A stretch of 64,000 nt of DNA from NCBI RefSeq assembly GCF_022012395.1, contig NZ_JAKLTQ010000001.1, forward strand, positions 124,001-188,000, written 5' to 3'. Origin of the DNA: Arthrobacter hankyongi (GTDB lineage Bacteria > Actinomycetota > Actinomycetes > Actinomycetales > Micrococcaceae). A program made the position numbers and the translations under genes. This document shows positions 1 through 64,000 of the stretch, piece after piece; the first letter of the stretch is position 1; every line of letters begins with the position of its first letter. Under the pieces are notes generated by a model. That model had not been told where the DNA came from, did not search any database, and worked only from the letters and a program-made list of their open reading frames with translations.

Positions 1-116
1 AGGACCTGTTCCGGATCACCGGCAAGATCCTGGCCATCGACGGGGTGGAGCGGACCGACACCTCGCTGGCGATGCACGAACTGATCCCCTACCGCATGGA
101 ACAACTGCTGCGCTGA
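1..116 (+). CDS. Lrp/AsnC-family transcriptional regulator, C-terminal end (partial)
   Basis: Only the last 37 codons are present; the gene is cut by the left edge. The readable frame begins at base 3 and stops with TGA at 114-116. The tail contains FRITGKILAIDGVERTDTS and ends HELIPYRMEQLLR, which matches the end of the RAM (effector-binding) domain of Lrp/AsnC regulators. Such regulators usually bind amino acids as octamers and often sit next to the gene they control. The next gene, 69 bases downstream on the same strand, is alanine dehydrogenase, so control of alanine catabolism is a reasonable inference. The DNA-binding half cannot be seen. Confidence 0.72.
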   Translation, partial: DLFRITGKILAIDGVERTDTSLAMHELIPYRMEQLLR

Positions 117-185
117 CCGGCGTATGCTCGGTTGCACCAGCGGGTCCGCCCAGCGCGCCGGGGCGGCTGAGCGAAGGAAAGTGCC

Positions 186-1271
186 ATGCATATCGGTGTT
201 CCGCGCGAAGTGAAGAACAACGAGTTCCGGGTCGCGATTACGCCCGCCGGCGTCCACGAACTGGTCCTGGCCGGCCACCAGGTCGGCATCGAGACCGGTG
301 CCGGCGAAGGCTCGGCGATCGCGGACGCCGATTATGAGGCTGCCGGCGCCCGCATCTTCGGTTCCGCCGACGAGACCTGGGCCGAAGCCGAGCTGCTGCT
401 GAAGGTCAAGGAACCGATGCCCGAGGAGTACCCCCGGCTGCGGCAGGGACTGACCCTGTTCACCTACCTGCATCTGGCCGCGGACCGGAACCTGACCAAC
501 GAACTCTGCCGGCGCCGGGTCACTGCCATCGCCTACGAGACGGTCCAGCTGCCGGACCGGTCCCTGCCGCTGCTGGCGCCGATGTCCGAGGTGGCCGGGC
601 GGCTGGCCCCGCAGGTGGGCGCCCAGTGCCTGATGCAGCCGCAGGGCGGCCGGGGTGTGCTGCTGGGCGGGGTGCCCGGCACGCACGCCGCCAACGTCGT
701 CGTCATCGGCGGCGGCGTGGCCGGTTCCAATGCCGTGGCGATGGCCGCCGGCATGCGGGCCAACGTTACGGTGCTGGACACCAACGTCGCCCGGCTGCAG
801 GAACTGGACGCGCAGTACCAGGGGCGGATCACCACGATTGCCAGCAACAGCTTCGAGCTCAGCGCCGCGGTGCTTTCCGCCGACCTGGTCATCGGTGCGG
901 TCCTCATTCCCGGCGCCCGGGCCCCGCGGCTGGTCTCCAACGAGCTGGTCCGGCAGATGCGCCCGGGCTCGGTCATGGTGGACATTTCCATCGACCAGGG
1001 CGGCTGCTTCGAAGACTCACGGCCCACCACGCATGCGGACCCCACCTTCAGGGTGCACGACACGGTGTTCTACTGCGTGGCCAACATGCCCGGCGCCGTA
1101 CCGCGGACCTCCACCTATGCCCTCACCAACGCCACCCTGCGCTACATCAAGGCGGTGGCCGACGACGGCTTCGATGCGGCGGTCCTGCGCCTGCCCGAAC
1201 TGCTGCCGGGGCTGAACACCCGCGACGGCGTCATAGTTTCCGAACCGGTGCGGCTGGCCCATGCCGGCTGA
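186..1271 (+). CDS. ald: Alanine dehydrogenase
   Basis: NAD-dependent oxidative deamination of L-alanine to pyruvate and ammonia, a cytosolic hexameric enzyme. The 361-residue product is close to the usual 370. It begins [16 protein letters not shown], typical of the family. The expected catalytic Lys is at residue 75 (LLKVKEP) and the catalytic His at 96 (TYLHLAAD). A dinucleotide-binding loop GGGVAGSNA lies near residue 175, and the SIDQGG segment with the conserved Asp is near 270. The ATG at 186 follows a GAAGGAAAG ribosome binding site. The 3' end overlaps the next gene by 11 bases. An Lrp/AsnC gene ends just upstream, a common arrangement for alanine-inducible ald. Confidence 0.96.
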
Positions 1272-2955
1272 CCAGGACGCACCCGGCGGGCAGGGCCCCG
1301 GCGCGGACGAACTGCGCCGGGCCGCCGCGGAACTGTTCGGCCTGCAGGCCCTGCGCCCCGGACAGCTCGAAGGAATGGTGGCCGCCGCGCGCGGACAGGA
1401 CGTGCTGGCCGTGATGCCCACCGGATTCGGCAAGTCCGCGATCTACCAGGTGCCGTCGGCGCTGCTGCCGGGCACCGCCGTCGTCGTCTCGCCGCTGATC
1501 GCCCTGCAGCGCGACCAGGTGGAAGCCATCAACGAGGACCTCGGCGCGCGGCGGGCCTTCGCCATCAATTCGCAGCTGGGAGCCCGGGCGGAGCGGGAGT
1601 CCTGGGCCGCGGTGGAGGGCGGCCACGCCAAGTACGTCTTCCTGGCTCCCGAACAGCTGGCCCGGGAGGAGACCCTCGAACGGCTCGGCCGCTGCCGGAT
1701 CCCGCTGTTCGTGGTGGACGAGGCGCACTGCATCTCCGCCTGGGGCCATGATTTCCGGCCCGACTACCTGACGCTGACCGCCGCCGTCGCCCGGCTCGGC
1801 AGGCCGCCCGTGGTGGCGCTGACCGCCACGGCCTCCCCGCACGTGCGCGCCGAGATCATCGAACGGCTGGGCCTGCGGGAACCGGCCACGCTCATCCACA
1901 GCTTCGACCGGCCGAACCTGTACCTGCAGGTCCGCCGGCACCATGAGGACCGGGGCAAGCGGCAGGCCGTGCTGGACGAAGTCGAGGACCTGCACGGACC
2001 AGGCCTGCTGTACGCCTCCACCCGCAAGGACACCGAATGGTATGCTGCCGAGCTGGCCGGCCGCGGCCTGCGGGCGGACGCCTACCACGCGGGCCGGCGG
2101 ACCGCGGACCGGACCGCGATCCACGAGCGGTTCCAGGCCAACGAACTCGACGTCGTGGTGGCCACCACGGCGTTCGGCATGGGAATCGACAAACCGGACA
2201 TCAGGTTCGTGGTCCACGCCGACATCCCCGACTCGCTGGACAGCTACTACCAGGAGATCGGCCGGGCCGGCCGGGACGGCGCACCCGCCCGGGCCGTGCT
2301 GCACTACCGGTCCGAGGACCTGGGCCTGCAGCACTTCTTCGTCGGCCACGCGCCCGATCCCGAGGACCTGGCCCAGGTATTCACCGCCGTGCAGGAGGCC
2401 GGGCCGCTGCCGGCTGCGGCGCTGTCCCGGATCACCGGGCTCTCCAGGCACCGGCAGGCCCGCGCGTTGAACCTGCTCGAACACAGCGGCGGCATCCTGG
2501 CCGGTCCCGGCGGCTACCGGACCCTCGGGACCGCAGGTTCCGCGCCACGTCTGGACGACGCCGTCGAACGAGCGCTCGCCGAAGCCGAATCCCGGCACCG
2601 GATCGATCAGTCCCGGGTGGAAATGGCCCGCGCCTATGCCGAAACGGACCACTGCCGGCGCGATTTCCTGCTCAATTACTTCGGCGAGGAGACCAGCGGG
2701 TACTGCGGCAACTGCGACAACTGCGCGGGCAGCTCCGCGGCCGAAGCCTTGGAGCTGGAGGCGGCCATGCCGGCCGGATACGCGATGCAGACCCCGGTGA
2801 GGCACCGGGAGTGGGGGGCGGGCACGGTGATGGGCGTACTGCCGGACCGCATCACCGTGCTGTTCGACTCGGTGGGCTACAAGGACCTGTCGCTGAAACT
2901 GATCGGCGAGGACCGGGGCCTGCTGGAGGTCGGCGACGCCCCGGCAGGCCCGTAA
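1261..2955 (+). CDS. recQ: RecQ-family ATP-dependent DNA helicase
   Basis: 3'-5' superfamily 2 DNA helicase of 564 residues. Walker A is MPTGFGKS (residues 52-59) and the Walker B/DEAH motif is [15 protein letters not shown] near residue 153. Motif VI is [10 protein letters not shown]. The RecQ zinc cluster is visible as one Cys near residue 465 plus CGNCDNC near 485. The C-terminal segment after the zinc domain is short ([11 protein letters not shown]...), and no clear HRDC domain is present, as in many actinobacterial short RecQ proteins. The ATG overlaps the end of ald by 11 bases, so the two are probably co-transcribed, although no functional link is obvious. A strong terminator follows directly after the stop. 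Confidence 0.93.
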
Positions 2956-2957
2956 CG

Positions 2958-2993
2958 GGCAGGGGCCCCGTCCCGACGGACGGGGCCCCTGCC
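2958..2993. terminator. Bidirectional hairpin terminator between recQ and the symporter gene
   Basis: Perfect 15-bp inverted repeat (2958-2972 pairing with 2979-2993) with a 6-base loop. It begins two bases after the recQ stop and ends 17 bases before the stop of the convergent symporter gene. It has no long U-tract, but strength and placement suit a shared terminator. Confidence 0.8.
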
Positions 2994-3010
2994 TGACGGG
3001 GTGGCTACCT

Positions 3011-4639
3011 TTAGTGGTCGACGGCCTTTTCGGCGCCGACGCCGGTGAGCGAGCGGACCTCCATCTCCGCCTGCTTGGCCGGGTCCTCCCCCGCCTTGTC
3101 CAGCACCGTGCCCAGCCAGCCGAGGAAGAAGGCCAGCGGGATCGAGACGATGCCCGGGTTCTTCAGCGGGAAGAAGGCGAAGTCCGCGCCGGGGATCATT
3201 GAGGTCTCGGAGCCCGAAACCACCGGTGAGAACACGATCAGCACGATGGCTGCGGCCAGGCCGCCGTACATCGACCACACCGCGCCCCGGGTGGAGAAGC
3301 GCTTCCAGAACAGCGAGTAGATGATGGTCGGCAGGTTTGCCGAGGCGGCCACCGCGAAGGCCAGCGCCACCAGGAACGCCACGTTCTGGCCTTGGGCGCC
3401 GATGCCGCCAAGGATGGACAGCACCCCGATCACGACCACGGTCCGGCGGGCGACCTTGACCTCGCCGTCGGGATCCACCTTGCCGCGCCGGACCACGTTG
3501 GCGTAGATGTCATGGGCAAAGGATGCCGCGGCCGTGATGGTCAGCCCGGCGACCACCGCCAGGATGGTGGCGAAGGCAACTGCGGAGATCAGCCCGAGCA
3601 GCAGCGGCCCGCCCAGGTGGAAGGCCAGCAGCGGGGCGGCGGAGTTGACCCCGCCCGGAGCCGCCTGGATGGCGTCCGCCCCGATCAGCGCGCCGGCGCC
3701 GTAGCCGAGGACCAGCGTGAACAGGTAGAAGGCACCGATCAGCCAGATCGCCCAGACCACTGACTTGCGGGCTTCCTTGGCCGTGGGAACGGTGTAGAAC
3801 CGCATCAGCACGTGCGGCAGGGCGGCGGTGCCCAGCACCAGCGCCAGCGCCAGCGAGATGAAGTCGAACTTGGAGGTTCCGCTGGCCCCGTACTGCAGGC
3901 CCGGGTTCAGCACGTCGGTGGTGCCGGCCGTGGCCGCGGCGTCGCCCAGCAGGGCGGAGAAGTTGAAGCCGTACATCGCCAGCACCCAGACCGTCATCAC
4001 GAAGGCTCCGGCGATCAGCAGGCAGGCCTTGATGATCTGCACCCAGGTGGTGCCCTTCATGCCGCCGACCAGCACATAGAGGATCATCAGCCCACCCACC
4101 ACGGTGATCACCAGGGACTGCCCCAGCTTGTCATTGATGCCCAGCAGCAGCGAAACCAGGCCGCCGGCACCGGCCATCTGCGCGAGCAGGTAGAAGAAGC
4201 AGACCGCCAGCGTGGTGGTCGCCGCGGCGATCCGCACCGGGCGCTGCTTGAGCCGGAAGGAGAGCACGTCGGCCATGGTGAACTTGCCCGTGTTGCGCAG
4301 CAGCTCGGCCACCAGCAGCAGGGCCACCAGCCAGGCGACCAGGAAGCCGATGGAGTACAGGAACCCGTCATAGCCGTTGATCGCGATGGCGCCGACAATC
4401 CCGAGGAAGCTGGCCGCCGAGAGGTAGTCCCCGGCAATGGCGGTGCCGTTCTGCGATCCGGTAAAGGACCGGCCTGCCGCGTAGTAGTCGGCCGCCGTCT
4501 TGTTGTTCCGGCTGGCGCGCAGCACGATCACCAGGGTGATCGCGACGAACAGGCCGAAGATCGTCATATTGATCCAGGGCTCGCCGGCCTGGGTCGGCGC
4601 CGCGGTGGCCGTGGCGGGAAGTACGGTCAGAACGTTCAC
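3011..4639 (-). CDS. actP: Sodium:solute symporter, cation/acetate symporter type
   Basis: Integral membrane protein of 542 residues in the SSS family, with about 13 predicted hydrophobic segments. The signature stretch AADYYAAGRSFTGSQNGTAI followed by AGDYLSAASFLG is typical of the ActP/MctC acetate and monocarboxylate permeases. I chose the GTG at 4639. It lies 4-8 bases behind GGAGGAAG and overlaps the upstream DUF485 stop in a GTGA junction. The longer open frame to 4741 would run through the DUF485 gene. DUF485 proteins are the usual partners of ActP-type symporters, so the two form one operon. Substrate (acetate, pyruvate or propionate) is inferred from family. Confidence 0.9.
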   Translation of the reverse strand: MNVLTVLPATATAAPTQAGEPWINMTIFGLFVAITLVIVLRASRNNKTAADYYAAGRSFTGSQNGTAIAGDYLSAASFLGIVGAIAINGYDGFLYSIGFLVAWLVALLLVAELLRNTGKFTMADVLSFRLKQRPVRIAAATTTLAVCFFYLLAQMAGAGGLVSLLLGINDKLGQSLVITVVGGLMILYVLVGGMKGTTWVQIIKACLLIAGAFVMTVWVLAMYGFNFSALLGDAAATAGTTDVLNPGLQYGASGTSKFDFISLALALVLGTAALPHVLMRFYTVPTAKEARKSVVWAIWLIGAFYLFTLVLGYGAGALIGADAIQAAPGGVNSAAPLLAFHLGGPLLLGLISAVAFATILAVVAGLTITAAASFAHDIYANVVRRGKVDPDGEVKVARRTVVVIGVLSILGGIGAQGQNVAFLVALAFAVAASANLPTIIYSLFWKRFSTRGAVWSMYGGLAAAIVLIVFSPVVSGSETSMIPGADFAFFPLKNPGIVSIPLAFFLGWLGTVLDKAGEDPAKQAEMEVRSLTGVGAEKAVDH

Positions 4640-5025
4640 TTGCTTCCTCCGGTCTCGGTGGGAACGGCGCCGGCTTCGAGTTCCGAACGCAGCTCGGCGG
4701 CGATCGGGTCCAGCTTCCGGTTGGCGTAGCTGACGTACCACATGGTGATCGCGAACGTCGTCACGAACTGCAGCAGGCCGAGGATCAGGCCGAGGTTGAT
4801 ATTGCCGACGACCTTGGTGGACATGAACTCGTGTGCGTAATCCGCCAGCAGCACGTACAGGAAGTACCAGAGCAGGAAGGCGGCGGCCATCGGGAAGACA
4901 AAGCTCCGATGGCGCCGGCGCAGCTCGCGGAACCGGGGTCGCTGCTGGACTTCTTCGAAGTCCACAGCCCCAAGGGCTGCAGCCGGGCCGGCCTGGCCGG
5001 CGTCCGGGGTGGGGGTGGTGCCCAT
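4636..5025 (-). CDS. DUF485 membrane protein, partner of the acetate-type symporter
   Basis: Protein of 129 residues with a soluble N-terminus (EEVQQRPRFRELRRRHRSF) and two membrane segments (AAAFLLWYFLYVLLADYAHE and GLILGLLQFVTTFAITMWYV). This is the DUF485 layout. The start ATG at 5025 follows AGGAGTGAAG. Its stop overlaps the symporter GTG start by four bases, so translation is likely coupled. The family is found next to acetate permeases across bacteria, but its molecular role is not settled. The operon is divergent from the two-component system genes at 5206 onward, with about 180 bases of shared control region. Confidence 0.9.
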   Translation of the reverse strand: MGTTPTPDAGQAGPAAALGAVDFEEVQQRPRFRELRRRHRSFVFPMAAAFLLWYFLYVLLADYAHEFMSTKVVGNINLGLILGLLQFVTTFAITMWYVSYANRKLDPIAAELRSELEAGAVPTETGGSK

Positions 5026-5192
5026 CTTCACTCCTAGGACGAAGGATCTTGTGATGTGCATCACTGTGCTATGCGGTGGCCGGGGCGCGGAACCAGGTGG
5101 ACCGGACGGATCGGCCAGCAGCCCTCCGGCTGCGGTGAGCGGCCGCTTTATGCGCCCAACGGCAGGCTGCACGACGGCGGCAACACGCGCGC

Positions 5193-5198
5193 TATCGT
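5193..5198 (+). promoter_or_regulatory. Candidate -10 box for leaderless transcription of the sensor kinase gene
   Basis: TATCGT at 5193-5198 is seven bases upstream of the ATG at 5206. That is the spacing expected if transcription starts at or next to the start codon. No convincing Shine-Dalgarno sequence lies before this ATG. No clear -35 was found. Confidence 0.45.
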
Positions 5199-5205
5199 GG
5201 GTGGC

Positions 5206-6417
5206 ATGTTCAGTCCGGGCGTCGACGCCGCCATCCTCACGGTCCTGGCTGCCGCCGTCGTCGCCGGCATCGCCGTGCTGGGCCTCCGGCTCTCGCGCTC
5301 GCACCGGGACCTGGGCTCCGAAGCCGAACGTGCCACCTACGCCACCCTGCACACCGCCGCGCTGGCAGCCCCGCACCTGCGGGCCGGGCTCACGCCGGCC
5401 GGTGCGGGCAAGGCCGGCCGCTACCTGCGCGGGCTGCTGGGCACCGAAGTGCTGGTGCTCACCGGCGAAGACGGCGTCCTGGCCTGGGACGGTGCCACCG
5501 CGCCGGAACCGGCCCGGCAGGAACAGGCGCTGCAGCTGGCACGCAGGACGCTGGCCACCGGCCGGACCCAGGTTTTCCGCGGAAAGCAATTGTCCGGAGC
5601 GGCTTTCGACGCCGGAGGCCGGCTGCGCGAGGCCGTGTTCGCTCCCATCCGGGTCCGAGGGAAGCTGGTGGGGACGGTCGGCACCTATACCGGGCAGGTC
5701 GGCGCCCCACTGGTGCGGGCCGCCACCGAGGTGGCCGGCTGGGTGGCGACCCAGGTCGAACTGGCCGAGCTGGACTCGTCCCGGGCGCAGCTGATGGAGG
5801 CCGAGGTGCGCGCCCTGCGGGCCCAGATCAGCCCGCATTTCATCTACAACTCGCTCAACGCCATCGCCTCCTACATCCTCACCGACCCGGTCCGTGCCCG
5901 CGAACTGGTGATCGAATTCGCCGATTTCACCCGGTACTCCTTCCGCCGTCACGGGGACTTCACCACGCTGGCGGAGGAACTGAAGTCCATTGACAGGTAC
6001 CTGCTGCTCGAGCGCGCCCGGTTCGGGGACCGGCTGGCGGTGAGCCTGCAGATCGGGCCCGAGGTGCTCAGCACGGTGATCCCGTTCCTCTCCCTGCAGC
6101 CGCTGGTCGAGAACGCCGTGCGGCACGGCATCGAGGCCAAGGAGGGCCCCGGCCGGATCAGCATCACCGCCCGGGACGACGGCGCCTACGCGCTGGTGAC
6201 CGTGGAGGACGACGGCGTCGGCATGGATCCGGAGCATCTGCGCACGGTGCTGGCCGGCCAAGCCGCCGGAGACCACGTGGGACTGCGCAACGTCGATGTG
6301 CGGCTGCGCCAGGTCTACGGCGACGAGCACGGCCTGGTGATCGACACCGCCCCCGGCGCCGGCACCTTGATCACGCTGCGCATCCCGAAATTCCAGCCGG
6401 AAAACCGGGTGGACTGA
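5206..6417 (+). CDS. LytS-type sensor histidine kinase
   Basis: Protein of 403 residues. One N-terminal membrane segment (ILTVLAAAVVAGIAVLGLRL) is followed by a GAF-like sensory region (about residues 40-190), then a His_kinase (LytS/YehU) domain. The phosphoacceptor His is in QISPHFIYNSLN near residue 211. A HATPase region follows with LVENAVRHGIEAKEG (N box) and DDGVGMDP (G1 box). Kinases of this class pair with LytTR regulators, and the next gene is one. The flanking genes are SSS symporters on both sides. By analogy with BtsSR and YpdAB, a role in sensing an external carboxylate such as acetate or pyruvate is likely but not proven. I chose the ATG at 5206 because the longer frame from 5056 lacks a start signal. 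Confidence 0.88.
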   Translation: MFSPGVDAAILTVLAAAVVAGIAVLGLRLSRSHRDLGSEAERATYATLHTAALAAPHLRAGLTPAGAGKAGRYLRGLLGTEVLVLTGEDGVLAWDGATAPEPARQEQALQLARRTLATGRTQVFRGKQLSGAAFDAGGRLREAVFAPIRVRGKLVGTVGTYTGQVGAPLVRAATEVAGWVATQVELAELDSSRAQLMEAEVRALRAQISPHFIYNSLNAIASYILTDPVRARELVIEFADFTRYSFRRHGDFTTLAEELKSIDRYLLLERARFGDRLAVSLQIGPEVLSTVIPFLSLQPLVENAVRHGIEAKEGPGRISITARDDGAYALVTVEDDGVGMDPEHLRTVLAGQAAGDHVGLRNVDVRLRQVYGDEHGLVIDTAPGAGTLITLRIPKFQPENRVD

Positions 6418-6463
6418 CCACCCCCGGCAGCACCGCACCCGAGCGGTTACGTTCCCCAGCTAA

Positions 6464-6469
6464 TACACT
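6464..6469 (+). promoter_or_regulatory. Candidate -10 box for leaderless transcription of the LytTR regulator
   Basis: TACACT at 6464-6469 sits seven bases before the ATG at 6477, the leaderless spacing. There is no Shine-Dalgarno match between it and the start. It lies in a 59-bp gap after the kinase gene, so the regulator may have its own promoter. Confidence 0.5.
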
Positions 6470-6476
6470 GTCACCC

Positions 6477-7211
6477 ATGGTCAACGTGCTCGTCGTCGAT
6501 GATGAACTGCCTGCGGTGGAAGCCCTGGCCTATCTGCTCGGCCGCGACGGGCGGATCGGCAGCATCTACCGGGCCGGATCGGGCGCCGAGGCGCTGCGGG
6601 CGCTGCAGAGCCACGAGATCGACGCCCTCTTCCTGGACATCCACATGCCCTCGCTCTCCGGCCTGGACATTGCCCAGGTGATTTCGCGCTTCAGCCGCCC
6701 GCCCGCCGTCGTCTTCGTCACCGCGGACGAGGACAAGGCGGTGCAGGCCTTCGAGCTGGCGGCCGTGGACTACCTGCTCAAGCCGGTACGCGCCGAGCGG
6801 CTGGCCGAATCGGTGCGCCGGATCTGCGAGCTGATCCAGGACCGCGCAGACTCGGGCGAAACGGCGAAACCCGAGGTGATCAGCGTGGACCAGGGCGGGG
6901 TGACCAGGATGATCCGGCGCGACGACATCCGGTACGTCCAGGCCCAGGGCGACTATGCCCGGCTGCATACCGCCGAGTCCAGCTATCTGGTCCGCGTCCC
7001 GCTCAACGACCTGGAGCGGCAGTGGGCGCAGGCCGGCTACCTGCGCATCCACCGCTCCTACCTGGTGTCGATGGACCACATCGAGCAGGTCCGCCTCGGC
7101 GCGGGCCGGGCCAGCGTGATGGTCAACGGGGCCGAACTGCCGGTCAGCCGGCGCCACCTGCCGGGAGTGCGGGACAAGCTCGAAGCCACCCGGGTCAGGC
7201 CCGGCCGATGA
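6477..7211 (+). CDS. LytTR-family response regulator
   Basis: Protein of 244 residues. The N-terminal receiver domain has the acidic pair D8-D9, the phosphoacceptor D54 (LFLDIHMPS), T82 (FVTADED) and K102 (YLLKPVRAE). The C-terminal LytTR DNA-binding domain starts near residue 138 and includes IRYVQAQGDYARLHT and YLRIHRSYLVSMDHI. It is the cognate partner of the LytS-type kinase just upstream. LytTR regulators usually bind two direct repeats upstream of a few target promoters. The symporter genes on both sides are the natural candidates. Its stop overlaps the next ATG (ATGA), so the downstream membrane protein and symporter are translated from the same message. Confidence 0.93.
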   Translation: MVNVLVVDDELPAVEALAYLLGRDGRIGSIYRAGSGAEALRALQSHEIDALFLDIHMPSLSGLDIAQVISRFSRPPAVVFVTADEDKAVQAFELAAVDYLLKPVRAERLAESVRRICELIQDRADSGETAKPEVISVDQGGVTRMIRRDDIRYVQAQGDYARLHTAESSYLVRVPLNDLERQWAQAGYLRIHRSYLVSMDHIEQVRLGAGRASVMVNGAELPVSRRHLPGVRDKLEATRVRPGR

Positions 7212-7630
7212 ACCAGGAGCCGCTCACGCCCGGCTGGGCGCCGGCAGATCCGCCGGCGCCAGGCCCGCAGCGGGTGCGGGTGACCGGGCCCCGGTCCGGG
7301 ACCGGCTATTCGCCCGCGCGCTTCAGCGTGTCGCGCGAACTGGACGAGCAGTCCGAGGTGGGCGAGCTGTTCATCCGCTCGCTGATCCGCTCCCAGCTGC
7401 GGCTGGCCCTGGTGGTGGCCGGCGGTTTCGGCGCGGTCGTGCTCGGTGTGCTGCTGCTGGTGCTGCTGCTGCCCGGCAACGGCGTGGCCCTGTGGACGGT
7501 CCCGCTGCCCTGGCTGCTGCTGGGGCTGGGCATCTACCCGGTGGTGCTCGGCTGCGCCGGCCTGTACCTGCGGGCCGCGGCCCGGAACGAACGCAGGTTC
7601 CGCGACCTGGTCAGCGAGTCCGAAGGATGA
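7208..7630 (+). CDS. Small two-helix membrane protein, likely symporter accessory
   Basis: Protein of 140 residues with a proline-rich N-terminus and two strong hydrophobic segments (about residues 60-85 and 97-120), then a charged tail RAAARNERRFRDLVSE. It has ATGA overlaps with the response regulator before it and with the symporter after it. Size, topology and position mirror the DUF485-symporter pair on the other side of the two-component system. I therefore infer an accessory subunit for the symporter that follows. I do not recognise a named family with certainty. Confidence 0.7.
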   Translation: MNQEPLTPGWAPADPPAPGPQRVRVTGPRSGTGYSPARFSVSRELDEQSEVGELFIRSLIRSQLRLALVVAGGFGAVVLGVLLLVLLLPGNGVALWTVPLPWLLLGLGIYPVVLGCAGLYLRAAARNERRFRDLVSESEG

Positions 7631-9081
7631 ATCCTGCCGCCGGATTCGCGGCGCTGGCCGCGGTCTGCACCGCGACGCTGCTGATCGGTGTCTACGGCCT
7701 GCGTATCTCGCGCACCACCGGCGACTTCTACGTGGCCTCCCGGACCGTTCCGCCGTGGTGGAATGCTTCGGCCATCGGCGGCGAGTACCTGTCCGCCGCC
7801 AGCTTCCTGGGCGTCGCCGGGCTGATCCTGGTCACCGGGCTGCAGGGGCTGTGGTTCCCGATCGGCTACACCGCCGGCTACCTGATGCTGCTGCTGTTCG
7901 TCGCCGCCCCGCTGCGCCGCTCGGGCGCCTACACCATCCCCGATTTCGCCGCCGCGCGGCTGGACTCCCGGCCGGCGCGGCTGGTGACCAGCGCGGTGGT
8001 GGTCGTGGTCGGCTGGCTCTACATCGTGCCGCAGTTGCACGGGGCGGCGCTGACCGTGCGGATCACCACCGGCCTGCCCGGCTGGGCGGGCGCCGCCGTC
8101 GTCGTCCTGGTGGTGCTCTGTTCGGTGGTCACCGGCGGGATGCGCTCTATCACCTTTGTGCAGGCCTTCCAGTTCTGGCTCAAGCTCACCGCCCTGGCCG
8201 TGCCGCTGTTCTTTATCCTCCTGCTGCTGGGCGCCGGTTCGCGTCCCATCACCGACGGCGGCGCGGCTTTCCAGGCCGACGGCGGCGGGCCGGTGTACCC
8301 GACGATTTCCCTGCTGGTCGCGTTGCTCTTCGGCACGCTCGGCCTGCCGCATGTGCTGGTGCGCTTCTATACCAATCCGAACGGACCGGCCGCGCGCCGG
8401 ACCACGCTGATCGTGCTCGGGCTGCTCTCGGTGTTCTACCTGTTCCCCACCGTGTACGGGGTACTCGGACGGGTCTATACGCCGGATTTGGCCGCCGCGG
8501 GGCAGGCCGATGCCACGGTCCTGCTGCTGCCGGGCCGGCTCATCGGCGGCGCGTCCGGGGACCTGCTCACCGCACTGGTCACCGCCGGGGCCTTCGCCGC
8601 CTTCCTCTCCACCACCTCCGGGCTGGTGGTCTCGTTGGCGGGCGTGGTCAGCCAGGACCTGTTCCGGGGCAGCGTCAGCGGATTCCGCTGGGCGGCGGTC
8701 CTCTCGGCGCTGGTGCCGCTGGCAGTGGCCCTGTCGACCGAATCCCTGGCCCTGGCCGGCACCGTCGGGACCGTCTTCGCGTTTACCGCCTCGACCATCT
8801 GCCCGTTGCTGCTGCTGGGCATTTGGTGGCGGGGCCTCACCGCCGCGGGCGCGATTGCCGGGATGCTGACCGGGGCGGCCCTCTGTGGCGGCGCAATCCT
8901 GCTGGCAGCCACCCTGGGCGGGGCGCTGGGGCCGTTCCGCGAACTGCTCGAGGCACCCGCCGCGTGGAGCGTGCCGGCGGCATTCCTGACCACCATCGTC
9001 GTCTCGCGCGCGACGGCGGACCGGCGGCCGGCCTCCGCGTCCCGCATGATGGCGCGCCTGCACGCGCCGGAACGGAGCTGA
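7627..9081 (+). CDS. Sodium:solute symporter family protein
   Basis: Membrane protein of 484 residues in the SSS family, with about 13 hydrophobic segments. The signature TTGDFYVASRTVPPWWNASA followed by IGGEYLSAASFLGVAG corresponds to the sodium-binding/first-helix region of ActP-like permeases. It is clearly related to the symporter at 3011-4639 but shorter and diverged. The start ATG overlaps the previous stop (ATGA). It is the last gene of the kinase-regulator-accessory-symporter set, which suggests a sensor-controlled uptake system for a small carboxylate. The substrate cannot be read from sequence. Confidence 0.88.
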   Translation: MNPAAGFAALAAVCTATLLIGVYGLRISRTTGDFYVASRTVPPWWNASAIGGEYLSAASFLGVAGLILVTGLQGLWFPIGYTAGYLMLLLFVAAPLRRSGAYTIPDFAAARLDSRPARLVTSAVVVVVGWLYIVPQLHGAALTVRITTGLPGWAGAAVVVLVVLCSVVTGGMRSITFVQAFQFWLKLTALAVPLFFILLLLGAGSRPITDGGAAFQADGGGPVYPTISLLVALLFGTLGLPHVLVRFYTNPNGPAARRTTLIVLGLLSVFYLFPTVYGVLGRVYTPDLAAAGQADATVLLLPGRLIGGASGDLLTALVTAGAFAAFLSTTSGLVVSLAGVVSQDLFRGSVSGFRWAAVLSALVPLAVALSTESLALAGTVGTVFAFTASTICPLLLLGIWWRGLTAAGAIAGMLTGAALCGGAILLAATLGGALGPFRELLEAPAAWSVPAAFLTTIVVSRATADRRPASASRMMARLHAPERS

Positions 9082-9101
9082 GGAGGCGTCCGGGAGGGTC
9101 G

Positions 9102-9692
9102 CTACTCGATGGTGGCCATCAGCTCCACGACGCGCTCCAGGAAGGCATCGACCTGGTTCTCCTCGTAGCCTTCGCTGCCCTTGGCCTCACGGAACACCGC
9201 CCGCCGGACCACGTCCACGCTCAGCGGCTGGTCCTGTTCGAAATAGTTCAGCAGTTCGCCGCAAAGCGCATCCACGTCCTGGACGTTGTAGCTGCTGGCG
9301 TTGCGGTGGCTGGGCCGGCGGAAACGGTCGCCGGGTGCGCGGTGCAGCCGGGCCCGCAGCACTGACGACAGCCTGCCGATCCTGGTCAGCCAGGCCTCCT
9401 CCCCCTCCTGCGCGATCAGCTCGTCGCGCTCACGCTGGGCAAAGGCGTCCTCGAGCCGGTCCAGGGCGGAGTCGACGGCGCGCGGATCGTAGCCCCCGCG
9501 CGCCGGGTCGAACGACACGGTGCGCACATCGTGGCTGGTAACCGGGGGCAGCGACGGATCCCAGCCATCGTAGTATTGGCGGGCCCGGTCCAGGAACTGG
9601 TCCACCTGGCGCATGTTGTAGCCCTGTTCGCGCCGGCTCACACGGTCAAACGGGCCGGTGCCACGGCCGGCGCGGGTGGTGGAATGTGCCAT
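9102..9692 (-). CDS. DivIVA-domain repeat protein
   Basis: Protein of 196 residues that carries four copies of the short DivIVA N-terminal motif: FDRVSRREQGYNMRQVDQFL, FDPARGGYDPRAVDSALDRL, FRRPSHRNASSYNVQDVDAL and FREAKGSEGYEENQVDAFLE. Each has the F...GY...VD.fL pattern that in DivIVA/GpsB proteins makes the membrane-binding, polar-localising head. The long coiled coil of Wag31/DivIVA is missing, so this is a repeat of heads only. I chose the ATG at 9692 (product MAHSTTRAGRG). A TTG 33 bases further upstream is possible but has no better ribosome site. The function is unknown and probably lies in cell-pole or envelope organisation. Confidence 0.75.
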   Translation of the reverse strand: MAHSTTRAGRGTGPFDRVSRREQGYNMRQVDQFLDRARQYYDGWDPSLPPVTSHDVRTVSFDPARGGYDPRAVDSALDRLEDAFAQRERDELIAQEGEEAWLTRIGRLSSVLRARLHRAPGDRFRRPSHRNASSYNVQDVDALCGELLNYFEQDQPLSVDVVRRAVFREAKGSEGYEENQVDAFLERVVELMATIE

Positions 9693-9782
9693 TGCTTCTG
9701 CGGGTCCTTCTTGCTCTGGTATCAATTGAATGCTTTAAGTTGTACCGCGGCGTGCGTCCGGAACGGCGGTACGGCACGAGGG

Positions 9783-10703
9783 TCAGCCAGCACCGGGAGC
9801 CAGCAGCACTGCCAGCAGGTAACCCACGGGCGCGGCGAAGGTGATTGAATCCAACCGGTCCATGACACCGCCGTGCCCGGGCAGCAGGTTGCTCATGTCC
9901 TTGATGCCCAGTTCCCGCTTGACCATGGATTCGGCCAGGTCCCCGGCAGTCGAGGCAGCCACCGTGGCAATGGCCAGTACCAGCCCGAACCACCACTGCA
10001 GGTGCAGGATGAGCACGGAACAGAGCACGCCCACCATGATCGCGCCGCCCACGGACCCGGCAAAGCCCTCCCAGGACTTCTTGGGACTGATCTTCGGCGC
10101 CATCGGGTGCTTGCCGAACAACGCACCGACCAGATAGCCGAACGTGTCATTGGCCACCACCAGCAGCAGCATGGTGGCAACCTTGAGCGCGCCGTCGGGT
10201 TCGCTCAGCAGCAGCAGAGCGCAGCTGATGAACAACGGCACCCAGGACAGGACGAAGACCCCGCCCATGGCCCGGCGCCCGGCGTCCCGGGGGGATTCCA
10301 GGCAGGTGTAGATCAGCAGCGCCAGGCCGGTGGCCACGAGGGTGAAGCACAGTGCCTCGGGCCCGCCGTAGAAGGCCGCGAACGGCATGGCCGCCGCCCC
10401 GGCAAACAGCGGGGGCATCGGGATGTGGATACCCTTGACGGCCAAGGCACGGGAGACTTCCCATGTCCCCACCACCGAGAAGGCGGCAACCACCGCGACA
10501 AAGGCGGAGGGCATCACGAACAGGCCAACCAGGACGATGGCCAGCATGGCCAGCCCCACCCCGATCGCCGCGGGCAGGTCGCGCCCTGCCCGGGACGGCC
10601 GGGTGGTGCGGCGCCGGGCCCGGCGGACTGCCTCGGAAGGCAGCGAGCCGGGGCCGGCGGTGTGCCGTCCGCCAGCCTGTGTCGAAGGCTGGTCCTCGCT
10701 CAT
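9783..10703 (-). CDS. cdsA: Phosphatidate cytidylyltransferase
   Basis: Makes CDP-diacylglycerol from phosphatidate and CTP, the branch point to all phospholipids, in the cytoplasmic membrane. The protein has 306 residues with a basic, Pro/Ser-rich soluble N-terminus of about 45 residues and about eight membrane segments. The family signature is present near the C-terminus (residues about 262-285): SMVKRELGIKDMSNLLPGHG followed by GVMDRLD. The ATG overlaps the frr stop by one base (TGATG), so the two are translated together. The order rpsB-tsf-pyrH-frr-cdsA is conserved in actinobacteria. Confidence 0.95.
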   Translation of the reverse strand: MSEDQPSTQAGGRHTAGPGSLPSEAVRRARRRTTRPSRAGRDLPAAIGVGLAMLAIVLVGLFVMPSAFVAVVAAFSVVGTWEVSRALAVKGIHIPMPPLFAGAAAMPFAAFYGGPEALCFTLVATGLALLIYTCLESPRDAGRRAMGGVFVLSWVPLFISCALLLLSEPDGALKVATMLLLVVANDTFGYLVGALFGKHPMAPKISPKKSWEGFAGSVGGAIMVGVLCSVLILHLQWWFGLVLAIATVAASTAGDLAESMVKRELGIKDMSNLLPGHGGVMDRLDSITFAAPVGYLLAVLLAPGAG

Positions 10704-11260
10704 CAGACCTCGAGAAGCTCCGCTTCCTTACGCTTGAGCAGCTCGTCGATATTGTCGGTGTGGGCCTTCGTCCTGGCGTCCAGGTCCTTCTCGGCCCGCG
10801 CGCCCTCGTCCTCGCCGATCTCGCCGTCCTTGACCAGCTTGCCGATGCTGTCCATGGCCTTCCGGCGGATGTTCCGGACGGAGACCCGGGCGTCCTCGGC
10901 CTTGCTGCGGACCACCTTGACATACTCCTTGCGGCGTTCCTCGGTCAGCTCCGGCAGGACCACGCGGATCACGTTGCCGTCGTTGGCGGGGTTCGCGCCG
11001 ATGTCGGACTCGCGCAGCGCCTTCTCGATGTCGTTCAGCGCGCTCTTGTCGTAGGGGGTGATCAGCAGGGTGCGGGCTTCCGGGTTCTGGAACGATGCCA
11101 GCTGCTGCAGCGGCGTCGGCGTGCCGTAGTAGTTCACGGTGACCTTGGAAAACAGCGCCGGGTTGGCTCGGCCGGTCCGGATGGTGGCGAAGTCCTCCTT
11201 GGCCACCTCCACCGCCTTGTCCATCTTCTCGGCGGCCTCATGCAAGGTTTCTTCGATCAC
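10703..11260 (-). CDS. frr: Ribosome recycling factor
   Basis: Protein of 185 residues, the standard length. With EF-G it splits post-termination ribosomes. Conserved stretches are visible: [14 protein letters not shown] near residue 25 and [19 protein letters not shown] near 120. The family-typical N-terminus ([20 protein letters not shown]) is also present. The start follows AAGGAGACACCG. The gene overlaps the downstream cdsA by one base. It lies 215 bases downstream of pyrH, and that gap contains an interspersed repeat. Confidence 0.97.
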
Positions 11261-11340
11261 GGTGTCTCCTTAGACGGTTCTGCACACTGTACTGCCGGCC
11301 GCGCAGCGGGCTGGCGGGCTCTGCTATCCATCCTAGCGGG

Positions 11341-11440
11341 TGGGCCAGTCCCTTTCGTGTCGGCTGCGCCGCCCCGTCCGCGGCCTGCCCCGCACGCTTC
11401 GCGCACGGGGCCCCTGGACGCTCCCTTGCGGGACCCGGCC
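11341..11440. repeat. Interspersed intergenic repeat, copy A
   Basis: The frr-pyrH gap contains a hairpin element. Bases 11388-11410 are identical over 23 bases to 60682-60704 and fold with a TTC-type loop. Similarity to the second copy extends on both sides (a shared TGTCGG block upstream and a CCCCTGG block downstream), about 75 bases in all. This is a dispersed, non-coding repeat. Whether it acts as a terminator or mRNA stabiliser between pyrH and frr is not known. Confidence 0.6.
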
Positions 11441-11475
11441 GGCCCGCCCTTGGCGTGCGGCCACCCGGCTGGGGC

Positions 11476-12225
11476 TCAGGCCGAGACGTAGGTGCCGATC
11501 TTTTCGCCCAGGATGGCCCGGGTGACGTTGCCTTCGCCCTCCATGCCGAAGACGACCATGGCCAGCTTGTTGTCCTTGCACAGGCTGAAGGCGGTCTGGT
11601 CCATGACCCGGATGTTGCGGCGCAGCGCCTCGTCGTAGGTGAGGGCGTCCAGCTTCTGGGCCGACGGGTCCTTCTTCGGGTCCGCGGTGTAGACTCCGTC
11701 CACCCCGTTCTTGGCGGCCAGCACGACGTCGGCGTGGACTTCCAGCGCGCGCTGGGCGGCGACGGTGTCCGTGGAGAAGTAGGGCAGCCCGGCCCCGGCG
11801 CCGAAAATCACCACCCGGCCCTTCTCCATGTGGCGGATGGCACGGCGCGGAATGTAGGCCTCGGCGACCTGGCCCATGGTGATCGCGCTCTGGACCCGGG
11901 TGTCGACGCCGGCCTGCTCGAGGAAGTCCTGCAGGGCCAGGCAGTTCATGACCGTGCCGAGCATGCCCATGTAGTCCGCGCGGGAGCGGTCCATGCCGGA
12001 GGCGGACAGTTCGGCGCCGCGGAAGAAGTTGCCCCCGCCCACCACGATCGCCACCTCGACCTGGCCGACGGTCGCGGCGATCTGCTTGGCGACACCACGG
12101 ACCGTGTCCGGGTCGACGCCAAGCTTGCCGCCACCGAAGACTTCGCCGGATAGCTTGAGCAGGACCCGGCGGCGCTTGGGTGCAATGCCGGCTGCGGTGC
12201 GGTCGATCTCGTTCTGGGTTTCCAT
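11476..12225 (-). CDS. pyrH: UMP kinase
   Basis: Phosphorylates UMP to UDP, a cytosolic hexamer of the amino-acid-kinase fold. The product has 249 residues from the ATG at 12225, which follows GGGAGG. The frame upstream to 12285 has no ribosome site. Visible motifs are [14 protein letters not shown] (phosphate-binding), [31 protein letters not shown] and the nucleotide-binding [11 protein letters not shown]. It lies between tsf and frr, its usual position. Confidence 0.96.
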
Positions 12226-12331
12226 GGTGCCTCCCGGGCGTGGAATCGGTATCAGGTCAAGGATAGAGGGAGTTGGCCCGCGCAACGCCGGTTCCGCGGA
12301 CGGCTGGGTGCGTCAGCGCACATCAGGGCAG

Positions 12332-12364
12332 GAAAAAGGGGTGGCCACCAGTGGTGGCCACCCC
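12332..12364 (-). terminator. Rho-independent terminator of the rpsB-tsf operon
   Basis: Read on the minus strand, a perfect 12-bp stem (12353-12364 with 12338-12349) with a 3-base loop is followed directly by TTTTTCC. This is a textbook intrinsic terminator 49 bases after the tsf stop. A weaker 7-bp stem (12373-12379 with 12384-12390) lies just before it. Confidence 0.92.
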
Positions 12365-12412
12365 CTCCTTCCGGAACCGCTGCCGGTTCCGTCACTCAAC
12401 TACGTATGGACT

Positions 12413-13252
<840 letters not shown>

Positions 13253-13300
13253 TTGGACTCCAGTCCTCCCGTAATAAGCAGTTAGGTGGTTCCACCGGAA

Positions 13301-13325
13301 CGGCTGGCCGGAACCCGGCCAGCCG
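13301..13325 (-). other. Intercistronic stem-loop between rpsB and tsf
   Basis: Perfect 10-bp inverted repeat (13301-13310 with 13316-13325) around a 5-base loop, with no U-tract after it on either strand. It sits in the middle of the rpsB-tsf gap. It could slow or stop part of the transcription or protect the upstream message from exonucleases, adjusting the S2 to EF-Ts ratio. Confidence 0.55.
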
Positions 13326-13400
13326 TGCCAGCAGATGCCCCGCCGGATGGACGTCCGCGGGTCGGCCCGCAGGGTCCGCCACGGCAGGGGAAGTATGGAA

Positions 13401-14267
13401 TTACTTGTCGGTTTCGGCTTCGGTCTGCTCCGGAGCTTCGGCGGCGGGGGCCTCGGCAGCCGGCGCCTCGGCGGCGGGGGTCTCGGCAGCCGGCGCCTCG
13501 GCGGCACCTTCGAGCAGCTCGCGCTCCCACTCGGCCAGCGGCTCGGCCGGGGCCTCGGTGTTGCCGGCGGCGCGGTTGTTGCGGGCGATCAGACCCTCGG
13601 CAACGGCGTCGGCGACCACGCGGGTGAGCAGGTTGACGGAGCGGATCGCGTCGTCGTTACCCGGGATCGGGAAGTCGACCTCGTCCGGATCGCAGTTGGT
13701 GTCGAGGATGGCGACCACCGGGATGCCAAGCTTCTTGGCCTCGTCGACGGCGAGGTGTTCCTTCTTGGTGTCCACAACCCAGATCAGGGACGGGGTCTTG
13801 GCCAGGTTGCGGATACCGCCGAGGGTGGTTTCCAGCTTGGTCTTCTCACGCTGCAGGAGCAGGAGTTCCTTCTTGGTGCGACCGGAGCTGGCCACGTCCT
13901 CGAAGTTGATCTCCTCGAGCTCCTTCAGGCGCTGGATGCGCTTGGAGACGGTGGCGAAGTTGGTCAGCATGCCGCCGAGCCAGCGCTGGTTGACGTACGG
14001 CTGGCCGACGCGGGTGGCCTGCTCCGCGATGGCTTCCTGGGCCTGCTTCTTGGTACCGACGAAAAGCACGGTGCCGCCGTGGGCCACGGTGGCCTTGACG
14101 AACTCGAAGGCGCGGTCGATGTAGGACAGCGACTGCTGCAGGTCGATGATGTAGATGCCGTTGCGCTCGGTGAAGATGAAGCGCTTCATCTTCGGGTTCC
14201 AGCGGCGGGTCTGGTGGCCAAAGTGGACGCCGCTGTCGAGCAGCTGGCGCATGGTAACGACGGGCAT
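13401..14267 (-). CDS. rpsB: 30S ribosomal protein S2
   Basis: Small-subunit protein S2, 288 residues. The body carries [38 protein letters not shown] and [20 protein letters not shown], all typical. The last 35 or so residues are a low-complexity tail of AEAPAAE-type repeats, encoded by an imperfect tandem repeat at about 13430-13510. Acidic Ala/Glu tails are common on actinobacterial S2. The ATG at 14267 follows GGAAGGAGTGACGAC. It is the first gene of the rpsB-tsf operon. Confidence 0.97.
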
Positions 14268-14704
14268 GTCGTCACTCCTTCCGGCAGAGCGGGCGCAGTT
14301 TCGGCGCCGCGGGACATCTGCCTGTAGACGGTTGATAGCGGATCGCCCGGCGGGCGAGGCTCCTGGCGCCTGAACTTAGCGGCTGTTGCCAGCCACACTG
14401 TGCCCGGACCGGACTTGCCGGACCGCCTGGACACACCCGCTGCCACCATGGGCGGCCGCCGGGATTCAGACACGCGTAGTCAGCTCCGGCCCAGAACCCC
14501 GCACGGCACGGCAAGATACCGGGCCGGAACATGGGTCATGAAGGCGCAAAACTGCTGGCACCAGTGTACTACACCCCTGCCCGGCATCGTCCGCGGCACG
14601 CTGCCCCGGACACCGCTCCTGCACAAGAGGCGCAGGCTGCCGCCCGTCCACATGGGGACACCGCGGAGTACCGCTGCCGGGCCGGGCACGGACAGAATCG
14701 GGCC
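14268..14704. other. Intergenic control region between rpsB and the M23 peptidase
   Basis: About 437 bases between two divergent genes. It must hold the promoter and 5' leader of rpsB on the minus strand and the promoter of the peptidase gene on the plus strand. I see no convincing -35/-10 pair, no terminator and no supported small gene. Plus-strand open frames start inside it at 14531, but the peptidase signal peptide sets that start at 14705. Confidence 0.4.
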
Positions 14705-15265
14705 ATGCGAAATTTTCGGCCCGCCCACGCCGCCTTGGCGGCACTTCTGCTGGCCTGCCTGGGCATTATCGCCGCACCGGCGGCTGCACTGTCCCCTCCC
14801 GCCGCTGCAGCACGGCCCTGGGACGGCACCACGGCGGGCGGCTATGCACCAGTCTGGGACTGGCCGCTGCAGCCGCTCCCCCGGATCCTGGCACCCTTCC
14901 GGCCGCCGCAGCAGCCGTGGCTCAGCGGGCACCGGGGTGTGGATCTGGCCGCCGTCCCGGCCGCAACCGTCGTGGCTCCGGCCGCCGGCACCGTCAGCTT
15001 CGCCGGCTGGGTCGTGGACCGGCCCGTCGTCACCATCGACCACGGCGACGGGCTGCGCAGTAGCTTCGAGCCAGTGGCGTCGGCTCTGCGGAAGGGGGAC
15101 GCTGTGGCGCGTGGGGATCCTGTCGGACAGCTGTCGGGGCGGGGGCATTGCGCCGGCCCTTGCATCCACTGGGGCGTCAGACGCGGCAGCCAATACGTCA
15201 ATCCGCTGCAGTTCGTCACCGACCTGCGCCCGTCGGTCCTGCTGCCTCGGCCGCCGGCGGGCTGA
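14705..15265 (+). CDS. Secreted M23-family metallopeptidase
   Basis: Protein of 186 residues. An N-terminal signal peptide (basic MRNFR, then ALAALLLACLGIIAAPAAA) precedes a lysostaphin-type peptidase domain. The zinc ligands are visible as H76 and D80 in GHRGVDLA and H155 in CIHWGVR, with H113 in DHGDGL as the catalytic partner position. It is likely a cell-wall endopeptidase or an M23-fold adaptor outside the membrane. I chose the ATG at 14705 because it places the signal peptide at the N-terminus. The longer frame from 14531 adds 58 unlike residues. It stands alone upstream of a tRNA gene on the other strand. Confidence 0.88.
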   Translation: MRNFRPAHAALAALLLACLGIIAAPAAALSPPAAAARPWDGTTAGGYAPVWDWPLQPLPRILAPFRPPQQPWLSGHRGVDLAAVPAATVVAPAAGTVSFAGWVVDRPVVTIDHGDGLRSSFEPVASALRKGDAVARGDPVGQLSGRGHCAGPCIHWGVRRGSQYVNPLQFVTDLRPSVLLPRPPAG

Positions 15266-15312
15266 CGGTACCCCTGCAGCAGCACCGGGCGGCACCGGCG
15301 CACTGTCAACTC

Positions 15313-15389
15313 TGGTAGGGCGGGTGGGGCTTGAACCCACGACCAAAGGATTATGAGTCCTCTGCTCTGACCGGCTGAGCTACCGCCCC
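15313..15389 (-). tRNA. tRNA with CAT anticodon (elongator tRNA-Met or tRNA-Ile2)
   Basis: On the minus strand a full cloverleaf folds: acceptor GGGGCGG/CCGCCCT, D-arm GCTC...GAGC, anticodon arm GAGGA-CTCATAA-TCCTT, T-arm GTGGG-TTCAAGC-CCCAC, discriminator A and encoded CCA. The anticodon is CAT. It has a normal 1-72 pair (G-U) and a Met-elongator/Ile2 style body, not the initiator form with three G-C pairs. Whether it is charged with Met, or modified with lysidine to read AUA as Ile, cannot be settled by eye. The TTTGGTCG variable region is reminiscent of Ile2. Confidence 0.92.
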
Positions 15390-15567
15390 TTGGCCGCGCT
15401 ACCGCACCCTGCCGCCGGACAGTCCGGCCGGGCTGCGGAACACCGCGACTAAGCCATACTAATTGCTTTTTCTACCGGGTGCGCACCATGCACGCGGGCA
15501 CCGGCCGCCGGGCGGCCGCCCGTGCCCGGGTGGCGCACCTTCACGTCCCGCGCCGGGCCGGCCGGAC

Positions 15568-16821
15568 CTAAGCCAGGTAGTCCTCCGCCGTCCCGCCGCG
15601 GTAGAGGCGCTCGAACGTGTCCATCGTCTTGTCGATGGCGTGTTTGACCACCATCGCGTGGCTGGCCGCGCCCATCGCCTCGATCTGATCCGGCGCGCGG
15701 CGCAGGATCAGTTCAAGCTTGGCTGCCAGGTCGAAGGGGTCCCGCGGCGTAAACAGATAGCCGTTGACACCGTCCTGCACCAGGTGCGGCAGCGCCATGG
15801 CATTGGCCAGCAGCACCGGCTTGCTGGCAGACATGGCTTCCAGCGACACCAGCGACTGCAGTTCGGCCGTTCCCGGCTGGCAGAAGACCGTGGCCCGCAG
15901 GTAGGCCTGGCGCAGCGCGTCGTCGTCCACATGGCCGGCAAAATGCACCCGGTCCTGCAGTCCCAGTTCGGCGGTCTTTGCCTCCAGCGCCGGCCGGACC
16001 TCCCCGCCGCCGATAATCTCCAGATGGACGTTCAGGGCAGGATCGGTCCGGCCGACGGCGTCGATGAGCACATCCACGTGCTTTTCCTGGGCCAGCCGTC
16101 CCACGAACAGCACGGTGGGATGCTCGGGCCTGTCCACCACCTCGCCCGGTGCCAATTCGTAGTGGGCCGTATCGATGCCGTTGGACAGCGGCAGCACCTT
16201 GTCCAGCCGGGCATGATCCCGCATGGCCTTGGCGGCCAGCGGCGTTGGCGTGGTGACCACTGCCGCCTTGCCCATGATCTTGCCCATGTCGCGCCAGGAA
16301 TTCCGGGCCACGATATCCAGGAACCACTGCGGGAACGGCAGGAAGGGCTCCAGGTTTTCCGGCATGAAGTGGTTGGTGGCGATGGTCCGGATCCCCCGGC
16401 GCGTCGCCTCGGCGATAGTCGCCTGGCCGATCATGTAATGGCACTGGATGTGGACCACGTCCGGCTGGACCTCGTCGAAGGTCCGCCTGATGTCACGCTT
16501 GATTTCCCACGGCAGGCAGATCCGCCAGGTCTCGTGCGTGGGCACCGAATGCGAACGCAGCCGGTGGACGGTCGCTTCCTCGCGCTTCTCGGACCAGCTG
16601 GGTCCCCGATCCGGACGGGTGGCAAGGATGTGCACCTCATGGCCGCGCTTGGTCATCGCGCTGGCCAACCGGAAGCCGAACACCGCCGCCCCATTGACGT
16701 CCGGCGGATAGGTATCTGCCGCAATCAGAATCTTCAGCGGCCGCGTGCCATGGGTCTGGTCGACGCGGGAGAGGACTCCTTGTTCGGTATTGGCCATGCT
16801 GTTCATCTGTTGTGTGCGCAC
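15568..16821 (-). CDS. GT4-family glycosyltransferase
   Basis: Protein of up to 417 residues with the GT-B fold of glycosyltransferase family 4. The N-terminal domain has LKILIAADTYPPDVNGAAVF and GHEVHILATRP. The C-terminal nucleotide-sugar half has PTVLFVGRLAQEKHVDVLI and the donor-site EX7E region ELQSLVSLEAMSASKPVL. Similar proteins make mannosylated or glucosylated lipids, and a CDP-alcohol phosphatidyltransferase is encoded two genes upstream, so glycolipid synthesis is plausible. The start is uncertain: GTG 16821, ATG 16806 and ATG 16797 are all in frame and none has a strong ribosome site. Confidence 0.85.
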   Translation of the reverse strand: MRTQQMNSMANTEQGVLSRVDQTHGTRPLKILIAADTYPPDVNGAAVFGFRLASAMTKRGHEVHILATRPDRGPSWSEKREEATVHRLRSHSVPTHETWRICLPWEIKRDIRRTFDEVQPDVVHIQCHYMIGQATIAEATRRGIRTIATNHFMPENLEPFLPFPQWFLDIVARNSWRDMGKIMGKAAVVTTPTPLAAKAMRDHARLDKVLPLSNGIDTAHYELAPGEVVDRPEHPTVLFVGRLAQEKHVDVLIDAVGRTDPALNVHLEIIGGGEVRPALEAKTAELGLQDRVHFAGHVDDDALRQAYLRATVFCQPGTAELQSLVSLEAMSASKPVLLANAMALPHLVQDGVNGYLFTPRDPFDLAAKLELILRRAPDQIEAMGAASHAMVVKHAIDKTMDTFERLYRGGTAEDYLA

Positions 16822-16839
16822 CTAGGATTCGCTCTGATG

Positions 16840-17748
16840 TTACTTGCCGGCAGCCTGAGCCCTCCGGCGGGCCTCCTCCTGCTTCTGCAGGACGTCCGGA
16901 TGGTGCCGGGAGAGGGCAATGACCCCCACAATAGCAACCAAACCTGCACCAATCATGGCAATTGCGGCTGCCGGCTGCACATTGGGTTGCAGCTCACCTA
17001 ATATGAAGATGCCGATGCCGATGCCCACCAGCGGATCGATGACGGTCAGCCCGGCGATCACCAGGTCCGGGGGCCCGCTGGAGTAGGCGCTTTGCACAAA
17101 CCAGGATCCGAGGCCGGCAGCCGCGACAATCGCCACCATGGTGTAGATGGGCACATTGGCGATGAATTGCCCATTGGTGTTGAACAGATGCAGGCCGATG
17201 ATCCGCACCAGCACGGCGACGAAACCGAAGAGCATGCCGGCGCCCAGGATGTAGGCGAAGGCACTGAGCCGGTGCCGGAACAGCAGTTCCAGGGTCAGGA
17301 AGACCGCCACCACGACCGCCAGCAGCAGTACCACCGCCAGTTCATCCTCGGCCGCCACGGTCTGAGTGTGTGCCGTCACGGTGACGGCCAGCAGGACAAA
17401 GGCCGCACTGCCGGCCACACAGGCGCTGACGGCGACCACCGTCATCCGGTTCAGCCGGATGCCTTGGTCCTTGGAATTCACGATGGTGGTGATGACCAGT
17501 GCGATCGCCCCGATTGGCTGCACCACGGTCAGCGGTGCGGTGAGCAGTGCGAAAACGTTCAGCGCCATCCCAATGCCCTGCAGCGTCAGGCCCAGCACCC
17601 AGCGTGGGTTGCGGGCCATGCGCAGCAGCCCGTTCGGGCTGAGCTGCAGTCCGCCGGTGCTGGCCTGGACGGCACTGGCCTGCCGCTGGGTGCCCACGGC
17701 CAGGAAAAACGCTCCGAGCAGGGCCGCGGCGACAGCTATCCAGACCAT
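16840..17748 (-). CDS. DMT-superfamily membrane transporter
   Basis: Protein of 302 residues with nine to ten hydrophobic segments and a charged C-terminal tail (KQEEARRRAQAAGK). The pattern matches the EamA/NIPA-like branch of drug/metabolite transporters in actinobacteria. The stop is 18 bases upstream of the longest glycosyltransferase frame, and the CDP-alcohol phosphatidyltransferase lies 33 bases upstream on the same strand. The three genes probably form one operon linked to membrane lipid or polyprenyl-linked sugar metabolism. The transported substrate is not known. Confidence 0.8.
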   Translation of the reverse strand: MVWIAVAAALLGAFFLAVGTQRQASAVQASTGGLQLSPNGLLRMARNPRWVLGLTLQGIGMALNVFALLTAPLTVVQPIGAIALVITTIVNSKDQGIRLNRMTVVAVSACVAGSAAFVLLAVTVTAHTQTVAAEDELAVVLLLAVVVAVFLTLELLFRHRLSAFAYILGAGMLFGFVAVLVRIIGLHLFNTNGQFIANVPIYTMVAIVAAAGLGSWFVQSAYSSGPPDLVIAGLTVIDPLVGIGIGIFILGELQPNVQPAAAIAMIGAGLVAIVGVIALSRHHPDVLQKQEEARRRAQAAGK

Positions 17749-17781
17749 CTGGTCCCGGCTCTTCTGCCGGCCTCCGGCCCG

Positions 17782-18414
17782 CTAGGCATGCGGCCGTCCA
17801 CCGTCGAGTTGGCCGCGGTGGAGCTGCCCGTACTTGCGGGTCGCCGCCCCCATGTACCCCCACCAGGCCAGCAGGTGGCCGGCACAGCCGAGAATGAGGA
17901 AAACGTAGGCCAGCATGCCCACCCACCAGAACTCCGGGCCCAGCGCACGCTCCAGCAGCAGCAACGGAGTCCCGATCAGCAGCAGCGCCGTGCGCACCTT
18001 GCCCACGTTCGTCACCGGAAGGTCCGGGCTGCCGTGGAACAGGACCAGTGCATACACCAGCAGGATGGCATCCGGGATGACGATGCACAGCAGCAACCAC
18101 AGCGGTGCCAGCCCGTACACGACGAACGAGACCGCAACAATGATCAAGGCCAGCCGGTCCGCCAGCGGATCCAGCCAGCGGCCGACGGTGGAAACCTGGT
18201 CGAACCGCCTGGCAATGTAGCCGTCCACCCAGTCGGTACAGCCCAGGATCACCAGCACGGCGGTCGCTGCCGCATACTGGCTCTCCCCGAGGTAGCCCAC
18301 GAAGACCGGCACGAGCAGGAACCTAGCCACTGTAATGAGGTTCGGCACTGTCCAGAAGGTGCGGCGTTCCCGGTAGTTGAATCCGCTCCGCGTGCCCGCA
18401 CCGATGAACCTCAT
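17782..18414 (-). CDS. CDP-alcohol phosphatidyltransferase family protein
   Basis: Membrane enzyme of 210 residues that joins a CDP-diacylglycerol-type donor to an alcohol. The full family motif D-x2-DG-x2-AR-x8-G-x3-D-x3-D is present at residues 61-86, beginning DWVDGYIARR and ending VGRWLDPLAD. Around it are about six membrane segments. I chose the ATG at 18414, ten bases after GGAGGGGGG. The frame upstream to 18477 adds residues without a start signal. Candidate products are phosphatidylglycerophosphate, phosphatidylinositol phosphate or cardiolipin; sequence alone does not decide. Confidence 0.9.
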   Translation of the reverse strand: MRFIGAGTRSGFNYRERRTFWTVPNLITVARFLLVPVFVGYLGESQYAAATAVLVILGCTDWVDGYIARRFDQVSTVGRWLDPLADRLALIIVAVSFVVYGLAPLWLLLCIVIPDAILLVYALVLFHGSPDLPVTNVGKVRTALLLIGTPLLLLERALGPEFWWVGMLAYVFLILGCAGHLLAWWGYMGAATRKYGQLHRGQLDGGRPHA

Positions 18415-18532
18415 CTGGCTGTGTCCCCCCTCCATGGAAATCGTTGCCGGGCGGCTCTGAGCCGGAAGCACCGGCATGTCCGGGCTCCGCCCCCGGGCCC
18501 AGGCCCGGTGCCGGCTGGCCCCGGGGCAGAGA

Positions 18533-19339
18533 TCACTTCTTCAGCAGCCGGCCTACAAGTACGGCAACAGCCGTCAGCGAGGCGCCGAGGACGGCCAGCG
18601 GCTTCCAGCGCTCCTGCAGCACGGGGGCAACCGTGGATACCGTGGCGCTGCCTTGGTCCGCGATCCGGGTAAAGCCGGATACCGCCGCCTGCTGCGCCGA
18701 GTCCGCAGCGCGCTTGGCCTCGACCCTGATCTTGTCCGTCTGCTGCTTGACATCCAGCTTCCGGTCCAGGCTGTCCCGCAGCTGGGCCAGATGCTCGCGG
18801 CGCTCGGCCGTGCGCGCCAGCAATTCCGCGTGCGAGGGCCCCGGCTCCTTCGGTGCTTCGGGTTGGGCCGGTTCGGCCTTTTCCTGCTTGGCAGGCTTGG
18901 CGTCCAACGTTGCCGGATCGAAGCTGTGGCCCTCGCTCAGCACGCCCAGGTCCCACCTGATTCCGCGCCAGGCCTCTTCAGGCATCAGCGGCATGGTCTT
19001 CTTGGCCCGGAGACCCCCGATGAGGCCCAGGATGGCCCCCAGCACCAGGAAGACGGCGGCAAAGATCAAGGCGGCCAGCCAGGGCTCAACCACAACGCCC
19101 AGGCCCATGATGGCGGCCACCAGCAACGAGATCACCATAAAGGCAAGCAGGACCAGCGCCCCGCCGAGCAGCCCGGCTGCGACGCCGACCTGCGCACCCT
19201 TGCGCTTGAGCTCGATGCCGGCCAGTGACAGTTCGTCATTGAGCTGGCGCGGCGCCAGCCGCGCGGCCAGCGTGACCATGTCCGCCACTGAGGACCGCGG
19301 CGCGATCCGGGCGGGAGCGGCACTGTCAAGACGATTCAT
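18533..19339 (-). CDS. Phage-holin-family (putative actinobacterial Holin-X) membrane protein
   Basis: Protein of 268 residues. A short N-terminus (SVADMVTLAARLAPRQLNDE) precedes two strong membrane hairpins (about residues 50-80 and 85-110), the layout of the Phage_holin_3_6 family. A long charged, helix-prone region (about 140-240) follows, with a final membrane segment LAVLGASLTAVAVLVGRLLK. Despite the family name these are normal chromosomal proteins in actinobacteria and no phage genes are nearby. The ATG at 19339 is eight bases after GGAGG. The function is unknown. Confidence 0.78.
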   Translation of the reverse strand: MNRLDSAAPARIAPRSSVADMVTLAARLAPRQLNDELSLAGIELKRKGAQVGVAAGLLGGALVLLAFMVISLLVAAIMGLGVVVEPWLAALIFAAVFLVLGAILGLIGGLRAKKTMPLMPEEAWRGIRWDLGVLSEGHSFDPATLDAKPAKQEKAEPAQPEAPKEPGPSHAELLARTAERREHLAQLRDSLDRKLDVKQQTDKIRVEAKRAADSAQQAAVSGFTRIADQGSATVSTVAPVLQERWKPLAVLGASLTAVAVLVGRLLKK

Positions 19340-19393
19340 GGCCTCTGCCTCCATCGATGGTTGGGGACTGCTCCGATGTCCGGTTCCAAACTA

Positions 19394-19948
19394 TCATTGT
19401 GCCTTGTCAGCGGACGTGGCGGTATGGTGCGCGGCGGGGCGGGAATACACGGAGCCGGACCGGGTCCGCGCCAGCAGCCCGAAGTCCACCAGGTAGCGGC
19501 GCAGCATCGGAACGTCATCGGTGTACTGAAGGAGCCGTTCGTTGATCTGCTTCTCGGTCAACTCTTCGCCTGGCTGCACCATCTGGCTGACGATCCAGGC
19601 CAGCAGTTCACGGCGTTCGGCCGGGTTCGCCGGGTACCGCTCGATCCGCCCGGCATGCAGAAACCGGCCGATACCGCCGGTGGGCCGGCCCATGGTCTGC
19701 CGGGCAAGCACCTCGCGGAAAACCGTCTGGGATGCCACCAGGCGGCCCCCGTCGGCGCGTTCCACCAGCCCGGCGGCCAACAGGACCGCGGCCGCCCGGT
19801 CCCGGCGGGCGCCGGACAGACCGGCACCGACCTCCTCCGGCGGCGCAGCCAGCACGATCTGGGCATAGATTCTGCGCGCGTCCGCCCCGGCAAGCGCGGC
19901 AAGCACCTGCCGCCAGTCCGGGATTTTCGCTGCCGGTCCCTGGTTCAC
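19394..19948 (-). CDS. DUF2087-domain protein, probable transcriptional regulator
   Basis: Protein of 184 residues. The N-terminal half is an ArsR-like winged helix (DWRQVLAALAGADARRIYAQ). The C-terminal half is DUF2087, with FLHAGRIERYPANPAERREL and later DDVPMLRRYLVDFGLL. The GTG at 19948 is preceded by AGGAGG at good spacing. The open frame continues upstream through a tRNA gene, which is not coding. The target is unknown. Confidence 0.82.
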   Translation of the reverse strand: MNQGPAAKIPDWRQVLAALAGADARRIYAQIVLAAPPEEVGAGLSGARRDRAAAVLLAAGLVERADGGRLVASQTVFREVLARQTMGRPTGGIGRFLHAGRIERYPANPAERRELLAWIVSQMVQPGEELTEKQINERLLQYTDDVPMLRRYLVDFGLLARTRSGSVYSRPAAHHTATSADKAQ

Positions 19949-19979
19949 GGCCGGCCTCCTGCCTCGTCGCGGATATGCA

Positions 19980-20017
19980 AAAACCTCCGTGCCGAACAGG
20001 TTCCGCACGGAGGTTTT
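19980..20017 (-). terminator. Terminator of the first tRNA-Asn gene
   Basis: Perfect 13-bp inverted repeat (19980-19992 with 20005-20017) around a 12-base loop. The arms end in AAAA/TTTT, and on the minus strand a run of T follows. It begins 12 bases after the tRNA. Confidence 0.88.
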
Positions 20018-20028
20018 CGTCTCTCCCG

Positions 20029-20101
20029 CTCCCCCGACTGGACTCGAACCAGTAACCCTTCGATTAACAGTCGAATGCTCTGCCAATTGAGCTACGGGGG
20101 A
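20029..20101 (-). tRNA. tRNA-Asn (GTT), copy 1
   Basis: Minus-strand cloverleaf: acceptor TCCCCCG/CGGGGGA, D-arm GCTC...GAGC, anticodon arm TTCGA-CTGTTAA-TCGAA, T-arm ACTGG-TTCGAGT-CCAGT, discriminator G. The anticodon is GTT and no CCA is encoded. It is identical to the copy at 20343-20415. Confidence 0.97.
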
Positions 20102-20115
20102 ATGAAGCAGATAAA

Positions 20116-20143
20116 ACTTTAGCAGGCCGCCGGCCGATTCCAA
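20116..20143 (-). promoter_or_regulatory. Promoter of tRNA-Asn copy 1
   Basis: On the minus strand, TTGGAA (20143-20138) and TAAAGT (20121-20116) are separated by 16 bases and end 14 bases before the tRNA. This supports separate transcription of this copy. Confidence 0.55.
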
Positions 20144-20297
20144 AAACCGGCCGGGGCCATGGCAAAGTCCGCCTGCGTGGTGCAGGTTCGTCGGCTGCGG
20201 CCGGCGCGCCGTCGTGTCCGGAATTGGCCCGGCTGCCAGCCCGCAACGGTACCGGGGCCTGAGTACGGTCCGGTAACGCCGGGGGCGGATGCTGCCG

Positions 20298-20340
20298 AAA
20301 AGCGAAGGCCCCGCCCACAAACGTGGACGGAGCCTCCTTC
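20298..20340 (-). terminator. Terminator of the second tRNA-Asn gene
   Basis: On the minus strand a long stem forms between 20323-20340 and 20304-20318, with a 3-base bulge and two G-U pairs, closed by a short loop and followed by TTTT at 20301-20298. It starts three bases after the tRNA. Confidence 0.8.
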
Positions 20341-20342
20341 AG

Positions 20343-20415
20343 CTCCCCCGACTGGACTCGAACCAGTAACCCTTCGATTAACAGTCGAATGCTCTGCCAA
20401 TTGAGCTACGGGGGA
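20343..20415 (-). tRNA. tRNA-Asn (GTT), copy 2
   Basis: Same 73-base sequence and cloverleaf as the copy at 20029-20101, with anticodon GTT. A TAGAGT box at 20435-20430 lies 14 bases upstream on the minus strand and could be its -10 element. The two copies are 241 bases apart, each with its own terminator. This indicates a tandem duplication whose copies remain independent transcription units. Confidence 0.97.
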
Positions 20416-20481
20416 AAGCAACGGATAAGACTCTACACAATGGCGGGCCCCAAACGGAAATCGCCAGGCCGGCGGGCGCGG

Positions 20482-22476
20482 CTAGTCCCCGCGCAAGGCG
20501 CGCCGCTGCATTTCCAGTTCCATCAGCTCGCGGTTGATCTGCGCGAAGGCCTCCGGATCCGCTGCCGGGTCCATGCGCTGCAGCTGGCCCATCTTCTCTG
20601 CCTTCAGGTGGGCGATCTGCAGGTCGAACATCCGGTTCATGATGCCCCGGCAGTACAGGTTCAGCCCGTCGCCGTCGCGTGCCGGCAGCGGGCTGACCGC
20701 CAGCTCGGACACGAACGACCGCAGTTCCTCCGGAGCTTCCTGGCGCACGCGCTCCACCCACTGGGACAAAGTGGCACCTGACCTGCCGGCAGCCCCGATG
20801 GCGGTATGCACGGCGGCGTGTGCCGGAGCGGTAAACCGGGCACCGGCGAAGCGCTGCCACTGGTCGGCATCAAGCAGGGCCGGCTGCTGCAGTGCCACCT
20901 CCAGGGCCTGCCGTTCCATCCGCACGACCGGATCCCGCGGATCCGGCCGGCTGAATGCGGGAACTGCGGGCGGGCTGTCCGGGGCCGCCTGCGGTCCTTC
21001 CCGGGGCGCATCGCGGTCCCCGCCGCTGCGGCCATTCCGGCCGGCCTCGTGATGCCCGGCGCCGTCGTGTCCCGCACCGGCACCCGGGTGCCTGCCGTCG
21101 TTCCGGCTCCCGCCCTTGTGGTCCGTCCCCTCGCGCGCCTGGGCCGACAGCCTTTTGCCGGCCGCCAGCACCGCCCGCATCGCCTCGTCCACGTCCATTC
21201 CCAGCCAGCCAGCCAGCTCGCGGGCGTAGGCCGGGCGCATCGCGGTGTCCCGGATCTGGGCCACCACCGGGGCACTGGCCCGCAGCGCGCGCACGCGGCC
21301 CTCGACGGTGTCCAGATCGAATTTCTTCAGTGTGGCCTTGATCGCGAATTCGAACAAAGGCCGGCGGGAGGCGATCAGGGCGCGGACCGCGTCCTCCCCG
21401 CGGGTCATGCGCAGGTCGCACGGATCCGCCCCGGTGGGTTCGACCGCGACGTAGGTCTGGGCGATGAACCGCTGGTCTTCCTCGAACGCGCGCAGCGCCG
21501 CCTTCTGGCCGGCCTCGTCGCCGTCGAAGGTGAAGATCACCTCGCCGCCGGTACCGTCGTCGGAAAGCAGCCGGCGGGCAATCTTGATGTGGTCCGTGCC
21601 GAAGGCCGTTCCGCAGGTGGCCACCGCCGTCGTGATCCCGGACAGGTGGCAGGCCATCACGTCCGTATAGCCTTCCACCACCACCAACTGGCGTCCGCGG
21701 GCGATGTCCCGCTTGGCCAGATCGATCCCGTACAGTACCTGGGATTTCTTATAGAGCGTGGTTTCCGGGGTATTGAGGTATTTGGGGCCCTGGTCCTCGT
21801 CGAAGAGCTTGCGGGCACCGAAGCCGATGGTGTCCCCCGCGATGTCCCGGATGGGCCAGACCAGGCGGCCGCGGAAGCGGTCGTAAATCCCCCGGTTGCC
21901 TTCCGAGAACATGCCGGTAAGCTTCAGCTCGTCCTGGCTGAAGCCGCGCCCGGTCAGGTGCTTGAGCAGTCCGTCCCAGCCCTGCGGGGCGAAGCCGACG
22001 CCGAAATGCTCCGAGGCCTCCTGGTCGAAGCCGCGGCCGGCGAGGAACTGCCGCCCGGCCGCCCCGGCAGGGGTGATCAGCTGCGCGCGGAAGAACTCCG
22101 CGGCGACCTTGTGCGCGTCCAGCAGGCGCTGCCGCCGGCCGACGTCCTCCCGGCGCGGCCCGGTGCCGCCGTCCTCGTAGCGCAGCGTGTAGTTGATCCG
22201 GTGCGCCAGCTTCTCCACCGTTTCGGTGAAGGTCGTGTGGTCCATCTTCTGCAGGAAGGAGATTACGTCCCCGCTCTCCCCGCAGCCGAAGCAGTGGTAG
22301 GTCCCCACCTGCGGGCGCACGTGGAAGGACGGCGAGCGCTCGTCGTGGAACGGGCACAGGCCCTTGAATGAGCCGATGCCGGCGGACTTGAGCGTGACGT
22401 AGCCGTCGACGATGTCCTTGATGTCGGTACGCTGCCGGACTTCGTCGATGTCTTCGCGCTTAATCAGTCCGGCCAT
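20482..22476 (-). CDS. dnaG: DNA primase
   Basis: Makes RNA primers for replication. The protein has 664 residues. The N-terminal CHC2 zinc finger is C41, H44, C62 and C65 (CPFHDERSPSFHV and YHCFGCGESGD). The TOPRIM core includes LVVVEGYTDVMACHLSG and FTFDGDEAGQKAALRAF. A Gly/Arg/His-rich linker (about residues 440-500) leads to the C-terminal DnaB-binding region. The start ATG at 22476 has no Shine-Dalgarno but has a TAGACT box seven bases upstream, so the message is likely leaderless. dgt and dusB lie upstream on the same strand, a common actinobacterial order. Confidence 0.97.
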   Translation of the reverse strand: MAGLIKREDIDEVRQRTDIKDIVDGYVTLKSAGIGSFKGLCPFHDERSPSFHVRPQVGTYHCFGCGESGDVISFLQKMDHTTFTETVEKLAHRINYTLRYEDGGTGPRREDVGRRQRLLDAHKVAAEFFRAQLITPAGAAGRQFLAGRGFDQEASEHFGVGFAPQGWDGLLKHLTGRGFSQDELKLTGMFSEGNRGIYDRFRGRLVWPIRDIAGDTIGFGARKLFDEDQGPKYLNTPETTLYKKSQVLYGIDLAKRDIARGRQLVVVEGYTDVMACHLSGITTAVATCGTAFGTDHIKIARRLLSDDGTGGEVIFTFDGDEAGQKAALRAFEEDQRFIAQTYVAVEPTGADPCDLRMTRGEDAVRALIASRRPLFEFAIKATLKKFDLDTVEGRVRALRASAPVVAQIRDTAMRPAYARELAGWLGMDVDEAMRAVLAAGKRLSAQAREGTDHKGGSRNDGRHPGAGAGHDGAGHHEAGRNGRSGGDRDAPREGPQAAPDSPPAVPAFSRPDPRDPVVRMERQALEVALQQPALLDADQWQRFAGARFTAPAHAAVHTAIGAAGRSGATLSQWVERVRQEAPEELRSFVSELAVSPLPARDGDGLNLYCRGIMNRMFDLQIAHLKAEKMGQLQRMDPAADPEAFAQINRELMELEMQRRALRGD

Positions 22477-22483
22477 GGATATA

Positions 22484-22489
22484 AGTCTA
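22484..22489 (-). promoter_or_regulatory. Candidate -10 box for leaderless dnaG
   Basis: On the minus strand TAGACT (22489-22484) is followed by seven bases and then the dnaG ATG at 22476. That places the transcription start at or one base before the start codon. There is no ribosome binding site in between. No clear -35 was found. Confidence 0.6.
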
Positions 22490-22526
22490 GTGGCAGGGGT
22501 CCCCGCCCGAAGCTAGCGCTGAGGGC

Positions 22527-22552
22527 CCCGCTGCGAGCATGCGAGCAGCGGG
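22527..22552. other. Hairpin in the dgt-dnaG gap
   Basis: An 8-bp stem (22527-22534 with 22545-22552) in a G/C-rich 169-base gap, beside a GAGGGCCCC block that also occurs in other intergenic repeats of this window. It could terminate or attenuate the dgt message. It has no U-tract. Confidence 0.35.
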
Positions 22553-22645
22553 AAAGCGAGACGCGCCGCGAGGGAAGGGGCAGCCACTGGACGCTAGGCG
22601 CTGCTCCGGGCGGGTTTGGCCGCGCAACTTAGGCCAGCGTTCCCG

Positions 22646-23950
22646 CTACAGCAGGGTCCGGTGGCTGCCCATCAGCCGTTCGTGCAGCGCGATCGCGGAC
22701 ACGTCGGTGAGCGAGGCGATCTGGTCGATCACCACGCGCAGCCGCGCCACGTCGCTGTCCGCGGCCCGCCAGTCGGCCGCGAAGGCCGGTTCCAGGTAGC
22801 GGTCGCCGGTGGCGTGCAGTTCGGTGACCAGGTCCGTGAGGATTTCCCGCTGGCGCTCATAGATGGGCTGGCGGATGTCCGAGGTCATCACGAAGGTGGT
22901 GGCCAGGCCCTTCATGACCGCGATCTCCGTCACGGTTTCCGGCGGCACGACCAGCTCGGCCGAGTACCGGGTCAGCGGCTGCGGTCCGTAGATCGCCCGG
23001 GTGGCCTGCATGGCGCTGGAGCAGAACCTGCCGATCAGCTGGCTGGTCATGTCCTTCAGCGCGGCCATCGCCTTGCGGCTGCCGTCCGCCTCCGGCACCC
23101 AGACCCCGGACGCCTCCAGACGGGCGAGCGCTTCGTCCACCTCGGCGGCGTCGCTGTGCGGCAGGTACCACTGCTGGGTGTAGCCGATCACCCGGCTGCG
23201 GTGGTCCGGGTTGTCCAACCAGCGCAGCTGGAACCGCCCCGCCACAATGGCGTCTTCGACGTCATGGACGGAGTAGGAAATATCGTCGGCCAGGTCCATC
23301 ACCTGGGCCTCCATGCAGGCGCGGTGCTCCGGCGCCCCCTGCCGCGCCCATTCGAACACCGGCAGGTCATCCTCGTAGACGCCGAACTTGCTGGTGCGCT
23401 TGCCGTGGATTACCGGTGCCTCGGCGACAGTCCACGGGTACTTGCAGGCGGCGTCCAGGCTGGCCCGGGTCAGGTTCAGCCCGGCCGGCTCGCCGTCGAG
23501 GCGGACCACCTTGGGTTCCAGCCGGGTGAGCAGCCGCAGCGTCTGCGCATTGCCTTCGAAGCCGCCGATTGCATGCGCGGCGGCATTGAGCGCGCTCTCG
23601 CCGTTGTGTCCGAAGGGCGGGTGGCCCAGGTCATGGGACAGGCACGCGGCGTCCACCACGTCCGGGTCGCAGCCCAGCGTCCGGCCCAGTTCGCGGCCGA
23701 TCTGCGCCACCTCCAGGCTGTGCGTCAGCCGGGTCCGGACGAAGTCGTCGGTATCCGGGGAGACCACCTGGGTCTTGGCCCCGAGCCGGCGCAGCGCGGA
23801 GGAATGCAGCACCCGTGCCCGGTCGCGCTCGAAGTGCGTGCGGTAGGTGTTCTTATGTTCCTCGGCGACCCAGCGTTCCTGGTCCGGCTCGGTGTAGCCG
23901 GCGGTCAGCGGCGGTGGCTGGATCGCCGTCGGCTCAGCCACCGGAGACAT
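22646..23950 (-). CDS. dgt: Deoxyguanosinetriphosphate triphosphohydrolase-like protein
   Basis: HD-superfamily dNTPase of 434 residues that hydrolyses dNTP to deoxynucleoside and triphosphate. The metal-binding histidines and HD pair are visible in RTRLTHSLEV and LSHDLGHPPFGHNGE, with the later Asp in MDLADDISYSVHDVEDA. The N-terminus contains DRARVLHSSALRRLGAKTQV, diagnostic of the Dgt family. Its start overlaps the end of dusB by 17 bases, so the two genes are co-transcribed. It probably acts in control of dNTP pools. Confidence 0.94.
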   Translation of the reverse strand: MSPVAEPTAIQPPPLTAGYTEPDQERWVAEEHKNTYRTHFERDRARVLHSSALRRLGAKTQVVSPDTDDFVRTRLTHSLEVAQIGRELGRTLGCDPDVVDAACLSHDLGHPPFGHNGESALNAAAHAIGGFEGNAQTLRLLTRLEPKVVRLDGEPAGLNLTRASLDAACKYPWTVAEAPVIHGKRTSKFGVYEDDLPVFEWARQGAPEHRACMEAQVMDLADDISYSVHDVEDAIVAGRFQLRWLDNPDHRSRVIGYTQQWYLPHSDAAEVDEALARLEASGVWVPEADGSRKAMAALKDMTSQLIGRFCSSAMQATRAIYGPQPLTRYSAELVVPPETVTEIAVMKGLATTFVMTSDIRQPIYERQREILTDLVTELHATGDRYLEPAFAADWRAADSDVARLRVVIDQIASLTDVSAIALHERLMGSHRTLL

Positions 23951-25115
23951 CCAGTTCGGCCGCGGCGATCATGGCCCGGTGGTTCTCGTCCAGTTCCCGG
24001 GTCTTCAGCCAGCCGTCCGGCAGCGCCGGACGCTTGGGCGTGCCCGCCCGCCCGCGCGGTCCTTCAGCGTCGGCCCCCGGATAGGGGGCGGTGGCGTCCA
24101 GCTGGTCCAGCAGCCCGCGCAGCACCTCGAGGGTGGGGACCGCGGCCAGCGCGGCGCGCAGTTCGCCGCCGACCATATAGCCCTTGAAATACCAGGCCAC
24201 ATGTTTGCGGATGTCCCGCAGCGCCTTGCCTTCGTCTTCGAAGTACTCCACCAGCAGCTCGGCGTGCCGGTAGAAGCTGTCGGCCACTTCCTTCAGGCCC
24301 GGGCGGAACCGGCGGCCGGTGCCTTCGAAGGCGGCCTGCAGGTCGCCGAAGAGCCAGGGGCGGCCCTGGCAGCCGCGGCCGATGACGACGCCGTCGACTC
24401 CGGTCTGCTCCACCATGCGCACGGCGTCTTCGGCGCTCCAGATGTCGCCGTTGCCCAGCACCGGGATGTCCGGCAGCGCCTCGCGCAGCTCGGCGATGGC
24501 GTTCCAGTCCGCCTGGCCGGAATAGAACTGGCTGGTGGTCCGGCCGTGCAGGGCGACGGCGGCGACTCCGGCGTCGCGGGCGATCCGGCCGGCGTCGATG
24601 AAGGTCAGGTGGTCCTCGTCGATGCCCTTGCGCATCTTGATGGTCAGCGGGATATTGCCGCGGGCCGCCTCCCGGGTGGCCGCCTGGACGATGGCGGTGA
24701 ACAGGTCCGTCTTCCACGGCAGGGCCGAGCCGCCGCCGCGGCGGGTGACCTTCGGGACGGGGCAGCCGAAGTTCAGGTCGATGTGGTCCGCACGGTCCTC
24801 CTCCACCAGCATCCGCACCGCGGCGCCGACAGTCTTGGGGTCCACCCCGTACAGCTGGACCGACCGGACCTTCTCGTCCTCGTCGTGGGAAATGATGCGC
24901 ATTGATTCCCGGTTGCGCTCCACGAGCGCGCGGGAAGTGACCATTTCCGCCACATACAACCCTCCCCCGTACTCACGGCAAAGCCGGCGGAAGGCCTTGT
25001 TGGTGATGCCGGCCATGGGCGCCAGGACAACCGGCACGTCGATGGTGAGCGGGCCAAGCTTGAGCGGTGGAAGCTCCAGCTTGGCACCCGGGGCGGGTAC
25101 AGCGGTAACAGTCAC
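23934..25115 (-). CDS. dusB: tRNA-dihydrouridine synthase (DusB type)
   Basis: FMN enzyme that reduces uridines in the tRNA D-loop. The protein has 393 residues as a TIM barrel. Visible signatures are VVLAPMAGITNKAFRRLCRE near residue 29, HIDLNFGCPVPKVTRRGGGS (active-site Cys), ALHGRTTSQFYSG and GVVIGRGCQGRPWLFGDL. The C-terminal helical domain carries the tRNA-binding role. The 3' end overlaps dgt. In firmicutes and actinobacteria dusB commonly neighbours housekeeping genes such as glyS and dnaG, as here. Confidence 0.95.
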   Translation of the reverse strand: MTVTAVPAPGAKLELPPLKLGPLTIDVPVVLAPMAGITNKAFRRLCREYGGGLYVAEMVTSRALVERNRESMRIISHDEDEKVRSVQLYGVDPKTVGAAVRMLVEEDRADHIDLNFGCPVPKVTRRGGGSALPWKTDLFTAIVQAATREAARGNIPLTIKMRKGIDEDHLTFIDAGRIARDAGVAAVALHGRTTSQFYSGQADWNAIAELREALPDIPVLGNGDIWSAEDAVRMVEQTGVDGVVIGRGCQGRPWLFGDLQAAFEGTGRRFRPGLKEVADSFYRHAELLVEYFEDEGKALRDIRKHVAWYFKGYMVGGELRAALAAVPTLEVLRGLLDQLDATAPYPGADAEGPRGRAGTPKRPALPDGWLKTRELDENHRAMIAAAELDVSGG

Positions 25116-25149
25116 GGTCCTATTCTCTCAAATCCGGACAAATCGGCGC

Positions 25150-25980
25150 TCAGGACCAGCTCACCCGCATCTGCTGCCGCCACAGCTGAAGCACGCCGGC
25201 GTCGCCGCCTGCCTCCAGTTCGCCGCCGCGGTTCCACAGACCCAGGTACAGCGCGGCAGGCGCAGCGCTGATGATGGCGTCTGCACGGTCGGGGACGGCC
25301 GCGGCCCGTTCGGTGCGGGGCGGTTCCTGGCCCAGCTGCACATTCCATGCCGACGGCCCCGATCCGGTGTCCGGCCCGGGACCGTCAACGGCCCTGATGT
25401 GCACCAGCACCGGCCCTTCCGTGCGCAGCTGCGTCCTGCGCCGGGGCAGGAAGCCGCACAGCAGCTCGTCGACGCCGTCAAGCGCCTGCGCCGGGCCGAT
25501 CCCGGACTCATCCGCCAGCGGGGTCCGGCCAAGCACCGCAGCCAAGGCGTCGACGGCGTGGATGGCGGTTTCGTGCGCCTGCCGCCGGGCCCAGAACTCG
25601 CGCGGCGCCGGCGCGTCCCGGAGGAAGACCATGGCGGCAAGATCCGCCGGCGCGCCCGCCAGCGCCGCGGCCAATGCGTCGGATCCGCTGCGGAACCAGC
25701 CGGGCAGGTCTGCCGCGGCGTAGCCGGCCGCCTCGGCCCGGCGGGCCACCTCATCGGCGGCCAGCCCCGCCGGCAGGCCGGCGGCCGCGGATCCGGCGAT
25801 GTTCGCCGTGGCCCAGCGGTGCACCATGCCCTGGTGGACCAGCAGGTCCCGCACGGTCCAGCCCGGACAAGTGGGCACCGGCGCTTCGAGCCCGGCCTGC
25901 CGGGCATTGGCCTCCAGCCGCCCGGCGGCGGAGCCGAGCCAGTGCAGGTAGGTGGCCAGTCCGGGGCCGGGCAGCGGCAT
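25150..25980 (-). CDS. Maleylpyruvate isomerase-family (MDMPI) mycothiol-dependent enzyme
   Basis: Protein of 276 residues. The N-terminal DinB/MDMPI four-helix domain has CPGWTVRDLLVHQGMVHRWA, carrying the first zinc-ligand His, and RQAHETAIHAVDALAA, carrying the Glu and His ligands. Mycothiol is the actinobacterial low-molecular-weight thiol, and this family uses it as cofactor or co-substrate. The actual substrate is unknown, since most genomes carry many paralogues. It lies 12 bases downstream of the GNAT gene and upstream of dusB on the same strand. Confidence 0.84.
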   Translation of the reverse strand: MPLPGPGLATYLHWLGSAAGRLEANARQAGLEAPVPTCPGWTVRDLLVHQGMVHRWATANIAGSAAAGLPAGLAADEVARRAEAAGYAAADLPGWFRSGSDALAAALAGAPADLAAMVFLRDAPAPREFWARRQAHETAIHAVDALAAVLGRTPLADESGIGPAQALDGVDELLCGFLPRRRTQLRTEGPVLVHIRAVDGPGPDTGSGPSAWNVQLGQEPPRTERAAAVPDRADAIISAAPAALYLGLWNRGGELEAGGDAGVLQLWRQQMRVSWS

Positions 25981-25992
25981 GGCCCAATCCTC

Positions 25993-26904
25993 TCAGTTGC
26001 TGAGGATGACCGTCTCGGTCCCGGCCACGGACGCGGTGCCGGCGGCCAGCAGCGGCTCCAGCACCGCGGTCAGGGCCGTCATCGCGTCATCCACTTCCAG
26101 CTGGACCGGATACTGGTGCACCAACAGGGCCAGCAGCTGGGCGACGGCCGCCTGCGCCGCGGCGTCGCTGAGCGCCGGATCATACCCCAGCAGCACATCC
26201 GAAGGGGCATCGGTCCGGGACTGGGTGTAGCTGATCGCGAACGCGGTGATCTTCCCGTCCTGTTCCTTGGGCGCATCCCGCAGCACGACGGCGCCGGAGG
26301 CACCGGCAGCTTCGCCCAGCAGCATCTGCTGCGCCCGGCCCACCGTCATGTCCGAGCGGTCCCAGCCGTGTACGGCGTTGTAGAACTGCACCAGGGCCTG
26401 GGTCAGTTCCACCGAGCCGGTGGCGGCCTCGTCCAGCGCCGGACCGGCACCGGTCCCCGGGTTCGGCACCGGCAGCGCGCCGGGCTGGACCACCACCACG
26501 CGGGAACGCTGGATCGGCTGCAGTCCGGCTGCGGCGGCGAAGGCGGCGCCGGTACTGCCCGGCTCCACCTTGGCGCGCAGCCGGCTGACGCCCGACGGGG
26601 CCTGGGCGGCCTCGGCCCGCAGGCGCTCCAGCAGGGCCGTGGCCACCCCGGCGCGCCGATGGTCCTTGGCCACCTCCACGTACAGCCAGAGCCGGTCCGG
26701 ATGCAGGCTCGTCTCGTAGACCGCCCCGGCAGCTACCGGGATGCCCTGGTCCTCGGCCACGATGCAGCGCGACCATGGCGTCTCCGACGGCGGCCTGAGG
26801 ACGCCGCGGAACTGCCCGGCCGGACCGCTTTCCGGATCTCCCCAGATCTGCAGCAGGACAAGGTCGTCCCCGTCCCGCCAGTCGCGGAAGGTCAACTCAG
26901 GCAC
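25993..26904 (-). CDS. GNAT-family N-acetyltransferase
   Basis: Protein of 303 residues. The first half is a clear GNAT domain with the acetyl-CoA loop in VEVAKDHRRAGVATALLERL. The second half looks like a more diverged second GNAT-like unit, similar in layout to mycothiol synthase MshD, but I cannot assign that function. It is 12 bases downstream of glyS and probably co-transcribed with it. Confidence 0.8.
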   Translation of the reverse strand: MPELTFRDWRDGDDLVLLQIWGDPESGPAGQFRGVLRPPSETPWSRCIVAEDQGIPVAAGAVYETSLHPDRLWLYVEVAKDHRRAGVATALLERLRAEAAQAPSGVSRLRAKVEPGSTGAAFAAAAGLQPIQRSRVVVVQPGALPVPNPGTGAGPALDEAATGSVELTQALVQFYNAVHGWDRSDMTVGRAQQMLLGEAAGASGAVVLRDAPKEQDGKITAFAISYTQSRTDAPSDVLLGYDPALSDAAAQAAVAQLLALLVHQYPVQLEVDDAMTALTAVLEPLLAAGTASVAGTETVILSN

Positions 26905-26916
26905 GCCGTCCCCTTC

Positions 26917-28305
26917 CTAGGCGCCGGCAAGGTGCCCGGCCAGCCAGGCCTCGACCTTGTCCAGGCCCACCCGTTCCTGGGCCATCGAGTCCCGCTCGCG
27001 GATGGTGACCGCCTGGTCGTCGAGCGTGTCGAAGTCCACGGTAATGCAGAACGGGGTGCCGATCTCGTCCTGGCGGCGGTAGCGGCGGCCGATGGCCCCG
27101 GCGTCGTCGAACTCGATGTTCCAGTTCCGCCGCAGCGCGGCGGCCAGGTCCTTGGCCTTGGGGGAAAGGTCCTCGTTCCGGCTCAACGGCAGCACCGCCG
27201 CCTTGACCGGGGCCAGCCGCGGGTCCAGCCGCAGCACCGTGCGCTTGTCCACCCCGCCCTTGGTGTTCGGCGCCTCGTCCTCGGTGTAGGCATCCACCAG
27301 GAACGCCATGAAGGACCGGGTCAGGCCGGCGGCCGGCTCGATGACGTAGGGGATGTAGCGCTCGTTCGTGGCCTGGTTGAAGTAGCTCAGGTCCACGCCG
27401 GAATGCTTGGTGTGGGTGGACAGGTCGAAGTCCGTGCGGTTCGCGATGCCCTCCAGCTCGCCCCATTCCGAGCCCTGGAAGCCGAAGCGGTATTCCACGT
27501 CAGTGGTGCCCTTGGAGTAGTGGCTGAGCTTCTCCAGCGGGTGTTCGAAGAGGCGCAGGTTGTCCGGGTTGATGCCCAGGTCGATGTACCACTGCAGGCG
27601 GGCCTGGATCCAGTACTGGTGCCATTCCTCGTCCGTCCCGGGCTCGACGAAGAACTCCATCTCCATCTGCTCGAATTCGCGGGTCCGGAAAATGAAGTTG
27701 CCCGGGGTGATTTCGTTCCGGAAACTCTTGCCGATCTGGCCGATGCCGAACGGCGGCTTCCGGCGCGAGGTGGTCAGCACGTTGTTGAAGTTCACGAAAA
27801 TGCCCTGCGCGGTCTCCGGCCGCAGGTAGTGCAGGCCTTCCTCGTTGGCCACCGGGCCGAGGAAGGTGCGCAGCAGGCCGGAGAATTCCTGAGGCTCGGT
27901 CCACTCGCCCTTGGTGCCGCAGTTGGCGCAGGCGATGTCCTTCAGCCCGTTTTCGGGGGCCCGGCCCTTCTTCTCCTCATACTCTTCCTCGAGGTGGTCC
28001 GCGCGGTAGCGCTTGTGGCAGCTCAGGCACTCCACCAGCGGGTCGGAAAAGACCTCCACGTGCCCGGAGGCTTCCCAGACCTGGCGGGGCAGGATCACCG
28101 AGGAGTCCAGGCCCACCACGTCCTCGCGGCCGCGGACCATGGACTGCCACCACTGGCGCTTGATGTTTTCTTTGAACTCCACGCCGAGGGGGCCATAGTC
28201 CCAGGCCGAACGCGAACCACCGTAGATTTCGCCGGCCTGGAAGACAAAGCCGCGGCGCTTGGCCAGCGAAATGATGGGGTCAAGCTTGGATTTGGCTGCT
28301 GCCAT
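26917..28305 (-). CDS. glyS: Glycine--tRNA ligase, alpha2-type
   Basis: Class II synthetase of 462 residues, the single-chain homodimeric form. The N-terminus has [20 protein letters not shown] and [19 protein letters not shown] CxxC pair (CLSCHK and CANCGT) is present in the insertion near residues 95-135. Motif 2 is [20 protein letters not shown] and motif 3 is [18 protein letters not shown]. The C-terminal anticodon-binding domain follows. The ATG at 28305 is preceded by a short GTACTACCTC stretch and no strong ribosome site. It heads the block glyS-GNAT-MDMPI-dusB-dgt. Confidence 0.96.
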
Positions 28306-28490
28306 GAGGTAGTACTCCAGTCTCTACAGGGCCGCTGGGTGCGGTCCGCGGTGGTTCGGGCACAGGCGTGCTGCCGCCGTTCCGGGGCAGTGGTCTGCGT
28401 ATTGCGAAGCTTCCACACTAGCCTACCGAAGCCGCCGGGATGCGCTGCAGCAGACCAGCCAGGGTGCCGGGTAGGACAAGCGTGCCTGTC

Positions 28491-29025
28491 ATGCCGATGC
28501 GTAAACACCATCAGGGACCGGAACTGCCCGTCAAGCCGCGCTTTGCGGACGTGGCCGACGTGGCCGAAAATCCGCACCGCCGCCTGCCGGAAGCTTCGAT
28601 ACCGGCAGGCAGCGCACGCCTGAACCTGGCAACCTTGGTGACGACCTGGATGGAACCCCAGGCCGGATCATCGCCGAGACGCTCGCCAAGAATATGATCG
28701 ACAAGAACGCGTACCTGCAGACCGCCGAAATCGAACGGCGCTGCGTCAACATGCTCGCCGACCTGTGGCATGCCCCGGCCGATTCGCACCCGGAGGCGGC
28801 GGCTACCGGATGCTCGACCACCGGCTCAAGCGAGGCCGCGATGCTGGCCGGTATGGCGTTGAAGTAGCGCTGGCGCGAGCGCCGGAAGTCCGCAGGCCAG
28901 GACGGGGCCACGCCCAATCGGTACTGCGCGCTGTGGTCCGCCACGGCTTTTCGCGCGAGCTCGCCGCGCTATTCATCGAAGACCTCGAGCGGGCGGTCGA
29001 CCGGCTGGCCGCGCGCCCGCAATGA
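28491..29025 (+). pseudogene. gadB: Glutamate decarboxylase remnant
   Basis: Pieces of a PLP-dependent glutamate decarboxylase in the right order but broken. [18 protein letters not shown] is read in one frame up to about 28663. A one-base deletion shifts the frame to [20 protein letters not shown] and [15 protein letters not shown], then [20 protein letters not shown], ending at TAG 28865-28867. Beyond the stop, RWRERRKSAGQDG continues the family pattern. The sequence then jumps straight to the family C-terminus (VVRHGFSRELAALFIEDLER, stop at 29023-29025), so about two thirds of the enzyme, including the PLP lysine, is deleted. The N-terminal part before ARLNL is also shortened. The family match is from memory of conserved GAD motifs. 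Confidence 0.86.
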
Positions 29026-29044
29026 TCACGACGCCGGCAGTCCG

Positions 29045-30055
29045 CTAGCGGCCGGTGCGCCGGCCTCTGCGCAGGGCCGCGGGAAACGCCGCGCGCGGCC
29101 AGGGCAGCGTGGCGAGCACCATCGCCGCCAGGGCCAGCAGCGTGCCGAGCACGGTCGCCGTCGCAATGACGGATCCCGGCACCGGGAAAAAGGCATCCAG
29201 CAGCAGTGCGCCCAGCAACTGGCCGGCGATCATGCCCAGGCCGGTCAGCAGCACGCCCAGGCTGGCCACCACCACCGCGCCCACCAGAATAAAGAAGCAC
29301 CCCAGCGGACCGCCCAGGTAGTACCACCATTGGGCAGGCAACGGCTCCGCTCCGCCGGCAACCGCCAGCTTCACCAGCCAGGCCAGGCACAGCAGCAGGA
29401 ATCCGACGATGAAATTGATCAGCGTGGCCGGCGCCGGCGAACCGTAATGCATCGTCTGCGTGCCGTTCAGGGCCTGCTGGAAGCTCTGCAGGAAGCCGGC
29501 CAGCAGGGGCAGCGCCAGCGGCAGCAGCCAGGCCGCCGTCGGCCCGCCGGTCGAGAATTTCGGCGACACTGCCCAGACCACGGCCGCCACCGTGAGCAGC
29601 GCGCTGAGGATCCGGAGCCCGGTCAGGTACCTCCTGCCGCCGGGCCCCAGCCCGATCCGGTCCACCAACAGGCCGCTGACCGACTGGCCGGACACCACGG
29701 CCACAGTGAACAGCGCGATGCCGGTCACCGCCACGGTCACGCCCTGGCTCATGACCAGGAAGGCGCCGCTGGCGCCGGCCAGCAGGTACCACAGCGGGAA
29801 CTTCCGCTCGCGCAGGGCCGGGCGGACCCGCTTCAGCGCCCGGCGCCCGGCAGGCGGCAGCACTGTGAGCGCAGCCATCAGCACCAAGCCGATACCGAAA
29901 CTGATGACGGCCGCGGCCAGTCCGTCGCCCAGACGGGCGCCGAGGGCGCCATTGACACGGCCCTGGGCCGACATGGCCAGCCCTGCCACCACCGCCAGGG
30001 GCAGCGACAGCGGCAGCGGGATCCTGCTTGCCTGCCGGGATTGAACTCGAGTCAC
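29045..30055 (-). CDS. YdcZ/DUF606-family membrane transporter, copy 1
   Basis: Protein of about 336 residues with ten hydrophobic segments in two similar halves, the DMT-type DUF606 (YdcZ) fold. Each half begins with a helix carrying the pattern GLAMSAQGRVNGALGARLGD or SFQQALNGTQTMHYGSP. It is a close paralogue of the next gene (30113-31138). I chose the GTG at 30055, just after TTAGGGCTT. A TTG at 30094 is possible. The substrate is unknown. Confidence 0.82.
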   Translation of the reverse strand: MTRVQSRQASRIPLPLSLPLAVVAGLAMSAQGRVNGALGARLGDGLAAAVISFGIGLVLMAALTVLPPAGRRALKRVRPALRERKFPLWYLLAGASGAFLVMSQGVTVAVTGIALFTVAVVSGQSVSGLLVDRIGLGPGGRRYLTGLRILSALLTVAAVVWAVSPKFSTGGPTAAWLLPLALPLLAGFLQSFQQALNGTQTMHYGSPAPATLINFIVGFLLLCLAWLVKLAVAGGAEPLPAQWWYYLGGPLGCFFILVGAVVVASLGVLLTGLGMIAGQLLGALLLDAFFPVPGSVIATATVLGTLLALAAMVLATLPWPRAAFPAALRRGRRTGR

Positions 30056-30112
30056 AAGCCCTAACCCTAGGCTCTGGGCCGTTTCGGCGCACAACGCAGC
30101 GGACCGGCAGGG

Positions 30113-31138
30113 TCAGCGGCGGAGCTCCCGCTCCGGCACGGCCCGCTCCGCCGGCGCATCCGCGAGGGTACCGGCCGGCATGCGCCGGTACCCGGGGGTC
30201 CAGGGCAGGGTGGCCAGCACCATGGCCGCGAGCGTAAGCAGCGTGCCCGCCACCGCTGCCGCCGTCACCTGCGTTCCGGCGGCCGGGACCAGCAGGTCCA
30301 GGGCCAGCGAGCCCAGCAACTGGCCGGCGATCGTGGACAGGCCGGCCGCCAGCACCCCGAGGCTGCGCACGAGCAGGTTGGCCAGCACCACGAAGACGGT
30401 GCCCATCGGTCCGCCCAGGTAGAGCCACCACTGCTCCGGCAGCGGATTGCCCGCGCCTGCCACGGCGCATTTGATCCCCCACAGCAGCGCCAGGGCCGCA
30501 CTGCCAACGGTGAAGTTGATCAGCGTGGCGGTGAACGGGTTGCCATAGTGGACCGACTGGGTCCCGTTCATCGCCTGCTGGAAGCTGCGCAGGAAACCGG
30601 CCAGCAGCGGGAGCAGGACCGGCAGCAGCCAGCCGGGCCCGTCGCCGCCGGCGAACTTCGGCGAGACGGCCCAGATGACGCCGGTCACGGTCAGCAGGGC
30701 GCTGAGCGTACGCATCAGGCTGACCGGCTTCCGTCCCGCGGGGCCCAGGCCCAGCCGGTCCACCAGCAGCCCGGACACGGAACTGCCGGCCACCGTGGCG
30801 ACCGTGAACAGCGCGACTCCCAGCAGCGGCACCGTCAGCCCCTGGCAAAAGACCATGAAGGCACCGAGGCAGCCGGCCAGCAGGTACCAGCGCGGAAAGC
30901 TGCGCCCGCGCAGGGCGGGCAGGACCTGCCGGAGCCCGGCCCGGCCGGCGGGCAGCACCGCCGAGATGACCAGCATGACCGCCAGCCCGGTACCGAAGCT
31001 GACCAGCGCCGCCGCCAGCCCGTCGCCAAGCGCGACACCGAGGGCACCGTTGACGCGCCCCTGGACCGGCATCGTCAGTCCGGTGGCGACGGCGAGGGGC
31101 ACGGACAGGAGCAGCGGGAGTTTGGCGGAAGACGGCAC
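30113..31138 (-). CDS. YdcZ/DUF606-family membrane transporter, copy 2
   Basis: Protein of 341 residues, ten hydrophobic segments, same fold as copy 1. Both share the motifs MPVQGRVNGALG / MSAQGRVNGALG, DGLAAALVSFGTGL / DGLAAAVISFGIGL and AGFLRSFQQAMNGTQ / AGFLQSFQQALNGTQ, so the pair arose by tandem duplication. The tail is charged (APAERAVPERELRR). The two genes are 57 bases apart on the same strand and may work as a heteromeric pair, as seen for other small DMT transporters. This is inference. Confidence 0.84.
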   Translation of the reverse strand: MPSSAKLPLLLSVPLAVATGLTMPVQGRVNGALGVALGDGLAAALVSFGTGLAVMLVISAVLPAGRAGLRQVLPALRGRSFPRWYLLAGCLGAFMVFCQGLTVPLLGVALFTVATVAGSSVSGLLVDRLGLGPAGRKPVSLMRTLSALLTVTGVIWAVSPKFAGGDGPGWLLPVLLPLLAGFLRSFQQAMNGTQSVHYGNPFTATLINFTVGSAALALLWGIKCAVAGAGNPLPEQWWLYLGGPMGTVFVVLANLLVRSLGVLAAGLSTIAGQLLGSLALDLLVPAAGTQVTAAAVAGTLLTLAAMVLATLPWTPGYRRMPAGTLADAPAERAVPERELRR

Positions 31139-31189
31139 GCGGCAACTTTAAGGCATCGGCGGGCCGGCGCCGTCGGGCATGATTGATCC

Positions 31190-31417
31190 ATGGCTTCCGA
31201 TGACATTGATGACGTGCCCATCCGTGACGAGATGATCCGGCTGGGCCAATTGCTCAAGCTGGCTAGCCTGGCCGAGGATGGCACCGAGGCGAAGGAACTG
31301 ATCGAGAACGGCCTGGTGAAGGTCAACGGGGAGATCGAAACCCGGCGCGGACGCCAATTGCACGACGGCGACACGGTCAGCGTCAACCGCCGGACCGTGC
31401 GCATCACCCGAGGCTGA
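31190..31417 (+). CDS. S4-domain RNA-binding protein
   Basis: Protein of 75 residues that is almost entirely one S4 domain: IRLGQLLKLASLAEDGTEAK, then NGLVKVNGEIETRRGRQLHD. Small stand-alone S4 proteins (YaaA/YbcJ-like) bind structured RNA and are linked to ribosome assembly or quality control in other bacteria. A CATGAT box six bases upstream of the ATG suggests a leaderless message. It is divergent from the YdcZ pair. Confidence 0.85.
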   Translation: MASDDIDDVPIRDEMIRLGQLLKLASLAEDGTEAKELIENGLVKVNGEIETRRGRQLHDGDTVSVNRRTVRITRG

Positions 31418-31453
31418 GCGGCCGTCCTGCGCCAGCCGCCCGGCCGCGGACGC

Positions 31454-32101
31454 TCAGGCGTTGAGCACCTTGTAGGTCAGGAATTCCTTGACGTGCGCCA
31501 GTTCCTGGGCATTGATGCCGTGGCCGATGCCGGCGTACAGCACCTTGGTCAGGTCCACGTGCTCATTGGCCCAGGCATGGGTGAACTCCACCTTGTCCGC
31601 GGTGATGACCTGGTCCGCCTGGTCGCGGCCCCAGAACAGCGGCGGCTTGATGGCCTTGACCGCTTCGTCGTTGAAGAACGGGTCCCCGGCGGCCGGAATG
31701 GCGAAGCCGGAAAGCCCGACGACGGCGGCAATCTCCTCCGGCCGGTGGCGCAGCACCGAGGTAGCCACCGCCATACCCATCGAGAAGCCGAGCACCGAGA
31801 CGCTGCTGTGCTGGTCCTTGACCGAGTCGAGCCAGGACCAGACATCGGCCACCGCCCGGGTCACCTTCTCCACGGAGAAGTCCGGCTCGTGCATCAGCGG
31901 GAACCAGGTGTAGCCCGGCCCCAGGGCCACCGGGGCCCGGACGGCGGCCACGGTGAATTCCTCCGGCAGGCCGGGTACCAGGCCCATCAGGTCCTGTTCG
32001 TTGGAAAGGTAGCCATGGAAGAGCACCAGCAGCGGGGTGCCGGTGCGTTCGGCCTCGGGCTTGGACCAGACGACGACGGGCTTGTAAGTTGTTTCGGTCA
32101 T
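31454..32101 (-). CDS. Alpha/beta hydrolase, phospholipase/carboxylesterase type
   Basis: Protein of 215 residues with the alpha/beta hydrolase fold. The oxyanion stretch LLVLFHGYLSNEQDLMGL, nucleophile elbow GFSMG and terminal His in AGIGHGI are visible. The acid residue is probably in the FWGRDQADQVI segment. It resembles the YpfH/EstB branch of small carboxylesterases. The ATG at 32101 is preceded by the gap after the next hydrolase. The substrate is unknown. Confidence 0.84.
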   Translation of the reverse strand: MTETTYKPVVVWSKPEAERTGTPLLVLFHGYLSNEQDLMGLVPGLPEEFTVAAVRAPVALGPGYTWFPLMHEPDFSVEKVTRAVADVWSWLDSVKDQHSSVSVLGFSMGMAVATSVLRHRPEEIAAVVGLSGFAIPAAGDPFFNDEAVKAIKPPLFWGRDQADQVITADKVEFTHAWANEHVDLTKVLYAGIGHGINAQELAHVKEFLTYKVLNA

Positions 32102-32136
32102 GCGGATATGATTCCACAAATTAGTTGAACCTTCAA

Positions 32137-33186
32137 CTAGACGCCGCCGATATGCTCCGTCAGGGCCGCCAGGAACTGCTCCGGGTACTCCAAGTGCGGC
32201 GAATGCCCGCAGTTGGCCAGCACCACCTCGCGGGACCGGCCGCCGTTCGCCCGGTATTTGTCCAGCACCGCCCGTGTCTGCGCCAGCATCGGCTGCGCCG
32301 GGGCCGTCTGCTCCCCGGGCCAGCCGGGAACCGCTCCCAGCTGCCCCAGGTAGTTGATGTCGAATGCCGAGGCATCCGACACGATGGCGTCCGAGTCCCC
32401 GCGGATCCACAGGATGTCAGGCTTCCGGGCCAGCTCCACCAGGCCGCTGGTATTGAAATAGCCCGGCGCCATCGCATTGGCGATCCCGCGGCCGCCGGCG
32501 GCAAAGCCGGGCCAGGCGTCCGTCGCGGCCGAATCCCCGGGATAGTGGTCGGGCCCGGTGCGGCTGCTGAGCATCGACTCGAGCCAGATCTCCTCGTGCA
32601 CGGACCGGAAGCCGGCATGCACGTAGGCGGCCCGGTAGACCGCCAGCGGGGAGGTGGCCGCTTCCTCGCTCCGGTCCCCCGCCGCCAGCCGCGCCACGAA
32701 GTCCGGGTTGACCCCGCCGGCCCCGCAGCCGGCGTCGTCCTCGCTCAGCCGCCTGCCCTCGGGCCCGCCGGTGCCGCCGAAGCCGTAGGGCGACACCGGA
32801 GCCTGCAGGGTCAAGCTGAGCACCGGGTGGTCCAGCGCATACTGCATGGCCACTCCGCCGCCCATGCTCCAGCCGACCAGATGCGCCGCGTCGAGCCCCA
32901 GCGCCTCCAGCGTCGCGGCCAGGTCGTCGCTGAAGTCCCGCAGTCCGCGGGTGGCATCCACCGGCAGCGGATCGGTGTCCCCGAAGCCGCGCAGGTCCGG
33001 CGCCAGCACCCGGTAGCCGGCCGGCAGCGCGAGCATGGCTTCCTGCCAGAACAGCGACGAGGACAGGTTGCCGTGGATGAACACCACCGGGGTTCCGCCA
33101 GGCGGATCCCCCGCACGTTCGAGCACGTTGACCGCCAGCCGGGACGTGTCGATCCGCCGCGAAGCAATTCCGTCCAGCAGCACCAT
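32137..33186 (-). CDS. Alpha/beta-fold hydrolase
   Basis: Protein of 349 residues. VVFIHGNLSSSLFW provides the HG oxyanion motif, HLVGWSMGGGVAM the nucleophile Ser, and ANCGHSPHLEYPEQF the catalytic His. A large lid insertion (about residues 150-250) separates the two halves. I chose the ATG at 33186 behind GGGGAGGATGGC instead of the longer frame to 33249. It is upstream of, and on the same strand as, the smaller hydrolase. The substrate is not evident. Confidence 0.86.
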   Translation of the reverse strand: MVLLDGIASRRIDTSRLAVNVLERAGDPPGGTPVVFIHGNLSSSLFWQEAMLALPAGYRVLAPDLRGFGDTDPLPVDATRGLRDFSDDLAATLEALGLDAAHLVGWSMGGGVAMQYALDHPVLSLTLQAPVSPYGFGGTGGPEGRRLSEDDAGCGAGGVNPDFVARLAAGDRSEEAATSPLAVYRAAYVHAGFRSVHEEIWLESMLSSRTGPDHYPGDSAATDAWPGFAAGGRGIANAMAPGYFNTSGLVELARKPDILWIRGDSDAIVSDASAFDINYLGQLGAVPGWPGEQTAPAQPMLAQTRAVLDKYRANGGRSREVVLANCGHSPHLEYPEQFLAALTEHIGGV

Positions 33187-33365
33187 GCCATCCTCCCCGG
33201 GGTGGATCCGTGCCTCCGGAGTGGATCCCCGTCGGCCGCCTGCTGCCACCCTAGCGGCCGGCGCAGGCGGGCGCCAGCGTTTTCTGAAAGGTGGTTCAGG
33301 TTTCTGCCGCTGTCCGGCCGGAAGCGAGGGTCGCGGATCCGCCGCCGGGTTGACAGGATGGGCCT

Positions 33366-34202
33366 GTGAGCGACGCGCAGCTGCACCACCCGTGGAACCG
33401 GTTCGTGGCCATCGGGGATTCCTTCACCGAGGGCCTCGGCGACCCGGACCCGAACAGCCCCGGCGGCCACCGCGGCTGGGCCGACCGCGTGGCGGAGGAG
33501 CTGGCGCGGGACCACGTGGACTTCGCCTATGCGAATCTGGCCGTCCGCGGCAAGCTGCTGCGCCAGATCATGGACGAGCAGCTGGGTCCGGCGCTGGAGC
33601 TGCAGCCTGACCTGGTCAGCATCTGCGCCGGCGGCAACGACGTCATCCGCCCCAGCGCGGACCCGGATGCGCTGGCCGAGACGCTGGATGTGGGGATCGC
33701 GAAACTGCGCAGCAGCGGTGCCACGCTGCTGCTCTTCACCGCCCCGGACACCGGCACCACTCCCCTGCTCAGCACGGTGCGCGGCCGGGCCGCCATCTTC
33801 AACGAGAACGTGCGCACCATCGCCGCCCGGCATGACGCGATCATCGCCGACCTGTGGGCACTGCGCCAGCTCAAGGATCCGAGGATGTGGGCCCCGGACC
33901 GGCTGCATTTCTCGCCCCTGGGCCACCACATCATCGCCGCCATGGTCCTGGACGCGCTGAACGTGCCGCACCAGCTGCATCCGGAAGTCCCGGCCCCGCT
34001 GCCGCCCAAGCAGTGGCGCACGGCCCGCTCCGAGGATCTGGTCTGGGCCCGGAACCACCTGATGCCCTGGGTGCTGCGCCGGCTGCGGCACCGCTCCCTG
34101 GGCGACGGCATTTCCGCCAAGCGGCCCCTCCCCGAGCCGATCTTCGGCCCCGGCATGCCGCCGGGCACCGCGGAGTTTCCGGCGGGGCCGGCGCACGAAT
34201 GA
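33366..34202 (+). CDS. SGNH/GDSL-family hydrolase
   Basis: Protein of 278 residues. Block I GDSFTEGLGDP holds the Ser nucleophile, block III is GGNDVIRP and block V WAPDRLHFSPLGH holds the Asp/His pair, which is the full SGNH set. No signal peptide is seen, so a cytoplasmic esterase or lipase is likely. The start is GTG at 33366. It is followed after ten bases by the AlkZ-like gene on the same strand. Confidence 0.88.
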   Translation: MSDAQLHHPWNRFVAIGDSFTEGLGDPDPNSPGGHRGWADRVAEELARDHVDFAYANLAVRGKLLRQIMDEQLGPALELQPDLVSICAGGNDVIRPSADPDALAETLDVGIAKLRSSGATLLLFTAPDTGTTPLLSTVRGRAAIFNENVRTIAARHDAIIADLWALRQLKDPRMWAPDRLHFSPLGHHIIAAMVLDALNVPHQLHPEVPAPLPPKQWRTARSEDLVWARNHLMPWVLRRLRHRSLGDGISAKRPLPEPIFGPGMPPGTAEFPAGPAHE

Positions 34203-34212
34203 GGATCCGGCC

Positions 34213-35370
34213 GTGAGACCCTTCGACGTCGTGCGGCAACGGTTGCTGGCCCAGCAGGTCTGGGGCGCGGGAGCTGGCGACGCCGGTGCCGCCGTGCGCC
34301 GCCTGCTCGCCGTGCAGGCGCAAGAGTATGCGTACGCCCGCTGGTCGGTGGCCCAACGCTGCGCCGGGAACGGCCGGGACAGCGCCACTGCCGTGGACCA
34401 CGCGCTCGCAGACGGCACTTTGCTGCGCACCCACGTGCTGCGGCCGACCTGGCACTTGGTGCACCGCGACGATGCGCGCTGGCTGCTGGAACTTTCCGGC
34501 CCGCGGGTCCGTGCGGCCATGAAAAGCCGGGACCGCGAGCTCGGCATCGACGGCGCCCTCCTGGGGCGGGCCAAGGACGCCTTCGCCGATGCCCTCGCCT
34601 CCGGCACCCATCTGGACCGGCAGGAACTCGGTGCCGCGCTGGAACGGGCCGGCGTACTGGTCCGGACCGGGGAGAAGCTGCGCGGCAGCCCGGTCCACGG
34701 CCAGCTGCTGGGACACCTGGTGCTCAATGCCGAACTGGACATGCTGCTGGTCAGCGGGGCGCCGCGCACCACCACGGGCGGGTCGGTGCGGCCGACCTAC
34801 GCACTGTTCGAAGACCGGGTGCCGCCCGCCGCGCCGGTCGAGCGGGATGCGGCCTTGGCCCGGCTGGTGCTGCGCTACTTCTCCGGCCATGGTCCGGCCA
34901 CGGTGAAGGACTGCTCCCTGTGGTCCGGCCTGACCATGGCCGATATCCGGCGCGGCCTGGCAGGCACTCCAGCCGGTGCGTTGGAGCGCCGGGAGTTCGA
35001 CGGCCACGAGTTCTTCCTCGCGGTACCGGACGGGTCACATGCTCCGCGCCTGCCCCGCGTTGATCTCCTCCAGTGCTACGACGAGATGGTGATGGGCTAC
35101 ACCCCGACCCGCGGCTACTTGTTTAACCGGCGCGAGGGGGCCGGGCTGCGCCTGGGCAATGCGAATCTCAGCCTGCATCCGCTGCTGATCGACGGGTTCC
35201 AGGCCGGCCTGTGGCGCCATGTCCTCGGGCCGGAGGCCGCAACCGTGGAGGCCCGGCCCGACCATGCACTCGACGGCGGCGAACGGCGGGCCCTGGCCGC
35301 CGCCGTCGAACGCTATGGGCGGTTCCTGCATCGCCCGTTGGAACTGCGGCTGCAGGATCACGGGCCTTAG
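34213..35370 (+). CDS. AlkZ-like winged-helix DNA glycosylase family protein (HTH_42)
   Basis: Protein of 385 residues of the HTH_42 family (DUF1006). The family has tandem winged helices; in characterised members it includes DNA glycosylases that open interstrand crosslinks or remove alkylated bases. The diagnostic QxQ catalytic motif is present at residues 35-37 (LAVQAQEYA). LRTHVLRPTWHLVHRDDARW is the next conserved block. The gene starts with GTG at 34213. Its stop overlaps the convergent alpha-mannosidase stop by four bases. Substrate specificity is not predictable. Confidence 0.8.
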   Translation: MRPFDVVRQRLLAQQVWGAGAGDAGAAVRRLLAVQAQEYAYARWSVAQRCAGNGRDSATAVDHALADGTLLRTHVLRPTWHLVHRDDARWLLELSGPRVRAAMKSRDRELGIDGALLGRAKDAFADALASGTHLDRQELGAALERAGVLVRTGEKLRGSPVHGQLLGHLVLNAELDMLLVSGAPRTTTGGSVRPTYALFEDRVPPAAPVERDAALARLVLRYFSGHGPATVKDCSLWSGLTMADIRRGLAGTPAGALERREFDGHEFFLAVPDGSHAPRLPRVDLLQCYDEMVMGYTPTRGYLFNRREGAGLRLGNANLSLHPLLIDGFQAGLWRHVLGPEAATVEARPDHALDGGERRALAAAVERYGRFLHRPLELRLQDHGP

Positions 35371-38300
35371 GCCCGCCGGAACCGCAGCGTGGCCAGCTGG
35401 AAGGGCCTGAGCCGGACGACGGCGGTGCCCGCTCCGGAGGCGTCGAGCCACTGGGCGTCGACCGGCCGTTCCAGCAGGTCCGTGGCCTGGACCTGCGCAT
35501 ACTTGAAGCCGGCGGCCAGCCGGGCCTGCGCCCGCCCGCCGTGGGCCTCATACAGCCGGAGCACCACGTCCCCGCTGCGGTCCTCGGCCAGTTTGACGGC
35601 CTCGATGACCACCGCCGGGTTGTCTACCGTGAACAGCGGCTCAAGCGCCCGTGCCGCCACGCCGTCGAGCCGGCGCAGCGGCAAGTTCAGCCGGTAGCCG
35701 GCCCGCACCGCTTCGGGAATGCCGGCCCCGGGCACCAGCGTGGTGCGGAAGGTGTGCGTGCCCTGGTCCGCCCCGGGATCCGGATACAGCGCCGCCCGCA
35801 GCAGCGACTGCCGGATCTGGGTGAAGGGGGCGCCGTCGCCGGCCAGGCGGCGGATGTCGTGGCCGTAGCAGGCGTCGTTGGCCACCGCGGCCCCATAGTC
35901 CGGCTCGCCGACGTGCACCCAGCGCTGGGCGACGGTTTCGAAGCGGGCTGCGTCCCAGGATGTATTGGCGTGCGTCGGCCGGTAGATGTGTCCGAACTGG
36001 ATCTCCGAGGCAGCCCGGTCCGCATGGACGTCGAGCGCAAAGGCCAGCTTGAGCAGCTTCCGGCGTTCGTGCCAGTCCACCACGGTCTCGATCTCCAGCG
36101 CCTGGCTGTCCGCCGCCAAGGTCAGGGTCTGCACCACCTGCGAGGCGCCGAAGCTGCGGCGGATGCTCACGGAGGCCGCAGCCGCATTGGCCGCCGTCGC
36201 GACGGACTCGATGCTGCGCAACTCGGTGACCGGTGCCTCGTAGTGCCGGTCCAGGTTCCAGGCATCCCACTGGGCCGGAACGTCGCGGAACAGCTGCAGG
36301 ACATTGGCGCGCCGGCCGGCCGGGATGAGTTCGCGGCCGCTGGCGGTGTCCAGGACCGAGCAGACCAGTCCCCCGGCGTCCAGTCGGACGTGCAGCCGGG
36401 CGTTGGACAGGACCCAGCCGTGCTCCGACGACTCGACGCCGACGCTGTCCCGGCGGCCCGGTCCGGCACCGTCCGCCGGCAGCGGTGCCGGCGCGGCCCC
36501 CAGCGCCGGGACACCGTCCAGCGGATAGGGCCCGGCGTTGGCCAGCACCGCGGAAGTGCCGCGGCCCAGCAGGGTGCGCAGCGACGTTTCGACCGCGAGG
36601 TTCAGCTCCGCAGCCAGCTGCCGGTAATGGTGTTCCGCCTCGCGGTGCACCCAGGCGATCGAGGATCCGGGCAGGATGTCATGGAACTGCTGCAGCAGCA
36701 CCGTCCGCCACGCGGCCTGCAGCGCGTCATAGGGATAGGACGCCGTGCCGCGTACGGCCGCGGTGGCCGCCCACAGCTCGGCTTCCCGGAGCAGATGCTC
36801 ACACCGGCGGTTGCCGTGCTTGGTGCCGGCCTGCGAGGTGTAGGTGCCGCGGTGGAATTCCAGGTAGAGCTCCCCGCTCCAGACCGGCGGATCGGCGTAT
36901 TCGGCCTCCGCCGCGCTGAAGAACCCCGCGGGGCTGGACAGCCGGACCCGGGGCGAGCCCTCGAGATCGGCGGCCCGCCGGGCGGCCGCCAGCATTTCGC
37001 GGGTGGGCCCGCCGCCGCCGTCGCCCCAGCCGAACGGCACCAGCGAGCTGTTCGCCGCGCCCTGCTCGGCGTACCGGCGCTCGGCCCCGGCCAGCTCGAG
37101 CCCGGACAGGTCCGAACTGTAGCTGTCCACCGGCGGCAGGTGGGCGAAGATCCGGCTGCCGTCGATTCCCTCCCAGGCGAACGTGCTGTGTGGAAACCGG
37201 TTGGTGTCGTTCCAGGACAGCTTCTGGGTCAGGAACCAGCGCGACCCGGCGGCGCGGGCGATCTGCGGCAGGGAGGCGGAATAGCCGAAGCTGTCCGGCA
37301 GCCAGACGTCCAGCGGCTCCACGCCGAATTCGTCCAGGAAGAACCGCTTGCCGGCGACGAACTGCCGGGCCAGTGCCTCACCGCCGGGCAGATTGGTGTC
37401 CGCCTCCACCCACATGCCGCCGGCCGGGACGAACTGGCCGGCGGCGACCTTCTGCTTCACCCGCGCGTACAGGGCCGGATAGTGCTCCTTGAGCCAGGCG
37501 TAGTGCTGGGCGGACGAGGCCGCGAAAACGAACCCGGGGTCCTGGTCCATCAGGTCCAGGGCGTTGGCGAAGGTCCGGGCCACCTTGCGGACGGTTTCGC
37601 GCACCGGCCACAGCCAGGCCGAATCGATATGGGCATGTCCGACGGCGTAGATCCGGTGCGCGCCGGCGGCCGCCGGGGCGGCCAGCGCCCCGGCCAGCAC
37701 CGCCCGGGCCGCCGCGGCCGTGCCGGCGATGTCCTGGGGATCCAGCACCTCCAGCATCCGTTCCAGCGTGTGCAGGATTCCGGCCCGCCGGGGCAGCCGG
37801 TCCGGCAGCGCCAGCATGAGCGAGACCAAGGTGCGGATGTCCTGCAGCAGGTCCCAGACCACCGCCTCGCGCAGCACCAGCTGCGCCCCGCCGAAGCGGT
37901 ACAGCGGTTGCCGGCCGGCAGTGGCCGGATCCCCCAGCGTGGTGGGGATGAAGGTGAAGCCCTCGGCGATATCGGGGTTGGCAGCCGCTTCCACATAGAG
38001 TTCGAGCGCTTCCCCGGGCCGGGCGGCCAGCGGAAGGTGCCGGTTGAACGGGGACAGGCCCTTGAGCACCGTGCCGTCTGCGGCATAGCCAAGGCCTTCG
38101 GATTGGAAGCCGGGCAGCTCCGGGGTGAAGCCGAGGTCGACGAGCACCTCGGGCCGGCGCCCGGAAAGCCGGATCCCGCCGGCGTCGGGAAAGGTACCGC
38201 TGAGCCGGAACCACGTGGTCCCCCACGGGGCGCCCCAGGGCTGCCCGGTCCGGACCGGTTCGTAGCGCTGGCGCACGGCCTCGGCGAAGGGTACCGGGGC

Positions 38301-38420
38301 ATCCGGACAGTCCCAGGCTTCCACGGCCAGCGGCCAGTGGAGGCCGTGGACCGCAGGTTCCAGGTGTTCGACGACGAACCGCGCGATCCTGGCCTCGGCC
38401 TGCGCTGGGTTGTGGTGCAT
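35367..38420 (-). CDS. Alpha-mannosidase, glycoside hydrolase family 38
   Basis: Enzyme of 1017 residues with no signal peptide, hence cytoplasmic. Zinc and active-site motifs are HAHIDSAWLW near residue 265, the nucleophile Asp in WLPDSFGYSASLPQ near 376, and MWVEADTNLPGGEAL between them. Beta-sandwich domains follow. GH38 enzymes trim alpha-mannosyl chains, here possibly for use of host or plant glycans or for recycling of mannosylated envelope polymers. It stands alone, with no transporter or regulator of a sugar operon next to it. Confidence 0.93.
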   Translation of the reverse strand: MHHNPAQAEARIARFVVEHLEPAVHGLHWPLAVEAWDCPDAPVPFAEAVRQRYEPVRTGQPWGAPWGTTWFRLSGTFPDAGGIRLSGRRPEVLVDLGFTPELPGFQSEGLGYAADGTVLKGLSPFNRHLPLAARPGEALELYVEAAANPDIAEGFTFIPTTLGDPATAGRQPLYRFGGAQLVLREAVVWDLLQDIRTLVSLMLALPDRLPRRAGILHTLERMLEVLDPQDIAGTAAAARAVLAGALAAPAAAGAHRIYAVGHAHIDSAWLWPVRETVRKVARTFANALDLMDQDPGFVFAASSAQHYAWLKEHYPALYARVKQKVAAGQFVPAGGMWVEADTNLPGGEALARQFVAGKRFFLDEFGVEPLDVWLPDSFGYSASLPQIARAAGSRWFLTQKLSWNDTNRFPHSTFAWEGIDGSRIFAHLPPVDSYSSDLSGLELAGAERRYAEQGAANSSLVPFGWGDGGGGPTREMLAAARRAADLEGSPRVRLSSPAGFFSAAEAEYADPPVWSGELYLEFHRGTYTSQAGTKHGNRRCEHLLREAELWAATAAVRGTASYPYDALQAAWRTVLLQQFHDILPGSSIAWVHREAEHHYRQLAAELNLAVETSLRTLLGRGTSAVLANAGPYPLDGVPALGAAPAPLPADGAGPGRRDSVGVESSEHGWVLSNARLHVRLDAGGLVCSVLDTASGRELIPAGRRANVLQLFRDVPAQWDAWNLDRHYEAPVTELRSIESVATAANAAAASVSIRRSFGASQVVQTLTLAADSQALEIETVVDWHERRKLLKLAFALDVHADRAASEIQFGHIYRPTHANTSWDAARFETVAQRWVHVGEPDYGAAVANDACYGHDIRRLAGDGAPFTQIRQSLLRAALYPDPGADQGTHTFRTTLVPGAGIPEAVRAGYRLNLPLRRLDGVAARALEPLFTVDNPAVVIEAVKLAEDRSGDVVLRLYEAHGGRAQARLAAGFKYAQVQATDLLERPVDAQWLDASGAGTAVVRLRPFQLATLRFRRA

Positions 38421-38468
38421 GGCGGCCCCACCGGTGGTAGCGTCCGGCCGCGGTCCGGCCGTTGGAAG

Positions 38469-39608
38469 CTACTTTACGGAGGGGCTTAGCGGGAAGAAAT
38501 ACCTGACCAGCTCCGCATCCAGCTGGTGGATGTCGGTGAGGAACCCGTCGTGGCCGATCGGGGTCTCGATGGTGTGCACCTTGGCCGGATTCGGCAGGGA
38601 CTGGGCCAGCTGGCGCGACTGCTCCGGGAAGTACAGGCGGTCCGAGTCCACGGCGGCAATGAAGAACTCGGTGTCCACCCCGGCCAGGGCCTCCTCCACG
38701 GAGCCCCGGCCGCGGGCGATGTCATGGCTCATCAGGGCCTCGGTCAGCACGAGGTAGCTGTTGGCATCGAAGCGGCCCACCAGCTTGCCGGCCTGGTAGT
38801 CCAGATAGCTCTCCACGGCATAGCGGCCGCGCGCGGCGTGGGTGACGCCGCCGAACGGCCGCTCGTCGGCCTGGGCGGCGCGGCCGAAGCGGAACTCCAG
38901 TTCAGGCTCGGAACGGTAGGTGATGTGCGCGATCCGCCGCGCGATGCCCAGACCGGCTTCCGGGACAGGCCCGCCGTAATAGTCGCCGCCGGCGAAGTCC
39001 GGATCCAGCCGGATGGCCGCCACCTGGGCCTGGGCGAAGGCGATCTGCTCCGCAGTACTGGCCGCGCCGCAGGAAATCACCGCACAGCGCGCCGTCCGCT
39101 CCGGATAGGTGACGGCCCATTCCAGGGCCCGGGCCCCGCCCATGGAGCCGCCGACCACCGCGTGCCAGCGCCGGATCCCCAGCAGTTCGGCCAGCCGCGC
39201 CTCTGCCCGGACCGAGTCCCGGATGGTGACGAACGGAAAGCGGGAGCCCCACGGACGGCCGTCCGGCGCCGGCGAGGACGGGCCGGTGGATCCGTAGCAG
39301 CCGCCGAGCATGTTCGCGGCCACCACGAAGTAGTGGTCCGTGTCGATCGTGGCGCCGGGACCCACCAGGGAATCCCACCAGCCGTCCTCGTCCGAGGTTC
39401 CGCGGGCCACATGCGTGCTGCCGGTCAGGGCATGTTCGATCAGCACCGCGTTGGAGGCATCCTCGTTCAGGGTGCCCCAGGTTTCGAAGCCCAGAACGAC
39501 GTCGGGCAGGAAGCCGCCCGTTTCCAGTTCCAGGGCTCCGATCGAAACGAAACGCAACGTTCCGTCGCCGGCGGTGTCCACGAGTTCCTGTGGCTGCGCA
39601 GTGGTCAA
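38469..39608 (-). CDS. metX: Homoserine O-acetyltransferase
   Basis: Transfers acetyl from acetyl-CoA to homoserine, the first committed step of methionine synthesis. The protein has 379 residues with the alpha/beta hydrolase fold. The nucleophile Ser is in VVGGSMGGARALEW near residue 154 and the terminal His is in PIGHDGFLTD. The substrate pocket motif NMLGGCYGSTGPSS is also present. I chose the TTG at 39608, placed after GGGAGCGAA. Longer frames run back into metY. It is 19 bases downstream of metY in the same operon. Confidence 0.94.
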   Translation of the reverse strand: MTTAQPQELVDTAGDGTLRFVSIGALELETGGFLPDVVLGFETWGTLNEDASNAVLIEHALTGSTHVARGTSDEDGWWDSLVGPGATIDTDHYFVVAANMLGGCYGSTGPSSPAPDGRPWGSRFPFVTIRDSVRAEARLAELLGIRRWHAVVGGSMGGARALEWAVTYPERTARCAVISCGAASTAEQIAFAQAQVAAIRLDPDFAGGDYYGGPVPEAGLGIARRIAHITYRSEPELEFRFGRAAQADERPFGGVTHAARGRYAVESYLDYQAGKLVGRFDANSYLVLTEALMSHDIARGRGSVEEALAGVDTEFFIAAVDSDRLYFPEQSRQLAQSLPNPAKVHTIETPIGHDGFLTDIHQLDAELVRYFFPLSPSVK

Positions 39609-39627
39609 ATTCGCTCCCGCTCTCTCG

Positions 39628-40944
39628 CTAGGCGGACTTGGCGGACCGGAAGCCTGCTTCCAGGTCCGCAATGATGTCGTCGATGTGCTCGATGCCCACG
39701 GCCAGCCGGACCAGGCCCGGGGTAACGCCGGCAGCGGCCTGTTCGGCAGGCGAAAGCTGCGCGTGGGTGGTCGAGGCCGGGTGGATGACCAGCGAACGCA
39801 CATCGCCGATGTTGGCCACATGCGAGTGCAGCTCCAGGCCGTCCACGAAGCGTTGGCCCGCCTCGAGGCCGCCGGCGATCTCGAAGGCGATGATGGATCC
39901 GGTGCCCTTCGGACCATACTTGCGCCCGCGCTCGTACCACGGGCTGGACGGCAGGCCGGCGTAGGCCACCGACTCGACGTCGTCGTGGGCTTCGAGGAAC
40001 TCGGCCACCTTTTGAGCGTTCGCCACGTGCCGCTCCACGCGCAGGCTCAGGGTTTCCAGGCCCTGGGCAATGAGGAAGGCATTGAACGGAGACAGCGCCG
40101 AGCCCAGGTCCCGCAGCAGCTGGACGCGGGCCTTGAGGATGAACGCCAGGTTGGCCCCGAGCGCCGAGCCGACCCCGAGGTCGCGGGCGAACACCAGCCC
40201 GTTGTAGCTCTCGTCCGGGGTGTTGAAGCCCGGGAACTTTTCCGGATCCGCGGCGAAGTCAAAGCTGCCCGCATCCACGATCACCCCGCCGATGGCGGTG
40301 CCGTGGCCGCCGAGGTACTTGGTGGCCGAGTGCACCACGATGTCCGCGCCCCACTCGATCGGCCGGATCAGGTACGGGGTGGCCAGGGTGTTGTCCACGA
40401 TCAGCGGCACGCCGGCGGCGTGGGCGGCGGCGCTGACGCCCTCGATGTCCAGCACGTCCTGGCGCGGGTTGGAGACCACCTCGCCGAAGAACGCCTTGGT
40501 ATTGGGCTGCACGGCCGCGCGCCACTGGTCCAGGTTGTCCGGATCCGCGACGAAGCTGACCTCGATGCCGAACTTGACCAGCGTGTTCTTCAGCAGGTTG
40601 TAGGTGCCGCCGTAGAGGCTGGGGCTGGCCACGATGTGGTCCCCTGCCTGGGCGAGGTTGAGGATGGCGTAGGTGGAGGCGGCCTGCCCGGAGGACAGCA
40701 GCAGCGCGCCGGCGCCGCCTTCAAGGCTGGCGATCCGGGTTTCCACTGCTTCCTGGGTCGGGTTGCCGATCCGGGTGTAGATCGGGGCCAGTTCCTGCAG
40801 CGCAAAGCGGTTCGCCGCGCTTTCGGCACTGGGGAAGACGAACGACGTCGTCTGGTAGATCGGCAGCGCCCGCGCGCCGGTGGCTGCATCCGGCTCCTGG
40901 CCGGCGTGGATCTGGCGGGTTTCGAAAGACCAGTCATTGGACAT
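39628..40944 (-). CDS. metY: O-acetylhomoserine sulfhydrylase (aminocarboxypropyltransferase)
   Basis: PLP enzyme of 438 residues of the Cys/Met metabolism family, making homocysteine from O-acetylhomoserine and sulfide. The PLP lysine is in HSATKYLGGHGTAIGG near residue 209. GGAGALLLSSGQAASTYAIL binds the cofactor phosphate. The N-terminus FETRQIHAGQEPDAATGARA is typical of MetY. The start ATG at 40944 follows GAGGGAG. A SAM riboswitch in its 5' leader places metY-metX under S-adenosylmethionine repression. Confidence 0.95.
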   Translation of the reverse strand: MSNDWSFETRQIHAGQEPDAATGARALPIYQTTSFVFPSAESAANRFALQELAPIYTRIGNPTQEAVETRIASLEGGAGALLLSSGQAASTYAILNLAQAGDHIVASPSLYGGTYNLLKNTLVKFGIEVSFVADPDNLDQWRAAVQPNTKAFFGEVVSNPRQDVLDIEGVSAAAHAAGVPLIVDNTLATPYLIRPIEWGADIVVHSATKYLGGHGTAIGGVIVDAGSFDFAADPEKFPGFNTPDESYNGLVFARDLGVGSALGANLAFILKARVQLLRDLGSALSPFNAFLIAQGLETLSLRVERHVANAQKVAEFLEAHDDVESVAYAGLPSSPWYERGRKYGPKGTGSIIAFEIAGGLEAGQRFVDGLELHSHVANIGDVRSLVIHPASTTHAQLSPAEQAAAGVTPGLVRLAVGIEHIDDIIADLEAGFRSAKSA

Positions 40945-41046
40945 TTGGCTACTCCCTCAACTTGGGGGTCCACCGGTCAGGACGCCGGCTGTTCCGGCGT
41001 GCCTGGAGTGCGACCCGCGCTTGCCTGCCGCCTCATGGCGGAAGGC

Positions 41047-41130
41047 CAGGTCCTCACCCGGGGCACCCCACCGCGGTTGGAGGGTTGCCGGCCAGCAAGC
41101 CGGGGCTTCGTGCTGGCACTCATGACCTCA
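41047..41130 (-). promoter_or_regulatory. SAM riboswitch (SAM-I/SAM-IV superfamily) of the metY-metX operon
   Basis: Read on the minus strand, the leader begins AGGTCATGAGTGCCAGC, continues CCGGCTTGCTGGCCGGCAAC and CCTCCAACCGCGGTGGGGTG, and closes with GAGGACCTGG. The outer helix AGGTC/GACCT, the CTTGCTGGCCGGCAACCCT core and the GGTGGGGTGCCCCGGGTGA arm are the conserved SAM-binding core as found in the actinobacterial SAM-IV class. It is about 100 bases upstream of metY. A 7-bp hairpin at 40982-41000 lies between aptamer and gene and may belong to the expression platform. The assignment is by recalled consensus. Confidence 0.9.
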
Positions 41131-41287
41131 CTACAGGTTCGCCCATGGCCGAGCCCTGCGGCAAGTTAGGGACGGCTTATGTGACGGCATGTGAATCAGG
41201 CCGGCCGCACGCTGGGCCGCATGCCCGCATTTGCCACTAAGGCTTGCCTAAGTCGAGACGCGGATCACAAAATGCCAAGATGATGCC

Positions 41288-41929
41288 ATGCGCTTCGATC
41301 ATGTCTCATATGCTGCTGAACCCGATGGCCTGGCCGCCACTACCGAGCGGATTTCGAAGGTCCTGGGCATCGAGGCCGTCAAGGGGGGCGTGCACCCCCG
41401 TTTCGGCACCCGCAACACCATCTTCCCGCTGACGAACCGCCACTACCTCGAGGTAGTCGAGGTACTGGAGCACCCGGCCTCGGACAAGGCGCCCTTCGGG
41501 CAGGCGGTACGGGCCCGGTCCCAGGCCGGCGGCGGCTGGATGGGCTGGTGCGTCGAGGTCAAGGACCTCAAGCCCTTCGAGGAGCGGCTTGGCCGCAGCG
41601 CCGTGCCCGGCAACCGCAAGTTCCCGGACGGTCAGGAACTGACCTGGCAGCAGATCGGCATCAAGGGCCTGATCGCTGATCCGCAGGTGCCCTACATGAT
41701 CCGCTGGGACGACGGCACCGAGGTGCTGCACCCGTCCAATGCCCGCCCGGCCACCGTCAAGTTGATCGGCCTGACGATCGCAGGCTCCTCGGCCCGCGTG
41801 GCCGACTGGCTCGGCACCCCGGTGGACGACCTGCTTGAGGACGTCAAGGTCGCCTGGACGGCCCCCAAGGGCGAGCCGGGCATCCTCTCGGTGCGGTTCG
41901 AAACCGATCACGGCGTCGTCGAAATCTAG
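41288..41929 (+). CDS. VOC-family glyoxalase-like protein
   Basis: Protein of 213 residues in the Glyoxalase_3 branch of the vicinal oxygen chelate superfamily: MRFDHVSYAAEPDGLAATTE and then NRHYLEVVEVLEHPASDKAP. The N-terminal module has His and Glu positions suited to metal binding, but I do not assign a reaction. The gene stands alone, divergent from the met operon, and is followed by a very strong terminator. Confidence 0.8.
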   Translation: MRFDHVSYAAEPDGLAATTERISKVLGIEAVKGGVHPRFGTRNTIFPLTNRHYLEVVEVLEHPASDKAPFGQAVRARSQAGGGWMGWCVEVKDLKPFEERLGRSAVPGNRKFPDGQELTWQQIGIKGLIADPQVPYMIRWDDGTEVLHPSNARPATVKLIGLTIAGSSARVADWLGTPVDDLLEDVKVAWTAPKGEPGILSVRFETDHGVVEI

Positions 41930-41950
41930 CCGGCTCCTCCCGTATCTCCC

Positions 41951-42012
41951 GCCCCGTTCCGGGCTGCTGCTCCAGTTCCGCCGCAGGAGCAGCAGCCCGG
42001 AACGGGGCTTTT
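41951..42012 (+). terminator. Rho-independent terminator of the VOC gene
   Basis: Perfect 23-bp inverted repeat (41951-41973 with 41986-42008), a 12-base loop, then TTTT at 42009-42012. It starts 21 bases after the stop. Confidence 0.95.
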
Positions 42013-42111
42013 ACGTGGTCCCGTCCTCCACAGCCCCGGCGGTCGCAGTGCGAGACCACAGGACCGGCACCGTGGTCCGCCCCGTGCGTCCGCCTGCGCC
42101 AGAGTGGGCGG

Positions 42112-43080
42112 ATGATGAATCAGCTCATTTTCACCCGGGATGAGGAACAGGCAGGCCGCGGACCACGCGGTCTGGCCCATCGCTGCTCCGCCGGAGAACT
42201 GACACGGCTTCGCCAGGGCGTCTATGTTCCCACGGAGATCTGGTCGGCCCTTCCGCCTGGGAACAGTACCCGGCTGCGGATCGAAGCAGCCGTCGGCAAG
42301 GGCAGGACCCCGTGTGTCCTGACACAGGAGTCCGCCGCTGCAGTGTGGGGTATCCCCATCAGCGGCAACACTTCAGAGGTCCAACTGCTGGCCACCAACG
42401 GCGCGCACGGGAAGCGGCGGGCGCACCTGCGGTGGCATGCGAGGACACTGCCCGAACCCGTCCAGGACATCGACGGCCTGCTCGTGACCGGACGGATCCA
42501 GACTGTGGTCGACATGGCGGCCCGCCTGCGCTTCGAGCAGGCGGTACCCGGTATGGACCATATCCTGCGGAGCGACGGGAAACGCCGCCTGCCGGCCCTG
42601 GACAAGGACCAGCTGCGGGCCGTCGCCGGGCAACTGCCGCCAATGCACAACGCCGGCGGGCCCTGAACGTGATTGCCTCTGCCGATCCGCGGGCCCAGTC
42701 CCCCGGCGAGTCCCTCTCGCGTGCCCTGATGTACCTGCATCATTTCCCCGCGCCGGAACTCCAGCATTCCGTCTTCGACCGGTACGGACGGCTGTTGGGC
42801 ATAACCGATTTCTACTGAAAGGGGCATTCACTCGCAGGAGAGTTCGATGGCTCCGTCAAGTACTCCCGCGGGGAATTCCTGAAGGGCGGGTCGCCAGCGG
42901 ACGCCGTTCAGCGTGAGAAGCGGCGCGAGGACCGCATTCGGGCAACCGGCCTGCGCTTCGTCCGATGGACCTGGCGCGACGCAGACCGGTCCGGGCCGGC
43001 CGGCGTTTCGCGCCTGATCAGGATCCTGGCGGATGCGGGGCTGGTCCAGGGCCGTTGGAATCAGGTCTGGCCAGGCATGG
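42112..43080 (+). pseudogene. AbiEi/DUF559-type protein gene, frameshifted and interrupted
   Basis: Three consecutive segments spell one protein of a family common in actinobacteria, with an AbiEi-like N-terminus and a DUF559/Vsr-like endonuclease-fold C-terminus. Segment 1 (42112-42666) runs from MMNQLIFTRDEEQAGR through LTRLRQGVYVPTEIW. A one-base shift near 42640-42660 moves to the frame reading RRALNVIASADPRAQSPGES and then FDRYGRLLGITDFY. TGA at 42816-42818 stands where the family usually has Trp. The same frame then continues GHSLAGEFDGSVKYSRGEFL and RIRATGLRFVRWTWRDAD. No stop codon follows near the expected end, so the 3' end has also decayed. Confidence 0.78.
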
Positions 43081-43172
43081 GCATCGGCTCCAAATCCGCC
43101 GCGTCAGCAGAATCCCATTCCGGAGCGGGCGCACCGGGCGCCGGGTGCCGACGGCGGAGCGGGCGCCCGGGG

Positions 43173-43952
43173 TCAGGTACCGATGCCGATGGCGGAGCCG
43201 AGGAGGGCGTAGCCGACAAAACCGGCGGTATCCAGGGCCGCGTGCGCCACCACCAGCGGCATCACCCGCCGGGTCCGGGTGTAGGCGTAGCCAAAGACCA
43301 GCCCCATGAGGAAATTGCCGATCCCCGGTCCGATCCCCTGGTAGAGGTGGTAGGAGCCGCGGACCAGCGCGCTCACGAAAATGATCGTCCAGGTGCCCCA
43401 GCCGAATTTCGCGAGCCGGTCGAACAGGTAGCCCACCACGATGACTTCCTCGACCACCGCATGGCGCAGCGCGGACAGCACCAGCACCGGCAGCGTCCAC
43501 CAGTAGGTGTTGAGGGCCGCCGGCACTATCGCTGTCGTCAGCCCCAGCGCCCGCCCGGCCGCGTACACGCCGAGGGTGCCGGCCCCCATGGCCAGCGCCA
43601 GGCCGAAGCCGAGGCCGAGATCCAGTTTGGGCCGGGCGAAGTCGAAGCCCAGCTGGCGGAACGGCGACCGTCCGGGCGAAGCCAGCAGGAACAGCACCAG
43701 CGCCACCGGCACCAAGGCGAAGAAGATCCCGAGCAGCTGATACACCAGATCGAAGATCTCGCGCTGGTTCAGGGCAGGATTCAGTTTGGTGGTCTGCGAG
43801 GCCAGCGGCGCGCGGGTGGCTTTGTCCAGCAACTGGACCACCGCATACACCGCCGACTGGCCCAGCGAAACCCCCAGCACAATGAGCACCTCGGTGAGGT
43901 AGTAGCCGCGGGTGCGGGGCATCGCCCCGGTGGAGGTGGTACCGGTCTGCAT
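43173..43952 (-). CDS. CPBP-family (CAAX-protease-like) intramembrane protein
   Basis: Protein of 259 residues with about seven to eight membrane segments. The ABI/CPBP core is VVEEVIVVGYLFDRL, then the second-motif His in GSYHLYQGIG and the third in HAALDTAG. The usual EExxxR motif lacks its Arg here (EEVIVV), a variant I associate with a subset of actinobacterial members. I chose the ATG at 43952. A longer frame to 44021 exists but overlaps the hutI end. Its role may be proteolysis of membrane substrates or none known. Confidence 0.82.
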   Translation of the reverse strand: MQTGTTSTGAMPRTRGYYLTEVLIVLGVSLGQSAVYAVVQLLDKATRAPLASQTTKLNPALNQREIFDLVYQLLGIFFALVPVALVLFLLASPGRSPFRQLGFDFARPKLDLGLGFGLALAMGAGTLGVYAAGRALGLTTAIVPAALNTYWWTLPVLVLSALRHAVVEEVIVVGYLFDRLAKFGWGTWTIIFVSALVRGSYHLYQGIGPGIGNFLMGLVFGYAYTRTRRVMPLVVAHAALDTAGFVGYALLGSAIGIGT

Positions 43953-43993
43953 GCACACTATCTTGCCCTGCCCGCGTCGCGGCGCACCCTGGC

Positions 43994-45232
43994 TCAAGCC
44001 ACCTGTTTGCCCGCCCGCCACACCGCGGCAGTCAACGGCATCCCCGGCCGGTAGGCCAGGTGCGTGGCGGACGGCGCGTCGAGCAGGTGCAGGTCCGCCC
44101 GGTGCCCGACCGCGATCGAGCCGACGGCCCGGCCGCCGTCGGTGTCGGTGCCGGTGTGCACGCCCAGCGCGAGCGCGCCGCCGTAGGTTCCCGCGCGCAC
44201 CGCCTCGTGCACGCTCAGGCCCATCTGCAGCACCGCGGTGGTGACGCAGTAGTTCATCGAACTGGTATAGGAGGTGCCGGGATTGCAGTTGGAGGCCAGC
44301 GCTATTTCGACGCCGGCGTCCAGCAGCCGCCGGGCCGGGGCCAGCGGCTGCCGGGTGGACAGGTCGCAGGCCGGCAAGCAGGTGGCCACGGTGCCACGCT
44401 CCCCCGTCCCGGAGCCGGACTCCCAGCCGGCCCAGGAGCCGGCCAGCAGGTCCACATCCGCGTCCGAAAGGTAGTTCAGATGGTCCACGCTCGAGGCCCC
44501 GAACTCAACCGCCAGCGCCACGCCCGGCCCCTCGCCGAGCTGGTTGCCGTGCACGCGCAGCCCGAGCCCGGCCTCCCGGCAGGCAGCGAGCACGCGCCGG
44601 GACTGCTCCTCGGTGAAGGCCCCGCGTTCGCAGAACACATCGGCCCACTGCACGTAGGGCCGCACCGCCTCGAGCATCCCGGTGCAGACCAGGTCCGTGT
44701 ATTCGTCCGGGTCCACGCCGGCCGGCACCAGGTGGGCGCCGAGGAAGGTGACCTGGTCCGCCACTGCCGAGGCGATCCGCGCGCTGCGCGCCTCCTGCGC
44801 CACGTCCAGCCCGTAGCCGGTCTTGGTCTCGAGATAGGTGGTGCCGCCCGCCGTGGCCTCGGCGGCCCGGGCCCGCAGCAGCCGGAGCAGTTCGTCGTCG
44901 TCCGCGGCACGCGTGGCGGCCACGGTGACCGCAATCCCGCCGGCCTGGTAGCTTTCGCCCGCCATCCGGGCCTCGAATTCGGCCGTGCGGTCCCCGGCGA
45001 AGACCAGGTGGGAGTGGGAATCCACCCAGCCCGGCAGCACGGCCCGCCCGGCGGCGTCGTAGGCGGCGTCCGCGGCCGGTGCTGCGGCGGACGGACCGAG
45101 CCAGGCGATCCGTTCCCCTTCCAGCACGACGGCGGCACCGCGCAGCACGGTGTCCCGGCCGCGGGCCGGGTCCTGGGTCATCAGCTCGCCGATGTTGGTG
45201 ATCAGCAGGGAGCCATTCGTGGCATCCGGCAT
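43994..45232 (-). CDS. hutI: Imidazolonepropionase
   Basis: Third step of histidine degradation: opens 4-imidazolone-5-propionate to N-formimidoyl-L-glutamate. The protein has 412 residues of the amidohydrolase superfamily. Metal ligands are in LPGWVDSHSHLVFAGDR near residue 72, LHVHGNQLG-type GLRVHGNQLGEG, and SSVDHLNYLSDADVDLLAGS. TYLETKTGYGLDV is the family signature. It is six bases downstream of hutF in the operon iclR-amidase-hutF-hutI. The preceding enzymes hutH and hutU are not in the window. Confidence 0.94.
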   Translation of the reverse strand: MPDATNGSLLITNIGELMTQDPARGRDTVLRGAAVVLEGERIAWLGPSAAAPAADAAYDAAGRAVLPGWVDSHSHLVFAGDRTAEFEARMAGESYQAGGIAVTVAATRAADDDELLRLLRARAAEATAGGTTYLETKTGYGLDVAQEARSARIASAVADQVTFLGAHLVPAGVDPDEYTDLVCTGMLEAVRPYVQWADVFCERGAFTEEQSRRVLAACREAGLGLRVHGNQLGEGPGVALAVEFGASSVDHLNYLSDADVDLLAGSWAGWESGSGTGERGTVATCLPACDLSTRQPLAPARRLLDAGVEIALASNCNPGTSYTSSMNYCVTTAVLQMGLSVHEAVRAGTYGGALALGVHTGTDTDGGRAVGSIAVGHRADLHLLDAPSATHLAYRPGMPLTAAVWRAGKQVA

Positions 45233-45238
45233 TCTGGC

Positions 45239-46606
45239 TCAGACTCCTTCCGAGGCGGTGTCCAGTTTGGTCAGCGCGGCCGAGAGCAGGCGGGCCGGAT
45301 CACCCAGCGTGGCGTGGATGCCCTTGCGGGCGGCCAGCCTGCCGCCGATGACGACGGTGGCTACGTCCTGCGCAGTGGCGGTCAGGGCCAGCTGGTCACG
45401 CCGCGACCCCACCGTGCGCATGCTGGCCGGGTCCACCGCCATCAGGTCGCAGTACCGGCCCGGGGCCAGCCCTGGCGCCCGCCGGCCCTGCGCGGCGGCC
45501 CCGGCGTCGGAGGCAGCCTTGTGCAGTGCCTCCGGCGGGAACCAGCCGCGCTGGCCCGAGCCCAGCCGCTCGCCGTGCTCGAGGGCGCGCATCTCCAGCC
45601 AGGGATCGACGACGGCCTGCTGGTCGGTGCCGAGAGCAATCCGCGCGCCGGCATCCTTCAGCGCTGCCGCCGGTCCAATGCCGTCAGCCAGGTCCGCCTC
45701 GGTGGTCGGGCACATCACGATGGTCGTGTGTCCGGCGCCCAGCACCGCAATGTCGTTTTCAGTCAGGTGGGTGGCGTGGACGGCGGAAAGGCGGTTGGTG
45801 ATCAGGCCGTGCCGCTGCAGCAGCCCGGTCGGTGTCAGCCCGGTAGCCAGCACACAGGCCTCGTTCTCCGCCGGTTGTTCGGAAAGGTGGATGTGCAGCG
45901 GCATATCGGCGGGCAACTCCCGGGCCACCACCGGCAGCGCCTCCTCGGGCACCCCGCGCACCGAGTGCAGCGCGGCGGCCACGGTGACCTGGTCCGGCGA
46001 AAACTCACGTGCCACCGCGGCGCGCAGGGACCCAAGCCGCTCCAGCCAGGACTCGACACAGGTGTCGCCGAACCGGGTCTGTTCCGCGGCCAGCGGCTGG
46101 CCGATCCCCCCGGCCAGATAGCAGGTATCCAGCAGCGTCAGCCGGATCCGGGCGTTGACGGCGGCGCGGGCCAGCGCCAGCTCCATGGCATGCTCGCCGC
46201 CGGAGGAGCTGCCGTACGGGGTGCCGTCAGGCTGATGGTGGACATAGTGGAATTCGGCCACGCTCGTCCAGCCGGTGACCACCATCTCGGCGAAGACCGC
46301 GGTGGCCAGCTCCTCGTACAGGTCCGGGGTGAGCGCACCGGCTGCCTTGTACATCTGCTCCCGCCAGGTCCAGAAGCTGCCGACCCCCATGTCGTGGGTG
46401 CGTCCGCGCAGCACCCGGTGGAAGGCATGCGAATGTGCGTTGGACGCTGCCGGGAAGGAAACCCCGGCCACATGCAGGTCCGCCGGGGCCGCCGGCACGC
46501 CCGCGCGCACCGAGGTGACAATGCCGGACTCGTTGACTTCGGCCCGGACGCTGTCCGCGACGCCGCGGCCCGGCAGCCAGGCCGCCTCGCACCAGACCCC
46601 GCTCAC
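45239..46606 (-). CDS. hutF: Formimidoylglutamate deiminase
   Basis: Converts N-formimidoyl-L-glutamate to N-formyl-L-glutamate and ammonia. The protein has 455 residues of the amidohydrolase superfamily. Metal-binding NAHSHAFHRVLRGRTHDMG and the later LHIHLSEQPAENEAC, AVHATHLTEND and ALGTDQQAVVDPWLEM are typical of HutF. Its start overlaps the upstream amidase stop by four bases. HutF implies the two-step deimination/deformylation branch of histidine catabolism and not the HutG formiminoglutamase branch. Confidence 0.93.
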   Translation of the reverse strand: MSGVWCEAAWLPGRGVADSVRAEVNESGIVTSVRAGVPAAPADLHVAGVSFPAASNAHSHAFHRVLRGRTHDMGVGSFWTWREQMYKAAGALTPDLYEELATAVFAEMVVTGWTSVAEFHYVHHQPDGTPYGSSSGGEHAMELALARAAVNARIRLTLLDTCYLAGGIGQPLAAEQTRFGDTCVESWLERLGSLRAAVAREFSPDQVTVAAALHSVRGVPEEALPVVARELPADMPLHIHLSEQPAENEACVLATGLTPTGLLQRHGLITNRLSAVHATHLTENDIAVLGAGHTTIVMCPTTEADLADGIGPAAALKDAGARIALGTDQQAVVDPWLEMRALEHGERLGSGQRGWFPPEALHKAASDAGAAAQGRRAPGLAPGRYCDLMAVDPASMRTVGSRRDQLALTATAQDVATVVIGGRLAARKGIHATLGDPARLLSAALTKLDTASEGV

Positions 46607-47802
46607 AGCAGCGCCTCCAGCACATCCGCCAACGCCGCGGCGCCGCCGTCGGCGTCGGCGTCCTCCACGTGCTCCTCCGGCGAGTGGGAAATCCCGCTCG
46701 GGTTGCGGATGAACAGCATGCCGGAGGGAACGTAGCCGGCCAGCACCCCGGCGTCGTGCCCGGCGCCGGTAGCCAGCACGGGCGCCCCCGGCAGCGCGTT
46801 CTCCAACTGGCGCTGCAGGCCAGGGTCGAAGTGGACGGTACCGCTGTAGGATTCCTCGGTCAGGGTAATCGCGCAGCCTTCGAACGCGGCGATCTTCTGG
46901 GCCTTGCCGTGGATGGTCTCCACCAGCCGGGCCGTCACTGCGTCATCGGTATGGCGGGCGTCCAGCCACAGGTCGACGCGGGAGGCGATCACGTTGGTGC
47001 CGCCGGGTACCGGCTGGATCCGGCCGACCGTCGCCCGGGCGCCCTGCTGGGCCGCGGCTACCTGCCGGACGGCAAGGATGATCTGCGCGGCGGCGACCAT
47101 CGGATCCCGGCGGTCCGCCATCAGGGTGGTGCCGGCGTGGTTGCCCTCTCCGGTAACGCTCAGCCGCCAGCGGCCATGGCCCAGGATAGAGCTGCCGACA
47201 GCGACGGCCGGACCGTCCTCGCCGAGCCCGCGGCCCTGCTCCACATGCAGTTCGATAAAGTCGCCGATTCTGGCCAGCGCCTCCGGATCCGCGCCCAGCT
47301 GCGCCGGGTCCAGTCCGTTGGCCCGGGCCACCTCGGCGAAGGTGTTGCCGTCCGCGTCGCGCAGGTTGCGGGCCTTGTCCGCATCGATCGCCCCGGTGAG
47401 CAGCCGGGAGCCGAGGCAGGCCACACCGAAGCGGGAGCCTTCCTCCTCGGGAAAGACCGCAACGGCCAGCGAGCGCAGCGGCGCCACGCCGCGGGAACGC
47501 AGCTCGTCCACCGCCGCCAGCGCCGACGCCACCCCGAGCGGACCATCGTAGGCCCCGCCTCCGGGCACCGAGTCCAGGTGGCTGCCGGTCACCAGCGCCC
47601 CGGGCTGCGGGGCGCCCCACCAGGCCCAGATGATCCCGTTGCGGTCCGTTTCCACGTCCAGCCCGCGCCGGCCGGCCTGCTCGATGAACCACGAGCGCAG
47701 GTCCAGTTCCGCCGTCGAATAGACCGGGCGGGTGTAGCCGCCGCGCTGGGCGTCTCGTCCGACGTCGGCAATGGAGTTAAGGAGCGAAGTTACGGTGTCC
47801 AT
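46603..47802 (-). CDS. M20-type amidase (allantoate amidohydrolase / N-carbamoylase family)
   Basis: Binuclear metal hydrolase of 399 residues in the hydantoinase/carbamoylase family of peptidase M20. Metal ligands are in TGSHLDSVPGGGAYDGPLG, AVFPEEEGSRFG, FIELHVEQGRGL and the terminal ISHSPEEHVEDAD. HAGTTLMADRRDP is in the dimerisation region. The family is annotated for allantoate or N-carbamoyl amino acids. Here it sits inside a hut operon just before hutF, where an N-formylglutamate deformylase is needed, so it may do that step instead. This is inference. The ATG at 47802 follows AGGAGGACC and overlaps iclR by 26 bases. Confidence 0.87.
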   Translation of the reverse strand: MDTVTSLLNSIADVGRDAQRGGYTRPVYSTAELDLRSWFIEQAGRRGLDVETDRNGIIWAWWGAPQPGALVTGSHLDSVPGGGAYDGPLGVASALAAVDELRSRGVAPLRSLAVAVFPEEEGSRFGVACLGSRLLTGAIDADKARNLRDADGNTFAEVARANGLDPAQLGADPEALARIGDFIELHVEQGRGLGEDGPAVAVGSSILGHGRWRLSVTGEGNHAGTTLMADRRDPMVAAAQIILAVRQVAAAQQGARATVGRIQPVPGGTNVIASRVDLWLDARHTDDAVTARLVETIHGKAQKIAAFEGCAITLTEESYSGTVHFDPGLQRQLENALPGAPVLATGAGHDAGVLAGYVPSGMLFIRNPSGISHSPEEHVEDADADGGAAALADVLEALL

Positions 47803-48487
47803 GGTCCTCCTTGGTCCGGCCGGCAACGGCCGCGGGGGTGGCAAACAGTCTGGATGCTTCGGCGGCCACGATGGGCCCGACCGTCCGGGCATACTCGCCG
47901 GTGGCCCGGTAGCTAGGCGCCACTACGCTCAGGGCCGCTACCACCGCTCCCCCGGCGGTGACCGGCGCGGCCACGGCCGTGGTATCCGGCTCCACGCCTT
48001 CAGCCACGGTAATGAACGAGCCCGGTTCCACCTGTCCGGCCAGGACTGCGCCGGCCGCGCTGCCGGCCAAGGGAAAGGTCCTGCCGACCCAGTTGATATG
48101 GCGTACCGACTGGGTTCCCTCCTCGATGGCCAGGTACAGGCCGTGCGTCTGGCCGGCGGCCACGCTGAGGTAGGCGGATTCGCCGGTGCCGGCGACCAGC
48201 GCACGCAGCGCCGGGCGGCTGGCGGCGACCAGTGCGTCATGGCTCAGGGCCTGGACGCCGAGTTGGACCATCCGGTAGCCCGGCCGGTACAGGCCGTCCG
48301 CCAGCCTGGCCGCGAACCCATTGGCCTCCAGGGTACGGAGCAGCCGCAGCGCGGTGCTCGCCGACAGGCTCAGTTCCTTGGCGGCGTCCGCCAACTTGAC
48401 CCCGTCGTGCTCGCAGACGACGCGCAGCAGCCCCAGGACGCGGTCGGCGGCCCGGGTTGTGGCATCGGGCGCAGCCTTGGTCACCAT
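47777..48487 (-). CDS. IclR-family transcriptional regulator
   Basis: Protein of 236 residues. The N-terminal winged helix is ATTRAADRVLGLLRVVCEHD with the helix-turn-helix in LSLSASTALRLLRTLE. The C-terminal IclR effector domain covers about residues 80-225. It is the first gene of the operon with the amidase, hutF and hutI, so it most likely controls histidine breakdown in response to a pathway intermediate. It is divergent from the substrate-binding protein gene, so it may also act there. The ATG follows GGAAAGGAACC. Confidence 0.91.
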   Translation of the reverse strand: MVTKAAPDATTRAADRVLGLLRVVCEHDGVKLADAAKELSLSASTALRLLRTLEANGFAARLADGLYRPGYRMVQLGVQALSHDALVAASRPALRALVAGTGESAYLSVAAGQTHGLYLAIEEGTQSVRHINWVGRTFPLAGSAAGAVLAGQVEPGSFITVAEGVEPDTTAVAAPVTAGGAVVAALSVVAPSYRATGEYARTVGPIVAAEASRLFATPAAVAGRTKEDHGHRNFAP

Positions 48488-48576
48488 GCAGGTTCCTTTC
48501 CGCGGAGGCGGACTTCTATTGCACTCAGTAAAACACTTATTTCATCCAGCAGCAATCAGACGCGCTGCTTAAACCA

Positions 48577-48605
48577 TTGACTCGGGGTGGAGGGCTCCGT
48601 ACATT
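48577..48605 (+). promoter_or_regulatory. Sigma-70-type promoter of the solute-binding protein gene
   Basis: TTGACT (48577-48582) and TACATT (48600-48605) are separated by exactly 17 bases, a near-consensus vegetative promoter. Transcription would start near 48612 and leave a leader of about 50 bases before the GTG at 48662. The A/T-rich stretch 48515-48550 just upstream probably holds the promoter or operators of the divergent iclR operon. Confidence 0.75.
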
Positions 48606-48661
48606 GGCATTTCATTACTTGAAACCATCATGCCGCTTGCCGGCAGAACTGGAGTGGAACC

Positions 48662-49684
48662 GTGGCCATTGACAACCGGCGTCCAGCCCGCCCCCGCGGG
48701 GCAACCCTGACGGCCATATCCGCTGCGGCAGCTGCCGTCCTCGCGCTGTCCGGCTGCGGCGGCGGGAGCCCGTCGTCGACCCAGCCCGACGGCGGAACCG
48801 CGGAGGCCGGCAGCGGAGACCTGGACCATGTGACGCTGGGGCTGCTGCCCATAACCGACGTCGCTCCCGTGTACCTGGGCATCCGGGAAGGATACTTCCG
48901 GGCCGAAGGCATCGACCTCGAGGTGCAGCCGGCCCAGGGCGGCGCGGCCATCGTGCCGGCCGTGACCACCGGCGAATACCAGTTCGGCTATTCGAACGTC
49001 GTCTCCTTGTTGATCGCCCAGGACAAGTCCCTGCCCATCGTCGTGATTTCCAACGGATCCAGTTCCACCAACGAACCCGGCCACGATACGACGGAAGTCG
49101 CCGCCCTGCCCGAGAGCGGCATTGGCGGCCCTGCCGACCTCGCCGGCAAGACGGTCGCGGTGAATGCGCTCAACAACTTCGCCGACACCACCATCCGCAA
49201 CTCGATCGAACAGGCCGGCGGCGATCCGCAGCAGGTCAAATTCGTGGAGATCCCCTACCCCAACATGCCCGCGGCCCTGGCCCGGGGCGACGTCGACGCA
49301 GTCTGGACCACCGAACCCTTCCGCACCCAGGTGCTGGACGCCGGTGGCCGGATCGTGGCCAGCCCGATGACGGACATGGCACCGAACTTCGACTCGGCCT
49401 TTTACTTCACGTCCCGGCAAACGTTGGAACAGGATCCGGAACTCGTGGCCCGTTTCCGATCGGCCTTGCTCAAGTCCTTCGACTACGCTTCGGCCTACGA
49501 AGACCAGGTACGCGCGGTGATCCAGGATTACGCCAAAGTCACCCCCGAGCTGGCCGGGAAGGTCGAAATGACCTCCTGGCGCGCGGACATCAACATGGAC
49601 GGACTCAAGCGGCTCGGCACCGCCGCGAAGAAATACGGCGTGCTGGAAAACGAGCCGGACTACACCGGGCTGGTTGCCGACTAG
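48662..49684 (+). CDS. ABC transporter substrate-binding lipoprotein (NMT1/SsuA-like)
   Basis: Protein of 340 residues. A lipoprotein signal peptide with lipobox ALSGC places it on the outer face of the membrane. The mature part is an NMT1/THI5-like or nitrate/sulfonate/taurine-type periplasmic-binding fold: LPITDVAPVYLGIREGYFRA, then VPAVTTGEYQFGYSNVVSLL and RGDVDAVWTTEPF. It starts at GTG 48662 behind GGAGTGGAACC. No permease or ATPase gene is next to it, so it either shares a transporter encoded elsewhere or is an orphan. Its position opposite a hut operon hints at a histidine-related or other N-compound ligand, which is weak inference. Confidence 0.87.
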   Translation: MAIDNRRPARPRGATLTAISAAAAAVLALSGCGGGSPSSTQPDGGTAEAGSGDLDHVTLGLLPITDVAPVYLGIREGYFRAEGIDLEVQPAQGGAAIVPAVTTGEYQFGYSNVVSLLIAQDKSLPIVVISNGSSSTNEPGHDTTEVAALPESGIGGPADLAGKTVAVNALNNFADTTIRNSIEQAGGDPQQVKFVEIPYPNMPAALARGDVDAVWTTEPFRTQVLDAGGRIVASPMTDMAPNFDSAFYFTSRQTLEQDPELVARFRSALLKSFDYASAYEDQVRAVIQDYAKVTPELAGKVEMTSWRADINMDGLKRLGTAAKKYGVLENEPDYTGLVAD

Positions 49685-49766
49685 GCTCGCGGCGGGGCCC
49701 TCGGCGGCTAGCGCCTCCCCGCCTCCCACCACTCGCTCCGCTCGCGGCGGGGCCCTCGGCGGCTAG
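49685..49766. repeat. Pair of 27-bp direct repeats between convergent genes
   Basis: The same 27 bases (GCTCGCGGCGGGGCCCTCGG and seven more) occur at 49685-49711 and 49740-49766, 28 bases apart. The first starts immediately after the stop codon of the binding protein gene. The second overlaps the stop codon of the convergent oxidoreductase gene. The GGGGCCCTCG core also occurs in other intergenic repeats of the window. Confidence 0.75.
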
Positions 49767-50851
49767 GCTGGGTTGCGCAGTGGGCTGAGGGCCGCTGCCG
49801 CGGAAGCGGACCAGGCCGCCGGTCCGCGGCGCAGCAGCAAGGCTGCGGCCAGCTCGGCAATTCCGCTGGAAGTCTGGAAACCATAACCGTCCTGGCCTGC
49901 GAGCCAGAAGAAACCCTCCACCACGCCGTCGAACCCCACCACCGGGTGCCCATCGGCAGGTTCGGTCCGAAGGCCGGTCCAGGACCGGGCCACCGAACGG
50001 ATCCGCATTGTCGTCGCCGCATCGATCAGCGCGATGACCGCCTCAATATCGCCGGGGTGGGGTTTGGCATCCTCGGCGGGGCTGGCCACCGTCTCGGATG
50101 GCGAAATCAAGACCTGGCTTCCCTCCGGCCGATAGTAGAAGCTCCCATCCGCCATCACGACCATGGGGTGGCCCGGGGCCAGCGGGCGCTCAACCTCAAC
50201 AAGGGCCGCGGTACGCCGGTACGGCACCAGCCCGTGCGGCGCGGCCCCGAAGATCCCGGCAACCGGGTCGGCCCAGGCGCCGGCAGCGTTGACCACCGTT
50301 GCGGCCTCGATAGTCTCCGTCCCGGCGTCAACCCGCCACCCGCCGAAGTTTTTCCTGGCCGACCGGACCGGGGCGCCGGTGAGGATGACGGCGCCGTTGG
50401 CCGCCGCCGTCGCCCGATGGAACTCAATCAAGGCATCAGCATCAAGGGTGAAGGAATGCCGGTCCAGCCTGGCCGCACTGAAGCTTTCCGGTTTGAGTTC
50501 CGGGCTGATTTCCCCAGCTTGGGCGTGGCTCAGCGATTCCATCAGCTCATTTGCGTGCGCTCGGACGGACTCCTCGTCGCCGACGAGCAGGAAGCTTGCG
50601 GGGGCCAGGCACCGGAGCCCGGACTGGCATTCGAGCGCCGGCAGGATTTCCAGCGTCCTCGCGGTCAGCTCCCGGACAGCCGCGGGCCCATGGCTGGGCA
50701 CCAACTGCCGCGCGGAGCGGGACGAGGTGTGGTACGCCAGCGTCGGCTCGGCCTCGGCCAACACTACTTTCGTCTCCGCGGACAGCATGGAGGCCAGCGA
50801 CAGGCCGGCAATACCGCCGCCGATTATGAGGACGTCGCAGCTGTGGGACAT
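49763..50851 (-). CDS. FAD-dependent oxidoreductase of the DAO family
   Basis: Protein of 362 residues. The N-terminal Rossmann FAD motif is CDVLIIGGGIAGLSLASML. Later NAAGAWADPVAGIFG and the C-terminal GHPVVGFDGVVEGFFWLAGQ with DGYGFQTSSGIAE are typical of D-amino-acid oxidase / D-arginine dehydrogenase-like enzymes. It probably oxidises a D- or N-methyl amino acid. It lies 81 bases downstream of the DUF695 gene and may follow the tdh-kbl operon. The substrate is not determined. Confidence 0.86.
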   Translation of the reverse strand: MSHSCDVLIIGGGIAGLSLASMLSAETKVVLAEAEPTLAYHTSSRSARQLVPSHGPAAVRELTARTLEILPALECQSGLRCLAPASFLLVGDEESVRAHANELMESLSHAQAGEISPELKPESFSAARLDRHSFTLDADALIEFHRATAAANGAVILTGAPVRSARKNFGGWRVDAGTETIEAATVVNAAGAWADPVAGIFGAAPHGLVPYRRTAALVEVERPLAPGHPMVVMADGSFYYRPEGSQVLISPSETVASPAEDAKPHPGDIEAVIALIDAATTMRIRSVARSWTGLRTEPADGHPVVGFDGVVEGFFWLAGQDGYGFQTSSGIAELAAALLLRRGPAAWSASAAAALSPLRNPA

Positions 50852-50889
50852 ACCGCCATCCTGCCATGCGGCGCAGCCGGCCGGTGAGG

Positions 50890-50935
50890 GCTTCGGTGGG
50901 AGCGCCCCTCAGGGTGGGGCGTGAGGGCCCCGCTA
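50890..50935. repeat. Intergenic repeat element, partial copy
   Basis: The DUF695-oxidoreductase gap contains GGGAGCGCCCC, three bases, then GTGGGGCGTGAGGGCCCC. These are reverse complements of the two ends of the repeats at 57396-57452 and 60637-60747, here abutted in the opposite order. It looks like a junction or rearranged copy. Confidence 0.45.
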
Positions 50936-51994
50936 CTTGATGCGCAGGTGGCGGACGTTGGCCCAGGTCGGATCCAGCTGGGTCCCGCAGCCGGCCCGGC
51001 CGCCGGGCCAGGCGGCAGCGGCTGCCTCGAGCTGCCAGGCCGCGGAGCCGGTGGAGTCCACATAGAAGTGCAGCGTCCGGCGCCCGCCGGTGGTTTCGGT
51101 GGCGACCAGGCGGCCCTGGCCGGCGATTTCCTCCGCCAGCTGGTCCTGGGCTTCCTTCAGCTCCGCCTCGGCCTGGGGTGCCGGCAGGCCTGCCAGTTCC
51201 GGCGGGCACTGTTGCGGTAGTTCGTAAGGCAGGCTGAGCGCCACATGCTGGTCATATTCGGGCCAGAAGGCCGGTACGAGCGGAACCTGGACCCAGGCCA
51301 GGATCGGCAGCCCGTCGGCCGTAGTGCCGTTCAGCTCGTGCCAGCTGGGCTGCCCGTCGGCGTCGAAGGCCTTGGCGTGCAGCTGCGCGATCACGCTGCG
51401 CAGAGTGCCGAGCGGAATGCCAGCGGGCAGTTCGTGCAGCACCGGTTCGATGACCCCGATCCAGGCCCCGACGTCCCGCTGGCCGATCGCGTGGTCGAGC
51501 ATGATCTGGATCGGCTCCATCCGCTCGGCGGCGGGCAGGTCCTGCAGGCGGGGGTGGTGGACGGCGATGTCCACAGAATAGCGGTTGAGCATCAGGCCGA
51601 CCCGGAAATCCGTGCTGTCGAATTCCTGGCCGCCGAGGCCAAGCGTGAGGTCCTCGAAGAACTCGGCCGGCTGGCGCACATCCGCGTACTCCCACTCCGG
51701 CGACGGCGCCGGAGCCGCCTTAAGCACGCGCCGGGCCACCGGAGCGTAGTCGCTGCTCTTGGAGAAGATCACCAGCTGGTGTTCGGATACCGTGCCCGGG
51801 CCAAGCTCCCAGGCCAGTCCGGAACTGATGCGGGACACGTGCCGGCTGAGCCGCTTGGCATAATCCGCGCCGCCGGCATCCCGGCCGCGCGCCACCAGCC
51901 CGGTTCCCTCCTGCAGCCACCAAGCCCAGAAGCCGCGGATGGCTGCCGGCTCGGCGGCCCGCCGCGGCTTCTTCCGCCACACCGACACCGGCAT
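50933..51994 (-). CDS. DUF695-domain protein
   Basis: Protein of 353 residues with no signal peptide or membrane segment. The N-terminal part IRGFWAWWLQEGTGLVARGR leads into a region with SEHQLVIFSKSSDYAPVARR. The C-terminal half carries the DUF695-type block ETTGGRRTLHFYVDSTGSAA. It follows kbl with a one-base TGATG junction (ATG 51994; GTG 51997 is an alternative). It is co-translated with the threonine-degradation genes, but no functional link is known. Confidence 0.65.
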   Translation of the reverse strand: MPVSVWRKKPRRAAEPAAIRGFWAWWLQEGTGLVARGRDAGGADYAKRLSRHVSRISSGLAWELGPGTVSEHQLVIFSKSSDYAPVARRVLKAAPAPSPEWEYADVRQPAEFFEDLTLGLGGQEFDSTDFRVGLMLNRYSVDIAVHHPRLQDLPAAERMEPIQIMLDHAIGQRDVGAWIGVIEPVLHELPAGIPLGTLRSVIAQLHAKAFDADGQPSWHELNGTTADGLPILAWVQVPLVPAFWPEYDQHVALSLPYELPQQCPPELAGLPAPQAEAELKEAQDQLAEEIAGQGRLVATETTGGRRTLHFYVDSTGSAAWQLEAAAAAWPGGRAGCGTQLDPTWANVRHLRIK

Positions 51995-53193
51995 CACGCC
52001 CCCTGGACCGCAGCACGTGCCGCGGTGAAGGCCGCCACGCACGCCTCGACGTCGTCGGCCGAATGAGCTGCGGACAGCTGGACCCGGATCCGGGCCTTGC
52101 CCTGGGGTACCACCGGATAGCTGAAGGCCGTCACATAAACGCCCTGGTCCAGCATCGCCGCAGCCATCCGGCCGGCGAGCACGGCGTCGCCGAACATCAC
52201 CGGCACGATCGGGTGTTCGCCCTCCAGCAGGTCGAAACCCTCCCGGGACATCTGGCTGCGGAAGAGGGCCGCGTTTTCCTTCAGCCGCCGGCGCAGGTCG
52301 GCCGAGCCCTGCACCAGGTCAAGGGCCTGCAGCGTAGCGGCCACGATGGCCGGCGCCACGGAGTTGGAGAAGAGGTAGGGCCGGGCCCGTTGGCGCAGCA
52401 TCGCCACGATCTCCCGGCGGCCGGACACATAACCGCCCGATGCCCCGCCCAGGGCCTTGCCGAAGGTGCCGGTATAGATATCCACCCGGCCGGACACTCC
52501 GGCGTGTTCGGGCGTTCCGGCACCGGTAGGCCCCACGAAGCCCACCGCGTGCGAATCGTCCACCATGACCAAGGCATCGTGGCGGTCGGCAAGCTCACAG
52601 ATCTCGCGCAGCGGAGCCAGGTAGCCGTCCATCGAGAACACGCCGTCCGTGACGACGATCTTCCGCCGGGCGCCGGCGGCTTCCTGCAGCCGGGTTTCGA
52701 GTTCGGCCATGTCGCGGTTGGCGTAGCGGTAGCGCTGCGCCTTGGACAGCCGGATGCCGTCGATGATGGATGCGTGGTTCAACGCGTCCGAAATGATCGC
52801 GTCCTGGGCACCGAAGAGGGCTTCGAAGACACCGCCGTTGGCGTCGAAGCAGGAGGAGAACAAAATAGTGTCCTCAGTGCCGAGGAAGCTGGAGACGCGC
52901 TGCTCCAGGCGCAGGTGCAGGTCCTGGGTGCCGCAGATGAAGCGCACGCTGGCCATGCCGAAACCGCGTTCGTCCATGGCCTGTTTCGCCGCGGCGATGA
53001 TCCGCGGATCGTCGGCGAGGCCCAGATAGTTGTTGGCACAGAAGTTCAGCACCGGCTGCGGTGCGGTGCCGGGGCTGCCGGCGAGGATCCGGCCGGACTG
53101 CGGCGACGCGATCGGCCGCTCGGCCTTGAACAGGCCGGCGGCCCGGATCCCGTCCAGTTCCTCCTGCAACTGTTGCTTCATGGCTGAGTACAT
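51994..53193 (-). CDS. kbl: Glycine C-acetyltransferase (2-amino-3-ketobutyrate CoA ligase)
   Basis: PLP enzyme of 399 residues of the alpha-oxoamine synthase family. It cleaves 2-amino-3-oxobutyrate with CoA to glycine and acetyl-CoA, the second step after Tdh. The PLP lysine is in [19 protein letters not shown], and [18 protein letters not shown] and [15 protein letters not shown] are family signatures. I chose the ATG at 53193, five bases after AGGAGG, over the GTG six bases upstream. tdh lies 26 bases upstream in the same operon. Confidence 0.95.
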
Positions 53194-53219
53194 GGCCACC
53201 TCCTGCCGTCCCGGCCGGT

Positions 53220-54266
53220 TCAGATCTGGCTCCAGTCAAGCACTACCTTGCCGCCGAGGCCACCGCGGGCAATCTCGAACCCACGCGCCCATTCCGCTGC
53301 CGGAAGCACGTCGGTAACCACGCTGGAGACCGCCGCATGCAGCCGGGGGCTGGAGGAGAGCATGGCGCTCATCGCGTACCAGGTCTCGAACATCTCCCGG
53401 CCGTAGATGCCCTTGAGCGTGAGCATGTGGGTCACCACCTTGGACCAGTCGACGGTGATCGGCTCCGAGGGCAGGCCCAGCAGCGCGATGCGCCCGCCGT
53501 GGGTCATGTTGTCGATCATTTCACGCAGGGCGGTGGCGCGGCCGGACATTTCCAGTCCGATGTCGAAGCCCTCGGCCATTCGCAGCTCGCGCTGGGCCTG
53601 GGCCAGCCGGCTCCGGCTGACATCCACGGCCAGGTCGGCACCCATCTTGACCGCCAGCTGCAGCCGGGCCGGGGATACGTCGGTGATGGCGATCTTGCGC
53701 GCCCCGGCATGGCGGGCCACGGCAACGGCCATCAGGCCGATGGGACCGGCGCCGGTGATCAGCACGTCCTCGCCGACCATCGGAAAGCTCAGGGCGGTGT
53801 GGACAGCGTTGCCGAAGGGATCGAAGATGGCGCCAAGTTCGGGGGTGATGCCCGGATCATGATGGACCCAGACGTTGGTCTCGGGCAGCACCACGTACTC
53901 GGCGAAGGCACCATCCCGCTGGACCCCGACGCTGACGGTGCGGATGCACATCTGGCGGCGCCCGGCACGGCAGTTGCGGCAGGTGCCGCAGACAATATGC
54001 CCCTCGCCGGAGACCCGGTCCCCGGGCCGGACATCACGGACGTCTGCCCCCACCCGGACCACTTCACCGTAGAACTCGTGGCCCGGAACCAGCGGGGGCA
54101 CAATGGCGCCCTGTGCCCAGGCATCCCAGGCCTGGATGTGCAGATCAGTCCCGCAGATGCCGGTGGTGTGCACCCTGATCAGCACGTCCGCATGCCCTGG
54201 TTCCGGCTCCGGACGGTCCACCAACTCGAAACCGGGGTGCGGCCCGGATTTCATCAGCGCCTTCAC
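53220..54266 (-). CDS. tdh: L-threonine 3-dehydrogenase
   Basis: Zinc-dependent medium-chain dehydrogenase of 348 residues that oxidises threonine to 2-amino-3-oxobutyrate. Catalytic zinc ligands are in [15 protein letters not shown] and PGHEFYGEV. The structural zinc cluster is [15 protein letters not shown]. The NAD-binding glycine motif is [20 protein letters not shown]. The start is GTG at 54266 after GGAAGGACC. With kbl it forms the threonine-to-glycine route. It is divergent from the GAF regulator gene. Confidence 0.94.
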
Positions 54267-54443
54267 ACGGTCCTTCCTTTGCTCTTGTTCCCACCGGCCG
54301 CAGCGGCAATGTGGCCTGCATCACGTCCCACTCTACGGTCTTGCGCGCCGGCGGGTAGAGTGTGATCTACGCCACCGGACCGAAGGCGGCCGGTAGCGTG
54401 CGCCCAATGGAAGTACGAAGGAATCTGTGCGAGCGGAGCAAAG

Positions 54444-55760
54444 GTGCATCCCAGGATCGAGCCGTCCGAACTCCAGAGCCACCGGGCCCAGGCGGCCCAC
54501 GACCAGCTGGACCGGTGCAGCCTGAGCGGCCCGGCCGTCCCGGGCGGGCTGCGCACGGTGGTCCGCGAATCCTGGCGCAGGTCCCTGCGGGCACTGGGCT
54601 CCCCCGGCCCGGCCGCCGCGCCGCTGGCCCTGGACGGTGGCGAACTCGAGGAGTACCGGCGGCACCATCAGCTGGCGGCCGTGATGCCGGTGATCGGCCG
54701 GCTGCTGGTCCAGCCGGCCCAGGATACCGGGCTGCTGGTGGCCGTCGGCGACGAACACGGACGGCTGCTGTGGGTGGACGGCGACCGGGCCCAGCGCCGG
54801 CGGGCCGAGTCCATGGCCTTCCTGCCCGGCGCGGATTGGTCCGAGGCCGCCGTCGGGACCAGTGCACCGGGCACCGCCCTGGCGCTCGGCCGCGGTATCC
54901 AGATCAGTGGCGCGGAGCATTTCAATCCCGCGGTGCATCCGTGGAGCTGCACGGCGGTGCCGGTGCACGATCCGGACACCGGCGCGTTGGTTGGTGTGGT
55001 GGACATTACCGGGCGGGAGGCCGCCGTCGCGCCGCACACCTTGCCGCTGGTCCAGGCCGCGGTGGCTGCGGCCGAAGCCCAGCTGCGCATTAACCGGCTC
55101 GAGCGCGCCCTGCCGCGGGGCACGCATCGGAGCGAACCGGCCCGGCCGGCCGGCGTCCTGCTGGAAATCACCGGCAGGGACCAGGGCCGGCTGACTGTTG
55201 CCGGCCGGAGGCTGGAACTGTCGCTGCGCCACACCGAGATCCTGACCCTGCTCGCGCTGCATCCACGCGGGCTGCGGGCCGAGGAACTGGCAGAACTGCT
55301 CTATCCCGAGGACGGCCGGCCGCAGGAGGTTGGCGGCCGGACCATCACGCTGCGGGCCGAAATGGTGCGGCTGCGCCGGTTCCTGGCGGCCGCCTGCCCC
55401 GAACTGGTGCCGCAGTCCCGGCCCTACCGGCTGCCGCAGGAACTGTCCACGGATGCCAGCCGGGTGCTCGCCCAGTTGCGGCGCGGCGCCCACCGGCAGG
55501 CGCTGGAGACCTACCGGGGCGAGCTGCTGCCGCGCTCAACGGCCCCGGGTATTGCCGGGTTCCGCAGCGAGGTCGGCCTGACCCTGCGCGAAGCGGTGCT
55601 CGCGGACGGCGCGCCCGAAACGCTGCTGTGCTACCTGCAGCTGCCTCAGGCCCGGGACGACGCCGAGGCCTGGCGCTGCGCGCTGCGGCTGTTGCCGGCC
55701 CGCTCGCCGCGGCGGGCCGCCGTCGTCGCCCGGCTGCAGGAGCTCGAAGCGGATATCTAA
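54444..55760 (+). CDS. GAF-domain transcriptional regulator of the aldehyde dehydrogenase operon
   Basis: Protein of 438 residues starting at GTG 54444. A GAF-like sensory region runs over about residues 65-215 ([17 protein letters not shown]-like stretch, [40 protein letters not shown]). The C-terminal half is a winged-helix type DNA-binding region: [20 protein letters not shown], then [18 protein letters not shown]. It resembles AcoR-type activators that have lost the sigma-54 AAA domain. Such genes regularly precede ExaC-type aldehyde dehydrogenase and DUF779 in actinobacteria, exactly as here, so activation or repression of that operon is likely. Confidence 0.8.
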
Positions 55761-55774
55761 AGCCACGAATTCAG

Positions 55775-55795
55775 GGTTGCAACCTGCTTGCAACC
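55775..55795 (+). promoter_or_regulatory. Candidate operator upstream of the aldehyde dehydrogenase gene
   Basis: GGTTGCAACC at 55775-55784 is a perfect 10-bp palindrome. Its right half TTGCAACC is repeated at 55788-55795. It lies about 80 bases before the ATG, immediately after the GAF regulator stop, a reasonable binding site for that regulator. Confidence 0.45.
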
Positions 55796-55816
55796 TGGCT
55801 GCGCCTAGGCTCGGGA

Positions 55817-55840
55817 GCGGCAGGCGAGGGCGCCTGCCGC
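55817..55840 (+). other. Stem-loop in the leader of the aldehyde dehydrogenase gene
   Basis: Perfect 10-bp inverted repeat (55817-55826 with 55831-55840) with a 4-base AGGG loop, 26 bases before the start codon and just ahead of the ribosome binding site. It may be an operator, a terminator of the upstream gene or a leader structure. Confidence 0.5.
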
Positions 55841-55866
55841 CAGACGATTCGCCGAAGGAGATACCA

Positions 55867-57390
55867 ATGACGGTATACGCACAGCCCGGCCGGCCCGGCG
55901 CCAAGGTCGATTTCAAGCCCCGCTACGAGAACTGGATCGGCGGCGAGTGGGTGGCCCCGGTCAAGGGCGGCTACTTCGAGAACATCTCGCCGGTCACCGG
56001 CAAGCCGTTCTGCGAGGTCGCCCGCGGCACGGCGGAGGACATCGAGCTGGCGCTGGACGCCGCGCACAAGGCCGCCCCGGCCTGGGGCCGGACCCCGGTC
56101 GCGGAGCGGGCGGCGGTGCTGAACCGGGTGGCGGAGAGGATCGAGGCGAACCTGGAACTGCTGGCGGTCGCCGAGACTTGGGACAACGGCAAGGCGGTGC
56201 GCGAGACCCTGGCTGCGGACATCCCGCTGGCGGCCGACCACTTCCGCTACTTCGCCTCGGCCATCCGGGCCCAGGAGGGCCGGCTCTCCCAGCTCGACGA
56301 CGACACCACCGCCTACCACTTCCACGAGCCCCTGGGCGTGGTCGGGCAGATCATCCCGTGGAACTTCCCGATCCTGATGGCCGTCTGGAAACTGGCCCCG
56401 GCGCTGGCGGCGGGCAACGCCGTGGTGCTCAAGCCGGCCGAACAGACCCCGGCCTCGATCCTGGTGCTGATGGAGCTGCTGGCCGACATCCTGCCCGCCG
56501 GCGTGCTCAACGTGGTCAACGGGTTCGGCGTCGAGGCCGGCAAGCCGCTGGCCTCCAGCCCGCGGATCCGCAAGATCGCCTTCACCGGCGAGACCACCAC
56601 CGGCCGGCTGATCAGCCAGTACGCCTCCCAGAATCTGATCCCGGTCACCCTGGAACTGGGCGGTAAGAGCCCGAACATCTTCTTCTCCGACGTGGCCGAG
56701 GCCAACGACGCGTTCTACGACAAGGCGCTGGAGGGCTTCGCGCTGTTCGCCTTCAACCAGGGCGAAGTCTGCACCTGCCCGTCGCGGGCGCTGGTCCAGG
56801 ACTCGATCTACGACTCCTTCATGGCCGACGCCCTGGCCCGGACGCAGAAGATCATCCAGGGCAACCCGCTGGACACCGAGACCCAGATCGGCGCCCAGGC
56901 CTCGAACGACCAGCTGGAGAAGATCCTCTCCTACATCGACATCGGCCGGCAGGAAGGCGCCAAGGTGCTCGCCGGCGGCGGACGCAACATCCTGGACGGG
57001 GACCTGGCCGAAGGCTACTACGTGGCGCCCACCGTCTTCGAGGGCAGCAACAGCATGCGCATCTTCCAGGAGGAGATCTTCGGCCCGGTCGTCTCGGTGA
57101 CAGGCTTCGGCGAATACACCGAGGCGATCCAGCTGGCCAACGACACCCTCTACGGGCTCGGCGCCGGCGTCTGGTCCCGCAACGGCAACACCGCCTACCG
57201 GGCCGGCCGGGAAATCCAGGCCGGCCGGGTCTGGGTCAACAACTACCACGCCTACCCGGCCGGGGCGGCCTTCGGCGGCTACAAGTCCTCCGGCATCGGC
57301 CGCGAGAACCACGCCATGATGCTCGAGCACTACCAGCAGACCAAGAACCTTTTGGTCAGCTACAACGAGAACAAGCTCGGGTTCTTCTAA
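55867..57390 (+). CDS. exaC: NAD-dependent aldehyde dehydrogenase (ExaC/AldA type)
   Basis: Protein of 507 residues. The catalytic Cys is in [14 protein letters not shown], the general-base Glu in [14 protein letters not shown], and the NAD-binding stretch in [19 protein letters not shown] with FTGETTTGR. The whole-length pattern matches the ExaC acetaldehyde dehydrogenase branch used in ethanol and other short alcohol oxidation. The ATG at 55867 follows GAAGGAG. It is flanked by its GAF regulator and by a DUF779 protein. Confidence 0.95.
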
Positions 57391-57395
57391 GGATT

Positions 57396-57452
57396 GGGGC
57401 GCTCCCATAATGTCGACTTCGTCGCCACGACGGGGCCCTCGCGCCCCACTCC
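57396..57452. repeat. Interspersed repeat, copy overlapping the DUF779 start
   Basis: Starts with GGGGCGCTCCC, then TGTCG, and ends with GGGCCCTCGCGCCCCACTCC. The copy at 60637-60747 starts with the same 11 bases and ends with the same 20 bases except one substitution. The element spans the gap after the aldehyde dehydrogenase gene and the first 14 codons of the annotated DUF779 frame. Confidence 0.6.
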
Positions 57453-57868
57453 GGTCCGGATTCGAAGCCGTGCTCGAGGCGGCGGTGGTGCTGCCCGGGG
57501 AGGACTTTTCCCGGGTGGCGCTCACCGCCCCGGCAGTCGAACTGCTCGACAGCCTCTGGGACCGCCACGGGCCGCTGATGTTCCACCAGTCCGGCGGCTG
57601 CTGCGACGGCTCGTCGCCGATGTGCTACCCGGCCGGGGATTTCCTCACCGCCGAAGCCGACGTGCGCCTGGGCGTGTTCGACCTGCCCGGACGCGGCCCG
57701 CTGGACTTCTGGATGTCCCGCGAGCAGTTCGCCTACTGGCAGCACACCCGGCTGACCGTGGACGTGGTCCCCGGCCGCGGCAGCGGCTTCTCCCTCGAAG
57801 CCCCGGAAGGCAAACGCTTCCTGATCCGCTCGCAGCTGCTCGCTGGTTCAGGCACCGCGCCGTCCTAA
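57410..57868 (+). CDS. DUF779-domain protein
   Basis: Protein of 152 residues. The DUF779 core is HGPLMFHQSGGCCDGSSPMC, then FWMSREQFAYWQHTRLTVDV. Its conserved Cys/His residues suggest metal binding. The family almost always accompanies ExaC-type aldehyde dehydrogenases, but its activity is unknown to me. The ATG at 57410 lacks a ribosome site, and the first 14 or so residues are encoded by an interspersed repeat, so the true start may lie downstream (for example GTG 57470). A hairpin terminator follows. Confidence 0.85.
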   Translation: MSTSSPRRGPRAPLRSGFEAVLEAAVVLPGEDFSRVALTAPAVELLDSLWDRHGPLMFHQSGGCCDGSSPMCYPAGDFLTAEADVRLGVFDLPGRGPLDFWMSREQFAYWQHTRLTVDVVPGRGSGFSLEAPEGKRFLIRSQLLAGSGTAPS

Positions 57869-57886
57869 AGTTGCCTTAAAGGGCCC

Positions 57887-57926
57887 TGTGGGCGGTTTCC
57901 TCCCGACAAGGAGGAAACCGCCCACA
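57887..57926 (+). terminator. Hairpin terminator of the aldehyde dehydrogenase operon
   Basis: Perfect 17-bp inverted repeat (57887-57903 with 57910-57926) around a 6-base loop, 18 bases after the DUF779 stop. There is no U-tract, so termination may depend on the stem alone. The 230 bases that follow, up to 58160, hold no supported gene. Confidence 0.75.
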
Positions 57927-58160
57927 GTAGCTGCCCGGGACTTCTCGGGGATCATCAACCAGATCCGCGACCGCTCCGGGAGCTGAGGCTGCCGGCCCTG
58001 TGCCTTCACGCCCACCATTGAAACCCTGCCCTGGCGTTTCCGCAGGTCAGCGGCTTGCTTGAAGCCTAAAGATGTACTGGGCGGCTCAAACACGGGCGTG
58101 GCGGAACCTGGGCCGTGGCGTAGCGTGTCGCTAGCGGACGGCGCGGGCCCAAGTCGGAGG

Positions 58161-60482
58161 TCACCGGCCGAAGACCGAGCGCTTGCTGCCCAGATCCATC
58201 AAGACGTTCTCGCCGTTGGCGTCCTTGTTGCCGTCGTTGTCCACCATGGCGTAGACCCGGCCGTTGCCGCCGATGGCCAGGCCTTCCAGCTTCTCCTGGA
58301 CCCAGCCGTTGTTCTTCTTCAGCTGCGGCAGCACGTCCACGGCCCGGGACTTGCCGGCGACGGGCAGCTGCTGTCCGGTGGCGGCCAGCAGATCCGGGAT
58401 CTTGACCGTGTAGACGGACTTCAGCTTCGCGTCCGGGCCGTTGAGCTTGTCCCGCTCGATCACGGCCAGGGTGTGCGCATCCACTGCGGTGATCTCGGAC
58501 AGCCCGATCCAGTCGCCCGCCGCGGCGGTGGTCTGCAGCGGGTAGCCGAACCAGCCGAATTCCCCGCTGGCCACGTCCAGCTGCCCGATCCGGGCCGTGT
58601 TGGCCGGATCCCCGGCCAGCGGACGCTGCAGCGCGAAGTACAGGACCTCGTTGGCGCCGGAGCCGTAGCCGGTGACGCCCTCAATCCCCTGCTTGCCCAT
58701 CGCCGCGGCGACCTCGGCGGGCAGCGCGATCTCGCGCACCACGTTGCCCTTGGCATCAACCTGGACCAGTAGGTTGCCGGCGCCGGTGGCGCCCTCGACA
58801 CCCAGCCAGAAACCGCCGTCGGGCCGGGCCCACAGGCCCTCAATGTCGTAGCCGGCCGGCTTGCCGTCCTTGAGCACCGGCAGTTCGGCGGTAATCCGGG
58901 CCGGAGCCGACGCCGTGCTGATGGTCAGGATGCGGCTGGGCGAGTAGGCGGCGTCCGAGGCGGTGTACAGCTTCCGGGCGTCCTTCGGATCGGCGCTCAG
59001 GGCACCAAGGGCGCCCCAGGCGATTGGCTTGCCCTTGACCGTATTCGATTCGATCGACGGGAAGAGCGGGGCCCGCTTGCCCAGCTTGTAGATCTGGACC
59101 GAGGCGCGCACCTGGTCCTCGGCGGAGTCCACCTCGGAGGATACGATCAGCAGGCCCCGCTCCGGCACGGCCAGCAGGCCTTCGGGTCCCTTGGTGGACG
59201 GCACCGCCTGGACCAGCTTCGGCTTCGCCGGATTGGAGACGTTGTAAACCGCCACGAAGTTGGCCCGCTCGGACCCCACGAAGACATACGGGACGCCGTT
59301 GAAGACCGCGCTGGCCAGGCCCTCGGGCTCGCTGCCCTTGTTCTCGGAGCGGTCTTCCGGGTACTGTCCCAGCTTCACGGCCAGATGCTCAAAGCTGTTG
59401 CCCGCATCGAAGACGACCTTGCCGGTCCGGGCATCGAAGATGCTCCAGCCGCGGGTGCCGCCCTTCCAGTCGCCTTCGTTGGCGGTGGCGACGTACTTGT
59501 TGCCGATCCAGCCGACGGCGTCCGGCTCGCGCGGAACGTCCGTGATGGTGCCGGTCAGGTCGATCTTCCCGTCTTCCACCGTGTCGATCCCGCTCACGGT
59601 GGCCTTGCCGGCGCTGAAATAGTTGCGGATCTTCTTGGTCCGCAGGTCCACGATGGCCACGCCGTTGTTCTCCTGCAGCGTGACGGCCACGGTCCTGTCG
59701 TCCGGGCTGATCGAGACATACTCCGGCTCCGGATCGGACGGGGTGTCCAGGCCCTTCAGTCCGCTGAGGCTGATGTGCCTGGCCTTCCAGTTCTTCTGGC
59801 GCAGGTCGACGACGGCGAGATCCCCGGCGGGTGCCTGCGGCAGGTCCCCTTCCTCGCCGCCGGCAGGGGCGAAGTCCTCATCGCGCTGGTTCTCCATTGC
59901 GATCACCACCGTCCGGCCGCCGCTGCTGACGTCGATGGAGTCCGGCTGCCCGCCCAGGTCAATGGTCTTCAGCGGCTTCCACTGGCTGACCGGGGCACGG
60001 TTGTTGATGTTGAAGACCAGCAGCTTGCCGGCCGGAGCGGAGAAGCTCGTGGAGGCATCCACGACGGCGAGCAGGTACTTGCCGGTGGCGTAGACGGACG
60101 TCGGGGACATGCCCTCACCCAGCTTCAGGTAGCCCCTGGCCAGCGGTTTGTTCTCGTTCCGGATGTCCACGAAGCCCAGGCCCCCGCCGGCAGCATCCGT
60201 GTAGATCACGGTCTTGTTGTCCTTGGTCACGGTGGAAATCTCGGCCACCGTTTCCGTGCCGGCGCTGGTGTTGGCGTAGGCCGGCAGCGTCGCGGTCCGG
60301 TTGAAGTAGCGCGTAGGCTGCTGCTTCGCCGGCTTGGACTGCTTCGATACCGTCTGGCTCTTGGACGCCGGCGCGGTGGCCTCGGCGGGACCGGCAAGCA
60401 GGGCGGGCGTGCCGAGGACGACGGCGAGGGCCAGGGCCCCGGCGGTGGCTTTGGACAGGTTGCTGCGGAAGATCGCTGGCAA
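58161..60482 (-). CDS. Secreted esterase-like/phytase-like protein with N-terminal beta-propeller
   Basis: Protein of 773 residues. The TTG at 60482 after TATGGAG gives a signal peptide SKATAGALALAVVLGTPALL with a cleavage site near AEATA. Residues about 60-440 form repeating strands typical of a choice-of-anchor/YVTN-like beta-propeller (VVIAMENQRDEDFAP, YVSISPDDRTVAVTLQENNG). The C-terminal 300 residues match the phytase-like domain: GYDIEGLWARPDGGFWLGVE and EKLEGLAIGGNGRVYAMVDN. It probably acts outside the cell on a phosphate ester; induction by phosphate starvation is plausible but no Pho box was identified. Confidence 0.83.
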   Translation of the reverse strand: MPAIFRSNLSKATAGALALAVVLGTPALLAGPAEATAPASKSQTVSKQSKPAKQQPTRYFNRTATLPAYANTSAGTETVAEISTVTKDNKTVIYTDAAGGGLGFVDIRNENKPLARGYLKLGEGMSPTSVYATGKYLLAVVDASTSFSAPAGKLLVFNINNRAPVSQWKPLKTIDLGGQPDSIDVSSGGRTVVIAMENQRDEDFAPAGGEEGDLPQAPAGDLAVVDLRQKNWKARHISLSGLKGLDTPSDPEPEYVSISPDDRTVAVTLQENNGVAIVDLRTKKIRNYFSAGKATVSGIDTVEDGKIDLTGTITDVPREPDAVGWIGNKYVATANEGDWKGGTRGWSIFDARTGKVVFDAGNSFEHLAVKLGQYPEDRSENKGSEPEGLASAVFNGVPYVFVGSERANFVAVYNVSNPAKPKLVQAVPSTKGPEGLLAVPERGLLIVSSEVDSAEDQVRASVQIYKLGKRAPLFPSIESNTVKGKPIAWGALGALSADPKDARKLYTASDAAYSPSRILTISTASAPARITAELPVLKDGKPAGYDIEGLWARPDGGFWLGVEGATGAGNLLVQVDAKGNVVREIALPAEVAAAMGKQGIEGVTGYGSGANEVLYFALQRPLAGDPANTARIGQLDVASGEFGWFGYPLQTTAAAGDWIGLSEITAVDAHTLAVIERDKLNGPDAKLKSVYTVKIPDLLAATGQQLPVAGKSRAVDVLPQLKKNNGWVQEKLEGLAIGGNGRVYAMVDNDGNKDANGENVLMDLGSKRSVFGR

Positions 60483-60636
60483 GGTGGCTCCATAGGTGTC
60501 GAGTGGTTTGGCTTCCCCAGCCTGCCCGGTCCGGCCACAGCCGCCGTGGCCCGGCGGTGAGCACGGCATGTCCGCCAGATGAATTCCAGGCCGCTGTCCT
60601 TGGTCGGGCGAGGGCCGGCGATGGACAGCCTGCTAT

Positions 60637-60747
60637 GGAGTGGGGCGCTCCCGCAGTGTCGGTTCCGCCCGTTCACGGCCACCCCGCACGCTTCGCGCAC
60701 GGGGACCCCTGGCCGTTCTCTTCGGCAGGGCCCTCGTGCCCCACTCC
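60637..60747. repeat. Interspersed repeat with terminal inverted repeats, copy C
   Basis: 111 bases bounded by the inverted pair GGAGTGGGGC (60637-60646) and GCCCCACTCC (60738-60747). Inside, 60682-60704 is the 23-base hairpin also present at 11388-11410. The element overlaps the last 25 codons of the phosphotransferase gene. Ends shared with 57396-57452 and 50890-50935 define a small family. Confidence 0.65.
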
Positions 60748-61647
60748 TGGGCCGAGGACCTGGTCCAGCGCGAAGGCACCGATCCGCCGCAGTCCCGGGC
60801 TGTCATCGGAATTGGCCAGCAGCGCCGTGGCGATGTTCAGCGCCCAGCCGCGGGCGCGCCGCCAGGTGGCTGCGTCGAGGTCCCGGCGGAAGGCCAGCGC
60901 CTGACGGAAGACCCGGCGGCCGGCGGCATCGAAGACCAGCCACGCGGCGGCCAGGTCCGTGGCCGGATCCCCCGCGGTCAGATCGCCGAAGTCGACGACG
61001 GCGGCCAGCCTGCCGCCGTCGGTGATCAGATTGGCCGGATGGAGGTCCCCGTGCAGCCACAGCGCCGGGCCGTCCCAGGCCCGCACGGCGCACAGCTCTT
61101 CCCACAATTCGAGGGCCTGGGCAGCGCGCGGCAGTTGGGCTGCAGCCGGCGCCTCCAGCCGCTGCCGGACGGCCTGGTCCCGGTCCGCCAGCGGCACCCC
61201 GCGCACCGGATTGGCCGGGGCATCCGGCGGTGCCGGCCGCTGAAGTGCGTCCACGACGGCCGCAAGCCGTCCCGCCCAGTGCCGCCGCTGCGCGGCAACC
61301 TGCACGTCCGCCGTCGTGCCCTCGAACCAGCGGACCACCGACCACGGCCAGGGATAGGACGGCGACGGCGTTCCACACCGCAGCGGGACCGGGACCGCCA
61401 CGTCCAAACCGGACAACCCCGCAGCCAGCCGGGGCAGCCAGACCTGCTCGTGCAGCACCAATTGCGCGGCGGCTGCGCGCCGCGGCAGCCGGACGGCGAG
61501 CCAATCCCCCAGCCGGAAGACGGCGTTGTCCCAGCCGTTGGCCACCAGCCGCAGCGGCAGCGCCGCCAGGTCCGGGAACTGCCCGGCCAGCAGTTCCCGG
61601 ACCTGTCCCTCGGTGAGGTCTGCCTCGGCGGCAGGCAGGTTTGCCAT
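60673..61647 (-). CDS. Aminoglycoside phosphotransferase-fold kinase
   Basis: Protein of 324 residues of the APH/choline kinase fold. The catalytic Brenner motif is ALWLHGDLHPANLI, and the metal-binding DFG-like motif is VVDFGDLTAGDPATDLA. The N-lobe has NGWDNAVFRLGDWLAVRLPR. Many actinobacterial members phosphorylate small hydroxyl compounds and not antibiotics, so resistance is not implied. I used the ATG at 61647; the frame extends to ATG 61671. The last 25 or so residues (ending SPCAKRAGWP) are encoded by an interspersed repeat and are not family sequence. Confidence 0.85.
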   Translation of the reverse strand: MANLPAAEADLTEGQVRELLAGQFPDLAALPLRLVANGWDNAVFRLGDWLAVRLPRRAAAAQLVLHEQVWLPRLAAGLSGLDVAVPVPLRCGTPSPSYPWPWSVVRWFEGTTADVQVAAQRRHWAGRLAAVVDALQRPAPPDAPANPVRGVPLADRDQAVRQRLEAPAAAQLPRAAQALELWEELCAVRAWDGPALWLHGDLHPANLITDGGRLAAVVDFGDLTAGDPATDLAAAWLVFDAAGRRVFRQALAFRRDLDAATWRRARGWALNIATALLANSDDSPGLRRIGAFALDQVLGPGVGHEGPAEENGQGSPCAKRAGWP

Positions 61648-61704
61648 CAGGCCATTAAGCCATGAACCCATCGGCCCGCGATGCCAACCGCGGACGCTAT
61701 TTCG

Positions 61705-63009
61705 TCAGCGCCTCGATCCAGCGCGCCGCCGCAGCCATCTTGCCGCCAGCTTGGCCAGCATTGCTGCCAGCTTCTGCAACAGCACGGCCAGGCCCAGCAG
61801 CGGCAGGCAGAGCATCACGATGGACAGCACGGCCAGGATGAATTCCGCCAGCGCGCCGTCAGCCACCGCCTGGGCCAACAGCGACGCATGGTGCTGCATG
61901 GCGTGGAAGGTCCTGCTCAGGATGACCGGCAGGCTGATCAGCATCCAGCCCAGGCCAAGGACCAGGGTGGGGACCACCGTGAGGACCCACAGCGTGACGA
62001 TCCACCGCGCGACGGGCTTCATTTCCGCCACCAGCGGGTGCACCGGCCGCCCCGGAAGCAGGCTAGCCAGCACCGGCTTCACCCGGGCGAACAGGTCAGG
62101 CACACCGGCCAGGTCCGCCAGCACAAAGTAGCCGTCGAAACGTACCGTGGGGATCAACTGCTGGACCATCTCAAGTTGCATGACCACCACGACCAGCAGC
62201 AGCAAGCCATTGCCGGTTAGCAGGTAGCCGGTACCGGCAGCGAGCAGGCACCATACGTTGAAATACAGCCCGCCCAGGTCGGTGCGCAGTCGTCCGGCCC
62301 GCCCCAGCCGGTAGGAATCGGTGACGTTGGTGAAGAAGGCCGGAAAGACGATGTAGATGCCATAGCCGATGACGCCGGGCCGGGCACCCCCGTAGCGGCA
62401 GGCAGTGGCATGGCCCAACTCGTGGATGAGCGCCCCGACCATAAGCAGGACCATCAAGCCGAGCAGCAGTACCGGGGCCTTCAACACGTCGTCCAGTGCC
62501 TGCAGGATCCCGCCCTGCAGGAACAGCACCACGTCCAGCACCACCAGCGCCGCCAGGACCAGCACCACAATGGGCGGATAGAAGGCCGGCCTGAGCGCGC
62601 CCGCCAGGGCATTGACCAGGGGTTCGGGCAGGAGCGTCCCGCGGAACCGCAGGGACAGCAGCGGATCCGCCCGCGGCTGCACGGCCTCCGGGTCCGGCCG
62701 CCGGTTGCCGTCGGCCACCAGGCCCAGCGGGCTCAGTGTCCCGCTGATCAGCTGGTTCAGTCCCTCGGTACTCAGCCGGCGGCCAAAGGACCGGGTGACG
62801 GCGTCGGCCACCTCCTCCGGGGCGCGCCCGGGTGCCAGTTCCCTGACCACCAGATGCAGCAGCTCGGAAACCTGGAGCAGCTGACCGTCGCCGCGCCGGA
62901 CCAGGTAGGTGGTGTCCACCAGACCGGAACCGGATGCGGCCCCGAGCAGTTGGACGCCGTCGGCCCGGACCCAGCGCGGAGCGGGGACGGTGCTGGAATC
63001 AGTTGTCAT
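61705..63009 (-). CDS. M50-type membrane metalloprotease with PqqD-like N-terminus
   Basis: Protein of 434 residues. Residues 10-105 look like a small PqqD/RRE-like domain (RRGDGQLLQVSELLHLVVRE, then SFGRRLSTEGLNQLISGTLS). Then come about eight membrane segments. The zinc site is ALIHELGHATACRYGG (HELGH at 196-200), and a third ligand is likely in VRFDGYFVLADLAGVPDL. This is the layout of peptide zinc metalloproteases (YydH/MpaP-like) that process ribosomally made peptides. The gene lies 93 bases downstream of a 62-residue peptide gene on the same strand. The ATG at 63009 follows GAGGCAAG. Confidence 0.83.
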   Translation of the reverse strand: MTTDSSTVPAPRWVRADGVQLLGAASGSGLVDTTYLVRRGDGQLLQVSELLHLVVRELAPGRAPEEVADAVTRSFGRRLSTEGLNQLISGTLSPLGLVADGNRRPDPEAVQPRADPLLSLRFRGTLLPEPLVNALAGALRPAFYPPIVVLVLAALVVLDVVLFLQGGILQALDDVLKAPVLLLGLMVLLMVGALIHELGHATACRYGGARPGVIGYGIYIVFPAFFTNVTDSYRLGRAGRLRTDLGGLYFNVWCLLAAGTGYLLTGNGLLLLVVVVMQLEMVQQLIPTVRFDGYFVLADLAGVPDLFARVKPVLASLLPGRPVHPLVAEMKPVARWIVTLWVLTVVPTLVLGLGWMLISLPVILSRTFHAMQHHASLLAQAVADGALAEFILAVLSIVMLCLPLLGLAVLLQKLAAMLAKLAARWLRRRAGSRR

Positions 63010-63049
63010 CTTGCCTCACCTGACGAGTTGGAATCCGGGGCACGGCCGA

Positions 63050-63089
63050 ATGCGTCCGGTACCGCCGCGGGCGGTGGTACCGGACGCAT
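63050..63089 (-). other. Strong intercistronic hairpin between peptide and protease genes
   Basis: Perfect 14-bp inverted repeat (63050-63063 with 63076-63089), extended inside by a short GCCGC/GCGGT-type pairing, no U-tract. It is 13 bases after the peptide stop and 41 bases before the protease start. Such hairpins after precursor genes partly terminate or stabilise the message so that the peptide is made in excess over the enzyme. Confidence 0.7.
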
Positions 63090-63102
63090 CCAGCTGCCGT
63101 GG

Positions 63103-63291
63103 CTACTGCCCGACGAGGATCGTCTGCACAGCGGCGCTGTTGGCCTCCGACAGAGCGGTCGCGACGTTCAGCGCCACCGAAGAGTTCGATGCGTAAACGT
63201 CGGCCCAGTTGAAATTGAAGAAGAGCGTCTCACGCACGGGCAGCAGCTCCGCACGCTGTGCCTCCAGCTCAACCAAAGTCACTTCGTTCAT
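63103..63291 (-). CDS. 62-residue precursor-like peptide (candidate RiPP precursor)
   Basis: Short gene with a very strong ribosome site (GGAGGAGGTG) eight bases before the ATG at 63291. The N-terminal part is leader-like and acidic: MNEVTLVELEAQRAEL, then LPVRETL at residues 17-23 and FFNFNWADVYA. The C-terminal 29 residues are small, Ser/Asn/Ala/Val-rich, start ASNSSVALNVATA and end AAVQTILVGQ, with no Cys. No signal peptide or homologous enzyme fold is seen. Placed directly before a PqqD-like/M50 protease gene, it is best read as the precursor of a processed peptide. I do not recognise its class; it lacks the Cys/Thr pattern of lanthipeptides. Confidence 0.75.
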   Translation of the reverse strand: MNEVTLVELEAQRAELLPVRETLFFNFNWADVYASNSSVALNVATALSEANSAAVQTILVGQ

Positions 63292-63321
63292 TGTTCTTTC
63301 ACCTCCTCCCCCCAACTCGCT

Positions 63322-63407
63322 TTGACAACCCCGAGTCAACACCGGGCACCGTCTTGGAACCGTCCCTGTCCCGTCCCGCCTGCGTTTTTCTTGCGTCTTT
63401 CCTGCGT
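63322..63407. promoter_or_regulatory. Control region with an inverted repeat and three 11-bp-spaced direct repeats
   Basis: In the 290-base gap between the peptide and the divergent CxxC protein, TTGAC (63322-63326) and GTCAA (63335-63339) form an inverted repeat. YTGCGT then occurs at 63380, 63391 and 63402, exactly 11 bases apart, each followed by a T/C-rich stretch. Direct repeats at one helical turn are typical of SARP-type or response-regulator operators. A TACAGT box near 63535 may be the -10 of the plus-strand gene. Confidence 0.55.
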
Positions 63408-63581
63408 TTGGGCTTCGTCGCGGTTTCTGCGCAGGTTTGCCGCTGCAGGAGTGTGGGATTGCCGTTGGCCGCGGATATGAGCTGCACCGGGCCACCCGCG
63501 CCCGCCGGCCCTTCGCGGAAACCGGCCGCGCCGATACAGTCCTTCAGGCACGTTCCATCCAGCAACAGAAAGGTTCCACGA

Positions 63582-64000
63582 ATGAGAGGCATTTCCTCCG
63601 CTGCAGGCATCATCCTGGCGCTGGCCACCGGCTCCGTCCTGGCCGGCGGCACCACACCCGCAGGCGCCGCGGCTGGCAACTGGACATCGCACGGCACCGA
63701 ACGCGCCGAACGGGCCGGCGCTGCCTGGGGACGCAGCCTGGATTCGGCCAGTTCGGCACAGCCGTCGGCAGCCCGGCCCGAGGTGCGTGATACGTCGCAG
63801 GACCTGGTGCATGTGTCCGGCGGCCCGGCGAAGGCCGATGCCTTGGCGGCGGCGTCGGCGGCCTGCGACGGTTGTTCCGGTGACGCCACCACGCTGCAGG
63901 TGGCCTATTTCGACGGCGGCAAGGGCACTGCAGCTGCGGACAATGTCGCCTCGGCCTGGGCAACCTGCGCCGGCTGCTCGGCCTCCGCGGTGTCGGTACA
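63582..64000 (+). CDS. Secreted protein with repeated CxxC motifs (partial, runs off the window)
   Basis: The open frame starts at ATG 63582 after AGAAAGG and continues past the right edge; 139 codons are visible. An N-terminal signal peptide (GIILALATGSVLAGG...TPAGAAA) precedes a low-complexity Ala/Ser/Arg region. From residue 90 there are repeats of about 34 residues: AACDGCSGDATTLQVAYF with C95/C98, and WATCAGCSASAVSV with C129/C132. The paired cysteines suggest disulfides or metal binding outside the membrane. It is divergent from the peptide-protease pair and shares its control region. I do not know a function for this family. Confidence 0.78.
   Translation, partial: MRGISSAAGIILALATGSVLAGGTTPAGAAAGNWTSHGTERAERAGAAWGRSLDSASSAQPSAARPEVRDTSQDLVHVSGGPAKADALAAASAACDGCSGDATTLQVAYFDGGKGTAAADNVASAWATCAGCSASAVSV

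What the first reader, a model, noticed from the sequence alone, without database searches (positions are those of the whole stretch)
61705..64000. Compact peptide-protease-CxxC cassette that looks like an undescribed RiPP-type system
Seen: a 62-residue peptide gene with an exceptionally strong ribosome site, an M50-type protease with a PqqD-like N-terminal region directly after it, and a divergent secreted protein with CxxC repeats sharing the promoter region. Known: PqqD-like domains bind leader peptides, and M50 proteases trim RiPP precursors (for example in daptide and YydF-type systems). Inferred: the peptide is recognised through its acidic leader and LPVRETL motif, then cut near the Ala/Ser/Asn-rich C-terminal part. 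No lanthionine, YcaO or radical-SAM enzyme is visible in the window, so the modification may be proteolysis only or be encoded beyond base 64000.
Basis: partly seen in the sequence, partly recalled or inferred. Interest (0 to 1): 0.85.

Follow-up and report, generated by a model that had tools for sequence, protein, structure and literature searches.

The report
Protease-matured hairpin peptide cassette, undescribed
A bacterium of an Arthrobacter-like group carries an inserted gene cassette that makes small peptides, a membrane protease that probably trims them, and a secreted partner that seems built from the same repeat; related cassettes occur in other actinobacteria and I found no description of them.

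Summary
The 62-aa peptide, the RRE/PqqD-M50 protease and the divergent CxxC protein are present; past base 64000 the genome adds two more peptides and a SARP-type regulator. In 9 of 9 other genomes of the genus the flanking genes gatB and APH are neighbours, so this is a 4.6-kb inserted cassette, with no tailoring enzyme or transporter recognised in it. Fifteen distinct loci (own included) carry at least two such peptides beside the protease (36 peptides, found partly by the LPxR motif). In a 396-genome phylum sample 21 of 22 peptide genomes have the protease. AlphaFold/Foldseek support an RRE fold on the protease N-terminus. New here: the peptide core matches the third CxxC repeat of the secreted protein, with Thr and Ser where that has the Cys pair (clear in 5 of 10 proteins); a relative's CxxC protein models as three beta-hairpins with CxxC at each turn. 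Best reading: leader-guided M50 processing releases Asn/Gln/Ala-rich hairpin peptides that assemble with a partner of the same module, perhaps an amyloid-like surface polymer. Processing is well supported; assembly is inference. Daptide and epipeptide membership not met. No Pfam or NCBIfam family hit above cut-off for the peptides and CxxC proteins scanned.

The parts
61705..63009 (-). RRE(PqqD-like)-M50 membrane metalloprotease, 434 aa
   Evidence: HELGH and R-x-DGY invariant; AF2/Foldseek RRE N-terminus; NF041824 daptide_HExxH 103.4 bits, cutoff 300
63010..63102 (-). strong stem-loop between pep1 and protease gene (possible attenuator or mRNA processing site)
   Evidence: -52.9 kcal/mol, z -5.0, 0 of 200 shuffles as good; in the 15 loci z runs from -4.3 to 0.6, so not general
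63103..63291 (-). pep1, type-A precursor, 62 aa; leader with ELLPVRETL, hairpin-like core
63292..63400 (-). pep1 promoter region: AGGAGGTGA ribosome site; heptamer direct repeats GGGACGG-GACA-GGGACGG-TTCC-AAGACGG, 11-bp period (SARP-type)
   Evidence: (2 of 200 shuffles reach 7/7)
63582..64000 (+). CxxC protein with signal-like N-terminus, 254 aa, three CxxC repeats (gene runs on to 64346, outside the window)
   Evidence: hairpins and C-terminal helices from the model of a relative
61672..64000 (.). part inside the window of the 4571-bp inserted cassette between APH and gatB. It runs on to 66242 and holds, outside the window: terminator-like stem-loop 64371-64402, pep3 64513-64710 (-), pep2 64776-64964 (-), SARP/BTAD regulator 65392-66159 (+)
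   Evidence: gatB and APH neighbours in 9 of 9 other genomes of the genus; length; outer genes from L005; stem-loop (1 found, shuffles give 3.5 on average, so a consensus match only)

Best explanation
A leader-guided peptide maturation cassette. (1) The SARP switches on the peptide operons through 11-bp-spaced heptamer repeats (inferred from the sites). (2) Precursors without an evident signal peptide carry an acidic leader with ELLPxRE(T)L, which the RRE domain of the membrane M50 protease binds (fold supported; binding inferred). (3) The M50 site cuts between leader and core at or in the membrane and may help release the core outside; no transporter is recognised in the cassette (inferred by analogy with EpeP). 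(4) The released core of about 35 residues is an Asn/Gln/Ala-rich hairpin of the same kind as the CxxC repeats of the co-encoded secreted protein, with Thr/Ser where that protein has the Cys pair (sequence match shown; hairpin from a modest AF2 model of a relative's CxxC protein). (5) Type-A and type-B cores assemble with each other and with the CxxC protein, which acts as a base or nucleator, into an extracellular amyloid-like or surface polymer (inference, the least certain step).
For: Steps 2-3: RRE fold; invariant M50 active site; two to four peptides beside the protease in 15 of 15 loci, LPxR in 35 of 36 peptides with one LVER (the scan used the motif); co-occurrence 21 of 22, p 7e-30, and 15 of 16, p 1e-22, without the six genomes that gave rows to the peptide profile. 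Step 1: 7/7 heptamer repeats upstream of the peptide that leads the protease operon in 9 of 15 loci against 2 of the 21 other peptides; SARP found in 14 of 15 loci, the other being a contig end. Steps 4-5: peptide-core HMM hits CxxC repeat 3 of the own protein at 19.3 bits, 0 of 500 shuffles, and four others at 0 of 500; hhalign E 7e-4 (probability 26%) onto the last CxxC repeat; the peptide profile hits a CxxC protein at E 3.2e-5 in genome G203, which gave no row to it; AF2 puts each CxxC at a hairpin turn; Foldseek's top-ranked, though weak, hit is FapC functional amyloid; four core positions (N, A, A, Q) are the same in 36 of 36 cores, recalling the Asn/Gln network reported for FapC (PMC12392863 passages); larger group-2 precursors give two profile matches in several genomes.
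Against: No experiment. The core-to-CxxC match is weak in 5 of 10 CxxC proteins (2, 3, 10, 36 and 78 of 500 shuffles reach it), was tested after I had seen the likeness by eye, and ran without HMMER's composition correction, the shuffles standing in for it. The FapC match has prob 0.07 and TM about 0.1, so the global fold does not match, and the CxxC model is only pLDDT 64.6 on five sequences. Hydrophobic-moment analysis gave no strand signal. The RRE hit has E 0.063, and GdmN chains, not RRE proteins as far as I recall, stand among the next hits (prob 0.30-0.54). A SARP is more usual for secondary metabolites (recalled). In 5 of 15 loci no CxxC gene was found in the stretch held, one of them a contig end. 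4 of 25 genomes with the strong M50 have no peptide by profile or motif scan, and in G360 protease and peptides lie on different contigs.
Confidence: 0.45

Rival explanations
1. A two-component antimicrobial RiPP-like system: type-A and type-B peptides act together on the membranes of competitors after M50 leader removal, under SARP control, like daptides without the amine end group.
For: Two or more peptides in each of 15 loci, mostly one of each type; the protease's nearest named family is the daptide M50 (103.4 bits); SARP control; pep1 and pep2 differ only in the core; daptides also come as several precursors with RRE-peptidase fusions, and some combinations were more haemolytic than single peptides (PMC10036551 passages).
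Against: No ABC transporter or tailoring gene recognised in the insert; cores still alignable outside the class, peptides there 33-40% identical to pep1; larger precursors seem to carry two copies of the module; core resembles the co-encoded CxxC protein. The same paper saw no significant growth inhibition by daptides in its agar diffusion assay, so haemolysis alone would not settle it.
Confidence: 0.25
2. A signalling system: the M50 releases peptide pheromones that are sensed outside, with the CxxC protein as binder, and feed back on the SARP.
For: Small peptides with a regulator in the same cassette; pep1 and pep2 share promoter repeats.
Against: The SARP shows no sensor domain in the family scan; no receptor or kinase recognised in the insert; cores are large and conserved; three precursors, two nearly the same.
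Confidence: 0.12
3. An envelope quality-control or adaptor role: the peptides are short-lived membrane ligands degraded by the M50, and the CxxC protein is a redox or metal sensor.
For: M50 proteases can work in regulated intramembrane proteolysis (recalled); CxxC pairs conserved.
Against: RRE on the protease and leader-core anatomy of the peptides; no membrane segment seen in the peptides by eye; up to four peptide genes in one locus; two CxxC proteins have lost the pair in the middle repeat.
Confidence: 0.08

Closest known systems
Daptides (RRE-M50 protease MpaP/DapP, NF041824)
   Same: RRE fused to a membrane M50 peptidase; several small precursors per cluster; leader with a short conserved motif
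   Different: The four family proteases scanned score 101-112 bits against a cutoff of 300; leader ELLPxRE, not ELExMEAP; no C-terminal Thr; no aminotransferase, dehydrogenase, methyltransferase or ABC transporter recognised in the insert
Epipeptides (M50 YydH/EpeP/LiaK, NF058609)
   Same: M50 intramembrane protease next to a small precursor; EpeP is thought to cut and export (PMC10885120 passages)
   Different: 50.9 bits against a cutoff of 225; no radical SAM enzyme or ABC transporter recognised in the insert (that epipeptide clusters have them is recalled)
Fap and curli functional amyloids
   Same: Asn/Gln-rich imperfect beta repeats; subunit plus nucleator built of like repeats; a protease in the Fap operon (PMC12392863 and PMC12822426 passages)
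   Different: No Pfam or NCBIfam hit for the three window peptides; one module per precursor in the window's family; leader/RRE/M50 route; structural match weak
Chaplins (PF03777)
   Same: Small surface peptides of actinobacteria (recalled); one diverged relative scores 15.5 bits, cut-off 21, E 0.016
   Different: No hit for the window's peptides; LPxRE leader and M50 instead of an evident signal peptide

Membership tests
RiPP (broad sense) | precursor with leader recognised by an RRE protein encoded beside it | tested here: inconclusive
   peptides beside an RRE-M50 protein in 15 of 15 loci and RRE fold supported; recognition itself not tested
RiPP (broad sense) | enzyme that modifies residues of the core | tested here: not met
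   none recognised in the 4.57-kb insert, whose ends are set by the empty site in 9 of 9 relatives; enzymes elsewhere in the genome not searched for
Daptide | protease reaches the NF041824 cutoff of 300 bits | tested here: not met
   103.4 bits
Daptide | C-terminal Thr and ELExMEAP leader | tested here: not met
   0 of 36 peptides end in Thr, 0 of 36 hold MEAP; definition from PMC10036551 passages
Daptide | DapB-type RRE protein (NF041823) in the genome | tested here: inconclusive
   0 matches in the own genome, but the 14 control genomes gave none either
Epipeptide | protease reaches the NF058609 cutoff of 225 bits | tested here: not met
   50.9 bits
Epipeptide | radical SAM epimerase beside the precursor (recalled) | tested here: not met
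   no such gene recognised in the insert
Curli/Fap amyloid | Pfam/NCBIfam repeat match | tested here: not met
   0 families at E 1 for the three window peptides
Curli/Fap amyloid | forms cross-beta fibres | not testable with these tools
   needs protein; only a weak Foldseek hit of a relative's CxxC model to FapC
Chaplin | PF03777 above its gathering score | tested here: not met
   window peptides: none; one distant variant 15.5 bits against 21
SARP-regulated cluster | BTAD regulator in the cluster | tested here: met
   PF03704 73.7 bits
SARP-regulated cluster | 11-bp-period heptamer repeats at the promoter (rule recalled) | tested here: met
   own pep1 7/7, 2 of 200 shuffles; pep2 6/7, 29 of 200; 9 of 15 loci 7/7

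The most novel reading that the evidence does not exclude
A previously undescribed actinobacterial way of building an extracellular fibre or coat: subunits are made as leader peptides, recognised by an RRE, cut and released by an intramembrane M50 protease, and assembled on a secreted CxxC protein made of the same hairpin module. That would be RiPP-type processing used to make a structural polymer rather than a small natural product.
Probability: 0.35. Interest if true: 0.88.

Novelty: new variant of a known kind. Interest (0 to 1): 0.72.

Why it matters
On a Streptomyces plasmid the peptide, protease and CxxC genes are all labelled hypothetical protein, and the peptides and CxxC proteins scanned have no Pfam or NCBIfam family above cut-off. 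Yet the system recurs in the phylum: strong M50 relatives in 25 and peptides in 22 of 396 sampled genomes. If the reading holds, it links RRE/M50 leader processing to an extracellular hairpin assembly, gives a compact testable route for releasing self-assembling peptides from Gram-positive cells, and defines new families for annotation.

Tried and rejected
Daptide or epipeptide filing: protease far below both cutoffs and hallmark genes not recognised in the insert. A tailoring enzyme past base 64000: not supported, the insert ends at gatB. Hydrophobic-moment test of helix against strand in 36 cores: no signal either way (alpha mean z -0.33, beta -0.41; 0 and 1 of 36 above 1.64). PDB sequence searches with the M50 and CxxC profiles: no match at E 1 or better. 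NF041823 in the own genome: no match, but its controls were silent too. A GTTGNC-N5-GTTGNC promoter repeat noticed first was set aside for the heptamers, so that choice is after the fact. One search printed a probability for the pep1/pep2 pattern that assumed 12 and 0 differences; one search counts 14 and 1, so it is not used. models the CxxC protein of a relative (L047), not the window's own, since the window cuts its gene.

I assume that searches drew the same 396 genomes; the handles they list agree. The 300-bit line between strong and weak M50 matches was set after seeing the scores (complete matches end at 316 bits, the next is 133). Literature: nine full-text searches, of which I saw the listed titles and abstract starts (11 of 11, 15 of 4,619, 15 of 72, 15 of 20, 12 of 292, 6 of 121, 6 of 10, 12 of 22, 10 of 11 papers); no listed paper appears to describe this system. 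Passages only were seen of PMC10885120, PMC12392863, PMC12822426, PMC10036551, PMC12710340 and PMC7470986; in PMC7794033 five terms were sought and not found. Supplements were not searched.

Scripts that failed and were repaired. Not read out: the large protein and precursor of the ninth group-2 locus, L044 (one search printed 8 of 9).
Full report
OBSERVATION. The peptide (63103-63291 -), the protease (61705-63009 -) and the start of the CxxC protein (63582 +) are as described. The ribosome site AGGAGGTGA is a 9-nt perfect anti-SD match; 14 of 36 peptide genes of the family have one of 7 nt or more. A 93-nt gap with a very stable stem-loop separates peptide and protease (-52.9 kcal/mol, z -5.0); other loci vary (z -3.7 to 0.6).

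BEYOND THE WINDOW. The 18-kb locus continues with the end of the CxxC gene, a terminator-like stem-loop, pep3 and pep2 on the minus strand, a BTAD/SARP regulator (PF03704), then gatB and gatA (names given by me from the translations). pep2 is a near-copy of pep1. Codons 1-36 are identical, the 105 bases upstream differ once, and all 14 differing bases of the gene lie in codons 37-63 (five amino-acid changes, four silent codons and the stop). So promoter and leader are held constant while the core differs.

AN INSERTED CASSETTE. In 9 of 9 other genomes of the genus, gatB is followed by the APH gene within about 90 to 360 bases, and tblastn finds none of the cassette genes in the 10-kb stretches held. 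In the window's genome 4571 bp lie between them. I recognise no transporter or modification enzyme among them; an immunity gene could not be recognised as such. A plasmid of Streptomyces sp. NBC_00557 typed as mobilizable carries peptide, M50 and CxxC protein together, all called hypothetical protein.

RELATIVES. All 15 have two to four peptides (36 in all; picked with an LPxR-type motif, one by a variant seen), 14 have the SARP (the other is a contig end), and 10 have the CxxC gene in the stretch held. Nine further loci (L036-L044) have a larger protein. In the 8 read out it is 786-872 aa, M50 followed by a CxxC region, and a 223-304 aa precursor-like ORF with ALPDKEV and repeated core-like stretches comes first. 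Genomes outside the class carry runs of up to four peptides of the form LPEREEMSLINANLAAPVNAAVAANVLSDDSVAYANAEQ.

CO-OCCURRENCE. In the 396-genome phylum sample, strong M50 relatives (300 bits or more) occur in 25 genomes, peptides in 22 and the CxxC domain in 16. Peptide and M50 coincide in 21 of 22 (p 7e-30); 15 of the 16 CxxC genomes have peptides; all three occur in 14. Leaving out the six genomes that gave rows to the peptide profile, it is 15 of 16 (p 1e-22); some of the rest gave rows to the M50 profile. The exception, G203, has peptides and CxxC gene on two short contigs. In G360 protease and peptides lie on different contigs. Four M50 genomes lack a peptide by profile, and a motif scan of the stretches held (3.7 to 15 kb) found none; that scan also found none beside the M50 of G360 and of G556. 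CxxC genome G242 has neither peptide nor strong M50. The 26 genomes with only weak M50 matches had no peptide match.

PROTEASE. The AF2 model (pLDDT 75.8, pTM 0.63) has strands 20-25, 34-38, 44-48 and helices 49-57, 64-75, 81-92 at the N-terminus. Foldseek's best hit is the lasso RRE TbiB1 with leader peptide (prob 0.99, E 0.063, TMt 0.57). SkfB, an McbBCD chain and ThcOx, RRE-bearing by recall, follow at prob 0.20-0.51, among unrelated chains such as GdmN. I take the RRE fold as supported and leader binding as inferred.

PEPTIDE AND CXXC PROTEIN SHARE A MODULE. The core N-x-A-x-A-x-N-x-x-T-x-x-S-x-x-x-A-x-A-x-Q of type-B peptides lines up without gaps with N-x-A-x-A-x-N-x-x-C-x-x-C-x-x-x-A-x-A-x-Q of the third CxxC repeat. 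A profile of 36 cores scores 19.3 bits on the own protein (0 of 500 shuffles), with 0 of 500 also for four other proteins; the remaining five give 2, 3, 10, 36 and 78 of 500. Profile-profile comparison gives E 7e-4, probability 26%. A genome search with the peptide profile hit a CxxC protein at E 3.2e-5 (G203). In two CxxC proteins the middle repeat has itself lost its cysteines. AF2 of the L047 relative (pLDDT 64.6) makes three hairpins with CxxC at each turn. Its top-ranked Foldseek hit is the functional amyloid FapC, but weakly (E 0.009, prob 0.07, TM about 0.1).

REGULATION. Seven-of-seven heptamer repeats with an 11-bp period stand upstream of the peptide leading the protease operon in 9 of 15 loci, against 2 of the other 21 peptides. 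The rule that SARPs bind such repeats is recalled.

MECHANISM AND RIVALS. Leader recognition by the RRE and cutting by the M50 I hold at about 0.8. Release without a transporter follows the view reported for EpeP (PMC10885120, passages). Assembly with the CxxC protein is the open step (about 0.45). A two-peptide antimicrobial remains the main rival.

NOVELTY. The cassette works like an RRE-M50 peptide maturation system but fails the daptide and epipeptide tests. The peptides and CxxC proteins scanned reach no Pfam or NCBIfam cut-off. Nine literature searches of open-access papers listed no description (lists capped), nor did passages of two RRE papers.

Noticed in passing
L162 8336-8620 -, L163 7842-8351 -, L166 7668-7982 +: Diverged peptides with the same leader but chaplin-like cores (VQVPIGVAANVCGV...); one reaches Pfam ChpA-C at E 0.016, below the cut-off.
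   Followed up: partly
L083 4997-5842, L086 8666-9442, L089 7961-8764: A putative lipoprotein of one recurring kind sits beside the CxxC gene in three loci outside the class; it reminded me of LppX/LprG (recalled), but the L086 copy, the only one scanned, has no Pfam or NCBIfam hit above cut-off.
   Followed up: partly
L086 12828-13055 -, L083 8612-8812 +, L090 7607-7897 -: Small basic proteins with a core-like stretch (such as INAVIAANVGEKGSVSHVSSKQRIVQR in L086) but no LPxRE leader (the L086 one has no family hit).
   Followed up: partly
L032 6593-6853 +, L048 4134-4547 +: A small conserved-looking protein (V-I-R-I-W / V-L-R-V-W ...) before the SARP; a similar reading frame stands in L030 within 7579-8289. 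No family hit for the L032 copy.
   Followed up: no
L030 about 9980-11256 +: A MinD-like ATPase reading frame (by eye, KGGVGKTT) lies between M50 and CxxC gene in one locus.
   Followed up: no
L187 2500-2727 and 4398-4658 +: Streptomyces changanensis plasmid: like leader and M50, but glycine-rich cores, so leader and protease may serve other cores.
   Followed up: no
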